A stretch of DNA of 64,000 nt from Agaricus subrufescens (taxonomy: Eukaryota > Basidiomycota > Agaricomycetes > Agaricales > Agaricaceae): the NCBI GenBank assembly GCA_029945375.1, contig CM057061.1:2852001-2916000 (forward strand). Reading direction: 5' to 3'. This document shows, in pieces, positions 1 through 64,000 of the stretch; the stretch's first letter is position 1; every line of letters begins with the position of its first letter. The position numbers were made by a program, and so were the translations under genes. Below the pieces are notes generated by a model. It did not search any database. It was not told where the DNA came from and worked only from the letters and a program-made list of their open reading frames with translations.

Positions 1-501
1 TTCATTGAGTTTGGTCTCATTGTGGAGAGTTGTAAAGAGCGGTATGTCTGTTTCCTGTTTACCTGGACCGTGAACTTATTTCTATTTTACAGAATAAATC
101 TCATCCAATGCGCTGCCCATAGTCGGTATCGCATCAAAGACAACATACGTGCTAATCGAATATTTAATCATGAGATGCGCGAGGCAATTGTCGAGCTTTT
201 GCATTACGGGGTCGAGTTTCAAGTCTACCTTGAGCGTAATTACATTGGGCCTGCCATGTCTTTTGGCAATTTAAAACGCCTGATTACAATGGAATCAATG
301 GTACAGAATCTCGAGGCACGTCCAATTGTCGAACCCGACGGCGGGAAGAAACAGTACTTGTCCGTTGTCCAGGATCAAATGAAATATATGGAAACACACC
401 TCGATGGGTTTCTGGATGAATTTTGGCGCGGTGGGAAAAGTATGTTAGATAGGAGCAAAGCTGTATGGACTTCGGCCATGTCTCTTGTTGATGTAGCGTA
501 G
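1..501 (+). CDS. C-terminal part of an unrecognised helical protein (5' end outside window)
   Basis: Reading is open from base 1 to a stop at 499-501. A probable intron (donor near 42, acceptor CAG near 112) has a length divisible by three, so the frame also runs through it. The visible part gives about 146 residues, largely predicted helix and mixed charge, with segments such as HSRYRIKDNIRANRIF and EAIVELLHYGVEFQVYLERNY. I see no catalytic motif, signal peptide or membrane segment and do not recognise the family. It lies on the same strand as three other small unrecognised genes (1445, 3384 and 5309), which may be a local cluster. The start is not in the window, so this is a partial gene. 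Confidence 0.45.
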   Translation, partial: FIEFGLIVESCKERYVCFLFTWTVNLFLFYRINLIQCAAHSRYRIKDNIRANRIFNHEMREAIVELLHYGVEFQVYLERNYIGPAMSFGNLKRLITMESMVQNLEARPIVEPDGGKKQYLSVVQDQMKYMETHLDGFLDEFWRGGKSMLDRSKAVWTSAMSLVDVA

Positions 502-1444
502 ATTTGACGTAGCACTCAGAACTTTCTCCCAAGAACTTCTGGATTAATTTTGCTGTTGCTCCCAAAACTGAGCCCGAACTGGATCACCGTATCTACATAA
601 TTGCAGAATGACAATCCAAGCAGCCATGCTCCTCCCCAATTTCTCGTGGCCGGCCCCTCGTGCAAAGCCCATCTTTGGGTCGTCCAACCTCTAGTTCATC
701 CTTCTTTTCCCAGGCTCACATCAAGCCGCAGGTGTCTCTCGCCTTACCGCCCAGAGTAGCCGTCTGTTACTATAGCAGGAATGGTCATACAGATCTCATC
801 AAACAGAGCTCTACTCAATGAAGACCTTTCGTTATGTGTATGTAATATAAGCCATACATATATATACGTATACATGCGTGCTTGTATATCGTGAAAGAAT
901 GGGCCACGTGCATCAGATTTCAGGCTTGCACTCAACATTTGGATCCGCTTAGCTGATTGTTGTCAAATGTTTCAGATAGCTAGATCCGCACGAATCAGGA
1001 TCAGCAGCGATTTCAGATTTGTGTGCACAAAAGAAATTTGGTGCCGTCATTTCAGCAGACACACTTGCGATTCAGTGGGGGGCCGGTGGAGAGTCAAAAA
1101 TGGCAGCGTTGGTACTGATTCATCTCATAACCCACACCGAGTACATGCACTGCAAAAAATGGCACCCTAGTTACTCCCTTACATAGCGTTGGCTAATCGT
1201 TGGCTAATGTATCACACACCCGAATATTCCTGGGAATAGCAATTACAATTGCGATTACGATTCCAATGTTTACCATGAGCTCATACAAAGTTGGGGTCGA
1301 CGGCAACTTCAATTCAACAACTATTGGATTTGATTCATGGAGCGAGACCGAATCAGGATAATTTAATTTCCGCGGAGATTCTTTCCATTGAATGGCCTTC
1401 CATACAGTTATTAAAAAGACTTGATACTGACTCCGTCTCTGGCA
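502..1444. other. Intergenic stretch with a copy of an AT-rich dispersed repeat
   Basis: No supportable gene. Bases about 1196-1290 contain the motif run CAATTACAATTGCGATTACG followed by TTCC. It resembles the end of the dispersed repeat seen at about 2886-3060, 29338-29510 and 29539-29680, so this is probably a degraded copy. The rest shows nothing I can name. Confidence 0.4.
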
Positions 1445-2033
1445 ATGGATCTTGCTCTCTACTACCTCGAATCTTCTCATCCCTCCCTGCTTGGAAGTAG
1501 TGATGAAGTGACATACCTACTCCTGGAAGCCCGTCAGGCTAACAAGCGAATATTTGAGCGAATAAAAATCAATGAGTACGATGCGCATTCTGCGTTTAAA
1601 CACCTGTGCAATATGCAAGTGAGCACCCCATTTTGTCCCCAAGCCTGTCACTAACTTATCTTATTAGGTTCTTTGTGAGGAACAACGAGGCCTCATCGAG
1701 TCGGGTTCCCTGTTTGTCAAGCTTTGGAAAGGGGAGGACATAGAAAACATAAAGTTGTTTCTGCAGCGTTGTGAACAGGTATACATCCATATATCTTGAG
1801 GTTCATCATTGGATGTTGAGCACTGAATCATGTTCCACATTAGTTGGATATGCGCCTTAAAACAACCCTGAGAAATATGTCCACGCTTAACCAAGATTGT
1901 CAAGTATCATTGTCTGAAATAAAGGTTTGTTTGGTTCTCTTGACGTTCATAGTAAGAGTTGATTAGATTTGGTGACTAGATGCTGTGTCAACGAAGGCTT
2001 CACTTTGTCACCCTAATGGAAAACACTCTCTAA
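1445..2033 (+). CDS. Small unrecognised helical protein, 4 exons
   Basis: The ATG at 1445 opens a protein beginning MDLALYYLESSHPSLLGSSD. Four exons join in frame over GT..AG introns: exon 1 ends with CAA before GTGAGC, exon 2 begins after TTATTAG near 1669, exon 3 after ACATTAG near 1843, and a short last exon ends at the TAA near 2033. The product is about 150 residues, mostly predicted amphipathic helix (for example LFVKLWKGEDIENIKLFLQR), with no recognised domain. The spliced frame stays open across four exons, which supports a real gene. The start of the gene at 28153 is faintly similar in style (MENALEYLASSLPSLLEND), but I cannot establish homology by eye. Confidence 0.5.
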
Positions 2034-3383
2034 TCAAGCGCAACAATGGTTGTGAGACACATATCTCAGCTTTTGAAGCTGGAGAGGGTGTCTATCATAT
2101 CTACCGTACATAGAAATGGTGGAATTACTATGGCTGCAGCTATCAATTGCGTTGTTTACAATTAGATCGTTGAGGGACTTGCGAAAGAGTGTGGGCATGT
2201 ACGCGAGCCATCATATATCATATCCCGTGTTTTTGCCGCACTTTTCCTGGGAAGGTCAGCGTCCAGGCGTTGAGCCTGCGTAGGTCCTGCAGCCGTGTCT
2301 AATGGGCTGTTACACATATAGCTACGGCCTCTTGATATGTACACTTTGACGCAGCAACGACACGGCACCCGGCAGCAGCACCCGCAGTGTCTGTAGATAA
2401 TGAACTGTATACACCCTCAAAAAAGAAGTTCAGTGACAAAAATAAAAGAACAATGATTAGATACTTACTAGGCTTAGCCTGCGTGAAATGCTTGTCCGCG
2501 CGCGCGGGCTCCTCGTTTTTGCTGTAGCCCTGCTTTACCTGCATTTGTCCGCATTAATGTGCGTCCGCGCGCAGATTACGCACATTCGCTGTAGCCCTCA
2601 ATCACTGGGGGTTTATGAAACTTTGTCATATACTAGTTCCCGACTCATACACTCACGGGGATCTTGCATAGTTGGTGAGAAGTGTTTGGGTTTTGGAATA
2701 GCCTTTGAGTTGCTCACTTAGACGGTATAGTGTTTCAAGGTAAGTGGTGGTAAATGCGACTGCAACCATGGTTACACTATCTTCCGCATGAGCTCACCCA
2801 AAGGCAGGTCTGACGGTGACCTTAATTTGTGGTGGAGTGACTTACCACTTTCGCCGAGCATTTAGTATTCAGTTCTATTTTTGTTAAGTGACTCAGGATC
2901 GACGGCCACTTGAACTTGAAGCGTTTGGCAGAGTGAGTCACAACCAATTTTCATTTCCGCTACACACAACAGATCATATCCCAGATTTTGGGTGTTTGTT
3001 ACACTTACCATTGCGATTACGATACTTTCCGCAAGAGCTAGTGCATCTTTCTACACCATCTTCGGGCTGGCCTCGGGCCTCCGCCGAACTAGTTTCAAAT
3101 ATATCGCTGTTGAATGTCAGGGTGGGTGTATTATATTGTTCCTTACATGGAGAACACGCACGGCAACCGCCTAAGCAGCCAGGTTGCAGCGGTAGATCGT
3201 TTTTGGGTGAAGAATATACTTGTGACTCATTGTGTTGACATCTCTACCGCAGGTTGCAAGGATGTCCCGAGGCGACGTTACGGAATATTATTGAATAAGT
3301 TTCGATAGCCAAAGACCATCCCAGGTATATCTTCTGCTCCGTACAAAATATTTCTGATAGCCATTCTGCAGATTCGAAGCCGA
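2034..3383. repeat. Non-coding repeat-bearing stretch: two GC-rich element ends and one copy of a dispersed repeat
   Basis: Bases about 2490-2530 read GTCCGCGCGCGCGGG then CTCCTCGTTTTTGCTGTAGCCC. This is the right-end type of a GC-rich repeat family that recurs at 17755, 19919, 20204 and 24718. A second, weaker end finishes near 2598. Bases about 2886-3060 (GACTCAGGATCGACGGCCAC and onward) match 29338-29510 closely enough to be copies of one dispersed repeat. I see no convincing gene. Confidence 0.5.
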
Positions 3384-4443
3384 ATGGAGTCTAAGCCGGA
3401 CAGTCGCTTGCCTCTCATGATACCTACATTTTCCGGTATGGCTGCATTCATTTGCTTGATTCTTATTCTGATTCATCTCTCAGTCAAGATAGAAGACTTT
3501 CTCTTTATCCCAGGCGGAGGTTTCTCCCTTGTCCCAAGTCAGATTAAGGAGCCTGTCTATCCGCCAAGAGTCAGTGGTAATGAAACCCCCACATCAGCAC
3601 CTCCACATGATGGCGTGTTTGGGACGCTCCTATGTGTTGATGCCACGGCTCTGACAGCAAATGTCTCCTCCGGTGATGTCTTCAGTTTCTCACTGTATCA
3701 CGACCTCTGTGAAAATGGTGAAGATGGTTATGATAGTGACCATGATGACAGTCATCACGCCCAATTTGATGATAGCACACCGCCTCATTATCACAACACC
3801 GCAAAGCTGTTATCGGCTTTGGACAAATTGAAAGCCTCTGCATCAGAGCTATCATCCACCTTCAATAGTCACGAAGACGCTGTATCGAAGAAAAGAATAA
3901 CTGGGGCTATAGAAACATTTGCTAGTGGCGTCAACTGCTGCGTTGCTGGTCTTCTCTTGCTGAAGGAGCAGATGAAGACCGTTGACATCCAGTGAGTGTT
4001 TCTGAGTTATTTTATTCTCATGAATCAAACAAGACTACAGAGCATCAGTCCTATATCCTCCTCTAGCGCGCCGCAAAGTTTGGACCGTGGAGCGCATTGG
4101 CCAGGGCGCCGGTGTCTTTTACAATCACTTGGTGGCTTCCACCCATCACTTGATGGAGCTGGAAACCAAGTTTGAGATATTTCTTCTTCGTTGGTTTCAA
4201 GTTACAAGACAGTTCAACCAGCTGAGCCAACTTGTAATGATTGAGAGGTCTGTGAGACAATCGCCTAAAGAACTCCAAAGGCAGAGTCAAGTTCACTTGG
4301 GGAATATGTTGGAGTTGCTGCAGGAAATCATTCAGAGATTTTTAAGGAAGGGATCACGGAACTTGCAAGAATGCAAGATGCTCAGAATTTATTTTTGTCA
4401 AGTTCTATGCGCCATCCCCAGCCTCAATGCTTTAAATAGGTGA
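3384..4443 (+). CDS. Unrecognised protein with an N-terminal membrane segment, 2 exons
   Basis: The ATG at 3384 starts a 203-codon first exon that ends at 3991 before GTGAGT. Exon 2 begins at 4041 after CTACAG. The junction restores a glutamine codon and the frame runs to the stop at 4441-4443. The product is about 335 residues. Residues about 20-36 form a hydrophobic segment (FICLILILIHLSVKI), followed by a Ser/Pro/acidic linker with a D/H-rich tract (YDSDHDDSHHAQFDD). The C-terminal two thirds are helical, with an IETFASGVNCCVAGLLLL hydrophobic patch. It may be a single-pass membrane protein. Upstream exons cannot be excluded. I do not recognise the family. Confidence 0.5.
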
Positions 4444-5308
4444 GCCTTTATTTATTATCATGGTATTGCAAATCATTCTGATCCCAGTTGTTAATAGGGT
4501 TTGACCTACAATTGTTTCTGAATCCCGTTAGAATAATACTGTTCCAACACCAGGCTCTACCCTCTTACAAATATTCTCCGCGTCATAGCTACAAAATGAT
4601 TAGGTTGAGATTAGACAGTTTATTTACGAGACGGTCCAAACTGCATAACAATTCTAATTTGATTTAAATTGGAGAAAATATTTACAGGAGGCCCCATTGT
4701 TGTTGATATTTGGCACACCTGGTTCCAATTAGTCAAGTCAAAGCAAATGAGCTACCTAATGATTTGTAGGCACGATCGCCAAACAAAAATAGCCCTTATG
4801 TAAATCTAACACAAGCCATTCTCATCTTCAGATCCAGATTTACATCTTAACTTCCTCTTCCCGTTTCTTTCGGCAATGTATAGGACCCTGAGTCACTCGT
4901 TGATATGCCATTTAGGCATAGCAGAACGTAACACACTGAGCTTCTTTAGCTGATGCGTCACCATACATCTTGTTATCTTAGCAGTTACGCTCCACTTCGG
5001 CAGGATCCCGCCAGCCAAAAAAATTTTCACAGTATCTGAGGATTGGTGAGCTCCGTTGACCCTTCAGACACAAATGTAACTTCCTTTTTTGTATAATGCC
5101 TTGGCCTCCGCCTCTGGACTGACATAGGATTTTGGTTACGCTCAGTCCCAAGAAACTATTCTTTCCTTCACCTGCAATTTCCCAAGGGCTTTGACACCCT
5201 GCTCAATTTGAGCCGCCTTGAGATAATTTGTGCAGTAGGTGCTTACTCTGGTGGGAAGATCTGTTCAATTTGAAATTTGCAACATAGGGAACATAGCAGT
5301 ATCTGAGT
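4444..5308. other. Intergenic, nothing recognised
   Basis: AT-rich stretch of about 865 bases without an open frame that I can support, and without a clear repeat or RNA gene. It separates the membrane-segment gene at 3384 from the coiled-coil gene at 5309. Confidence 0.5.
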
Positions 5309-6388
5309 ATGGAAGACTATCATGGGGAACAGCTTGAACGTCGGCTGACACAGGTGGAAGAAGAAATCACATCCATTGGGATTACACAAAGACTGTGTAA
5401 AGAGTCTGTTGAGAAAATCTCAGTCCGTATTTTTTTTGTCTGAAGTAGTGATTCAATTTTTCACCACTCTCAATGATTTTATAGGCTATTTACCAAGAAG
5501 ATGTCTATAGCATCCTAGAACACATTCAAAAAGCAGTGGAGATAATTGAGACCAAACAAAAGCTCACCAGTGAACATTTTGGCCGAATCCGGAGCGATCT
5601 ACGTGATATGCACCAAAGCATAGAAAAGAGGTCTCATCAGCTAGAAGAAGGAATTGCAACTTATATTGGCGACATTGTGGGGTCCCTTAGTCAACAAATG
5701 ATACAGAACCAGTCTACAAACCGTCTTCAGGGTGACCAACTAATCCACACTCTTCAAGCGTCTTTGGCCACCCAGGCAGAGGGGAGAGAGGATTTCCTTC
5801 AATCCAAATCACTCATCAATGCAAGACTAGCTACCATCCACGGCGTCTGCAGTGGATTGGAACAGGTGCTTCAGAAGCTCTCAGAAGATATTCTACACCG
5901 TTTCCCAGATGCACCCTTGGAATCTAATGTAGCATCGCTTGAAGAAGACATGAACAATACACTCTCAGACACAACTGGTTGGTGACCTTCCACTCTAAAC
6001 TTGCTGTCTTATTGAATTTTCTTTGATAGTCCGGCTGGTGGATTGCTATCATGCAGCATACTCTGGCCTGAGCACGCTTTGTAAGTGCCTTTTGCTGCTT
6101 CCTCCTATAGCAATTAATTTTTTTCCGTGCAGGCCCGTCCATTCTCAAATACATGAACAGTTTTTTGACAGCAGCCGTTGAGAAGGACGGTATTTGTCAT
6201 AAAAGAATTGTTGCTTTTTTCACTGATTTATCTGCACTTGTAATCAAATTTTATCAGCGTGTTACCGCCTTTAATCATTTAGCTTTTCCCTTTCTATTCA
6301 CCCTTGTATTAATCTCTGCGTGGTGCTTTTTTTTAGGTGATGATGGGGACCGGTCGCTACTGTATCATCCAACTTTATCCTATATCTA
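5309..6388 (+). CDS. Coiled-coil protein with C-terminal membrane anchor, about 4 exons
   Basis: The ATG at 5309 opens MEDYHGEQLERRLTQVEEE. Exon 1 ends before GTCCGT near 5423 and exon 2 starts after TTATAG near 5485 (AIYQEDVYSILEHIQKAVEI). Exon 3 starts after GATAG near 6030. Exon 4 starts after GTGCAG near 6133 and runs to TAG at 6388. All junctions keep one frame, giving roughly 310 residues. The middle is long helix with heptad-like spacing (IEKRSHQLEEGIATYIGDIV). The C terminus has a strong hydrophobic run, LAFPFLFTLVLISAWCFFL, followed by a short tail, so a tail-anchored topology is likely. I recognise no domain and infer no function. Confidence 0.55.
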
Positions 6389-6539
6389 GATCGCTTCATG
6401 GTTTGGGATCCTTCTATATATGGTTAATACATTGTTGCAAAACCTTTTTCCTGATTTTGCGGACTCTATTTTTGGCCATCTGCCTAGTTGGAAGCAACGA
6501 TTCCTTCACGTAAATATAATTTCTCCCTTGCTTTCTTTC

Positions 6540-7062
6540 GGGCTACAACAAAAGTGTGGAATCCGCGCGCGGACGCAGAACGATGCAGACTTGACCGGGA
6601 ATAATAAGGGGTGTACATGGACCGCATATTGGAATAAAGCATGATTGCGTAGAATAAATGTTGTTATAGGTAGAGATAGTGTAGTGGTATTAAATTTTTG
6701 AACGCATGAGGTGGATTGTGGTCAGATTGTGGTAATGCAGAATCAATATCAAGGCATGACTCAGCTGGAGGCGAGCTAGTGCAGACCAATGACGATCGAC
6801 GCAGGCATCCTAGCATACTGATGCGGACACTACACAGACACCTCCTTCCGATCTCGTTAGCACCGTAAAACATGAAACTTATAACGATCATAACAATTAT
6901 TAGGTCATGTCTAGAAGAAAAATCAGCACACCAGATGGGCTACAAAGTACCATATGGATATATAGAAGTGGGTTAGCAACATTTAAGGGGCCTGATGCGG
7001 ACTCAATGCAGGCTCGACGCGGAAAAGCGTTCGCGTGGGTACCCGCATTTTTCTGCAAGCCC
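6540..7062. mobile_element. Short GC-rich inverted-repeat element (MITE-like), 523 bp
   Basis: The left end reads GGGCTACAACAAAAGTGTGG and runs into a CCGCGCGCGG tract. The right end, read from the other strand, is GGGCTTGCAGAAAAATGCGG and runs into CCACGCG. The two ends are imperfect inverted repeats. The same end type appears at several places in the window (see 16763-17755 and 17808-19919). There is no coding capacity inside. The right end lies only 16 bases before the ATG of the gene at 7078, so the element now forms that gene's immediate upstream region. Confidence 0.5.
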
Positions 7063-7077
7063 CTTTCCTTCTCAATC

Positions 7078-10055
7078 ATGTCAGACCCTGGTCCCCAAAG
7101 GTAGGTGCTGAAATTGGCCTATGTTCCCAATTGACATGATTTGCAGGCATGAATCAACCTTGCCAACCGTGGATCCCTATAGAGACGCATACGCAAAGCA
7201 TAATATAAGAAAAAATGAGATCCCCACTATCAAATTTTCTCGTAAACCTCGCAGAGCAGAGAGAGCCTGTTTGCCAGAGGGATTACCCCACTCCGTAGAC
7301 AACTTGGATGACAATCAAGCCACAAAGGATATTGCCCAAACCTTACAAGGAGAGCAGCAGACCCGGCAGAGCATTGACGTTATGGAGGAAGGGGAACTTA
7401 GCTATATGAAAGATTCAGTGGGCCTGGTGAAGGAATTCAGCTCCTCTCTGGTTTTCACAGATCAAGGCGATTTTATGGAGGAGGTTGTTTCAGAAGTGCC
7501 GGATGAGGAGGTTGTTTCAGAAGTGCCGGATGAGGAGTTTATTTCTGCTAACGATCACTCTGGCTCTGAAACAATCACACTAAAGTGCAGCGGTTCTAAT
7601 GATCCCAGTAATTATATTGCATCTTCAGGTAAAGCCGTTTATTCTTTTGCTTTATTCTGATGAAAACTTTGTTCTAGACAATTCCGTATTTCCCCTGCAG
7701 TATGCGAGCACTCCTTCCACTTCTGTTCCCTCCACAGGTACATGCTTCAGTGCTGAAGCAACAAAGAGAGGTCGCTGATCAGAGACCATGACATAGAGAC
7801 AGAAGTACAGCAGATTGTTACATCTCCGATCAAGCCTCCATGCTTCACCCAGATGCCAACCCATAGCCGTGATTTTAACCTGCCAAGAAGCCGCCTCCCT
7901 TTATACCGCCATGACAATAGAATGGAAGCCTCACCGAGTAGGTCTTTACTTGGTTTCTATGTCACTGAGTTCCCACTCAGGCCCTTATACCCCTATAGCG
8001 CCGCCAGCTTCCTTGAGCACCGCTGATAGCTCTAGTTCAAGTGATGGCCATACCAAATTGCAGGCATTCAGAGATCGTAATCCTTTTAGAAATGGTGAGC
8101 AGTTTCAGACTCTGGAAGATCGATGACACCATTCTCTCTCAGGTTTTATTTTCCCTAGTATACCACAAGCACCAGTGGCTTTTTCTCTACCCCCTCGTGA
8201 AGGCAATCAGGTAAATGAATCTCAAAAGACCTGTGATGGGCCAGATGCCGGTGGGTGATCGCGAGATCCTGGTGTATACCGCTAATACTTAGTAGATGCT
8301 GGCCCATCTATTGAAGTAACACGGCTGGATTATCCCCCTATCGCGCTACCTAAGAACTGTCCTACTAATGGGCTTGCAGTTTTACACAGTCAGTTCAGTT
8401 TATGCAGAAAAGGTAGCTAGACTTGCTGATCGCAACTCCTAGGCACTTTGATGCCGGGACCCGAATCGGCACCTCTAAACAACCATTCACAAGGCGTTTC
8501 TACGACTAGTCCCATGCAGAACACTGTGCCAGCTCCCTTTAATTTCATACCAAGTGCTCAGGAAATTGAGTTTCGAGCAGCTGATGGTAGACGAAGCGTT
8601 GCAACAGGTACACTTTTTCTAAAATGAAAAAACGCTCATATTTTACCAGACAACCCCTTCACCAACAGGTGCAGCGTACTCTGATGACGAAGTAGCACCT
8701 ATGGAGGGCATTGACTATGTTCCTAGTGGCGATATCCATGGTGCGAGTTTTATTCAGCCCTGACTGACTGCTATTGACCATAACCCAAGGTGAATTTAAA
8801 GAAGAGTACGACAGTGAAAGTGAAGACGAATTGGGTGATGACCGTAAAGGCAAGGGAGGGTGCGGCTACCAAATTAGGAGAGGTGCTGAAGATAAGGCGT
8901 CTTGTCTGAAAGGCAGCCATGACTACCAAGACCGAAAACAACCCCCCAAGCAGACCTATACCCCGGTACATTTAACTGACGCAGAGAAAAATTTTAAGGT
9001 GAGAAGCTGCTAGCATTGCTATAAATGGGACTAACAAGCAGTCAAGCTGTCTGTTCGTCTGCAAGTCTCTGAATTGTTTGGTCACAGAAAACCTTTTGCC
9101 ATAAAAACGCCGTCAAAGGATCAATTAACTGCTTTTGAAAAGTCACAAAAAGAGGTAGACGGGCCAAGCTTGGAAACGTTTCTTCTTGACTTTGATGGAA
9201 AGACGGTTTTTACACCCTGGAACCAGAGGGTGGCTTTACTTTTAGCCATCCAATTTTTGAAAGAGCCAAACTCATTTACAAATGACACAGTTGCAGTGCA
9301 AAAAGCATTCATGGTTTGTTTGCGCTCACTACACCGCAATTATCAGAAGAGTCGCATCCCCTTAACCAAAGATGACACCATCAAGGAACAGCAGGGCAAG
9401 CGGCGCAGCAACCAATCTGCCCGCCAGCGATATGTAGGTGGAAGCTTATCGCTGTGTTGGGCTGTATGATTGATGCTTTGAGCAGTTGCGCAATCGTAGA
9501 GAAGAGGCTGCTAAACAATATGCAAATTCAAGTGGCCAGATGGAGGTTTTTAGCAAGCTTTGGGAACGGATGCCAAAGGAGGTGTGTAGTGACGATGAAG
9601 AGGTTTCCTACCCAAATGGAACGAAGTCACATGAGATTCTAACACCAGCTTGGCGTAGCGCCGAGGTAAAGACTTGGTTTCGAACATGGGATCATCTTGC
9701 AATGTCAATGCGCTTTGGGCCTGACGGAAAGCCAAGCCCAGGACGGTTTCCACATGCTCGCATCGAGGCCAATCCCGTAAAGAGAGATCCATATGCGACT
9801 GCCCCACCAAATCTTCCTCTGAATTTCTACAGCAATGAGTGGTATAAAAGTCTCGATAGTATTGAAATACAGAAACTATCAGCAGCTCCTGCCATGCATC
9901 TAACTTTCCCTCCCGAAATTCTACGGTAAGTGAGGTGCCCTCTCATCTCCGATTATTTCTAAGTATTTCTTAGTACTGCTGAACGATATGAGCATGTCAG
10001 GGGCCGCAAGGATAAGCCCTTAGGCCCCGATGATCCAACCTTGACTCCAATATAA
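7078..10055 (+). CDS. Multi-exon protein of unknown function, widespread mushroom family
   Basis: The ATG at 7078 (MSDPGPQR) ends exon 1 before GTAGGT. Exon 2 begins after TTGCAG near 7147 (HESTLPTVDPYRDAYAKHNI). Further short exons lead to a conserved C-terminal part: HRKPFAIKTPSKDQLTAF near 9080-9140, then LRNRREEAAKQYANSSGQME, KSHEILTPAWRSAEVKTWFR and LNFYSNEWYKSLDSIEIQKL. A last intron (9926-9973, GTAAGT..TTAG) joins to a tail ending at the TAA at 10053-10055. Residues near 7480-7540 contain a direct repeat, EEVVSEVPD twice. The arginine-rich 'RNRR...' region followed by 'ILTPAWRS..VKTW' is a pattern I know from abundant Agaricomycete hypothetical proteins. No biochemical role is known to me. 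Middle exons (7650-9070) are less certain. Confidence 0.5.
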
Positions 10056-10424
10056 ATTGACCCTACAATCTCCCTATCTGTATATGTCCGTGCTTTTTAC
10101 AAGATAGTATTAATCCCTGCCCAATGAAAAAACATGTGTCACACAATAGCAGAATAATAGGTGGCTATCACGGGGGCAGCCAAAGCTCTTCCCCATGCTA
10201 ATCAAGCCATTTTATTTGTAAATTATTTACAAGCAAATGGCCGGCCACAAATTCCTCTAAAGTGTCAGAACGGGAGGGTGGGGAAACGAGCTAGTTATGG
10301 AGAGGAGAGACGAAAGAATATAGGTCTCATTATTTCAGAAATTGAGATCTATGACCTTTCGCTCCACAATCTGCGTCGAGTTGGTGCCTGCATTTTATTT
10401 TGCTATACCTTTGTAAAGCACCAA

Positions 10425-10554
10425 TCACACCGTAAAGTCGGCACTTTCGGCTGAGCTGAAAGTTTGAGTACCCAGCTGAAAAACAAGTGAAAATTATCTG
10501 ATTGGGCGAAGCGAACTTTTCGGCTCAGCCGAAAGTGTCAACTTTACAGTGTGA
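10425..10554. mobile_element. 130-bp MITE with long terminal inverted repeats
   Basis: The left arm reads TCACACCGTAAAGTCGGCAC then TTTCGGCTGAGC. The right arm, reverse-complemented, reads TCACACTGTAAAGTTGACAC then TTTCGGCTGAGC. About 38 bases per arm pair with few mismatches around a short AT-rich centre, so the whole element can fold into a hairpin. No coding capacity. I could not see an unambiguous target duplication in the flanks (CACCAA and ATGTAA). Confidence 0.7.
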
Positions 10555-10765
10555 ATGTAAAAAACTCATGTCACGGTATATTATAATAGGTGGTTCGTCA
10601 CGAGGGCAGCGGAAGCTCTCCCTCACACTAGCCGAGCCAATGTATTTGTGATTTATGACAAGCGGATAAAGAGATAAATTGAGATGATATGAGTTTATCA
10701 CATGATGTCAAGGTCACGCGACGCGATCAGTTAAACTAAGTCCAAAACTGCTCAAGACAAAGTAC

Positions 10766-11235
10766 CGCTCCCTTCCCCCGTTCTCCCCCTTGGGCTGGGT
10801 GGCTGTGCGCGATTCGTCCCGCATCCATCCAGTGCCTGCTGTCTATGCAACTGATACACGGCACCACAAGTGTCCAATCAGCCAGATAGCTCCAGCAGGA
10901 TGGCCGAGTTTTCATCCCTACCGCTTTTCTCCCTCTCCCCTCTCCCTCGGGCTGGGTGGCTGCGCGCGATTCGTCCCGCATCCATCCAGTGCCTGCTGTC
11001 TATGCAACTGATACACGGCACCACAAGTGTCCAATCAGCCAGATAGCTCCAGCAGGATGGCCGAGTTTTCATCCCTACCGCTTTTCTCCCTCTCCCCCCT
11101 CCCTCGGGCTGGGTGGCTGCGCGCGATTCGTCCCGCATCCATCCAGTGCCTGCTGTCTATGTAACTGATATATGGCACCACAAGTGTCCAATCAGCCAGA
11201 TAGCTCCAGCAGGATGGCCGAGTCTTCATCCCTTC
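10766..11235. repeat. Tandem repeat, 157-bp period, about 3 copies
   Basis: The string GGGCTGGGTGGCTG occurs at 10792, 10949 and 11106, exactly 157 bases apart, and the sequence between is almost identical (TCGTCCCGCATCCATCCAGT, then GCCTGCTGTCTATG). The third copy has a few substitutions and fades after about 11235. Short open frames on both strands here simply repeat with the unit and are not genes. A stretch before the array (about 10690-10715, CACATGATGTCAAGGTCACG) recurs at about 11868 just upstream of the TET/JBP gene. Confidence 0.85.
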
Positions 11236-11559
11236 CTATACCTCTGCTGTTTGCCAATCTTTCTTGGCCTTTGTGGTAGGCCGCTGTACCTATATAGGGC
11301 AATGTATCTTTTATTTTAAGCCTCTGCTGTCTACTATTGCTATAAACTAGCTAGAGTACCTGTTGCGATCCAACCTGTGCAGGAGCTGCTACGTTGCAGT
11401 GCCATTCAGCACCCTTGAAGGCTTTATGACATTGGGACTTGTTGATGTTTGACGCTCATCATCTATGTTCTATTCATAAATGGATGATCGATGATTGATG
11501 ATCTGTGATAGGTTGAGTTACATATTGTCCTTACCGCTCAATACCCTCCCTGGTCCCAC

Positions 11560-11880
11560 TAGATTATGTGCAGTTCCGGCGAGTCCTCCGTCCCCTCTCC
11601 GTCTTGCGATGGACTAAGAATGGCCATTTAGGCCTTCTGTCCGTCTTCTAGATGATAATTGGCCGCTTTGACCGCCCATCTCGCCCTGTAGATGGGCAAC
11701 CTTTGCCTCTACAGCTCTCTCCACAGAATGCAGGCTATCTATGAGCACGCCAGCAGCCATACTTCAACACTTACTCTCCAGCTTGACTCATCGGGGAAGT
11801 CCAGGATACGACGGCCTTCAGGGCTCTTCTTGAACCATCTAACATTCCTGCTATACATTGTCTGTCACATGATGTCAAGG
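11560..11880. repeat. Copy of the dispersed ~300-bp repeat
   Basis: Bases such as GAATGGCCATTTAGGCCTTC, the GATGGGCAACCTTTGCCTCT string and ACAGCTCTCTCC match, with divergence, the arrays at 26365-27400 and 31210-31740. The copy ends just upstream of the TET/JBP gene. No coding content supported. Confidence 0.55.
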
Positions 11881-11960
11881 TGACGCATCGCGACGCGTCT
11901 TGGTCTCGCCTCCCTCATCTTCTTCCTTAGGTGGCTGTATGCAATTTATCCTTCATCATT

Positions 11961-13827
11961 ATGGCCAACCCCTCATCCTTCTCTGCCTTCCATACTATAG
12001 CACCCGAGTACCTTCTGGTGAGTCAAGTCGCCTGCTGCTCAATGCGTTCAGTTGCTGATGAACTTCTACAGACAAGCCGAGGCCGACCAGTTGCCTCACT
12101 TAAGATTGACATCGACCCCGATTACCTTGACCACCTCATCATCAGCGCTGATGATGAGGCTGAAGATCTCTCTGGCTGTAATGAGGATTTGCAGCGCGAA
12201 CGGGACCGCTCCTTGTCACCCGAGCTGGAGCCTCCTCTTCCATCGAGACAGGAGTCCGATCTGCCATCCAAGGGCAAGGGGGTGAAAAAGGTAGTTCTGG
12301 TAGAGGAGTCTCGGGAAAAAGAGGAGCCTGCACCTGTCCCTGGGAAGCAAAGTAAGACGGAGAAAAGAAAGATGCGGGCGCAGAGGCTAGAAGAGGGTGG
12401 GGCGAAAAGGGCTAGGGAGGCAGAGTTGAAGCCACCTCCAAACCAAGGTCGCAGACGACGTCAACAGGAGGCAAAAAAGGAGCTCAGAAAGGAACAGGGG
12501 TGGTGTGCTCAGCCTCGAGTTTGAGCCAAAATCTCTAAGCTGGTTACCGCAGAGCCGGCCCTGCTGGACATTCAAGACCAGCTGATCAAGGGCACCCAGC
12601 TAGGAGGCTATCGGCCAAAGGTAAAGAAGGTGGAAGGCGAGGTGAAGAAGATGATGGAAAGGGTAGGATCTGCCTACAGCGGCGGATCTGATACCCCGGC
12701 AGAAGATGTGCTGGCTGATTTAAAGGCCATGGGATACCGTATAGTCGCATGGAACGGTAAGCGATCTTTAACAATGAGTTTTTCTTACTATCTAACCAAC
12801 CGTGTGCTAGGCGTTAGTCCCATTCTTCTTACCGATAGCAAAAGCCGAGTTTTCACCGCTCTGGCTGGGCAGCCAGGTAGCTCTGGTGCTAGGCAGCCAG
12901 GCGATTCTAGCACCGGGTGGCCAGGTGACTCTAGCTGGTCGTCAAGGTGTATGGAGCTACACGACATTATGGTTCAGGAGGGAAGCCTGGTGAAGCGGCT
13001 CCCAGGCAGGAACCACAACCACCGCCGCGGCCACTACTCCACTATAGGAGCAGGTGTCACATTTGCCCCCGGTGACAAACAGGTGCATAATTTAAGACTT
13101 ACCGAAGCTGAAAGCCAACTTATCTATGGGGGTGAGAGAAGGTGGAAGCTTAAAATGGACATAAGAAAGTTTGCAGAGTGTGAGTCGCTGCCTACTCCAT
13201 AACAATCCACCTAACCTCTTTTTTCTAGCTTCTTTTGATCTTTTTGCCCCGCGACTTTATAGGTATTACACCTACCACATAGAGAAGCTCCGTCAGCACC
13301 CCGCCTATGCCCACCTCAACTACAGCAACCCCTACACCCAGTCCATTGATCCCCAACCGGTGGGCTTTGCTAGCCACGCAGAAAACCAGCCGCCCCGCGC
13401 ATTCACTGTCCCTCACCGAGACATGATGAACCTATCTTTTGGTTGGTGTGCCATTGTAGCCTTGGGCCGTTTTGATCCAGAAAAGGGGGGACACCTGGTT
13501 CTCCACGATCTCAAATTGGTAATACCGTTTCCCCATGGCTCCCTCATCCTCATTCCCTCTGCATTTTTGTGGCACAGCAATGTACCTATTCAAAAGGCCG
13601 GTGAAAGCCGTGCCTCTATTACTTTTTTTTCCTCCAGCGGGCTGTTCCGCTTTATAGATAATGATTTCCAGACAGAGGCTGACCACCTGTCCTCCTTACC
13701 TAAAGAGGACCGGGAGTTACACCTGGTGGAAAAGAAAAGTAGGGCCAAGATCGGCGCCACATTCTATAGTACTCTAGATGAAATTCTTCATCCAGAGAAA
13801 GCTGAGCTCAACCCGGTAATATTTTAA
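11961..13827 (+). CDS. TET/JBP-type 2-oxoglutarate/Fe(II) dioxygenase, with an in-frame stop
   Basis: This is a member of the fungal TET/JBP family. Characterised relatives oxidise 5-methylcytosine or thymine in DNA using 2-oxoglutarate and Fe(II). Four exons join in frame: 11961-12017, 12072-12756, 12811-13179 and 13229-13827, about 569 codons. The N-terminal third is charged and Lys/Arg-rich, possibly for DNA or nuclear targeting. The core follows: FTALAGQ, the iron ligands in PHRDMMN (H-x-D), GWCAIVALGRFDPEKGGHLV, the distal histidine in FLWHSNVP, and the 2-oxoglutarate arginine in SRASITFF. All key residues are present. A TGA at 12522-12524 interrupts exon 2 in frame between two coding-looking halves, and I see no intron that removes it. 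The gene is therefore probably a recent pseudogene, or the stop is an assembly error. No KDZ transposase, the usual partner, is visible nearby. Confidence 0.8.
12522..12524 (+). other. In-frame stop codon inside the TET/JBP gene
   Basis: TGA within exon 2, between the codons for ...GWCAQPRV and AKISKLVTAEP..., both in the same frame as the catalytic region. No plausible donor/acceptor pair of ordinary length removes it. Confidence 0.75.
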
Positions 13828-14293
13828 TAGCTCAAATCCTGTCATAAAAATACACTCCGCTTTAATTTCTCTGCTTCAATTCCTTCCAACCAAAAACAAC
13901 CGGTCAGTAATAAGGAAATAAAAAAAAGGGAGATCTACATCAGACATATCACTGGCCTGTGTCCAGCTAGGTGGTTCATTATATGTATAGTTTCCTGTCA
14001 AATCAGCCTGCTGCAACCACCCAACCAACTTAGTAACTGGCGACGGGCGTACATGATTTAAACTCTGGATCTACTACTGGCTACTCTACTAATGTATACA
14101 GGCTCCCCTAGTCTACCAAATGATTGGTGCATCAGAAGGGGTGCGACAAAAAACCTTAGAATAGTTTGCCACCAACTAGCTTATGTACCCTGTAAGCCAT
14201 GCTTACAAACAAGATCTACAATGTGACCCTCATTGGTAACATATAAGCGATCGAGAGTGTGACAGTGACTCATAAGCCTTTCGAAAATTCAAA
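13828..14293. other. Intergenic, nothing recognised
   Basis: About 465 bases between the TET/JBP gene and the next plus-strand gene. Contains an A-rich run near 13915-13930 but no repeat or open frame that I can support. Confidence 0.5.
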
Positions 14294-16591
14294 ATGGTGA
14301 GCGACGCTATCAACATCGTGAGGCCTGGGCCTGATTCAATATTGCTCGTTGCAGACGACTATACCTGAAAGACCGCGTGATGCCCATGGAGCGACCGTAT
14401 ATCAAACGTTTACCCGTCCCGGTGACGGTATGTCCTGTGCTGTTCTACAGATCTTTCGTTCTCATAGAGTTTAAGGTTATATACGTGTTTCAGATGCACT
14501 ACTCATCGGTGAACTTGATTCGACATATTTGTCCGCCAACAATAAAATACCGCAATTGCGTGAGGGGGAAAGACTTGTCATTAGCACTCCAAACGCGGAC
14601 TATTTACCACACGTCAAACTTGGAAATCAAGTCATATCCATGTGCATGGATGGACGTTGGGGAGCGGAAGACTGGGGTCAATGGCCGCAATGGTATTTTG
14701 ATGGTCAAGAGCACTATCCCTATATACTCCGAAAGCCTAACCAAAAAGAATTCAAGTCGCATCCTCTTCGTCGTTTATGGTGGAACATCTCCCAGTCTGA
14801 CTTTCAACGTGACTCAAGTTCAAACACGTTTGGGATGCTGCTGCCCAGTATCACAGAGGAGTTTCATGAACTTCGTACAGGTCTGATGAAGGAGGTGGAG
14901 GTTTGTGACTGCAGTGATCCTTCGGACTATCAAAAGCTCCATCGTTGCGCTGCGAAGATGCGCCACTGCATCTCTACACTTTGCCACACTCCCCAACCCT
15001 TTACCGGGGTTCACCTTACGGTTGTTGCCGCTCAGCGATACTGCCTGGAGTTGCGGGCAATTCTAGATAGAATTGCTATTTGCAATAAGAAGATACCCTC
15101 TCTTGCCTCTCTGCCAATCGCTTCTCAGGATAGTCCTCCTCATTCCCCTCCTTCTGTTGACCACGCTCGTCTTGGGTGTATCACTGACCGCGTTCCCGTT
15201 CTCTGTGAGCTACATGAGAACGGAATTCCGGTTTGGTACGTGCGCCCGTCATCCGAGGTATCACTTCACACAACCATAGTGATGCAAGCGCCGGTAACTC
15301 GACCGATACACCTTGGAATTGAAGTAAAAAGATGGCCCGGCGCGCCGATTTTCTATCAAGGGCCCTTGTCCAGACAGATCCATGCCGGTATAGAAAACTG
15401 GAAGCCTGGCAACCTCCAACTCAATCTACTTGGCCAAGGCTCCCTTGTGGAATCTGCAGCAGAAGCCCTACCTGAAAGACCAGCAAAGAGGGGCAATCGT
15501 TTCCAACCCTGTAAGTGACCTTTTTGGTCCAACGTTCTCAATTGGGTTGAAATTTGTCATTATTAGATCCAAAAGAGATAACCGCTACGCAAACTCACTT
15601 GAAAAGGCCGAATATCTCAGTCAACTATGATCTGTTCAAGGACCTTGACTTCCCCTACTACCCAAAGCTGCTCAATTCTTGGAGCAAGGCTCTCACAGAG
15701 GTCAGGATTGATACTATGCGCGTAATCGACCACCGGGATGCAAAATTGTTTAGAGGATTTGCCTTTCCACCCCGGGGTATCTTTTCGGGTAATGACGAGC
15801 AGAGCAGGTTGGAGCACATGCTTGGTTGGTTGGTTGTTCGCTCCTCTTGGATGAGCACAGTCAGTGATGCCCGACGCACTGCTCCTCTCCCCAACGCACA
15901 GCAATGGCGTACTTACTTGCGTGGAGTAGCCTTAAAACTGGAGCTCCTGCGAGCAGACAGTCGTCATCAGACATTGGAAGCCTCCACTTCTACTGCAAGT
16001 GCTTCGCACTCAACCCGCCGAGGGGGCAAGTTGAAGGAAGCGGCCAAGGCAATTTTCCCCCAAGTCCTGACAAAAAAAGAAGATCTACAGGTGTTAGTAT
16101 GGAACAACCACAATGTCTGGTGCCGTGACAGCGGAGCAAACTTTCGTGATATCGACCAGCGGCTGCTTATTTGGGACACAGAAGAGCATAACTTTCGCGC
16201 TGAGTTGTCAACCTTAGATCACCTTATCATGGGTTCCGTGTGGGACACTGATGCAGGCAGTAAGGTCCGTTCACAGAAAATAGATGCCATGTGGCCAGAT
16301 GGAGGTGTGGCATCGTTGTCTCTCCCGAGTCAGTCAATGGGAGTTGCGGAGGAAGACTGGGTCAAAAGGGCTCCATATGTTGAAGCGTTTCAGAAAATTC
16401 TGATGGACTGGCCTGGGGACACACCCCGGTTGCTGGCCCAACTTTCATTCTCCTCCATTGTGAATGGGCAAAATCATTGGGACAGGCACACAATGGAGAG
16501 GGTGGAGCAGCTCGCTACTGGGCATTACTGCCAGGCATTTTTTGATCGCTTTGGTAGGGCTCCTTGTCCTCCCCGAATACTTCCTTTTTAG
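14294..16591 (+). CDS. Unknown-function protein of a large Agaricomycete family, 4 exons
   Basis: The best model has a start codon that is its own exon (ATG 14294-14296, then GTGAGC). Exons 14355-14427, 14494-15510 and 15567-16591 follow. All junctions keep frame and give about 705 residues. Landmarks are LIGELDSTYLSANNKIPQL, CMDGRWGAEDWGQWPQWYFD, LHPL-like SHPLRRLWWNISQSDFQ, NGIPVWYVRPSSEV, FAFPPRGIFSG, WRTYLRGVALKLELLRA and a C terminus HYCQAFFDRFGRAPCPPRIL. I recognise this arrangement from very abundant hypothetical proteins in mushroom genomes. No domain or activity is known to me. It has no signal peptide or membrane segment. The gene at 7078-10055 belongs to a similarly abundant family, and the TET/JBP region sits between the two. 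Confidence 0.65.
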
Positions 16592-16762
16592 TAACCGCTT
16601 TGATGCACCCAACTGCGATAAGTTTGGCGTTTATTCTATTCCTATCTTCTATCCTATTTTCCGCTACACTTTATTCTGTCCTCTGCAATCATTTGTCTAC
16701 CCCTGTCCCTTTCAATACCTATTGTGATTTGTAAAATTTTTATTGTCTCTCTTTATGCCAAT

Positions 16763-17755
16763 GTGTAATATAAATACAAGGAGCCCTCTGCGGGCCTATT
16801 TTTCCACACGATCGTCTGTGTTGGCCAATGTAGTCTGCGTGGGCAAGAAAGTACGCAGCAAGCCCACAGGCAACCCACAGTGACAAGTTAGTCCTGCGTT
16901 CATCCCGAGTTGGTCTCTGATACCTATTAATGCACCCCTTCAGGCAGATGATTGTCAGATCATTTGTGAATTTTGTCTGCGTTGATCTCGCACCTCTCAT
17001 CCCGGTCTACGCCACCCCGCGTCTAGGGCTCCATTCAACACTCCAGTGGCTGCAGGTAGTCCCCATACTCACCCCGTGTATCCTCATTGGTCTGCGTCTG
17101 TCCGCGTGCTGTTTTCCTTGCCACCCCCGCGGCCATCCGCGTGACTCTGCCCCCAGCCCTCGTCAGTACCGCAGGCCTTCAGGCTCACCGCATCCCACCC
17201 TTGCCAGTCCTCGGCCCGACTGACGTTGTCCCCACCTGCCTGCGTACTGTCTACAGTTTACCCTCATACTCATTACTTATTATTTGTGAATGTGTACGTT
17301 ATAGACACCGTTTTTCTCTCTTCCTCCAGCTAAGCACTCACAACAAGCGATGTTATAAAATCCAAAGCCTGATATTGACTTGACCACTTGACTGCGAGAC
17401 CAATGAGTCACAAGATTTCCAATTATTGCGTGCGCGTGTCAATTTCTTGTGTGTCTGCGTCTAATTCCAAAACGCTTCGCCTCCCCGCGGGCTATCCTCG
17501 CTTGCCCGCATCATGAGTTTTACTTCATTAAGGAGTCTTGAAAGTGGGCAAATAGACCCCTTGAGTGCCCTTAAACAACATTACTGGAATACGCACGACA
17601 TATATCTAGTGTCTAGGTATAACAAAAGATAGTATTTCAAACGATCATCTTGCTCATCATCGGTGCTGTGATCCTGCACTTGGCCTGCGTGCATCCCGCG
17701 CCAGTCTGCGTTGAATGCCTGTCCGCGTGTGGGCTTCTCGTATTTACCGTAGCCC
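16763..17755. mobile_element. GC-rich inverted-repeat element, ~1 kb, non-coding
   Basis: The left end (TATAAATACAAGGAGCCCTC then TGCGGGCCTATTTTTCC) resembles the left end at 17808. The right end is GTGGGCTTCTCGTATTTACC then GTAGCCC, ending at 17755. The interior is rich in TCCGCGT/TGCGT-type words and has no supportable gene. The left boundary is approximate because the first bases have diverged from GGGCTAC. Confidence 0.4.
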
Positions 17756-17807
17756 GCTTGGATTGGCTGCATTGGGAGTTGACGCAGTGGAATCCATCCT
17801 GAAGATC

Positions 17808-19919
17808 GGGCTACCAGAAATACGAGGGGCCTGCAGCGGGCCTATGCCCGCGCGATTGTCTGCGTCCGCAATGAAGCCCGCGGGTAGCCTGCGTTGGTCT
17901 GTGAGTCCCGCGTCCATCTCGCGTTGGATTCTGCCCTATGTGCCGCCTGCGTCATCGCCCCCCAACGTCACAACACCTTATATCAGTGTAAATCCTCCTT
18001 GTGTGTAACTTTGTAAGGTCTGACTCATTGTCATTAGTAACTGTAAACGAGAGAATTCAGTTACTGTTACAGAAAACATTGTATGTTGACTATGAAATCC
18101 ACGCCATTAGCGACTGTCTAGGGACAGTGATCAGTTACTGCTATACAGTACTAATGTAGACAATGAAATCAAAAGCTTGTGAAGCCAAGCATGACACCCT
18201 CGCCCTGCATTGCACCTCACCTCCTTTTTCAGACTCGAGATACGTGTTGTCGTACTTCAGCGGTGTGAGCAATATCATGTATCGCTGTATGAACCTGTGA
18301 TCTGCTTGTAGGCTCTCGGCATTGGGTCCAGCTTCCAGGATCAATACTTGAACACCTGGCTTTTCTGAAAGTCTGCTGGCGACGACCAAACCTTTGTGAA
18401 TGGCATGTGTAAACATCGAGATTTTGGTACCACAATATAATGAAATACATACCCATTACCACCGCCTACGTCTACATAGTCGTAAGCAGAGAGTGCTCCA
18501 CCTATGAAAAGGCTAGGGATTATAAAGCGCAAAGTTACGTACATTGTAAACACAACTTTCAACATTGGTATGGCTGTTCTATACTCACATAGTCAGCGAG
18601 ACGAGACCTAAAGAAAAGCGGGAGTAGAAACTGATCAAACTGCATTTCTGACAGACAGATGCAGGTTCCCACTATGTCGCTATTTATTTATTTTTTCATA
18701 GCTAGGAGCGGAGTCCACAGAGGCACGGCTGCATTGAAAGTTGATGTTTCTCGACACACAGTAGGTTCTTGACACACAACAGGTATGAAAAGAAATGTAC
18801 ATCAGTTGCAGAATAAGAGCTGTTATGTAGTAAGATACGGATTGACCGATTTGAGACTTGTCTGCGTCGACCCTGCGCCTCTCCTCCAAGTCTGCGCCAC
18901 CCCGCGTCGCAACTGGTGTAGCCCTCGTACCGTCCGCGTGTACCCTCGGCGTGTCTGCGCGCAATTTGATTGGTCTGCGCCAGCCTGTGCCAGTCTGCGT
19001 GCAGCCCGCGTGAGGCCCTCGTAGTGTCCGTGTCAGTCTGCGTCAGTCCGCGTGCAGCCCGCGTGAGGTCCTCGTAGTGCCCGCGTGAGTGTGTGCCAGC
19101 CTTCATGAAGTCTGCGTCTAGCCCTCGTGAAGTCTGTGTCTAGCCCTCTTGAAGTCTGCGTGCCAGGTCAAGGCAAAGGTAAAAAATTGTAGCCGTATGT
19201 AGACATGTGCCTTGTCAACGGTTAGCATATATTCCCCTGCAATGTAGATTTTGAGTGGGTTGTGGTTGTTAAATGTACGCAGACAAAGACACGGACACGA
19301 ATAATGACAACGTACAAGGCATTTTCTAGGAGGTGAGGGACATGTAGAACAAGTCAGCAGCACAAGCAGAGCGTACGATGGTAGAGAATCCTGATAGTCG
19401 ATGATAAGCAACAGAAACAGAATGCAACCAGCGGTCAGGGCAGCTTCACATGACTTTGACGTAAAAGAGCCTTCGACGGTACCTTGCCTTTTGTATATCT
19501 ATTGTGTTTATAAATGGTTTCGAGCAGTCCCGCGCCTTGACCGCAGCAGACTTGTCCGCGTGGAATTGCAAAAGCCCGCGTCCAGCCCGCGTCCAGCCCG
19601 CGTGTAGCCCACGTCCTGTCCGCGCCCTGTCCGCGCTTGCCCGCGTGGTCCCTCGCCGGTCCTCGTCAAAGTTTGCCGCGTTGGAAGTCGGTTGACAATG
19701 GGCGAATACAGTCCTCGGGCGCCCTCAAAGGTCTTTACAGGAATGCGCGTGAGGTTTATCTATGCTGTAGTATCAACATAATCGTATTATTTCTTTATTT
19801 TATAACTACCCTCTATGCTGTGATCCCGCGCTTAGCCCGCGTCAAGTCCGCGTCGAGTCCGCGTCGAGTCTGCGTAAAATGCGGTCCGCGCGCGGGCCCC
19901 TCGTATTTACTGTAGACCC
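17808..19919. mobile_element. GC-rich inverted-repeat element, ~2.1 kb, carrying a GMC oxidoreductase fragment
   Basis: The left end GGGCTACCAGAAATACGAGG then GGCC is inverted relative to the right end CGCGGGCCCCTCGTATTTAC then TGTAGACCC at 19919. About 20 of the terminal bases pair. The outer parts are dense in TCCGCGT/CCCGCGT words, while the centre (18000-18850) is ordinary-composition DNA containing a broken GMC gene. Whether these two ends belong to one insertion or to nested ones cannot be settled from a single copy. Confidence 0.4.
18141..18565 (-). pseudogene. GMC oxidoreductase N-terminal fragment
   Basis: On the minus strand a short hydrophobic leader (LRFIIPSLFIGGALSA) is followed by YDYVDVGGGNG. 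An intron follows (GTATGT..AAAG, about 18410-18465), and then GLVVASRLSEKPGVQVLILE and AGPNAES. This is the FAD-binding beta-alpha-beta start of glucose-methanol-choline oxidoreductases (aryl-alcohol or glucose oxidase type), where the usual text is 'DYIIVGGG..GLVVA.RLSE...VLVLEAG'. Family proteins are about 550-650 residues. Here similarity stops after about 130 residues and the rest is absent, so it is a truncated relic. It lies inside the GC-rich element at 17808-19919 and may have been captured by it. Confidence 0.7.
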
Positions 19920-20437
19920 TGAGCAAATGAAGGAGGCGGAGGATGCTGTTAGTCTTGCCTCTTGCCTGATAAAAGTGTGGCCGAAGGTGATGAAATATAC
20001 CAAGAAGATAAGATAATCGGGCACTTTTGGGGTCAACTGGAAGTAGAGGCGTGCGCATAGTCAACCGCCATCTCAACAGATGATCAGATCTGCCCAACCC
20101 TTACTAACGCGAGCTCACGTAGGCTCTACAAGGACGAGGAGCCTCCCGCAAACTATGACCTGTACTGTAGGCCCGCTGTGGGTTCCTCGTAATTCTGGTA
20201 GCCCTGATGTAGGCCGGATGCAGGCTGGCGTGCATCAAGGGGGTTTGACTTAGGTCACGGTATTCTGCCACAGACAACTTGTAAAGTGAAGTGATGCAGA
20301 CACTAAACAAACGCCGTTCAAATTATGATAACAGCTACAGTAGTTTGTCTAAAAGAAGAATTGGCAAGCTGGGGAAGCTATGTCTTGGGGCCCTTACTGT
20401 GAATCAATGATCAGACTACTCAAAAAAGGCCAAGATG
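19920..20437. repeat. Non-coding stretch with another GC-rich element end
   Basis: Bases about 20165-20204 read CCCGCTGTGGGTTCCTCGTA then ATTCTGGTAGCCC, the right-end type of the GC-rich family. No matching left end was found near it. It lies downstream of the stop of the transposase gene. No gene seen. Confidence 0.4.
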
Positions 20438-23400
20438 CTAGCTCACCTTCATTAGTGGAATTGCCTGAAAAATCTTGGTCCCGGAACCATCTGTATAATC
20501 AGTACCAGCTAAAGCAAAGTGGCCAAGTGTCTGATCAAGGCGCAACAATAAAGGTGGAAGAGACTTTTCTTGAAAAAGTTGGCCAGGGACAAAGGAAAAT
20601 TCCTCTGAGCGTAAGAAGGGCCATGGGATTGATGCGCCTTGTACCTCCGGTGGCAAGATGGCGGGTCTATATGGCAACACAAGAAGAAAGGTGTCTGTGA
20701 CCCAGCCAACTTTCCTGACCTTCCGTTTATGAATGAATATTTCGCTAATTGAGCCTACACCCCATTGGAAGGGATGATTCGGTCCTATTGAAGTGAACAT
20801 TACTTGACTGTCTCCAGTAGAGTGTTTAGCAGTCCTGTAAGTCACATTATTAGAAGCAGTCCTCTGCCGAATTGCTGTTTGATCCAATTTGACAACTCCA
20901 CGCCCATCATGGGTTGCCACCCAGTTCTCTAACAGGGTGCGAACCGCACCTTGAATCTTGATTTCTTCATCAGCGCGTGATTCCTTTACTCTACCATCAA
21001 ATATATCCTCGCTAAGAAGGGTTCCTCGGATGCGGTGGTTGAAGGATTGATCATATGCCGCAACAAGAGGGTGAAGGCTTTCTGGAAGATGGTGTACGTC
21101 AATGAGCACACGTAGATTTTGTAACATATTGAATTTTCGGAACATAGTTTTTTCCATTTGTCCTATGAAAATTTGAGTTCTACTATCAGATTTCCTACAA
21201 CTGGACATACCAATGATTTGGTTTGTGAGTGTCTGCTGAAGAAGGTAATTGAACCGCTCAAATGCAAAACACCTCCACCCATGCGTAGGCCCAAATCGCC
21301 GTAAGAAATCACCAAAGTGTAGAGAAATATGCTGATAGGGTGTGAGCTCGATGCCAGGGTATAATTCCCATAGTGTAGTGAGGTATTTGTGCATGTGTTT
21401 CTCATAAAGGAGGATGTCTTCTTCGCATATTGTCCGCTGTGAAGCAACCTTGACAGCACTAACCAAATAGAGAAAATTTTCTAGGATTTTGGCTTGACGA
21501 CTCTCTGGAGGACTGGTGCCCCATAGTCTGATGAGGGTGATAGGGAGATTGATGGTAAAGAAAGAACGCCACTGGTCTGCATGTAGCTTGCCTCCCTTTG
21601 CTTGGCCTGGATAGGCTGGACCTTTGGAAACCCAGGTTGGCAAAGAAATACGCCCCATATCGTCGACCAGCTTTGGAATAGTTTTTTTCCCTAGGACACA
21701 GGTTTTCACCCCTTTTCGAGCTTTTGACGCCTCAATCTTTGCTTGGTTGACAGGATGACAGGTTGGATCTACATCCATTCTGTCTTCTCTCTGCGCTTGC
21801 TCCGCCCTCTTGTAAGCCTTTGGCGCCTTGGCCTGTAAACCTGTCTTGAATGCTGTAAGTCCGCTGCCAATCATAAACTGGACCAAGATTACCTGTGGGA
21901 GCTGATATATGTCTGTATCAGCCATCCTCATCACTTCGAGTTCCCTCTCCAGATTGTCTATTGAATATTCGGAGGGACTTTCTTCTGTAGTAATGACAGA
22001 AGCGTCTTTCTGTGCTAGTGACCCTGACCGTAACTGCTTTACCGCCTTAGATGTTATAACTTTTCCTGCATTGTCAATGATGCCATCTGCTGTTCGCTTT
22101 TCCTTGAATCAGAGAATGAAGGACATCTAAGCTCCAAACATACCCATTCTTGAATTTTCACAATCAGTTGTGGCTTTGTCAAACTTGCCACATTTGTGTT
22201 CGGTTTCATAGTTTTTAAAACCTCAATCAATCTATCCTTCCTCATTTGCATCCATCTTGATTTCGGAGCGGTCTTCCACGCGTGTTCAATCTCGCATGCA
22301 ATGGAAGGCTGAGGCAGATTTGGTGCTTCATCCACGCACATTGAATTGGAAAGAGAGTCACCCTGATTACAAAATCAGTTACAAAGAGTAGAATCCTTGG
22401 TAGGCATACCTGTGGTGCTATTATTTGTATATCTGGAGATGTTTCAGGAACGGGATCCGGCAATTCTGAGCTTGGTGCTGCATCTTCTGAAAACTGTTGA
22501 CGTTGATACTGTGATAATAGTTCAGCTGCTATCTGGTCCAAAAATTCAAGCCCTACCTGCTTTAAAGTTGAGAGAAGAATTTGTTTTGTGCCACCGAAGT
22601 GAAGTCCAAGTTTCGCACACAAATGGGCTAGTACATGCCACTTCTCGTGGTGAAGCTTCTTGAAGTTTCCATCTGCTAGGGCCTTCAAAGCATTGCTGCT
22701 TTCTGATTCCGTAGGAACTTCCATCAACTTCCGGTATGTTGGACCATCACCATCCTCCATTCCAGCATCCATTCCCCATATTTTGACTGCGTGACGATGG
22801 AAAAGACCAAGATAAAAGCAGTGCATAGAATCAATGACCGTATAAGAGCAAGGATCCCAATAAGGGAGGCGCAACAGCTGCGACCACCGCAAGCCATATT
22901 TATCAAAAATATCATCCTGCTCCCCTTTGGTTTGAGCGGCCTTCCATTCCTCTGCTTTCTGAATATGCTGGTGCTTTGTTCGCTTCTCCCAGGAGTGAGA
23001 ATCGAAGTTTGCGATGTCATTAGTCTTGATAAAGCAGTGGGAACAAAAATGGCGGGATCTTGCACTTCCAAAGCCCGCCATTTTCTTTGACGCAACAAGA
23101 TCTGCTACCAAGGGAATTATTGAAACAAAAACCCTTCTTCCCACAGGATATTTTGGCGTTCGTCGGAGATACAGCCCTACGTCCCAGAGCTCCAAAAGGC
23201 TATCAACAAGGGGCTCTAGGATGTTATTGATCTGTAGGACGGAAGGTTCCTGGGGGCCTGGTATTACACCGACAAGGAATATGTTTTCCATGCAATTACG
23301 GATGTTGCGGGGAAGATTTAGACACGTCATGTATATTGCGCCTATGCTGACGTGTTTTCCTGACTGTTTGTTTCCGTAGGGATTGAATCCATCCATGTTG

Positions 23401-24470
23401 ATGCTGAAAGCCAGCCGCCCATCTGTTCCTTTATCTTGAAAAAAACTTTTGCCATTGCGTTTGAACTCCCTGAGAGCTGGAGCGTCCCAAATGTCGGTCA
23501 TCTTCTCCGGTGTGGAAGATCCCAGGAAATCATGATCCAGAACCTCCTCTAGCTGGGGGCGAGCATAGAGCCGGGCTAACCAGTCCTTGAACTCTTGCAT
23601 GGAGTATTCACGAATGGGTTTTCCATTTCGATGTCGCAGATTTGCATGACATTCAGACCCTCCAGGAAACTCTGCAAAGTTGCATAATGTTGGGCAAGCT
23701 TCATGTTTGTAGAGCCTGAAGCATCTAGGACAGCAGATATAAGATCTGGCTTGAGACTCGATTTTCAACCGGGCTACCAGCGTTTCAACAGTAGCGGGTA
23801 TGGCCGCAGGTAAGGGTGAGGGAGAGTTACCACTCCTATCTTGATTTCTACCCAGTAGACTGAATGCCGCAAGATAGAAACCACACTGGGCTTGAGAAAC
23901 CCCAGTCGCCAGGTAAAGACATAGGACAGCCACATAGGCTACAGCAGCCCAGCTTTCCATGTTCAAGAATGGAGTCACCATGTAAATTCCTTAACAATAA
24001 TAAGCTGAGAGTTTAAGATGGTAAGTTGCGCAGTTCAGCTTACCAGGATCAACACTGTTGATTTCATTAGAGATAGTTCTCTGTCTCTCCCACTCTTTAT
24101 ATTTGACTTCTCGCAGGTGAGCCAATTCAGCTTGAAGGGCAGAGAAAAGGTTTTCAACCAACGGTATTATTTCTCTATCATTGGCGTATTGGACCGTGTA
24201 GCGGCATGTTAAGTCAATGCAAGACTGCAACCAACTCTCATGTGATAGAGCCAAGGCATTTCCAGGTGGCCCTTCAACAAGTTTAAGGCTTTCGACTGTG
24301 ACAAGGGGGTCCGTGAGGGAACAAGCGGCCGGAGGGACTTCAAAACAAAATGACAATGACTTGAGTTTGTCATTGAGGGTGGAAACATTGCGTCGGGACA
24401 AGCGCTGCTCTGTGTCAGTGATCCATTGGAAGACAGAAGATCGGCTGAGTTTGTCAGAAGACAAACTCAT
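20438..24470 (-). CDS. Plavaka/Tnp2-type CACTA transposase, 4 exons, apparently intact
   Basis: Minus-strand exons 24470-24044, 23989-22410, 22362-22144 and 22102-20438 join over GT..AG introns in one frame and encode about 1296 residues. The protein moves a CACTA-superfamily DNA transposon by a DDE-type reaction in the nucleus. The N terminus has paired cysteines (CCPRCFRLYKHEACPTLCNF), a probable zinc-binding segment. The transposase core shows NMDGFNPYGN (first Asp), VIDSMHCFYLGLFH (second Asp) and CFAFERFNYLLQ (Glu), the pattern of Tnp2-family proteins. The C-terminal third is helical with a probable DNA-binding tail. Neither stop nor frameshift is seen. I could not find convincing CACT..AGTG ends around it, so the element itself may be eroded although the gene is open. 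It differs strongly from the second transposase at 38164-41375. Confidence 0.85.
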
Positions 24471-24599
24471 TGATGAAAAGGTAGGAAGTGTTAAAATGAT
24501 GGTGTATTTTTTTCTAAACATAGACCAAATTCCCCCCGAACTCCCTATGGAAAACTTGACACGTGGCCTGTAAGATAAACAATGACTCAGTTGCTTGCA

Positions 24600-24718
24600 T
24601 GCTCCAGCACAAGGCCTAATGAGGCCCCGCGCTCATCCCATGCTCATCCCTTGCTTATCCCCCGTCATTCCGCGCGAACGGGCGTCGGCGCACAGGCTCT
24701 TCATATTTGCTGTAGCCT
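24600..24718. mobile_element. Right end of a GC-rich repeat element abutting the kinase gene
   Basis: Bases from about 24620 are rich in CGCGCTCATCCC-like words and finish with ACAGGCTCTTCATATTTGCT then GTAGCC, the same right-end type as at 2530, 17755, 19919 and 20204. No matching left end was found close by. Confidence 0.4.
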
Positions 24719-24724
24719 CAGTCT

Positions 24725-26224
24725 GTGCCCACATGCAGTATCTGCACTTTTGCTTGGGACCACCCCTCCACCGCCAAATGGTTCAATGAGCGCGGTTACA
24801 TTTTGTACCGACGCAAGGAGCCTGAATATGAAGACCGGCAGGAAGACAGCACGTATCCTACTCTTGAATGCCCAGCTTCTAGGGACATGGATTATCCATT
24901 TCCGCATTACAGCCTAGGAAAAAGTCGCAGGGGAAAACTTCACGGGAAGAGCTATAACGTATGCCCTTCTCCTCTTGTTGCACACGTGTGTCTAACTGAT
25001 CAATCGCTACTACCTGGTAGGGGAAGATATCGTTTGCTCAGGAAATACAGGACCCAACTCATCACGTAGTCATCAAAATTATACAGACCGACTCTGAGGA
25101 GCACCGGATACTCGCCTTTCTCCAAAAGCAGGGTCTAAAGATACTAGAGGCAAACTGTATCATTCCTGTCCTCAACATCCTCCCTAATGGGCAGTACTCC
25201 TTTGTTATTATGCCGCGGTAGGTAGTTTCCTATAGCATGCTTTGAAACTGGGTATAAAATGTTTCCTAGGTGGGGAGATTGTGCGCATTACCCGGAAGGG
25301 GGCCCAATCAGGAATTGTTTTACAATCATGCATTCGCTACTCAAGGTAGGGCAAGTGCTTCTATCATCCTTGCATGATCTGACTGTTCAAAGGCATTGGC
25401 ATTTTTACACGAACACAATATATTGCACCGGGTGCGCTTCTAATGCCTGTCAGAGCAGTATCGGTTTCTAACCAGGGGATGACAGGATGTCCGGTTTGCT
25501 AATATCCTTGTCAGTCACTTCTCAGACGATGAAGACAAGCTTTATCAGCACGATACTACAAGACTGAGGCTTCAAGGGGCAGATTTGCTGCAGTATTGCT
25601 TGTGCGATTTTGACCTCTCAATGAAGCTTCCTCCTGGTACCGATAGGAGGCAATATAGGCTGCCATTCTGGCTTAGTGAAGAGGGCTCCGGATGGAAGTT
25701 GCACGATACATCCCAGGGTGAATATGAGTACAACCCTTTCGCACTAGATGTTGGCATGCTGGGGGTAGTTTTTTGCGTAGAATACCAGGTGCGTTCATTC
25801 GCTTATTGCTTGAGGTGCCGCCGCTGAACACAAGCAGCACTTATGCAGTCGTATACCCATGCTAGCGCCACTCTTCGACAAGATGACGACACGAAATATC
25901 TCTGAACGGTTTAGTGCTGCTGAGGCACTTGAATTCTTCGAAGACTTTCTACCCAAAATTTCTACCACCACCCTGTGCGAAGCCTACTCAGCAGATGCAA
26001 ATGGTGGCCAACTGTATGACGCTTTTAACCGATGGAATGGCCTTTCTCCTGACTTTATCAAAGAATGGGGACGGTATAGAGAATCGAAAATTCCTCTGTG
26101 GACCACTTTTCTCAGATGGTTCTGCTCGCATAGACCCATGGCTGCGATAATGCCTTATCTACGCTTGTTTTTACACTATATTACAGACTTTGGCTTGCGT
26201 AGTCTTACTTTCTTCTGTTCTTAA
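24725..26224 (+). CDS. Fungal protein-kinase-like protein, 5' end missing, 6 exons
   Basis: Exons 24725-24957, 25021-25217, 25270-25345, 25393-25431, 25486-25788 and 25835-26224 join in frame, about 410 residues. The order is WFNERGYILYRRKEPEYED, the ATP-lysine strand HHVVIKII, the hinge region SFVIMPRWGD, the catalytic loop LHEHNILHRDVRFANILV, the metal-binding CDFDLS (DFD replaces DFG), and C-lobe MLAPLFDKMTTRNISERFSA. This matches a group of basidiomycete serine/threonine-kinase-like proteins. The HRD and Asp of DFx are kept, so activity is possible. The N terminus is cut: a GC-rich element end stops at about 24718, only a few bases before the first coding-looking codons, and no ATG with flanking homology is seen. 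The gene is probably disrupted by that insertion. Confidence 0.7.
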
Positions 26225-26364
26225 GGCCGTTATTGAATCTAGTTTATTGTTGTCGCTCTTTCTTAGGGCCTGCTTTGGTCAGCGATCACTGTGAGTCACA
26301 TGCTTGATGTTAATGGGAAATCTGGTCACATCACCTTGTCTTTGGCATGCGCTCAGTAAGTCTT
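26225..26364. other. 3' flank of the kinase gene
   Basis: Short non-coding stretch between the kinase stop and the repeat array; nothing recognised. Confidence 0.4.
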
Positions 26365-27400
26365 CCATCCCTACTGCGTCTTCCTATGGATCGGGAATGG
26401 CCCCTTCGGCCTTCCATACCTGATGGATAAGGATTGGCCACTTCGGCCATCCATCTCGCTGTAGATGAGCAACACCTGCCTCTACAGCTGTCTCCTTATG
26501 GGGCGGACTACCCATGAAACGCTTACAGCTAGGTGTTAAGGTCCTCCGTCCCACGGCCCAACTTGTCATGACGAAATGGTTTCAGAGCCGCTTCTTTTCA
26601 CCTGATGTGCCTGCTACTCATTACCTGGCAGACTGCCTGCTGACTGGGATTCTGCATGCGCCTGCGAGCCCTCTGTCTCTACTGCGGCCTCCAATGGATT
26701 AAGAAAAGCCCTTTCGGCTTTCTAACGCTTGCTTCTGCAGCTCTCTTCATATAGAGAGGGTCGCCTATGAGCGTACGCCAATGCTCCTTCCCTAGCCCAA
26801 CTTGTCGTGACTAAATGGTCTCCAGAGCCATTTCGTTCCCACCCGATGTGCTTACTGCTTATTGCCTGGATAGCTGTCTGCTGGCTGGGATTGTATATGC
26901 GCCCATGAGCCCTCCGTCCCCACTACAGCCCTCAATGGATCAGGGATGGCCCCTTCGGCCTTCCAAGCCTGTTGGGTATAGATTGGCCGCTTTGGCCATC
27001 TATCCCGCTGTAGATGAGCAGCACCTGCCTCTACAGCTGCCTCCATATAGGGCGGGTCACCCATGAACACGCTTGCAGCTACACGCCGGTGCTTTCTTCT
27101 CAGCTTGACTTGTCATGACAAAACGGTCTCCGGAGTCGTTTCTTTCTTTCTCACCTGATGCGCCTGCTGCTCGTCGCCTGGCAAACTACCTGCTGACTGG
27201 GGTACTACACGTTTCTGCGAGCCTTCTGTCCTTAAACGGATCAGGAATGGCTCCTTTGGCCTCCTATGTCTGTTAGATGCAGATTAGCTGTGCTCTGGCC
27301 ACCTGTTTTACGGGGCTCTCTCCTCTACGGCGCTCTCCATAAAGGGTCAGTCACCCACAGATGTATTTGCAGCCATGTCTAACACCTTAGCCTCTTCTGC
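26365..27400. repeat. Array of ~4 diverged copies of a ~300-bp repeat
   Basis: Each copy contains GGAATGGCCCCTTCGGCCTT, then TTGGCC.CTTCGGCCATCC.TC, CGCTGTAGATGAGCA, CACCTGCCTCTACAGCTG and a GGGCGG..ACCCATGA block. Copies start near 26385, 26700 (shortened), 26940 and 27235 and differ by substitutions and small deletions. The same repeat occurs at 11560-11880 and 31210-31740. The GGCCCCTTCGGCC core is itself a short palindrome. Open frames here shift with the repeat and are not genes. Confidence 0.7.
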
Positions 27401-28152
27401 GGCGCATCGGCAGGTTTTTTTCACTTGGATTTCATGCGCTGTTCACAAACGAGTCTATATCGTAGGCTATCTACAACGGAGCTGTGTCCACATAAGGCAC
27501 CTACACGTAGCGTCTCGGTGAGTCACGGTCTATTCTGGCGGTCTGTTACTTACCCAGTTACTCAGCTTCGTCGTCGGCCTCGTAACCTTCATCGACATCG
27601 TCTACACACCTGCCATTCTCTCTACTCCAGGCCAGCGACTTTCGGTAACGTCTGGGAACTTCTTCCTCCTGTGATTCAACGCATTTACCTGCCCTATACG
27701 CAGGCAACCCTTCAGGGAGATTTAGCAGGTATGCGTGCAGAAGATAGGGTTTACTTACTTTTCACCGGTCTTTTTGCTGCAGTGTAGCTTGGGGTACAGG
27801 CTGGCATTTGGAGAGGGTAGGACACGACGATTTTGGTTTGACTGAACTGAATATCGTTTGCTTTAATTTGGGACGATTTTGATCCTGCTAGTAAATTCGG
27901 TTGCTTCGATTTCTCGCACTCCAATCATGAATGACCAAATCAGCCTCTGTCGTAAGAGCATTTTGCGTAAGGGCCTTTTTTGCCTCAGCATTGAATGGCC
28001 ACGCTGGCCTTCTGTCCCTGTAGACATAAACGAGCCACTGGGGCCGTGTACGGAATGCCCTGCCTTCTTGCCCGATCTGGGGCCGATTTCTCGAGCCGGT
28101 GGTTTTGCGTGCTGTTCCCTCCGTCCGCACTTTTGTCCCCTCTCCATTAGAG
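27401..28152. other. Decayed sequence after the repeat array; no supportable gene
   Basis: A 120-codon frame at 27425-27787 ends with LLPPVIQRIYLPYTQATL and could be a relic exon, but I do not recognise it and find no partner exon. Bases 27990-28060 contain a partial copy of the ~300-bp repeat (GAATGGCCACGCTGGCCTTC). Nothing else is seen. Confidence 0.35.
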
Positions 28153-28884
28153 ATGGAGAACGCCCTAGAGTACCTTGCATCCTCCCTTCCCTCCCTGCTA
28201 GAGAACGACGTATTTGAGTTTAATCCAGAAAGTGAAAGTACTCACGAGTATGAGTTATTCCGGGCTTTTTTCAAAGTCCTGGAGGAGTCTAGAGATGTAC
28301 GTATTTCTACCCACCCCATAGCTGCACTAATCCGTTGTAAATCTAGGTGCTTTTCTGGACAGACCGTAACGCCGAGGCCTTAGACAACCTCGCCCTATCG
28401 TCCTTTTTCAGTGCCCAGGTTCTGGAGGTAGGCGGTGTCTTGTATTGATACGTTGGTCAGGCTGAGTAGAGCTTGTTTTTCTTAAAGGCCTACTTCATTG
28501 ATGAAGGAGAGGTGATGTGGAATGCCCTCACCAGTTCTGCTACCGTAAGCCCTGCAGATGCCTCAAGGATATGCAAGGAGATGTCACAGGTGCGCCATGA
28601 TTTCAATGATCCGTCCAGCTATACTGATGTTTTCTCCTGAGTTTGACTCACGCCTCCACCATACCCTTGGCCGCTGGACTACGGCTGTCACCCAGCTACA
28701 AGAAGAACTGGAGGATCTGGCTGTGAGTCCTTTTTACCTCATTAAGGCCCTGTAGTCTGACAAATCTCAACAGGGGCTACTTCAAAGCCTTCGGCGGAAG
28801 GCGAAGTGTGTGGAGAGGATGTACGGCTACCTCTCTGCTACGCCGCTGCCCCTCTCTGCAATTCCACCTGAGGACGCCCCCTAG
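28153..28884 (+). CDS. Small unrecognised helical protein, about 5 exons
   Basis: The ATG at 28153 opens MENALEYLASSLPSLLENDV. Exon 1 ends at 28296 before GTACGT. Exon 2 is 28347-28427 (VLFWTDRNAEALDNLALSSF) and exon 3 is 28488-28544 (AYFIDEGEVMWNALTSSAT). Later exons contain HTLGRWTTAVTQLQEELEDL and LRRKAKCVERMYGYLSATPL, ending near 28884. The first three junctions are convincing, the junctions between 28545 and 28660 are not. The product would be about 190 residues of predicted helix with coiled-coil character and no recognised domain. It lies between two repeat arrays. Confidence 0.4.
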
Positions 28885-29880
28885 TACATTGAATTTACCA
28901 CATTATGCCCATAATACACTGATTTCAAAATGATTCCAGCCTCTGGTCCGGCAAGTATCAAGATCCGGTAGTATTGATCTAATTAGTTCTCTTCTTGTCC
29001 GCTCATGTTACCAATGCAGCTCCAGTATATCCCCCGTTTTTTCCGGCCATGAACCGGGGCTCGCACCCTGCGCCGGGGCCAAGCATCTTGAATGACTCCC
29101 AGCTCGCAGGAGTCAGGATCGGCGGAGACCTTGCCAAGTCAGGCATCCAACATTTTCAAGCATGATTGGCGGAACTATTTTTACCACTCACTTTACATAT
29201 CGCCAGCATGTTCTACGTCAAATCGGCGGCGATATTTGCGATTTGTAGGGTGAGTCAGGTTTGGCGGCGTCGTAATAGATTGATTTGTGGAGTAAGTCAA
29301 AGATCTTTACCACAAATTCATTCCTATTTTTATAGAGTGATTCAGGATCGACGGCCACCTGAAATATTTGCAGAGCGAGTCGCAACCGATTTTTCATTTC
29401 GGCTATACACAGTAATTCATATGCCCACATTTTGGTACTCTGAAACGCTGCCGAGATAGCAATTGTGATTACGGTATTTTATGCGGGTGCTAGTATTTCC
29501 ATCCCTCTACCCCATCTGGGCGGCCCAAAATATCACGGTGAGTCGCAACCGATTTTTCATTTCCGTTGTGTGTGGTAGTTCATATTCCGAATTTTGGGTG
29601 CTCTGAATTGCTGCTGAAATCACCATTGCGATTGCAGTACTTTATGTAAGTGCTAGTACTTCCATCCCAGGTGGCCCAACGCTATCACCGTATGGATATC
29701 GGGGTAGGTGCATTGCTCTCCTACAGCGTACTTGGACTGAGAGCACATGCTGACAGCTACCTAAGAAGTTGGGGGGCAGTGCGGTGGATTATACCTTCCT
29801 ATGCACTTCCGTATTCCTTAATCAAATCTCTCATATGCATAGTGGTGGCCAAACAATTGGATTTATTATTTAGACGGTCA
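28885..29880. repeat. Intergenic with two copies of a dispersed repeat
   Basis: Bases about 29338-29510 (TTCAGGATCGACGGCCACCT and onward) match 2886-3060. Bases about 29539-29680 repeat the second half of the unit (GTGAGTCGCAACCGATTTTT, CATTTCCG) in tandem. Both end with a GTGCTAGTA..TTCCATCCC string. No gene supported. Confidence 0.5.
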
Positions 29881-29888
29881 TGACTATA

Positions 29889-30566
29889 CTATTCTATTGA
29901 ATTTGTTGATCTATGGGGAAAGGGGTGAGTCTTCTGCAGAGGTTGATGTTGCTGGAACTCACCGATCCCGGCAGCAGCAGGTGTGCTAGTGGCAGGTGCG
30001 GGCGCGGCTGCGAGTATGTACCGGGGGGGGCGGGAGGTTATGACCACCTCAGCGATTTTTCGGGGGTGATGGCGGCGCACAGGGACAGTGGAGGTTGGTG
30101 GGATAGTGGCCGGGGCGGTAGGTCCTGGTCCTGATCCCGGTATGCGCGCCAGTGCGAGCGCACATGCAGATGCGAGTGCCAGTCCGTATGCGTGTCCGAG
30201 TGCCGGTCCAAGTGCGAGTGCGAGTGCCGGTGCAGGTGTCGGTGCGACTGTAGGTGGGGCTGCGAACGCCGGTGGAGGCGCAGGTGACAGAATACACCGG
30301 GTGGGGCGGGAGGCTATGGCACCACCGGAATTTTTGCGGCTGTGATGGCGGCGTACACACGCAAGGGCATGCGTTGGGCTACCGGTGGTGATAGCAGGTA
30401 TAGTTGCAGCTGCTGGCGCGCGTGTACGTGGAATGTGGTCCCCACCGCCAGAGTCGCCCCTCCCTTGGAAATGCTCGGTGATCGACCTTGTACGCCTGAC
30501 CTGCGTAGGGTTGAAGCCGGGCGAGTTTCGTCCTGGACCAGGTTTGCGATTGCTATTCTTCGGCAT
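29889..30566 (-). CDS. Doubtful low-complexity ORF (225 codons)
   Basis: A minus-strand frame begins MPKNSNRKPGPGRNSPGFNP and continues VRRTRSITEHFQGRGD, a basic, proline-rich start reminiscent of DNA-binding tails in mobile-element proteins. The rest is Ala/Pro/Thr-rich and comes from a GTGCGAGTGCCGGTGC-like minisatellite (about 30130-30280). An internal duplication is visible (VRRHHSRKNSGGAIASRP and VRRHHPRKIAEVVITSRP). The frame may exist only because of the repeat composition. Other frames over the same bases are also open. I keep it as a weak candidate. Confidence 0.25.
   Translation of the reverse strand: MPKNSNRKPGPGRNSPGFNPTQVRRTRSITEHFQGRGDSGGGDHIPRTRAPAAATIPAITTGSPTHALACVRRHHSRKNSGGAIASRPTRCILSPAPPPAFAAPPTVAPTPAPALALALGPALGHAYGLALASACALALARIPGSGPGPTAPATIPPTSTVPVRRHHPRKIAEVVITSRPPRYILAAAPAPATSTPAAAGIGEFQQHQPLQKTHPFPHRSTNSIE
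30130..30290. repeat. GTGCGAGTGCC-type minisatellite
   Basis: Short imperfect tandem units of 6-12 bases (GTGCGAGTGCCGGTGC, AGTGCGAGTGCGAGTG) make all frames open and alanine/arginine/threonine-rich on both strands. Confidence 0.6.
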
Positions 30567-31209
30567 GGGAGGGTGAGGCGATAAAGGAGGAAGGAGAATG
30601 CTCTCCAGGCTTTAAGATCTATATATAAGTCGAAGATCACAGTCCTCGAGATCAATCTTTCGGCTATACCCGACAACTTGACGCACCGAGGACAGTCTCG
30701 CGATCCTATCCAGATCCTGTCTTTCTCCAATCTACAGTCCTCTTGTTTTAAAGTAAGGAGCGCCCATTGAGGGCATACTTCATTGATTGGAAAACAGTAC
30801 CCATACCAAGGAACTGTGGACGACGAACTCCACCTACCACCATATCTGATTAGCTTGAGTCACGTGCCCAAGGTTGCCTTTCCATCCCGACCCCCGAGAT
30901 CATAGATGGCTTCAAGTTCCTTTTTTCTTCCTACAACCGCTCCTACTTCCCTGCCCCTACCACCTGCCACCCAGGAAGAAACAGGTCAAAATCAACTAGT
31001 GGTTCTCAAGTTTCTTTACTGCTAAGGACGCGTGTCATGAAGGTCTGTGTTCTAGTGATAAGACCCTATTGATCTGATGACCTTTCCTCATGATTGGCAG
31101 GTTTTTTTTTCAAGATGCGGAAGGTATTACTGAAGGATTCTATCATAACGCTCATACCCATGACGCTGTGAACAGCCGCCATTCCTAAACTTACGTCACG
31201 CCAACCGTT
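30567..31209. other. Intergenic, nothing recognised
   Basis: No convincing gene or repeat; leads into the second array of the ~300-bp repeat. Confidence 0.4.
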
Positions 31210-31740
31210 AGCATGACTTCGCCAGTGCTTTGTCTTCACCACGTCTCTCAGTGGCCCAGGAATGGCCAATATGGCCTTCTATGTTAGCCGGACATGGACT
31301 GGCCACTTTGGCCGCCCATCTCGCTGTAGATGAGCAACTCATGCCCCTACAGTATTCTCCGCAAATATGGGTCACCTGTGAGCATGCTTACAGCTACACG
31401 CTAATGTACCCTCCCCAGCCTGACTTATAGTGATTTCTCATGAAAAAAAGGTCCTCAAAGCCGTTTCTTTCTCACACAGTATGTCTAATACCTATTATCT
31501 GGCTTACAACCTGCTGACTGGTATTCTCACAAGTCCTTTGTCTTCACTGCGTCTCTCAGTGGCCTAGGAATGGCCAGTGCGGCCCTCTCCGTCAGCCGGA
31601 TATGGATTGGAGGCTGCCCATCTCACTGTAGATGAGTAGCTCTTGCCTCTATGATATTATCCGTAAATATGGGTCACCTATGAGCATGCTACGAGCTACG
31701 AGCTAACAGTTCCTCTCCCAGTTTCCTCTTCTGGCTTGCA
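31210..31740. repeat. Two more copies of the ~300-bp repeat
   Basis: AGGAATGGCCAATATGGCCT near 31257 and AGGAATGGCCAGTGCGGCCC near 31566 each start a copy followed by TCTCGCTGTAGATGAG or TCTCACTGTAGATGAG and a GGGTCACCT.TGAGCATGCT block, as in 26365-27400. Confidence 0.65.
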
Positions 31741-32099
31741 TGTCGCCGCCTTTCAAAGACTGCTGCGGTCCTCACAAACAGATGCCCGAGATTCTACGGA
31801 GCTGCAGTGTGAGTCTGCACCTTTACCTGTCCTATCTTGGTGGCGACTCACCTGTTTTTCACCTGTCACAGAGCCACCCCACTTCTTCTGAATCACCGCC
31901 ATCACCCTTCAGCCTTGTCAAACAGGACCCGAATGGCAGCGCGCTCCGTCAACAGCACTCTACATCAATTTTGCCACCCTTCCAGTGCAAGTCTGTACCC
32001 TCACCCTCGGCTCTGCGTTCTACCTTCATCTGACGTGGAGCAGGTTTAGAGTCAGCTAGACTGATCTCTGCCATGCGACTATTAAGATTTCTACCCCAT

Positions 32100-34860
32100 G
32101 ACTGCTATGATGCGATTTCACTAATAAATTGGCAGGTATAATTCAAGCTCCCATTACACTGGCGCTGTCCCCACCAGTAGCAGTTCTGTTTTGCGCACAA
32201 CTCAGAGTCAGCAGGATCGGTTTCTACATGCGATTTGAGGCGCTTATGTAAGTGTCCTTGCCCGATTTGTTCCAAATCAGGAGATTTGACTATGAAATCG
32301 ACAGGCAAGATTCACGCAGATTCACGCAGATTCACGCACCTGCTACACCGGCACTGTCCCGACCAGTCACAATTCCGTTTTGCCCGCAAAGCGATTATTA
32401 CAGCTATGAGGTGCTTATATAAGTACCCTTGATTTCGTTCACACCGCGACATTTGACTGTAGAATCGACAGGCATGATTCAGGCTCCCGTTACGCTGGTG
32501 CCGTCCCCACCAGTAGCCGTTTTGTTTTGCACGCAACTCAGATTTCTACATACACTTATGTAAGTGTCCCTTGCCCGATTTGTTTCAAATCTGGAGATTT
32601 GACTATGAAATAGACAGGCAGGATTCACACTCCTGCTACACTGAGATTCAAGCACCTGCTACACCGGCGCTGTCCCGACCAGTTGCACGCAAAGCGATTA
32701 TTACGGCTACGAGGTGCTTATATAAGTATCCTTGATTTCGTTCACGCCCCGACATTTGACTGTAGAATCGACAGGCACGATTCAAGCTCCCGTTACGCTG
32801 GTGCCGGCCCCACCAGTAGCAGTTCTATTTTTCGTGCAACTCAGATTTCTACATACACTCATGTAAGCGTCCCTTGCCCGATTTGTTTCAAATCTGGAGA
32901 TTTGACTATGAAATAGACAGGCAGGATTCACACTCCTGCTACACTGACGATTCAAGCACCTGCTACACCGGCGCTGTCCCAACCAGTTGCGCGCAAAGTG
33001 ATTATTACAGCTACGAGGTGCTTATATAAGTATCCTTGATTTCGTTCACACCCCGACATTTGACTGTAGAATCGACAGGCACGATTCAAGCTCCCGTTAC
33101 GCTGGTGCCGGCCCCACCAGTAGCAGTTCTATTTTTCGTGCAACTCAGATTTCTACATACACTCATGTAAGCGTCCCTTGCCCGATTTGTTTCAAATCTG
33201 GAGATTTGACTATGAAATAGACAGGCAAGATTCACACTCCTGCTACACTAACGATTCAAGCACCTGCTACACCGGCGCTGTCCCAACCAGTTGCGCGCAA
33301 AGTGATTATTACAGCTACGAGGTGCTTATATAAGTATCCTTGATTTCGTTCACACCCCGACATTTGACTGTAGAATCGACAGGCACGATTCAAGCTCCCG
33401 TTACGCTGGTGCCGGCCCCACCAGTAGCAGTTCTATTTTTCGTGCAACTTAGATTTCTACATACACTCATGTAAGTGTCCCTTGCCCGATTTGTTTCAAA
33501 TCTGGAGATTTGACTATGAAATAGACAGGCAGGATTCACACTCCTGCTACACTGACGATTCAAGCACCTGCTACACCGGCGCTGTCCCGACAAATTGCGC
33601 ACAAAGCGATTATTATAGCCATGAGGTGCTTATGTAAGTATCCTTGATTTCGTCCATATCCTGAGATTTGACTGTAAAATCGACAGGCACGATTCAAGCT
33701 CCCGTTACGCTGGTGCCGTCCCCACCAGTAGCAGTTCTATTTTGCGTGCAAGCCCCCAACTCAAAGTCAGCGGGACCGGTTTCTGCATGCGATCCCTACA
33801 GTTATGATGCACTCATGTGAGTCTCCTTGCTCGATTCTTTTCAAATCCGGAGACTTGACTATAGAATCAACAGGTATGATTCACACTCCTGCTACCCTGA
33901 CATTGTTCCCACCTGTCACACATCTGTTTTGCTTACACGCCCTCAGCTCAAATTGGGCAGGACCAATTTCTACATGTGGTGATTGTGAAAGGCCTATGCA
34001 AGTATCCTTGCCCGATTTCTTTCAAATCCTGAGATTTGACTGTGGAATTGACAGGCATGATTCAAGCTCCTGGTATCCTGCCGCTGTTCCCACCAGTCAC
34101 AATTTCTTTTTGCATGCAAGGCCTCAACCCAAAGTCTGCGAGACCGGTTTCTAGGTGCGATTATTACAGTTATGAGGGGTTTATGTAAGCCTTGCCTGAT
34201 TCCATGACTATAGAATTGGCAGGTGTATTTCAAGCTCCTGTTACGCCGGCGCTGTCCCCGCTAATTATGATTCCAGTCTACTTCCAAGCCCTCAACCTAA
34301 ACTCAGCAAGACTGGCTTCCGCCTGTGACTAGTATGATCCCTGCCACTATGACTAGCTTATGTGCGATTTGCTTCAAATGCTGAGATTTAGCTGTAGAAT
34401 CGGCAGGCTGAATTCAGGTCCCTGTTGCACTGGCGCTGTCCCCATTCCAGTCCACCTATCCAAAATCGCGTGACCGGTTTCTGCATGTGACTGTCAAGAT
34501 TATACCAAGCCTATGTGAGCACTGAGCATCCCTCACTTCTTTTCAAATGTTGCGATTTGACTATAGAATCGGCAGGCCTAATTCAAGCCTCTATTACCCC
34601 GGTACTATCCCCATCCCAGTCTGCTTGCAAGCCCTCAATCCAAAGATAGTGAGACTGGTTTCTATATACGACTATCACGATTTCTGCGATCAGACCATCA
34701 TGCAAGTATTTTCTCCCCATTTGTTTCAAATGCTGAAATGCTGCAATTTGACTATAGAATCGGCAGGCTTCCAAGCTTCTGTTGCATTGGCGCCGTCCCT
34801 ATTCCAGTCTGCTTGACTCTCAGTCAGACCGACTGCTGTAAGTAGCCGTTATGATTGCTT
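32100..34860. repeat. Satellite-like tandem array with 304-bp higher-order units
   Basis: The word CCCGATTTGTTTCAAATCTG falls at about 32574, 32877, 33181 and 33485, with spacing 303, 304 and 304. Each 304-bp unit is made of two related half-units: one reads GATTTGACTATGAAATAGAC then AGGCAGGATTCACACTCCTG, the other CATTTGACTGTAGAATCGAC then AGGCACGATTCAAGCTCCCG. The four central units are nearly identical. To the left (32100-32570) and right (33800-34860) the half-units have diverged to about 150-190 bp monomers with many changes. This is the usual picture of a homogenised core with older flanks. Short open frames repeat with the unit and are not genes. Confidence 0.8.
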
Positions 34861-34959
34861 ATGTAAGTATCTTTGCCTGTGCAGTTACAGAGATTTTGGC
34901 GAGCAGCCTCAGCTCCCGCGCCATCGTCACCATCACAAAGCTTGGGGAATCTGCTATTT

Positions 34960-35420
34960 AATAGAGTCAGGATGTGACGCTTGTTTTTTCTTAGATATGT
35001 CTTTGGTATTCAATAAACCAGTTTCGTTATTGAAGCACTATTTGAATAAAATATGTAAGAAAAATATTCAATACATATTTAATAAGCCAGTGGACTTATT
35101 GAAATATTTTTGAGTAAACAATCAAGATAAGGCTTAAATAAGTCACGTGTAATATTAATAATATTTTGTGAAACTATTTGTTTACTCCGTCACTTGATAA
35201 GTCCTAAAAACATTCTTGATAATACAAGTGTACAATTGTGTGCAATCTGTGACATGAGTCACAATATAGTCACAATAGTACAACTGCCTTATTTGAATCT
35301 GTCATTTAATTATTATTAAATATTGATTTAATAAGACACCTGTCTTATGGTTTCTCCGGGCCAGTGTAAAGCAGGAGTATAAATATTAATAACGAGAGCA
35401 CACCTTGATCATGTGAACTT
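34960..35420. other. AT-rich stretch with short direct repeats
   Basis: Contains two related blocks near 35019-35060 and 35082-35122 (AACCAGTTTCGTTATTGAAG, AGCCAGTGGACTTATTGAAA) and several ATAAG(T/C)C words. It lies between the satellite array and the DUF6914-like gene. No open frame is supported. It could be a promoter region, but nothing proves it. Confidence 0.4.
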
Positions 35421-35546
35421 ATTCGCCGGACGTGCCGTAACCTGTTACGCGAAGTATATATAACTAAAAAGGTTAACAAAGGGTCTCGCCACAATCAATA
35501 GTGATTCAGAACATTATACGCCACATTGACTACCACGTTGACTGGA

Positions 35547-36108
35547 ATGCCCGCTCGACCATCCGATACACGCCTCCAAATTGGCGCTATTTATCTCCTC
35601 CTATTCATACGGGATCACGATATCAGCAAAGGTTTTCACTGGGCCCTCTATCATCATCGATCTCTACAAGGAGGGTACAAATTCAACGTCAAACAGATGG
35701 GATCAGGCTGGATTTGCGATAGTGCTCCCAACAATGGCATCATGAATTCTTTTCTCCTCGATGGCGCCATCCACATTGGGTTTTGTGATGTTTCGCGGGC
35801 CGCAGAGTTGAACTGGATTGACGAAGTCTCCTTAACGGAACCCCCCTCGCCATTCGAGACCTTTACTTGCGTTACGTGGACCCTCCACTGCATCCATGGC
35901 CTCGTTAAGCAAGGCTTCGTGAATTGCGGTGATATTGATGCACTGGAACAAGAAGCTACAGAGTGGGCTACCCTTCACCACAAGAGCGCTCATGAGGGGG
36001 AACATCCCCGTCCAGTCGAGGACTCCAACTTGTGTAATTTAAAAGGTCCGTTTTCTCTACACTCCTGTATACACTGCTCATTTCATGATAGCGTTTGCAG
36101 TCGCCTGA
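35547..36108 (+). CDS. DUF6914-like protein, 2 exons
   Basis: The ATG at 35547 (MPARPSDTRLQIGAIYLLLF) starts a 499-base exon ending before GTCCGT at 36046. Exon 2 is 36092-36108 and ends in TGA. The product is about 171 residues. The pattern 'IYLLLFIR....FHWALYHH....GG.KF.V', then GAIHIGFCDV, then 'C.TWTLHCIHGLVKQG...' and 'IDALEQEATEWA' is the form of the fungal DUF6914 family, small soluble proteins of unknown function. The length fits. Bases from about 36095 onward are duplicated at about 54125 next to the full Rif1 gene, so this gene is part of a duplicated block and its sister copy has lost all but the last codons. Confidence 0.7.
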
Positions 36109-36330
36109 ATTTGAATCTACAGTTGCTGTCCTATGTACCGGTCGGAAAGGTCGTCACTCGGTTTCGTGTATACTTGAAAGGTCCTTGCAAATAAATAGTA
36201 CACTCTATTTTTCTAAATCTCACTGGACAGGGGTTACATGGAATGCAACTGAAAGCAAGCATATGTTCACTCTCTATCCCTTGGTACGCCTGCCATTACC
36301 GTTGAACACATACACAACTTAAACGGCATC

Positions 36331-36880
36331 CTACAACACCGTGTAACCCCTCAATCTCAAACTGTACGTAGCCTCTTTTCTAACCTCCTTCGCCAATTTT
36401 ATGAGCAAAACTCGCAGCATCCGCCAGTTCCTCAACAGGAACATGTGAAGCTCCCTACAATTCAGCCACAGCATCATACGCATGTTCCACGGTATCGAGT
36501 CGTTATGAAGTTGTCCGCAAATGTGTAGGTCGACTAGGAAAACTTGATTCATATGTAGAGTTCTGATTGAAGGCGCTTGTTGGCTGATGGCCCGGACGGC
36601 ACTGTGAACCAGGTGACTCTTTGATTCGTCACCGCTCTTCTGGTGACTGATGGACGAGTGATATTCCAGGAAGAATGTAGTCATCAGCCCCTAGGAGAGG
36701 TAGAACAAGAGTCTAATCAGGCCGATATCGTGGAGGCCGAGGAGGTGCTACTAATGAAGTACTTGAACGAGGTAGCGCTTTAGTGGACTCGACCAGTTCC
36801 AGACTCGGAGCCCTGGGTTTCTTGGCCACATGCAATTTTTGATCCTGATTAACAGAGACTACACTAGCTTGATGTAGGCA
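36331..36880 (-). pseudogene. Degraded duplicate of the 3' end of the Rif1 gene
   Basis: Compared on the same strand, 36338-36872 aligns with 54343-55020. Shared strings include TGATTGAAGGCGCTTGTTGG, GGTCGACTAGG.AAAC.TGATTCATATG, AGTACTTGAACG and TTTCTTGGCCACAT. One internal deletion of about 170 bases (equivalent to about 54600-54770) and many substitutions and frameshifts are present, so no usable reading frame remains. Homology continues on the left through the end of the DUF6914-like gene (36095-36240 against 54125-54240), which shows a segmental copy rather than a retroposed one. Confidence 0.8.
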
Positions 36881-37528
36881 TTCAATCAAAGTTGGAAGGG
36901 TTTTTTTCGGTGCTTTTGAGTCTGTCTCCGTAAGGAGAGAACTGCCGCGTCACATGTCATAGTAAGGTAGTACCTCTCGTCACTCGCTCCTTGCCAGGTG
37001 CCTACCTCTTCCGATTGGAGACCACTATTCTACCAGTGAATGGCATACTTGCAACTGTTGGCTCTATCCGCCTGTGGCGGCTTCTTCTGTCTCCATGAAA
37101 GTCACTCTGCCCGGCAGTAGAGTCGGAGATTTCACTCACCTCCAAGCATCCACTCCGTATCGCGATATCACTTCGGTGATGCACTGTCTCGACGCTAAAA
37201 TCTTTGTTTGTTGTGGCGTCCATTGGTCAGCCGTGTTGTACCGCAGATGAATCCCAGCGATGCAGACCAAATTGGTGCTTACATACTTCTAGTTCGAGGT
37301 GCCATGACAGTTGAACCGATAGAATGGTGCCGAGATGTGCGTCTTTTTCATTTACAAAACCATGAGGATGAGGCATGTATTTGTGGCGCCCCGAAGGCCG
37401 CCCCGAGGGCCCTATTGTTGACAGTCACGTAAGCTAATTCTCGACGCGGACAGCCAACAGTTCCCTTGGCACTAACAGCCATCTTGCAATTCTTTGCAAC
37501 TAACCTTAGGCACTGTTCACGGACTCCT
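36881..37528. other. Upstream region of the first WW gene
   Basis: About 650 bases without a supportable gene. A 74-codon frame at 37208-37432 (PSDADQIGAYILLVRGAMTV) is not recognised and may be chance. In the sister copy the matching interval (58652-59121) is the shared region between Rif1 and the second WW gene. Confidence 0.35.
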
Positions 37529-37762
37529 ATGGCGGAGAGATTACTGGTAGAACCGCAGGGTGGGCTCAGTTACGCCTTTCCCCCTTCCCCCACCGTGGTC
37601 AACGAAGACAGTTGCCCTGCATCCCCCTGCGTTGGTTACTCAGGTCCCGCACCGGCTGAACAATCTGCTTTACTAGAGGTTTTCTACCCCTGTGCTCCGT
37701 CAAAAACTCAGCGCTATAGCCTCAGCAGGACTGTGTGGGTCTGTTAGTTATGATCCTCGAGG

Positions 37763-37765
37763 GAA
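37763..37765 (+). repeat. Left copy of the 3-bp target duplication GAA
   Basis: GAA directly before the CACTGTGAGCC terminus at 37766; repeated at 50201-50203 directly after the other terminus. Three bases is the expected CACTA target-site length. Confidence 0.8.
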
Positions 37766-37776
37766 CACTGTGAGCC
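37766..37776 (+). repeat. Left terminal inverted repeat of the CACTA element
   Basis: CACTGTGAGCC; pairs with the inverse of 50190-50200 with one mismatch (G/A at position 9). Followed by several AAGTGCGCG-like words (37791-37915), a possible subterminal binding array. Confidence 0.75.
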
Positions 37777-38163
37777 CCGGAGGTGCGCTTTTAGGTAAGG
37801 AATTAGCTTTTTCCTTACGTTAGTGCAGGTACAAGTATTTATAAGTGCGCGCCGGTTTCCGACCACTATTTCCGAATGAGTAAAACACGGCAATTAAGTG
37901 CGCGTTATGCAGGCTTTGCAGGCACGCATATTACTTAAGTGTAAAACGACGTTTTTCTAAGGGCAGTGCACATTAGCACTTCAGGATGAATAGAGCCAAA
38001 GCTAGTGCTCCCCCACTAGTTGTCGTGCTTGAGGCACTTAACAGCTGCATTGAATATAGCTCATGCCACAGGGCACATGTTATTATCTTCGCAAAATACA
38101 AAAAAAATCCCGGAAAACCAAGAGTGCAGCAGAAAAGTGCAAGGGATAAATAGGCATCACCTG

Positions 38164-41100
38164 TCAATCTAGCATTGAGGAAGAAATCCTGCTTCGATCT
38201 ACGATGCTCCAGCGATTTCCGTCTTGTACTCGTCCTATGAGGCGCTGCACAGTGCTCAAATCAACGACCTCAACTGCTCCCAGAGTAGTGTAGTAAAACA
38301 GATTGCCTTCAAGCTTTACTTTGGCAGCTTGGACTATGGCGTAGATAACGGTTTGCGGTGAAGGCATGTTGAGTTGAGGAATTGGTGGCAGTTCGAGAAC
38401 AATGACGCGTCGGAGCTGGCCAAAAAAAGCCCTCTTCACATACTTGGGGGTTCGATTCCTTTGGCGAGCATACCTGTCGACGAATTGAACATACTACCAA
38501 AGCAGAATCAACAAAGTGACAATATGAAGGTAGCCACCACTTACCTTGATGAACGAAGCATCCCTGGAATCTTCACTTCTCTGAACCATCTCGCTGGCCA
38601 CAATAGTGTCAGTCCCACCAGGGCAAGCAACGCGCCCATAATGGGCAAGGGGTTCCATAAGAGGAAGAGCGTTTTGCACAATAACCTTTGCAGTGTCAAA
38701 TCGTGTTGCAAGAGCAGCGTAAAACTTGTCGCGGAGGTAAGCAGGGAGGGGCTCGCGGCGCAAAGGTGGGCACAGTTTGTACTCTGGGTCTGGTAAATCA
38801 GGTGAGTCTTAGCTATTAGATAATCTTAGTAACGCACAAGAGTCGGATTGGAGAACTGATAATTGCCTGTGCGCTCTAGGGTTCAAGTCCAACTCTGAAT
38901 GCAAAGAGAACTTGAGCTTAATTTGGTCAAGCTGTGCTGCAGCGGTAACAAAGGAGCTGATAGAAGCGTATGGATGCCGGCGACTTTGGATAGAAGGGAG
39001 TAGCATGTTGCAGTGGCGCTCCATCGGAAAGGCCCAATAGGACCAAACAGGGCCCGCAACTCGGATGCCCCAAGCAATGTGAAGTAGTGCATGTATTGTT
39101 AAGGGGCACGCTGAGATTCGACTTGGCTGATGCAAAAAATAGAGCCTATGAATATATTCAATTCCTACTCAACTAAATTCGCGAGAAATTTTACCTTTCG
39201 TAGTCTACTACCCATGACTTAAAGCCACCGTCAATTTGATTGAGCGACTCTTCAGTGATCTCCAGCTCAAGGCACATCCTGATCAACTGCACAAGCCTCA
39301 TGAAGTGAGTGTAGTATATTGGTCGCTTGAATCTGTTGCGAAGCACAATAGGTGCAATGAATAGCGTCCAACTTGAATACATTTCGGCAGTCATCTGGCT
39401 TTGCTGCAAAGCAATGTTGGGAAGTGGGGCACCAAATGCTGAAGGGATGGTTGCCCTAGAAGACGCAGTTATGAGTCCTATCTCTTTCCAAGCATCAGGC
39501 TGAATGACGTAGCCTTGGTTCTGATGGTCTAGATCTTTGAAGCTTCCTGTCCAAAATAAAATGAGGTTCGGAATCAAATTCTCCCATATTAGATGCATAA
39601 AGTCGAATGGAAAAGACGCAGGAAAGTGCATAGATGATATGGTACTGAGGATGGGAAGGCCTTTAATACCGTATTCTTTTGAAAGGCGTTCTGATGCAGC
39701 GCGATTAGAAGCATTCTGCACTTCCTGTGCCTGCGCCATCAATTCGCTGTGCGTGCGGATGGGAAGTTGTGAAGGGTCATAATTGAAGTGATCAGGCTGG
39801 GCGATCCGCTCTCGCTGCAAAGGGACGTAATAGGTGCGCGAAGTGCTGCTGCGAATAGCAACAATCTTGCAGGTACGGCATGGGCTAATGCCATTTGATC
39901 CTTTCATGCGCATAATCATAGCCATGGCAGGAATATCGCCAAAAGCCAGGATTAGGTAGGCATGAAGCGCAAAAGAAGCCTTTGCTACTGGGTCAAAGGC
40001 TGGTACTCCAGCTTCGAGTTCAGTGAGCTCCTGAATAAGCGGCCAGAGAAAGGAGTCCATATCACAGGGCTTTTTAGGGCCTGGAACCGTGCCTACATTG
40101 ATGCAGTATTTCTTTTGGAAGCGAACATCAGGTGGAAGATTATAATTGAAGAGAATAATGGGCCAGCACGTTGCATTTCGCCTCTTGAATGGAGCAAAAC
40201 CGTCTGTTGAAAGGCCAAGGGCGATGTCGCGAGGATCAGAGAAGTAGAAAAATGGGTTGTTGCTGCTTGCGGGAACAATTTTATCAAGGAGCGAGCGATA
40301 ATGCGAGCCATCAAAGACATCTGCCACCACTCCGTCTTGGTGCTCAAAGTTGGCTCGATACCGCATCTTCTCTGCATGCTGACGGTTAGCGACAAGAGCC
40401 TGCAAGCGGGGGATTAAGGGAATGTAGCTGAATGCCTTTCGAGGCTTGTCCCTGCCGCTCCACCTTTTCTCGTGGCATCTCGGGCACTCAGTGAGATCTG
40501 CATATGGCCCCACAAAGCAGACACAGCTATTTGGGCAGCAGCTATACTGCACAGGCTGAAAGCCTGACAGGTATCGAACGCGCTTCTTGGTCATTTTAAG
40601 GGAATCATGGTGGACGCTTGGGAAGGCACACTCTAGCTTGGCAAAAGCCCGCTCTGTTATGTGCTCTTCTGTTTTGAAAGCAAACTTGCGGAGCAGGCTG
40701 AGGTCTGCTTCGTCGAGGTTGGCCTCTAATTGGTGCTGAGAGAAGCATTTAGCGCAGAAAAAAGAGTCGCACCTGCTGCCAATAACGGATTTGCGTTATC
40801 GAGGCCCCAGGTTGGGGCAGTAGCAGGCAATTCCCTGCCACCGAAATTGCTGCTGCCACCTTGATCTTCATCGCTGCTGTGTTCGCTCCTGTCATCACTT
40901 TCACTGGAATTGCCCCTCTCGCTTGGGCACTCTTCACCTTCGCCATCCTGCTCAGCCTCACTTCCACTACTCGAGTCTTCAGCTGGCACTTCAGAAACCC
41001 TGCTCCCCCAGCGGCGTTCAAGCATCTTGCTAAGCTTTTCAGCAGTTTGACTACGCTGCGCAGCTGCACCTGTGCTCTGATCGGCAAAGGGGAGTGCCTC

Positions 41101-41375
41101 CCAGAAGTCATCGGCAAGATTGGATTCGAATTCGCCAAGGCTTCTTTTCTCTGGCTGCCCTTCGGCACTAGCTGGAGGCGACCACTGGCCCTTGTTACTG
41201 ATCGTGCTGCCAGCATTTGACTGCACCAGTGAAAATTGCTCTATGGCGGCAGCAGCAATGCTAGTTGACGTTCTCCCAGCAAGGTGCGCCCTCCGCGTAC
41301 TATATGTTACGCGCCGACCACAGCCACAGGTGCATTTGACTTTGTACTTTCGTTGAATAGATTTTTTGGGCACCA
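38164..41375 (-). CDS. Plavaka-type CACTA transposase of the 12.4-kb element
   Basis: Minus-strand exons are 41375-40773, 40725-39195, 39145-about 38700 onward to 38542, and 38493-38164, roughly 930 residues. The N terminus (MVPKKSIQRKYKVKCTCGCG) has a CxCGCG cysteine motif followed by an acidic Ser-rich linker. Then come LSGFQPVQYSCCPNSCVCFV, the DDE core with STDGFAPF (Asp), FPFDFMHLIWENL (Asp) and WAFPMERHCNML (Glu), and a C-terminal segment KYVQFVDRYARQRNRTPKYV and VQRLIGRVQD. The order matches Plavaka transposases. In exon 3 an in-frame TAA at 38809-38811 separates LLRLSNS from DSPDLPDPEYKLCPP. I found no intron that removes it with good sites, so the gene may be recently inactivated. 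It is divergently arranged with the dioxygenase-like gene. Confidence 0.85.
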
Positions 41376-43631
41376 TGAGGGGAAGGGGGATGCAGTAGGG
41401 GAGAGAGAAGGGGAGAGGAGCGGTAGAGGGGGAGCGGCAGGTGCAGCACAGTGGCAGTGCAGCGCGCGCACAAGTTCCGCAGGCAGCACGAGGGCCAGGA
41501 GGTAACTTGCAGTTTAGAAAGTGCAGCTGCAGGCGGCTACCAATTAGATAGGCCACCGATCTTGCAAGGGCAGTAAAAATTGTGCTCACCGAGAACAGAC
41601 TTGCCGCAAAGCAACTAGCACTTGCACTCTTGCCAGCGGATGTCTATTGCAATAGAAAGTGAGTACTTGCCGGGGCGGGGCGCAGCAGCAAAGAGCCATG
41701 AAGGTTGGAAGGAGGGGCAACAGCTCCCCTGGTAAACACAAGGCGCAATCGCACTGAAAGGCAGGCAGCAGCCAGGCTCAATAAACCCTCAGGATTTTTG
41801 CTCAAAGCCAATGAATTGATTCGTCTACGTGCAAAGTACGCAAATACATCACCAGACCTGGTATCTACTCCAAGGCCTTCAAGTTCCAGAAAAAGCCGGG
41901 CCGTGCTTGCCAATGCCACCGCTCACAGCCAGAGCCTTCAAAGTGGTGGCTGCGAGCCAGAAGTAGAGGGAGCAGCGGGCCTCCTCTTCGAGTTGCAGGG
42001 GGGGGCTTGGGGTGCGCAAGGTGGCAGCTGCGAGGCAGAGGCGCAGTGGGCTTCCTGCCGCTGGCCGCCTCCGCACTGCAAGGGGGGCTGGGGGCGCGCG
42101 GAATAGTGGCCGCGAGGGGGGCTGGGGTTGCGCAGGGCAGCGGTCGCGAGGCAGAGGCACGAGGGGGGCTGGGGGTGCGCAGGGCAGCGGTCGCGAGGAG
42201 GGCCAGGAGCGTGCGGGCGGTGGCCGCGAGGCAGGGGCGCGAGGGGGGCTGGGGGCAGCAGCAGCCGCGAGGCAGAGGCGCGGGGAGTGGCGCGCTCCTG
42301 TTGGTGGCCGCACTCGCGCTGCAAGGGGGGCCAGGGGTGCAGGGCAGCAGTCGCGAGGCAGAGGCGCGGGGGGGCTGGGGGCGCGCAGGGCAGCGGGGCA
42401 GCGGTCGCAAGGCAGAGGCGGGAGGGGGCGGCGGCCTCCTTGCTGCCGGTCGTCTTCGCACCAGAGGGGGCTGCTCGGCAATTCGGGGGGCTAAAGAGGG
42501 AGCGCCAGGAGGGAGAGGGAGAGCGCCAGGGGGGCGAAGGGGGGGGAGGGGAGCGCGGGGCAGCCAGAGCGCCGCGGGGCCGGCCAAGCCAGGACTGCGC
42601 GGAGGGGGCTCTGGTGGGCCTGCGGCGCTGGGCAGCAGCTGGGGACTTCGAATTGTCGAAGTCCCTCATCACGTGCCCACCGCGCGCCATCCCGCCTTGA
42701 CCTCCGCCTCGCTGCCTCTGCTCCCACCACCACCCCCTCTGCCCTTGCCACCACCCTTGCTGCCCTTGCTGCCACCATCACTGCCCTCGCCATCGCCATC
42801 GTCGCCCGCCCGCCCTTGCTGCCCCGCTGCCCCCTGCACTTGCCGCCCTGCATTCGCTACCCCCTCTGCCCTTGCCACCGCTCGCCCTTGCCACCGCCAT
42901 CGCTGCCATCGCTGCCCTCTCGCTCCCCCTCTGCATCCGCTGCCGCCCCCTCTGCCCTTGCCACTGCCCCCTCTGCCCTTGCCACTGCCCCCTCTGCCCT
43001 TGCCGCTGCCCTCTCTGCCCTTGCCGCCGCCATCGCTGCCATCGCTGCCATCGCTGCCCTCTCGCTCCCCCTCTGCATCCGCTGCCGCCCTTGCTGCCCT
43101 TGCTGCCCCTTCTGCACTTGCTGCCGCCCCCCTGCATCCGCTGCTGCCCCCTCTGCACTTGCTACCACCCCCTCTGCCCTCGCCACCGCCCCCGCTGCTT
43201 TCTTGCCCCCTCTGCACCCGCTGCCGCCCTCTCTGCCCTCGCAGCCGCCCTCGCAGCCATCGCTGCCATCGCTGCCATCAACCCCGCCCTCTCGCGCTCC
43301 CTCTCTCTGCGCTCGCAGCTCCGGCCCTCTCCAGGCTCTCCCCCTGCAGCTGCCTCCAGGGGACCTTCGCGGGCTCTCAAGGTTGCCACTGCTCCCGCTC
43401 CTCAGGCCCTCCCTCCTCTCTGCACTCGCAACCGCTTCCGCGCACTCTAGGCCTCCCACCTCTCTGCGCTCGCAGCCGCCCCCGTGCTCTCCAGGCTATC
43501 CGCCCCCTCTATCCACCCACAGCCCCCTCCCTGCTGCGCCTCTGCATTTGCTGCCCCCTCCGCGTTCTCTATCTCCCCCGAGTTTACTGCTGCCTCTGCG
43601 CTTGCCGCTGAGTTCTCATCTTGTGCTCGTT
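41376..43631. repeat. Strand-asymmetric low-complexity region between divergent element genes
   Basis: From about 42000 to 42570 the plus strand is extremely G-rich with units such as GGGGGGCTGGGGGCGCGCAG and CGGTCGCGAGGCAGAGGCGC. From about 42690 to 43550 it flips to C-rich units (CCCTCTGCCCTTGCCACTGC, CATCGCTGCCATCGCTGCC). The two halves are roughly complementary in composition. Long open frames (up to 534 codons) exist on both strands, but they are Gly/Arg/Ala or Pro/Leu/Ser strings with no domain, as the composition predicts. The region lies between the start of the transposase (minus) and the start of the dioxygenase-like gene (plus), so it may contain both promoters. Confidence 0.65.
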
Positions 43632-45330
43632 TATGGGCAAGCAGGCACGAAAGAAGGGGGATCGCCCCAAGCAAAATCAAATTGAATTGTTGTACTGCAT
43701 CCTGCAAGATGATGCAGACTTTTGCGAGGCTGTGTGAGCGTGCTTGATGACTGGTGACCAGGTTGCTGTGGCTTTTCATGCCTTCAAGAATGGCTGGCCT
43801 GCAGAATCACCTCCTCACTATGCTCAGGTAAGCCTGCTCCACTTCGTGCTCGCACATTCTCACTTCAGTGGGGCTGCAGTTCTTCCGCAGCATGATGGCC
43901 TGGTACAACAGCAGTAGCATCTGGCCAACGCTCAAGCCGCACTTCAGGCAGCTTCTGTCTGACAGGAGGGTGCACCTGCACGCTATTCGATCGCGAAAAC
44001 GAAATGCTGTTGCTTTAGGCCGACTTAATCCAAGTGCATTTGACAAGCAACAATTCTTAAGAGCTCTTCCTTTGCATGCGTGCGCCCCATTTCCTGCTGG
44101 AAAGGTATACCCAGCCCCATATCTCTTTATTTCAGAATCGCAAGAGATTTTCAGCAGGAACACGTCATTCATCTTCAGAACTCAGGTATCAGACCGCCGC
44201 ATATCCCAGAAATACGTGCAGTCTCTTGAAGTTGCGAAGTTAAAGCACGATGTCAAAGAAGCTGAGAGCGGCTTATTTGCACAAGGGGATGAACTTGTCC
44301 TCGTTGTGATACGCGATGCCTGCCCTGCCCCTCAGCTTGTCAGCTTCATTGATGACGCCATCTGCAAAGTGGTATCGACACGAACCAGCATCCGCGTGCG
44401 TGCTTCACATATTCAATTATCAGATCTCTAACGTTAAAGTTTGAAATGCAGAAGGAGGATCCAGGACACCTCTCGCAAATGGGAATGTCAGCTGGCTCGC
44501 GCAGTGCTGGCTGCTTGGATTGGGTGAGAAATGTTCGGGTGCGCCAGCGACACACTGCTGAGCACTTGGAAAATGACTGCACTGCCAGCTCTGCATTTGC
44601 GATTCTGTGGAATCTTTGCAGAACGATTCTCCTGGATGAAATCATTAGCGACATGGAAACTTTTATGGAGTCTATTGGGCCAGATATGCGAATGGATGGC
44701 CGTGGGTCAATGCCAGTGGACGAGGCTGGTAAGGGCCAATATTTCGTTTCAGTAGAAGGCGAGCAATGGAACTTTGCAGCAGCTAATCTAGCTCCCCCTG
44801 CTGGCGTCATGGCATCCAACTATGCCCGGCAAGTGCCTTACCTTGTGCGCAATCTTACCCTTCAATTTTCTAATCTGCGCTGCAGCCATGTTCATCGCGA
44901 AAACCAGCCCCACAAATGGGCTGCTGCTTTTACGACATCAAGGCACTTTGACCCAAGCGTAGCTTCTGTAGATGCTGGTGGCCACTTTTTTCTTGCGTCT
45001 TATGGAATAGGCGTCAGAGCCAGCCCAAACACCCTTATCGCGTGGAGGCCTGCTGACTGGCACGCTACCAGCCTACCTCTCCTTAATCAAGTTAATTCTG
45101 CAAGTGAATACCATCAGCAGGGCCTCGCATTTGTAACCTCAAACCGCTTGCCAGAAGCTATTCGCAAATACCGCCAAAAGTTAATTTCAGAGGAAGAAAG
45201 GGATTGTCTTATTTTTGAATCTCATGGGGATGACAATGTTGGCGAGGAAGAAAAAGATGTTGTTAAATTTGCCTCATCACTGCGACGGTCAGCTCGGCTG
45301 GCTGCAAAAGCTCAGCAGTCTGTAGAGTAA
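43632..45330 (+). CDS. Divergent double-stranded beta-helix (2OG/Fe dioxygenase-like) protein of the CACTA element
   Basis: The likely start is ATG 43632 (MGKQARKKGDRPKQNQIELL). Early exon joins (43730-43870) are uncertain. Later parts are clear: FPAGKVYPAPYLFISESQEI, FIFRTQVSDRRISQKYVQSL, then from 44449 KEDPGHLSQMGMSAGSRSAG to the stop at 45330. After splicing a GC..AG intron (44829-44885) the core reads NYARHVHRENQPHKWAAAFT, DAGGHFFLASYGIGVRASPN, TLIAWRPADWHATSLP and QQGLAFVTSNRL. This parallels the TET/JBP core at 13.4 kb: HRD against HRE, the GGH-hydrophobic strand, and the distal histidine in WHATS against WHSN. The arginine that binds 2-oxoglutarate is not obvious (QQG instead of SRAS). 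I infer an H-x-E...H dioxygenase-like fold; activity is unproven. I recall similar proteins in Agaricomycetes. Confidence 0.65.
44829..44885 (+). other. GC-AG intron in the dioxygenase-like gene
   Basis: Donor CCCG|GCAAGTG and acceptor GCGCTGCAG|C. The length of 57 is divisible by three, so the unspliced frame is also open. Removing it joins NYAR directly to HVHRENQPHKW, giving the compact motif expected for the family. Confidence 0.65.
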
Positions 45331-45614
45331 TTAGAGTAATTAAATATAAGTCAATAAAATGAGTTTGTGCGTGCAAGAATATTATTAGATTAAGAAAGTC
45401 CCGTGATAACACATCATGTGATGCAAACAAACCGTACCCAAATGGCGTGTGTTCAAGTTACTCTATGCCCGAGCAGCAGCCTCGCACTTTACCTAGCTGC
45501 TTTACCCTCACCCTCACCCTCACCATCACCGTCACTGAATTCAACCGCAATCTTGCACAACCAGATACTCTTTGGCAGCTTGATATGTATTTCTCAAGAA
45601 GTCTGTGCAGACCA
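45331..45614. other. Intergenic between convergent element genes
   Basis: Short AT-rich 3' flank shared by the dioxygenase-like gene (plus) and the repeat protein gene (minus). A (CACCCT)n-like run near 45510-45530 is the only notable feature. Confidence 0.4.
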
Positions 45615-46543
45615 TCAGATCGGATTAGCAGCAGAGTTGAGCATTCCTACCTTGTTGCGCTTCTGCTCATTTCCTTCTTCTTTTCTCGCAGCTGGTGCTA
45701 CAGCCTCATCAGGCATTACAACTGCATCTACACCTCGCTTTCTCTTCAATATCTTGGGCTCAGCAAGCTCGATCTTTGCAGCTATGTTTTCGTCAGCAGG
45801 TCCTTGGATCACTTCAATGCACTGAGCTTCTTCTTTAACCTCTTCATTCTTTATGCTGCATTGGGCTGCGCTATTATCTATGGCAAGTCAGCAAGGTTTT
45901 AAATCACTGAATAACAACTGACCTTGCTGAGATACGCCAAAAACCCAATCACCCTGACTCCCTTCACCATATCCGGGGTCTTGGCTACCATCATCATATC
46001 CTACGCTCTGACTGCCATCGCCATATCCGGGGTCTTGGCTACCATCATCATATCCTACGCTCTGACTGCCATCGCCATATCCAGGGTCTTGGCTGCCATC
46101 GTCATATCCTACGCCCTGGCTGCCACCACCATATCCAGGGTCTTGGCTGCCATCGTCATATCCTATGCCCTGGCTGCCATCTCCGCATCCAGGATCTTGG
46201 CTGCCGTCGCCATATTCTGCGCCCTGGCTGCTACTGCTATATCCAGTACCTTGACTAGCTTCGCTGCCTTCGGTATCTCGAGATTCGCCAACTTTTGCAA
46301 TGCATTAGTAAGTCGCAGAAATCGTAAAATGCAGAAATCCAACTAACCAGTTTGGGATGCACCAGAGCTAATGTAGCAAGTTGGCTTCCGGCCGCGGCCT
46401 TCCTTCCATGCAACGTATTCTTCATGTGTTTCAAAGTCAGGAGTTGCACTTCGGCTTTTCTGAGAAGAGCCACAAGATGCGAAGGTGGAGTAGTCGCCAT
46501 CGCTAGCAACAAGGTCGCTTTGAGGTGAACTCATGGAACACAT
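45615..46543 (-). CDS. Gly/Asp/Ser repeat protein of the CACTA element
   Basis: Minus-strand ATG at 46543 (MCSMSSPQSDLVASDGDYST). Exon 1 ends at 46348 before GTTAGT. Exon 2 starts after a TACTAAT..AAAAG site near 46300 (VGESRDTEGSEASQGTGYSS) and carries about six copies of a 36-60-base unit giving GYDDGSQDPGYGDGSQSV. It then ends with DWVFGVSQQ before an intron. The last exon holds EVIQGPADENIAAKIELAEP, a KRKRG basic patch and the stop at 45615. The protein is about 250 residues, highly acidic and probably disordered, with a basic C terminus. No known domain. Its place between the dioxygenase-like gene and the second repeat protein marks it as cargo or an accessory of the transposon. Confidence 0.55.
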
Positions 46544-47041
46544 AGTAGAGAGAGTGCGTTGTACTTTTTCCTCATCGCATTTGCTCTTATATACACCACC
46601 CCTCAAAGTTCTCCGCCGAATGCACTAAACTCTTTTTTCTCTTTCGCCGCTGTTTCCTTGGCAATCTTTGTCGGGCTTCTGCAGTTTGCCCCGCCGTTGA
46701 ATTAGTAGGTGCGCAGCAGCCTGAGTCTAGAGCATCAGAGCTACCGCCCACAATCCAAAATGGTCTAGCAGTCTTTTTGGTGCCTTTGTTTGCGCCCGGG
46801 TTCCTTGCTATTACCACCGTGCATTCACCCGCTCCTTACTTTTATGACGTTTCTGAATTTCACTCACAGGAAAAAGTAACGTATACTGATTTTAGCAGCC
46901 GTAATACTGCACTGATTGTATTTTTTTGCTTTGTTCTAGTTCGGCTCAACTTCAGCAGTTACCTCCAATTGAAAATCGCGTTCGGATCTTTTTTTTCTTC
47001 CTGTTAAAAGGGCGCACTGCGCAGCAGCCACTCTCACTACT

Positions 47042-49925
47042 ATGCCCCCTAAGCGAAAGAGCACTCAAGGTTCTGCTGCTTCTGCTTCATGCACTGCCTC
47101 TGGTACAACCAGTCCTGATCCTGCGATAATGCTGAAAGTGAAAAGGCCTGTTTATTTCGTTTCTCTGCTGCCGAAGTCAAAACTTAATTCATTTTTATCA
47201 GGTCAAAGAAAGCAAGTGCTGATTCTTCTACTATCTCAAGCAAGCCTGCTTCTGCTGCTACTTCTACAAATCAATCTTGTGCGCCGAGGACAAGAAGGTT
47301 TGCTGCTTATCTTTTCACTTTGTAAATCTCTAACTGTTGCATTACAGCAAAACCTGTTCAGCTTCTATGCAGTCTCTAGTAAACTCGGTTGTAGTTACTG
47401 CTACTGTGGCAAGAAAGACTTGGGCAAAGGACTCCCAGTAAGTGTTTACCATTAATTGCCTGTACATTTGCTAATGTTTCTTGCGTGCAGGAATGGTGAA
47501 AAGCCTGAGCCTGCTGCAGCTGCGCAAAAAGTGAAGCCAAAAAGGTTTGCAAAGTATTTTTTCTTCACCGCAAACAATGTTAATGCCTTGTGAACCAGGA
47601 AAGGAACTGCTCCTATTAACTCTGGCGATGCTGCTGCCCCAACACTTGACCCAATTTCCACTGCGCAGGTAGCTCCAGCTAGGCAGTTAGTTTATTCTCT
47701 CATTTTTCATTTTCCATTTTTTTTTCTGATGCGCACATTGAAGAAAAAGAGCTGCTACAAGCTCCTCGGGCATGCCTGAGGAGCCTGCTGCTAGTTTGGA
47801 CGGTCTGGCTCCTCCTGCAAAGAAATTGAAATCCAAGAAGTCTGGCGCTAGTGATTTCCCTGCTGCCTCTCCTGCTGGTAGAGTAACGCCAACTAGAAGT
47901 CAGCACAAGTCAACCTCTGCTACTAAAGGGCTGAGAGCCAACGCAAGCACAGCCAACGTGGCAGCAGTTAATGCCAATGCAAATGCAGCCAGCACGAAAG
48001 CAGTCAATGCCAACACGAATGCAGCCAACGCGAAAGCAGTTAATGCCAACGCGAAAGCAGCTAACGTGAAAGCAGTTAATGCCAATGCGAAAGCAGCTAA
48101 CGCGAAAGCAGTTAATGCCAACGCAAAAGCAGTTAATGCCGACGTGAAAGCAGCTAATGCGAAAGCAGTTAATGCCAACGTGAAAGCAGCCAACACAAAA
48201 GCAGCCAACGCGAAAGCAGCCAATGCGAAAGCAGTTAATGCCAACGTGAAAGCAGCCAACACAAAAGCAGCCAACGCGAAAGCAGCCAATGCAAAAGCAG
48301 CCAATGCAAAAGCAGCCAATGCAAAAGCAGCCAATGCAAAAGCAGCCAATGCAAAAGCAGTTAATGCCAATGCAAAAGCAGCCAGCGCAAAGGCAGTCAA
48401 CGCGAATGCGAAAGCAGCCAATGCAAAAGCAGCCAGCGCAAAGGCAGTTGGCACAAATGCGAAGGCCATCAGTGCAAATGTGAAGGCAGTCAGTGCAAGC
48501 ACAAAGGCAGCCAACGCAAAGACAGCAAATGCAAAGGCAAGTCACACCTAAGTTTTCTTTTTCTATTTGCACTGAAAAGCTTGCATCTAAGGCCTCCTCA
48601 TTGTCTGGGAGTAGCATCTCACTGGCCTCAATGCGAGAGCAAAAGAACAAGCCTGAAGCCTTGTCTCTAGTCCCTCAGGAGCTACTTGACGAAATAGCTG
48701 ATCTCAGAGCAAAACTTGCGCAAAGCGAAGGTCAGTAACACTCAACTGCAGTTTTATACTGCTGATTTTGGCTCTTGCAGCATCCAAAGATAGGGACGCA
48801 AAAACTGAAGCTGCTCAACCAGCTGCGGAGAGTGATTCGCTGATTCCACCACCAAAAGTACGGGGCTACAATTTGCAGAGAGCCATGAGACTAGAACACG
48901 ATAGGGCTCTATATGTTCAGTGCAGGGTAAATAACCATATTTGATTGTATCGCACCAGTGCTAGAATTACCAGCTCCTTTTAGGCGGCTGTTAAATCCTG
49001 CATGGCAAAGTCAGACATAACAAGTATAGATTGGCGACAGCAAGATGCTGGCATCGTTGCTCAAATATGCATTTTAGTAAGTGCAGTATTACTAGCTGCG
49101 TATTTTCTAACGCTTGCTTAGGCAAAAGAACTTGAACCTCAACTTTGCCGATATCAAAGAAGCTGGGCTACGATAGCCATTATCCGGGGAACATCTAGAA
49201 ATAAGCGTAACTATAGAAACAAGAAACACACAGGATACATTGCTCCTTCAAGGCGCAAGGAAGGCGATGGTAAAAGAAGTGAAGGTGCAAAGAGTACAGC
49301 TAGTAGCATAGATGAATGCGGTAATGCAAGTGAAGATGGCCACATAAGTGAAGACGACTGCGCGAGCGAAGACGGCCACATAAGTGAAGGCGGCTATGCA
49401 AGCGAAGATGGCTGCGCAAATGAAGACGGCTGCGCAAATGAAGACGGCTGCGCAAATGAAGACGGCTATGCGAGTGAAGACGGCTGCGCGAATGAAGGTG
49501 GCTATGCGAGTGAAGATGGCCATGCAGGTGAGGACGGTAATGCAAGTGAAGGCGACAACGCAAGTGAAGATGGCAACGCAGGTGGCAGCGATGGAGGCAA
49601 TAGTGGCAGCGAACGCGATGATGGTGACAGCAATGGCAGCAAATGCGATGATGGTGAAGGCAATGGCAGCGAATGCGATGATGGTGAGGGCAATGGCAGC
49701 GATGGCAATGGCAGTGGTGCTAGTGGCGACAGCGATGCAGGCGATGATGGTAAGGCTGATGGTGAGAGCAATAGTCTTGCAGGAGATGAAGCCGATTCCG
49801 ATGGTAATGGTGGGGGTATAGATGAAGAGCAGCTCAAACTTCACCGAGAGTCGCTGAAGCGACCACTCACCATTAGAAAGGGAAAACGTGGCGTAAAACA
49901 GAGGAACAAAAGGCAGATTCAATAG
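47042..49925 (+). CDS. Ala/Asn/Lys- and Asp/Glu/Gly-repeat protein of the CACTA element, about 9 exons
   Basis: The ATG at 47042 opens MPPKRKSTQGSAASASCTAS. Short exons follow (KTCSASMQSLVNSVVVTATV, then EKPEPAAAAQKVKPKR). The exon from about 47750 leads into about 600 bases of AANAK/AVNANAK pentapeptide repeats (47960-48540). After LLDEIADLRAKLAQSEG comes a conserved block: RGYNLQRAMRLEHDRALYVQ, CMAKSDITSIDWRQQDAGIV and LCRYQRSWATIAIIRGTSRN. The C terminus has acidic repeats (ASEDGHISEDD, CANEDGCANEDG) and a basic end (RKGKRGVKQRNKRQIQ). The 'RAM.LE...' and 'RYQRSWATIAI' block resembles C-terminal parts of transposon-borne hypothetical proteins in Agaricomycetes. The early junctions (47130-47190) are uncertain. 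Confidence 0.6.
47960..48540 (+). repeat. 15/21-base coding tandem repeat (AANAK / AVNANAK)
   Basis: Dozens of copies of GCAGCCAACGCGAAA-like 15-mers, some extended to GCAGTTAATGCCAACGCGAAA 21-mers. A run of near-identical units at about 48285-48360 suggests recent slippage. The reverse strand is also open because of the composition. Confidence 0.85.
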
Positions 49926-50189
49926 CCTGTTCCTAAGGCTTTTCCTGACATTAGATGCGATATTTTCTATTAATGCAAAGTTTACTGTCCTGAACTTTTT
50001 GACGCTTTTTCCTACAAACTCGGCAGTTAAATGAGGATTTCCCTGATTTTCGAGCTCAGGGAATCAACAATCTATTTAAGGCTATTACTGAGTTACAAAA
50101 TAAGATAAACACAGCACTTTAACGAGAGACATTGCAGGAAATCCCTTAATTTGGTACGACATTAAGAGTAGGACTTCCCTGAACTTGCA

Positions 50190-50200
50190 GGTTCACAGTG
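50190..50200 (-). repeat. Right terminal inverted repeat of the CACTA element
   Basis: GGTTCACAGTG on the plus strand (CACTGTGAACC inverted), directly followed by GAA (50201-50203), which repeats 37763-37765. Confidence 0.75.
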
Positions 50201-52259
50201 GAACATTGGATAATGATTGTCTTCGCAGAGAGTATAAGAAGCCTTGCCGCATTATCGAGCCGTTGTCTGTATCCTTCTATCCGGAGTGAGTCCTTTTCAA
50301 TCGTTTTGAAATCATTATGAACGGTTTGCACGGCATTAGATCTGAGCTTCCTCCAAATTGGCAACAATACGTCCACCCAGAGGGCTTGCCATACTTTGTT
50401 TCATTTTCCTGTGGTGGTGGTTCAAAGGTGACGGCGCGTCAACTGCTAAACTATGGTAACTCTGCTGACAAAAAAGTCGAACAGTGGAGAATCATAACAG
50501 AAGAGTGGATGTATGATCCTGCCATCTGCACGTTAATCGAAGGCTTCAGCAAGCAAATACAAGACGTGGTCTCTAAACTCGAATTAACCATAATGCCAGG
50601 GAGCGACCTTTTTCTTGGGCTGTGTCGGAAACAAGGAAACTTGATGGAAAACAAAGCTGGTCGCAAATCGTGCAACTATTACTTTGTATACCACCCCAAC
50701 CGGTGCATTTACTGGCTAGAAAAGTTTAGGCTCAAACGATCAACCTCAAAAATTCTGAATAAGATGTGGGGAGACTTGTCTTGGTACCAGACACGTATGT
50801 CGCTCATGCTTCACTTTTTTTTTTTTGCCTCAGTCCTGACTATGGAGTAGAATTATGCCTTGAGGCCAAATACTGGTCTGTCACTTGTTATCTACGCCAT
50901 CTGCTCCATGATGACCCCTGTTCAGGACACATTGGGACCACTTTCCAAATCTCTACAGAGCCACTCCTGAGATAAATGACTATGTTATCGATACCATCAT
51001 GGGTGTGATGGCAGGTGAGTTTCTGGCCAACTGATCATGCCAGTTTGACCGAAAGACTCCGCAGACGTCGTGTCTGCTCCACGTAACTCAAGTGCTAACT
51101 TCACCTATGAAGAACTATATAAAATGCTGGACCTAGTGAAAATGGAAAGAAGTAGATAAGGTCTACCCCTGACAAGAAATGTGTATTGATTTATTTATAG
51201 ATTGCAATGCGGCAAGCTGGCATATAGGTATTGCATATTTTCAATTAACGCTTCGTATTTAACTAAATATTGGTGAAGGCCGCTCTATGATGCATCTGAG
51301 TATATACCATCCATAAGTTTCGAAGGCTGCCTAACGCTGAACTCTTGCTTAGCTGCAGATCGGCTGAGAAACTATTATGGTGTCTGGGGGACCAGATTGG
51401 ATAGGACTCAATCTGTCGTCGAATTCGAAGACATACCGCATTCAATGGCCGTGGACATCTTCTCTCCTTTCTTTTTCTTCATTCCGCATGCACAGTTGGA
51501 ACGATTCAAATTTTTGGCTGTTGACCGATATATTATGTCACAGCAATGGGAAAACCTCTTGAACGATGTTCAAGAAGAATGGAACCAGACATCAGTAATT
51601 GTGTGTTTTCTTTGTCTCCCACTATTACAAGTTTTAACTCCGGCGATGTTAGGCAACCATTACCTTAGCTGCAGACTGCGCGTTTCTAGCAATTCCCATG
51701 TTTCAGGACCCAGCTCTAGCTACGCGTAGTTCCCCTGAACAGATTGCTAGCTACCTGTCAATCGTGACCAGTATTTTTGGGCTTATCCTTTCTCTCACTT
51801 TTTATCGACACCACAAAACAAGAAGGACCAGCGCACCATCTCAACTTGTAAGGGTGTACACAGAGCCGCTTTTGTCTTCTAATGCTTTGTCTAGTTTGCA
51901 TACATCTCAAATACCGAAGAAGAGGGTGTTAATCTCAAACATTTGGAGAATCTACTTCTCGTATGGAGCTTGCCACATGCGCTCGTAATGTGGTCGTAAG
52001 ATTTCATATTTTGATTGAGATTTCGAGAAGGCTCATGTATTCATTCTCAAGGGTCGTTACATTTTCTCTGGCCTTCTTCTTCATGTGTATTTTTGGAACA
52101 CTTACCGTCACAAAGGTCGTCATTAGTATCGCTGCATCGCTCCTCGGGATTTTAACTGTGTATTGCATTGTCAAATTTGGCAGTGGCAGGAATCTCCTTC
52201 GAATTTGGCTTCAGCGCATTCACCGGAGCATCAGACAACTATTTAAATCCAGCAATTAA

Positions 52260-54333
52260 TACACATTTTGTTTGATTGTCTTTCTTTACCTCCTTTCCGG
52301 AACACACCGGTGTCCCGATGCTACAAACCCCATTTTTTGCACGAACCATATTATGACAGGTGCTACGTGCTCCACAGCCCTTTTATTCCAGGGTCCAAAG
52401 AGGCTGAGAAGCCGAGAAGAAGTATTGGCGCTCATTTAGACGCACGGTCACGCATACGTATTGCACAGCGTTCTACGCATTTTGTAGTCTTTTATGCTGT
52501 TGCAGCACTGCCTACTCCCGTGTCCCCACCTCGTGTGCACTGATATCTCAGGTCATTATCAATCGATCCTATAACATCCAACGAAAGATATATGAAAGAT
52601 ATCAACGTCGTCAGAAATTTTTAGCTTCATTATGTACTAATCACTAACGGCAGTCTAGTTCATGCACTCATGAGCTTTTAAAATGGGATGGAAGATGTCA
52701 GTTTCCGTTTAGTCTATGAACATTCCTATTGCCGCGATGTTTGTTCTGATAAACCGTCCCCGACTGTACAAGGCTAATTATAATACCGGCATCTGAGGAA
52801 GAGATCTCCGTGCAAAACGCACACAGAGGATCGCCATCTACGCGTGAAGGACGTGAGTTTGTTCAACAATTGAGGTCGACGAAACAACCTCAGTGGGACC
52901 TTCCAATGTCAACCTCGATGATACAAATACAACGCGCTCGTGGCGTCTGATGTCGATCCTGTCAGAGAAGAGAAACTGTCAAACTGTGGGTCATTCCATC
53001 TCGGGGGAAGCCAAAGTACGAAAATACAAAATTTCTACTTAAGTACCTAGCGACCGTGAGAATAGAAAAATAAAAACAAAAGAGAACATTTCGGGCATAG
53101 CCCGATCACGTTCTCTACACGCGTGTAAGTTAGTCATGCTGATCGTCAGATCCTGGATTCTGGGGTATATAGGGTATATAATAGTAACATGTCATGGTTT
53201 CCAGTTAAGCAAACTGCCATGTCCCAGGTTCCCTCTTCGTAAGTCTTGTGCACAACTTGTATTGGGTTTCCTCGACACTCAATGATCTGGATTATTTTTT
53301 TTTTTGGTCTAACCAATTCCTCCCTTGCCGCGTTTGGTGGTATAATCACATTCCTGTCACTCATATCACCGAGGCAATAGAGAACCCGAGCCTATCTTGT
53401 AAATATATTTCTCCCTTTATTTTGTCTTTTTACTCACGGGTAATCACAGTGGCGTTCAAGCCGCTCATACTGTATCCTTACGACCTTATGTTCACGCACG
53501 TGACTAAAAGGTTTTTCCGATAAATCTCCAAATTCGCCATAAATCGAGAAAAAATTATTGCAACACTAAAAAAAAATCATGTTGACTGTTGACATGAACA
53601 TAAGGTCGTAAGGATACAGTATCTCAGGCGATAATCTCACTTGTCTCTCCATACTATCGTCAGAAGAGGGCAAGGTGAGACCCGCACCCGTAATCCCTAC
53701 GATAATCGAGGAGCAGCCCAAGAAGGAGCAGGGGCGGCCATTGTCACGGTGGAAAAGCTTCAAGCGATTCCTACGCCGAGTGTTTAGGGTATGCTCATCT
53801 GATAAGTCCTGGATGCTATGAGTATTGACATCTACTTCTGCAGATCTCATCAGCCTCTCGAGACTAGGCGCCTATGTGCAGCAGATTATCGGGTTTCCTC
53901 TGGGTTTCCTTAGCATGTTCCCTGGGTTATAATTACAGCTTTGCGGCTTTAAGTATCGGAAAAACTTGTGTGCCATTCCATAAGGCTCCAACGGTTTAGT
54001 ATAGATGTCAATATAATAGCACACGTAAACCATTATTTTTGGAACTATTTGTTAAGCATGCTGTTACGCAATTTGAGCGTATACTGCTAGAAGTTCGTTC
54101 ACGAAGTCCTGCCATGGAGTAGATTCGCAGCCGGGTGAATTGAAACACTGCAGCTGTTGTCCTGTGTATCGAAACTGATCGTCACACTACTTCGTGTATA
54201 CTTGAAAGATCTTTGGAAATGAATATTCACCTTTTCCGGCGCCATCGGAAAAGGCGAAACGTTCCATTTTCCATCCCGTAACTACATCCGCAAACTACAA
54301 CCTCATTATTCCTGAACAACACACTGCAACTCC
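52260..54333. other. Intergenic stretch with an inverted-repeat hairpin and the tail of a lost DUF6914-like copy
   Basis: Contains a perfect 27-bp inverted repeat (53468-53494 and 53595-53621, listed separately). Bases about 54125-54240 (ATTCGCAGCCGGGTGAATTG, CTTCGTGTATACTTGAAAGA) match the last codons and 3' flank of the DUF6914-like gene at 36095-36240. The body of that gene is missing here. No other gene is supported. Confidence 0.55.
53468..53621. mobile_element. 154-bp element with perfect 27-bp inverted repeats (MITE or hairpin)
   Basis: TACTGTATCCTTACGACCTT then ATGTTCA at 53468-53494 is exactly reverse-complementary to 53595-53621. The 100-base spacer is AT-rich with a run of nine or more A. 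There is no coding capacity. Such an exact arm pair around an AT-rich centre suggests a young MITE or a two-ended footprint, but only one copy is seen in this window. Confidence 0.65.
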
Positions 54334-57300
54334 TCAATCCCGAGTCGTATGCAGCTTCTTATTCAACTGTTCAGTAATCTTCGCCCCAATCTTATGAGCA
54401 AGATTCGCAGCACGCGCAAGTTCCTCAATAGGCACCTGCGAAGCTCCCTGTGATTCAGCTACAGCATCATACGCGTGCTCCAAAGCATCAAGTCGTTCAG
54501 AAGTGGTATGGCTTCGCCGCAAAGGCATCGGTCGACTAGGGAAACCTGATTCATATGCGGGTTCTGATTGAAGGCGCTTGTTGGGGGACGGCCTAGGCAC
54601 AGGATCGTCAGTTGAACCGGAGACTCGGAAGTCATGGCCTTGAGACATTTTGAAATGTTAGATAATCATAGATGTTCAAAGAAGAGTACGAACCTTTATT
54701 GAGAGGAGTAAAAAGCCTGTCCATCTCAGTACTGTCCTCTATCATTTCGTCGAGGTCATCATCCATGAGCTGGGTGACTCTCTTATTCGTGCCCGCTTTT
54801 CTGGTGACAGGCGGACGAGTTGGAGTTCCAAGAACGTAGTCATCAATTCCCAGAAGAGGTGGAACAAGAGTCTGGTCAGGTCGATATCGTGGAAGCCGGG
54901 GAGGCGTGACTAATGAAGTACTTGAACGGTACAATGCTTCAGGGAACTCGATCACTTCCAGACTGGATTTCTTGGCCACATACGATTTTTGATCCTGACT
55001 AACGGATACTACACTAGCAAAACTTCCCGATTTCTCGACTCGTCGTCGTTTCTGAGGTTTAGGGGTGCCTAAAAAGGAGATTATCAAAAATCAGACCATC
55101 TTGATTCTGAAAAACACCTACTCTCAGCAACAGGCCGTTTACTTCCATGCGATCCTATGAGGTCGTCCAACTCGTATAGATGTGGAGGAAGTTCCATGAT
55201 CGATAGTCTGCGGCCACCAGCAGTCGGAGTACGTCGAGTATCTTCCGGAGAAGAACTTGTAGAAATGAAATGGTAGCTATCGTCGGAGCCCATCTCAACA
55301 ACACGCGACAACTTATGGCCTCCCGACACTGCGACAGCTTTACGAGGTGACTGGGAGTCAGAAACAATCGATCTTTCCTATACCATTTCGATCTCATCAA
55401 CCTTCAAATCAATTAAGCATGAACAGACGACTTACAGTACTCTGAGTATCATCGGCCAAACCCTCAGCCAAACTATCACCACAATGATCACTCCACGCTT
55501 TCAAACACGTTTTCAAATCTTCGGGAATCAATCGCTTAAAAGATTCAGGTTGGTCATGATACTTCTTGCGCCAAAACTTTTCAAATGCCAATGGACCAAT
55601 TGGGGGGTACCCCATACGTTCGAATGAAGAAGCGAGGTACGAAGAGAGTGCTTGAAGTATTTCGATTGAGGGAGCGGCGTTGGACAGGACGTCGAGAGAA
55701 ACACGGTAGATGTTATCAATCTGATAGGGTTAGGTGAACATGAGTAAGGGAGTAAGAAATGCGATACAAAACGTACCAGAGCATTATGTTCCTGTTGAAG
55801 TAGTGATTTTTCATCGTCCTTAAACCATAGGCGGAGGCTTTCTTTCAGGAGAACCAGAAGTTGGACAATATCTTTCTCGTCGCAAGTCGAGACTAAATGA
55901 GCCACGCCGTCGAAAATTGATAATGCAAGAACGTGGTTTTCTGGCGTAGGTGGATAAATATCGACTAAAAATGTGTCCACAGTGGATAGTAGGTCTGAAT
56001 GTAAGACACTCTCAGAACAGAAGTGAAGACAAGTCAGCAGGGTGGGTATAGTCCCGGGGCAGGATCGTAGGCTGTAGAGCATTGATTGATTACAAGAGGG
56101 GAGCGATCAAAAAGGCTACTCACGATTTGATCTTTTGCGACCCCAATCTCTTTAACAAGTGATTAATAAACCCCACCGGAGTTGTAAACGAGCTCCGAGC
56201 AACCTCAATGGCTTGGGAGAGCGAACGGTTCCATAACTTGACGTCTTGAGTGTCCAAGTTCCAGGATCTGCGAAAAACAGGCTCGTTAATCAGCGCTCCT
56301 CTTGTCCAAACAAACAAGTCTTACTGAAGAGGAACCACGAGAAACGATAAAAACTCCTCCCAGTCATCCGCCTTAGGCACAATTAGATCATTCTTCGCCA
56401 TCATCACCCAAAGTTGTCGCTGAACCTCAACACCCTCCTGCGACTCAGACCTCGCCAATACCGATGGCAAAAAGTCAGGGACCCCGATCGATACGAGGTC
56501 AACAAACAGCAAGTTCCAGGCGTGCTTAACGCCTTCCTCGTCTAAATCGTATTTCTCTTTGAGGACAGCGAAGAGTATTGCCTCAGCCAAAGATACTAGA
56601 TATTGTGTCCCATATGATTGCTTGGTGACCATCCAAAGTTCGTATACAAGGTTGAGTTGGCGCCTCTGGTCGGAGAGGCTGTCGGTTTGAACAATGAAAT
56701 CAATGAAAGTCGATTTTATGCACTCGGCGGTAGGGGGCGAGACTGATAGGAGAGCAGTCGTAAATTCCAGTTGGGAGCGTACTAGGAGTAAAGATTGCCA
56801 AATGTTTAAAAGTTGAGTCTGCAAAAGATATTAGTTGATCAATACTCGCATCATACGAAGAAGTCACTCACTTCGTAGTACTTATAATCTGTACTCGATG
56901 TATGCGTACAATTAATACTGTACACCCACAGTTGCAAAAATTCCTCCCAGTGCTTTCGAATCTGATCCTCCGTAAGGGGGCGTATGAACTGGGTGTCGGG
57001 GGTTGGGAAACGATTGATAAGCGTTCTGGCTTGTTTTTCAGGCAAGCCTATAAGCGAGTCTGCGAACAGATTGCGATGAACCACTTGAGAGAAATCCCGA
57101 GTAGTATTCTGCGAATCGGCGCTAGATGACGTCCCTACATCACATACCAGGCGACCGAGAATGTTGATCCCTTCCCGTATCTGACTTTCTTTCGAACTGG
57201 AAAGCAAATCTTTAATAATGTGAAGGACTGCGACGATTTTGGAGGATGGACAGGAAACATCTGATAACTGTGACGCGATCAATGCGGTGGCGATGCCACC

Positions 57301-58651
57301 TTTCAGTTCCTGTCGTAGAACGAGGAAGGCTCGATTCTTGATATCTGCCCCACCAGGGGTTTTAGGGTCTTCCGTAGGATCTGGCAATCGTGAATAACAC
57401 CATACAAGGCAGATCCATATATGCGGATGGAGCGCCCTTACATAGGTGTGCTTGTGATTCGTTGCTCGGCCGAGGAGAGTGAGGAAGAGTTTTAACGAAT
57501 GGGGATGAATAAATAGCTCTGCGTCGGATAAGCAGATAAGGCAAGCAACCATAAGTGAAGCCCATAAGGGGCCCTTGGCTTTCCAGCTCCCTTGGCTTCC
57601 TTGCATTGCCGACGAGAGTATATGGTGAAAAGAGCCGTCCTGAGACGCCTTGCTTTTGATCATTTCGGACTTGATAAAGTTATGGGTATGAAGAGCGATC
57701 CTTCGGGACCAGGGGGTATCGGGGATGTCTAATTTCAAAACAGTGATACAACATAGAGTCTTGAGAGTTTGGAACTTGACATCGAATGCGTCATTTGTTG
57801 ACAATGCAAGGATTGTTGGGTATAACGGTAGCAGTGCCCCCATGAACTCTGAGGGCTCAGATCGTAGAAGAGCTGAATATAACTAGAATTTTCGTTAATC
57901 CAATGGCATTCACCAATTACAAGGAGGATACCTTGAGCCCTTCAGATCTGCGTAAAGAACCACCAAAATTTCCCCGTAATAAACGATCGAGGACGTTCTG
58001 GAACTTTTGCTTCTGCGATAATAGTACGGCAGGACTTAGGCGCTGTGATACGAGGACCAGTATTGCAAGGTCCCATGACTTTTTGGAACTGGGCGTTGGT
58101 AAATGGTGGGCAGACAGTAATGATAGTAGCTCTCGTAATAAATCTTTGAGTTGGTCGTCTGATAGATGCGCATCAGAACAGAGAACACGACAGAGGTAGA
58201 ATAACGGACCCAGAAAAGTGTTCATTATGGCTACGATTGAAAATACATCGGATAGAAATACAAGAGCATGGTGAGATAACGTTGCGTATGCCTGGGCCCG
58301 CTCCATAACCTCTTCTCGGGCTATTGCGTTCCAGGGGACAGAGTCTTGTGAGAATATAGACAAAGGGTTGAGGAGGCATCGGCTGATGTCGCGTATGAGA
58401 CAAAGGGAAAGTGAAGCATTGTGGATGGCGAAGAGTGTGAGTGCCGGGGGAGTTTGAGTCGTTACAGTTGCTTGTGTGGCCTGCAGACGGATCCGGCGGG
58501 ATAAGGTGGAATAAGCCTCGGCTAGGTCATGAAGTGTAATAGTCTCGCTCTGAGGATCATCGATAGATCCAAGGATGGTGGCAATGGGAGACGCAAGATA
58601 CTTGTCAGAATCGAGAGAGGCCGAAGACCCAGATTGGGGGGCGCTGGCCAT
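54334..58651 (-). CDS. RIF1: Rif1-like telomere and replication-timing protein, about 9 exons
   Basis: Minus-strand ATG at 58651 (MASAPQSGSSASLDSDKYLA). Exon 1 ends at 57932 and exon 2 (57882-56872) contains EFMGALLPLYPTILALSTND, VKFQTLKTLCCITVLKLDIP and ATNHKHTYVRALHPHIWICL. Further exons carry HWEEFLQLWVYSINCTHTSS, LLNIWQSLLLVRSQLEF, LSQAIEVARSSFTTPVGF and FDGVAHLVSTCDEKDIVQLL. The helical-repeat pattern and the 'HP..W.CLVW' signature match the Rif1 N-terminal domain (PF12231 type). Rif1 binds telomeres and recruits PP1 phosphatase to control origin firing. The last 300 residues are disordered, Ser/Pro/Arg-rich, and end KIGAKITEQLNKKLHTTRD. Total about 1,280 residues. It is the only obvious conserved housekeeping gene here. 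A degraded copy of its 3' end lies at 36331-36880. Confidence 0.75.
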
Positions 58652-59121
58652 AGGAGGACAGAATGGCCAGTGTTTTACTGCTCTTAAGACAGTACGGATA
58701 GCCAGGGGCGTAGATGAGTCAAGACAGAGCTAGCGGCGAATGCAGGCATCCAAGGCGAGGGAGAGGACGCGTCTGAGTCGGGCCCAGTCAGACGCGATTC
58801 AAACATAGGTCACTCGCCACGTGACTAAGGCGTAACGTCGCCGGTCAGTATTCTTGATCTCTACTGCAAACAAAGCACAAAGCGAGCAAAAATATCCAGC
58901 CTCACCCCAGCCTTGCCATCCGCGCTGCCTTACTATAACCGATATGAATGATCTATGCCCATAACCTTGCTTCTGGAACGTGATGTATGCAATTGGCTGT
59001 GCTGGGGACGTGAGTACTTCGTTCTATTAACGGCATTCAACAGCTTTATACTTAAGATGAGCTGAACAGCCTTGTAATAGCATCCCCCTCCACGGTACCA
59101 GTCAGACACCACCTACATTCA
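58652..59121. promoter_or_regulatory. Shared upstream region between Rif1 and the second WW gene
   Basis: About 470 bases between two divergent start codons, so it must hold both promoters. I see no clear TATA box or palindromic operator. Confidence 0.4.
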
Positions 59122-61570
59122 ATGATGAGCACAGACGCACCAGAGAGAAAGGACAGTTCCTCCACTTTGTTAAACGAAAATGCTGGAGATAGTCCTCCCT
59201 CCTCTGTCGATTGCAAGTCATCGCCTGAGAGAAAGGATACATCCTCCACATCCTCCACCGAGACCATTGGAAACAGCCCGCCTTCTTCCCCTATTGATGG
59301 CAAGCCACATGCCATCGAAGACAAAATCAAGCAGCCGGCGGAGCAATTTCTAGGAGCAAGGTTCCCGCTCTCGACATACGCGTGTACGCCATCAAGAACC
59401 CAACGATACGACCTCCACAGGCCTGTGTGAGTCGCCCATGACACTGAGCCTGCGTACAATTAATTGATTTTTTTCCCAGCAAGTACACGACGCCGCACCG
59501 CCTGATCTTTCCTTCATCCATATCATTTCCTCTCGAGTGAGCCCCCTCGAGTCGTTTTGAAGCACGGCTAACCACTAGTTTTTACCGACTCAGAAATTCA
59601 CTTCCCTCGGGGTGGGAGCAACATATCCACCCAGAGGGTTTGCCATACTTTGTGCTTCTTCCAAGCCACAGCCGAATAGTAATGATGTATCGCCACTTTT
59701 TTTCATACGTGTTACTTATACAGTGTTGAATAGCGCAGAATTATTACCGAAGAGTGGATGTATAATCCCAAAACTGCCACATTGATTCTAGACTTCATCA
59801 CAAAGATAGAAGATGCGATTTCTGGATCGGGAGTAACTATACCGCCTGAGAGCGATCTTTTTCTCGAGCTGGCGCGACATCAAGGAGAGCTACTAAGAGC
59901 TGATAGTGACGTTCAAGCACATTGTGGCTATTACTTTGTGCACGAAGGAAGCCGGTGTATCTATTGGCCAGAATTAGTTACTCTCAAGCCGCGTATCTCA
60001 AAGATTCTTACTAGCATGTGGGGAGATTTATCTGATTCTCAGACAAGTGGGTTATTCGTAATCGACTCTTTCTACATCAAGGACCTGACCGATGTTCAGA
60101 ATTATGCCTTGAGGCTGAATACTGGTGTGTTATCCTGCCCTTTCCCGATCGTACGAGCTCTGACTTCGGTTCAGGACACATTGGGACCATTTTCCAAGTC
60201 TTTACAAGGCCACGCCAGAGATAACTTACTATGTCATCAATACTATTATGGGCGTGATGACAGGCGAGCTTCTACCCAATTGATTCTACGAATCGCATTA
60301 ATGCAATTGTGCAGATGTCATATCCGCTCCACATAGCGCTAGCACAATTTTTAGCTACGAAGAACTCGAAAAAATGCTGAAGTTAGTAAAGATGGGCAAA
60401 GGTAAATTAGTTCGACCCCCGATAAAATCATCTGTTGATAAATTTGTAGAGTACAGCACGTCAGGCTGGTATATAGGCGATGAATTTGTAGAGTACAGCA
60501 TGTCAAGTTGGCATATAGGTATAGTAGACTCTCAAACTATGGCTCCGCATCCGACTGAATACTGGTCAAGGCCGCTTCATGAAACGTCTAAGTACGTCTC
60601 ATCAGGTTTCTAAGAGTCGCATAGCACTAAATGTTTTCCAGCCCAGGATCAGCTCAGGAATTATTATGGTGTTTGGGGAACTAGATTGAATAGGTCTCAA
60701 TCTGTTGTCAAGGTCGAGCACGAATCACATTCGCTGATCGTGGACATCGCCTCTCCTTTCCTCCTCTTCATTCCCCACGCACAGCTAGAACGAGCTGAAA
60801 GTATTGCTGTTGATCGATACATCATGGCAAAACAGTGGGAAACCTTTTTGGACGATATTCAAGACGAATGGAATCAAACATCGCTATTGGTTAGTTTTTC
60901 TCGTTATCTTCGATCACGAGTTCGAATCTCAACTATCTCAACCACTCCCTAGGCAACAATCATCTTAACTGCAAATTGCGCATTCCTAGCAATTCCAGTA
61001 TTCCAGGATCCGAGTCTGAGCACGCACAGCACCCCTGATCAGATTGCTAGTTATCTATCACTTACGACTAGTCTTTTCGGACTCATTCTCGCTCTTATTT
61101 TTTATCGACACCACAAGACGAGAAAGACTCGTCTACCCTCCGAACTGGTAAGGACGTGAATGGAGCCGTGCTTGACTTTAAGTTCTAACGTCTCGTCTAG
61201 TTAGAATACATACACGGGGAAAATCAGGAAGACATTGACTACAAGCGGTTTGAAAACCTACTGCTCGTGTGGAGTTTACCACATGCGCTCGTCACATGGT
61301 CGTGAGTCCGCACCTCACTCCAAATTTTATTACGATTTATCCATGTATATCAGCGCCATCACGTTTGCTCTCGCTTTCCTCCTCATGTGCTTCCTCGGAA
61401 CACTCACCGTCACAAAAGTCGCTATCAGCGTATGTACATCAATCCTGAGTTCTTTTACGTTCTTGTGCATCATCAAATTTGGAAGTGGTGGGAAGCTGTT
61501 TGGCGCTTGGATTAGGCGCATTGGGCGAAGTACGAAAGGACTTTTTCGATGGCGCAGGGCGACCCATTAA
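59122..61570 (+). CDS. WW-motif/membrane protein, copy B, about 12 exons, apparently intact
   Basis: Exons are 59122-59426, 59480-59536, 59594-59678, 59734-60046, 60082-60124, 60175-60263, 60315-60401, one probable small exon near 60430-60590, then 60642-60889, 60953-61147, 61201-61301 and 61354-61570. All checked junctions keep frame. Landmarks are a Ser/Pro-rich start with two APERKDSS-like repeats, WW-like SLPSGWEQHIHPEGLPYFV, IITEEWMYNPKTAT, GYYFVHEGSRCIYWPEL, EAEYWTHWDHFPSLYKATPE, FLLFIPHAQLERAES, and C-terminal membrane segments (SYLSLTTSLFGLILALIFYR, AITFALAFLLMCFLGTLTVT). The family is widespread in Agaricomycetes and its role is unknown to me. Intron 6 begins with GC (60264). The small-exon region contains a 51-base tandem duplication (GAATTTGTAGAGTACAGCA). 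It is the uninterrupted paralogue of copy A. Confidence 0.75.
60264..60314 (+). other. GC-AG intron in WW gene copy B
   Basis: Donor GACAG|GCGAGC and acceptor TTGTGCAG|AT. Flanking exons have the same lengths (89 and 87) as in copy A, where the donor is GTGAGT. The GC donor is thus a single-base change between the paralogues. Confidence 0.65.
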
Positions 61571-61799
61571 ATTCCTCCCATATTTCGTTAGTCTGAATTT
61601 TACTTTTCGTCGTTGTATGTTTTCTTTGGTGCTTATCTTTCGGTTAAACACAATAAAAGAACTTATTATATCGAATAAAACATGATAGAAACATAGTCCC
61701 ATAACCAAGTATCCGAAAATGACCATAGTAAGATTAAGAAAACCGGCGGCTCGCGAGGAGATTTGTTCAGCACACAGCAGCTCTGTCAAGCGTGCCAAC

Positions 61800-62112
61800 T
61801 TCAATTATAATCGTAGCCCCCTCTTTTCTGATCTTGATCTCGCTTCCTCCCAAATTTGCTCAACCAAGACGACTTCGTCTTGGGCTGAGCCTGAGGCTTT
61901 CGGTCTTCACCAGTCATGAAGCCCGATGTGCCCGGAAACTGCTGTGGACTTGGGAAGGGCTGTGCACCCCAAGTTTGCGTTGTACTTGAGTAGTGTGAGG
62001 TACTCGAGTATTGCGGTGCGCCTGAGTTCTGCGCTGTCTGCCCATCAGGCCTAAATCTGCCTCCATCATGATCATTTCCTCTTGACAGGCATTCACTACA
62101 GAAGAAGATCAT
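61800..62112 (-). CDS. Possible last exon of a small Ser/Gln/Thr-rich protein
   Basis: A minus-strand frame reads SRGNDHDGGRFRPDGQTAQN, then a Tyr/Ser/Thr/Gln-rich low-complexity stretch (SSTSHYSSTTQTWGAQPFPS), and a basic end, SSWLSKFGRKRDQDQKRGG, before the stop at about 61801. The composition looks protein-like and the basic tail is distinctive, but no domain is recognised. TTCTTCTGTAG just upstream could be a splice acceptor, in which case earlier exons lie between 62138 and 62356 or further. I cannot connect them. Confidence 0.35.
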
Positions 62113-64000
62113 TAGTATTCATTCTCGCGTCATGCCACTAGGGGTACTTGCTTCGCCTCGGTGTCGCTGAAGGGAGGTTGTGAGTATGATTATACGAAGT
62201 AAGCACATGTGAGTGGACTGACCTGCCACTCGCTCCGAAGATGCTACGCGAAAAGAAATGCCTTCGTGAGCTATACGCCGTCAAAAGTGGCCAGAGGATA
62301 ATTTGCATCGACAGGTGTGAGGAGGGACCACAAGGAGGGGGGAGAGAGGAAAACAAAGTCAGAAACAGTGATATTCTTGGGATGTTGACTAGAACACTTG
62401 CCTATTGTTCTTCCTCATAGAGGGCGGTGTGGAGGGGGTGTATGGAAAATTATCCATAGTGTAAGTCTGCACTTGAACAACGAGTTAAGTCGGTTATATG
62501 TGGTGAGACCACAACGCTGGTTGTCTGCAATTCAGGATCTGCTCAAGAAAACTATAAACCCTATATATATACTTGACGTGACCCAAACTCCCAGGCCCAA
62601 CGCCGTCATAGTTGTCTATTGGCCATAAAAAAGACAATAAGAATGAGCAGTGAGTGACAGTGTTCTCGAGGCTGTGACGAAAAGGCTGTGAAAACACGCA
62701 TCACGACCCCAAGACACGGGCTGGCATGCTCGGGCCCCGCCTGCAAGTAAGTGTTTCCGGCCGATGTGTACGGGATCCTTGGCCAGTCTTCGTCGTTCCG
62801 TTGATTACTGGCAGGCAAATGGCTGAGGAAGTTTCTAGATAGACGACACAGCCCGGGGCATTCAGGGTAAAATGCCTATGCATGAGCTTGTGGTTACGGC
62901 ACTAATGGCAAGCTAACATAGCAAAAGATTAATATAAGTATTCTCAAATCCATAAATCGAGTAGAAGACTTACCGTGTCCTTCTTGGAAGAAGTTGTCGA
63001 TTCGGTCTTATCTGGAAATCTGCACCGCACCTTGACCTCGGATCAGACTATCGCTATAATGAACCACAAAGCGCAAGCACCCTCACAGACTATTCGTTGC
63101 CAATGAAGGGGGAATTGCGACTTGTATCATTGCTAGTATATATGCTCCAGCCTCATCCTTGGCCTGGTACGGCAACGCTTGACAAAACCAGGAGCGACGC
63201 AGTCCGTAGTAAGAGGTATCAGCAGCACAGCCAGACTGTTATTGTCTCTGCGCAGCAGTATATTTCATTGTGAGGACGACATGACATGACATAGCATCCT
63301 TCGGCACTGCTTGATGGAATGGAAAACACTGCCATTGTCAGGAAAATAATGGGGTGGCGATGAATGCCAATAACATGATGACAGGCATAGGAATAGCTGG
63401 ATACCTCAAAGTAGACCAGAATTCGGTCTCAGAGGTTGCCCATGGATGGACGTTTTAGGATGGATAATGCAAGAATGAGGTTGTTAAGGAAGGATGAAGT
63501 GTCAACTAACTCCGCTCTTAGGCGAGCGGCGGCCTGCACAGGTCTTGATGTACAGCGTCTTCTACACAGAAAATGAACCTGAGTCGGCAGTGCTTCTAAG
63601 AAAACAATGCCAGTAATCTACTACTCTCAGATCGATACTAGACCGGAGATAGACAAGTAAATGCTTATTCACTGGCCTTTTGCAATTAAACCTCTTATCT
63701 GACCTCACTTCCCAGTAAACTCCGAAAGACCGCGACAGCAGGAGGGGACAGAAAACTCTGAACATATCTGCACTGGCAGCAGAGACTCGATGGCTAGTAA
63801 CAACGGAATAGTTTTCCAGAAGAAAGAGAACGCTTTCACTGTCAATTCCGTCGGTTCAGGCCGACTCACGTAGCGATCATTACCTGGAGTTGCCGCGAGG
63901 TCCGCGAGTGGTAAATCTTCGCGTAGTTGACATCGTTTGCGTTGAGATCCTACTTCTGATCGAGCAATGGTGCCTCAGGCAAAAACACCAGATATTCTGT
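62113..64000. other. Right end of window, nothing firmly recognised
   Basis: Only short, unconvincing frames. No telomeric TTAGGG array, no tRNA-like clover leaf and no repeat shared with the rest of the window was noticed. A minus-strand frame at 62138-62356 with a hydrophobic start could be a 5' exon of the 61800 gene. Confidence 0.35.

Follow-up and report, generated by a model that had tools for sequence, protein, structure and literature searches.

Transposons of four lineages carry TET genes in Agaricus bisporus (Kojima 2025, PMC12730594). The same study described PE-type TET/JBP proteins, which have HxE as their hallmark, occur in several transposon superfamilies of A. bisporus and were termed very distantly related (PMC12730594). 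Within the Agaricomycetes the PE type was described from Agaricus, Laccaria and Gymnopus, while for the TET transposons of Boletales, Polyporales and Russulales the main text reports only Kyakuja (PMC12730594). CG methylation in A. bisporus is almost confined to transposons, and an anti-silencing role was proposed for transposon TET genes (Kojima 2025, PMC12730594).

The window analysed here is a 64-kb stretch of contig C5 (2852001-2916000) in a 44.65-Mb genome. The gene at 43633-45330 of the window is probably a PE-type TET/JBP dioxygenase gene that travels as cargo of a CACTA/EnSpm transposon, and its product is a putative oxidiser of 5-methylcytosine (5mC) that would counter silencing. This reading is supported by the ends of the element, the position of the gene between them, the predicted fold, the conservation of the family and the selection acting on paralogues. 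An earlier, sequence-only reading had described a gene head to head with a CACTA transposase, and this arrangement was borne out: the gene contains introns, and the CACTA-type transposase is on the minus strand. The features are as follows.

37763..37765, + strand: left target site duplication, GAA
37766..50200, no strand: CACTA/EnSpm element, end to end, 12,435 bp, delimited by termini and target site duplication
37766..37776, + strand: left terminal inverted repeat, CACTGTGAGCC
38164..41376, - strand: tnp2 transposase gene, coordinates approximate, divergent from the TET-like gene; the N-terminal exon starts with the ATG at 41376, the main exon spans 39191-40795 and the C-terminal exons reach about 38164
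42000..43600, no strand: GC-rich spacer of low complexity that separates the divergent tnp2 and TET-like genes
43633..43827, + strand: exon 1 of the TET-like gene, N-terminal part, with an in-frame TGA at 43735-43737
43880..44395, + strand: exon 2 of the TET-like gene
44452..44828, + strand: exon 3 of the TET-like gene
44829..44885, + strand: intron 3 of the TET-like gene, GC-AG, 57 nt, donor GCAAGT, no in-frame stop, inferred from the family alignment
44886..45330, + strand: exon 4 of the TET-like gene, with HxE, GGHF, TLIAW, the distal His and Q-x-G-L-A-F-V-T-S-x-R
45615..46535, - strand: open frames with GYDDGSQDPGYG repeats, a gene inside the element
47042..49925, + strand: partner gene with internal repeats, core at about 48780-49260
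50190..50200, - strand: right terminal inverted repeat, GGTTCACAGTG on the + strand
50201..50203, + strand: right target site duplication, GAA

The termini, CACTGTGAGCC and GGTTCACAGTG, are 11 bp long and match at 10/11 positions. They have the form CACTG...CAGTG and are flanked by a 3-bp target site duplication (TSD), GAA. Shuffled flanks yielded 0/1000 cases in which a pair fitted the terminus of sibling elements (≤1 mismatch) and had a 3-bp TSD, a pattern that was picked with the ends already known. A candidate left end farther out, at 36600 (CACTGTGAACC, 11/11 against the right end), was rejected because it is flanked by CGG instead of GAA, and also because the left end of the siblings sits near the 3' end of the transposase. 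This copy at 36600-36610 lies 1.17 kb outside the left end, lacks a TSD and is perhaps the remnant of an older end. An Rfam search of the element returned no matches.

Features of EnSpm/CACTA elements are present, namely CACTA-like termini, a 3-bp TSD and a tnp2-type transposase. The main exon of the latter matches PF02992 (Transposase_21/tnp2) with an E value of 2.3e-26, its sole Pfam match at E up to 1. The genome was also searched with the Plavaka profile, PF18759, and none of the 135 matches listed (123/153 candidates scored) lies in the window. Given a PF02992 transposase, no listed PF18759 match in the window, CACTG termini and a 3-bp duplication, the carrier of the TET-like gene is an EnSpm/CACTA element. 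The Plavaka-type carrier named in the sequence-only reading was rejected on the same evidence. The window contains a second, more distant PF02992 transposase at 22938-23489 (C5:2874938-2875489, - strand; E 1.2e-12, 582-aa frame), which comes from another element.

Three siblings in the same genome share matching termini, tnp2 and the partner gene. They lie at C6:3052535-3064770 (TSD CTA), C9:328686-341163 (TSD TAG) and C36:145601-160029 (matching ends, no TSD). None of the three has a TET-like match in the genome search or in the sequence parts, the middle of the C36 element being outside the latter. Because the siblings have the same termini, tnp2 and partner but no TET-like match, the TET-like gene most plausibly represents cargo that sits between tnp2 and the partner. 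The same kind of end is seen in two further tnp2 relatives, copies with 96% identity at C1:436-446 kb and at C2:452-462 kb, whose match begins exactly at CACTGTGAGAC; their right end was looked for and not found. In the C9 sibling a casein kinase I gene fragment (L052:6635-7207; E 3e-71 to 3sv0) lies mid-element between tnp2 and the partner, the slot that the TET-like gene takes in the window element. Elements of this group may pick up cargo between these two genes.

The tnp2 gene has further copies with 64-73% DNA identity, and similar open frames occur in locus L039. The core of the partner gene has 10 matches outside the window, 7/10 of them less than 13 kb from a tnp2 match, and the partner is therefore a frequent member of this group of tnp2 elements. 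Both the partner gene and the open frames at 45615-46535 are rich in repeats, with GYDDGSQDPGYG and ANAKA repeats and with tandem repeats whose units include 54, 36 and 15 nt (TRF). The spacer at 42000-43600 has a GC content of 68-81% in 200-base steps and contains many short repeats. On the + strand it is G-rich up to about 42600 and C-rich beyond.

The TET-like gene is real, and four exons gave the best model by fit to relatives. The sequence-only reading had the locus right and read through the third intron, which lies before HxE. Left unspliced, intron 3 adds 19 residues just before HxE that are absent from most homologues, and in a structure model of the unspliced exon pLDDT falls below 50 at residues 131-142, within this insert. 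An interruption at this position is shared by the paralogues on C7, C3 and C13; the C22 paralogue is uninterrupted there. In exon 1, relatives have a sense codon at the spot of the TGA at 43735-43737. Since this in-frame stop falls in a stretch that is coding in relatives, the window copy is probably impaired, except if a downstream ATG serves as its start codon. A 30-nt intron that would remove the TGA was rejected as too short and because relatives have coding sequence there.

Searching with the window protein produced at least 33 homologues with E values from 3.2e-100 to 1.3e-13 (7996 candidates scored). Among those listed the closest are from A. bisporus; P0003 is 51% identical over 66% of the query. 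The homologues with a name belong to mushroom-forming fungi, among them Agaricus bisporus, Macrolepiota, Leucocoprinus, Suillus, Paxillus, Trametes and Rhodofomes, and a profile search added 16 more (P0034-P0049). A TET-type Pfam domain was found in 0/33, and one of the 33 has two unrelated domains. PE-type homologues were found in Suillus, Paxillus, Trametes, Rhodofomes and Gelatoporia, genera that we take to represent Boletales and Polyporales. The range thus including these two orders goes beyond that in the main text of Kojima 2025 (PMC12730594).

The H-x-E, GGH-strand (GGHF), TLIAW and distal WH motifs pointed out in the earlier reading are present in the window protein and conserved in the query and 33 homologues. 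The HxE of the window protein is HRE, in exon 4; in the 464-aa query the putative triad is His320, Glu322 and His376. Counting rows with a letter in the alignment of the query plus 33, the HxE His is found in 32/32, the Glu in 30/31, the distal His in 32/32, and an Arg 28 residues past the distal His in 32/32. A 35-row alignment of the window exon with 34 of the 49 homologues has the His in 34/35, the Glu in 32/35, the distal His in 34/35 and the Arg at +28 in 34/34. HxK replaces HxE in P0002 (A. bisporus Agabi119p4_6991) and P0039 (Tricholoma matsutake, partial), and judged from this replacement the two are possibly dead family members.

In a tree built from 31 selected rows, a clade of 10 rows (support 100/97) unites the window copy with A. 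bisporus, Macrolepiota and three paralogues of its own genome. Within it the paralogues on C1, C7 and C22 are interleaved with A. bisporus and Macrolepiota rows; the C3 paralogue falls outside. The A. bisporus rows are assumed to be the same as the published PE-type sequences (PMC12730594).

The link to TET proteins comes from structure prediction. The sequence-only reading had suggested this check, and it returned a TET-like double-stranded beta-helix for the A. bisporus homologue P0001 and a weaker one for the window's own exons. The AF2 model of P0001 (pLDDT 86.5, pTM 0.82) has TET-family chains as all of its 25 best PDB matches. Foldseek E values were 2.3e-9 for CcTet, 3.6e-7 for CMD1, 5.1e-7 for NgTET1 and 7.4e-6 for TET2. 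The VIA Z scores were 18.7 for TET2 (rmsd 3.9, 267 aligned), 16.6 for NgTET1 (4.6, 238), 16.4 for CMD1 (3.9, 285) and 15.6 for CcTet (3.9, 252), and PHD2, from the next family after the TETs, scored 11.7 (rmsd 4.0, 183 aligned). The model of window exons 3-4 (pLDDT 82.1, pTM 0.76) has NgTET1 as its best match with a Z of 10.1 (rmsd 3.5, 173 aligned), then TET2 with 8.8 (4.0, 187) and CMD1 with 8.7 (5.0, 196).

Sequence comparison gave no significant link to TET proteins. The window protein matched 0 Pfam families, Tet_JBP and 2OG-FeII_Oxy_6 included; a match to either of these is an aid to recognition rather than a defining feature of the PE type. PF20515 matched weakly in 4/34 rows of the family, and a PF20515 search found no match in the own genome nor in control genomes, making it uninformative. 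A profile search of PDB sequences gave a single match, an M protein at E 0.85, by chance. The profile-profile comparison that had also been suggested failed to help: hhalign against canonical TETs found nothing significant. In a low-scoring hhalign alignment the histidine of QPH lies opposite the canonical HxD histidine. The QPH register has no acidic partner following, and HxE is therefore provisionally preferred as the candidate iron-ligand motif.

The genome search placed TET-like genes at six loci, the window copy and paralogues on C1, C7, C22, C3 and C13. Between C1:5970206-5971653 and C7:2979764-2981226 dS is 0.60, dN 0.068 and dN/dS 0.11 over 457 codons; at least the C1/C7 line was therefore under purifying selection while it multiplied. 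For the near-identical C3/C13 pair dN/dS is 0.28, from just 12 changes over 239 codons; when the window copy is compared with C22 or C1, dS is saturated. The gene upstream of the C1 paralogue (C1:5974541-5975032; L026:4041-4532, - strand) recurs as a dispersed repeat in 8 places and is without a Pfam match at E ≤0.1. It is perhaps a transposase absent from Pfam. A KDZ match lies about 17 kb from the C7 locus. A canonical Tet_JBP gene is present as well, as three identical copies at L054:1509-2066 (C2:3846008-3846565), on C7 and on C14, which are a recent duplication. The protein matches CcTet with an E value of 1.3e-12, and no KDZ match is listed within 20 kb of the copies. PF00145 cytosine-methyltransferase matches occur at four places in the host genome.

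Other explanations of the locus were weighed against these results. That the TET-like gene is a host gene merely adjoining a transposase would fit the paralogues on C1, C7 and C22, which lie more than 10 kb from any PF02992 or PF18759 hit. We consider this highly improbable, as the gene lies between two element ends with a TSD and as other transposon-borne genes of this kind have been published (PMC12730594). Moreover, 3/6 loci are less than 10 kb from a PF02992 or PF18759 hit where 7% of random points are expected to be, a comparison based on 161 hit places with KDZ excluded and in which C3 and C13 are near copies and not independent. The sequence-only reading had also allowed for a catalytically dead TET relative that would only bind DNA or chromatin for the element. 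The Lys in place of Glu in P0002 and P0039 and the stop in exon 1 of the window copy point that way, yet elsewhere in the family HxE and the distal His hardly vary (Glu 32/35), and the two paralogues with a dN/dS of 0.11 (C1, C7) retain both. A dead protein is very doubtful on these grounds, and the element-encoded TET/JBP-like DNA-modifying enzyme of the same reading is supported by the predicted fold and the element ends.

A further question is the co-substrate, since the sequence-only reading had found no evident 2-oxoglutarate (2OG) arginine. This observation stands: in the columns between the distal His and the invariant Arg at +28, Arg never exceeds 13 of the 35 rows, and it is absent there from the window protein. 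A conserved Gln opens the last strand in 31/35, and the column next to it has Arg in just 13/35. PE-type enzymes might accordingly use 2OG in an unusual way, or perhaps take another co-substrate such as an ascorbate relative and make a larger modified base, as CMD1 does; we regard this as unlikely. In its favour, the essential 2OG Arg of CcTet is 9 residues past the distal His (H376, R385; PMC11040006), and CMD1, without a usable arginine, takes vitamin C (PMC7854593). Of the TET rows, CMD1 is also the one most similar to the model in sequence, with 15% identity over 285. On the other side, 2OG might be bound through another arginine, either that of NYxR or the invariant one that follows the last strand. 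CMD1 itself aligns an Arg there and leaves it unused, so sequence alone cannot decide the co-substrate. Some HxE enzymes also use 2OG. The apparent lack of a 2OG-type arginine makes another co-substrate possible, with too little evidence for a claim. 'Arginine' and 'Arg' occur 0 times in the main text of Kojima 2025 (PMC12730594). Bolder still, and unlikely as well, is the idea that the whole PE-type clade, carried through the mushroom-forming fungi by several transposon superfamilies, lost the 2OG arginine, took up another co-substrate, for instance an ascorbate relative of fungi, and makes a new hypermodified cytosine that serves as a transposon self-mark, as opposed to erasing 5mC. If the clade does without 2OG, it would be a second and mobile case, after CMD1, of a TET relative with other chemistry, and a place to seek an undescribed DNA base in mushrooms.

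The preferred reading remains that of a PE-type dioxygenase carried as cargo. In the protein a helical N-terminal part would be joined to a double-stranded beta-helix of the TET kind. From conservation we infer metal binding, with iron held by the His and Glu of HxE and the distal His. The base acted on would most likely be 5mC in DNA. Its oxidation may weaken methylation-based silencing of the carrier, and this anti-silencing role would in turn help transposition. The genome holds a delimited CACTA element with a TET-like gene together with siblings free of one, and therefore any help that the cargo gives against methylation is directly testable.

The locus had been put forward as a poorly described system, and that view has to be given up, as PE-type TET/JBP proteins with HxE are already in Kojima 2025 (PMC12730594). 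The window gene belongs to this kind and has the PE-type features that could be tested: HxE for HxD, a predicted TET-like fold and a place inside a DNA transposon, EnSpm elements being among the published carriers (PMC12730594). It differs from the published cases (PMC12730594) in its host genome, in the delimited ends of its element and in the stop in exon 1. CcTet of Coprinopsis cinerea, a relative of the AG type, has HxD and the essential Arg385 nine residues past the distal His (PMC11040006), and its identity is about 9-13%. CMD1 of Chlamydomonas also has HxD, and uses vitamin C to make 5gmC (PMC7854593). Plavaka (PF18759) is related, in the CMCT clade, and carries TET genes in A. bisporus as well (PMC12730594). 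PlavakaB termini are CATCA..TGATG (PMC12730594), whereas the window element has CACTG...CAGTG and no listed PF18759 match. With EnSpm/CACTA elements the window element shares CACTG termini, a 3-bp TSD and tnp2 (PF02992), and it differs from its three siblings in carrying a TET-like gene.
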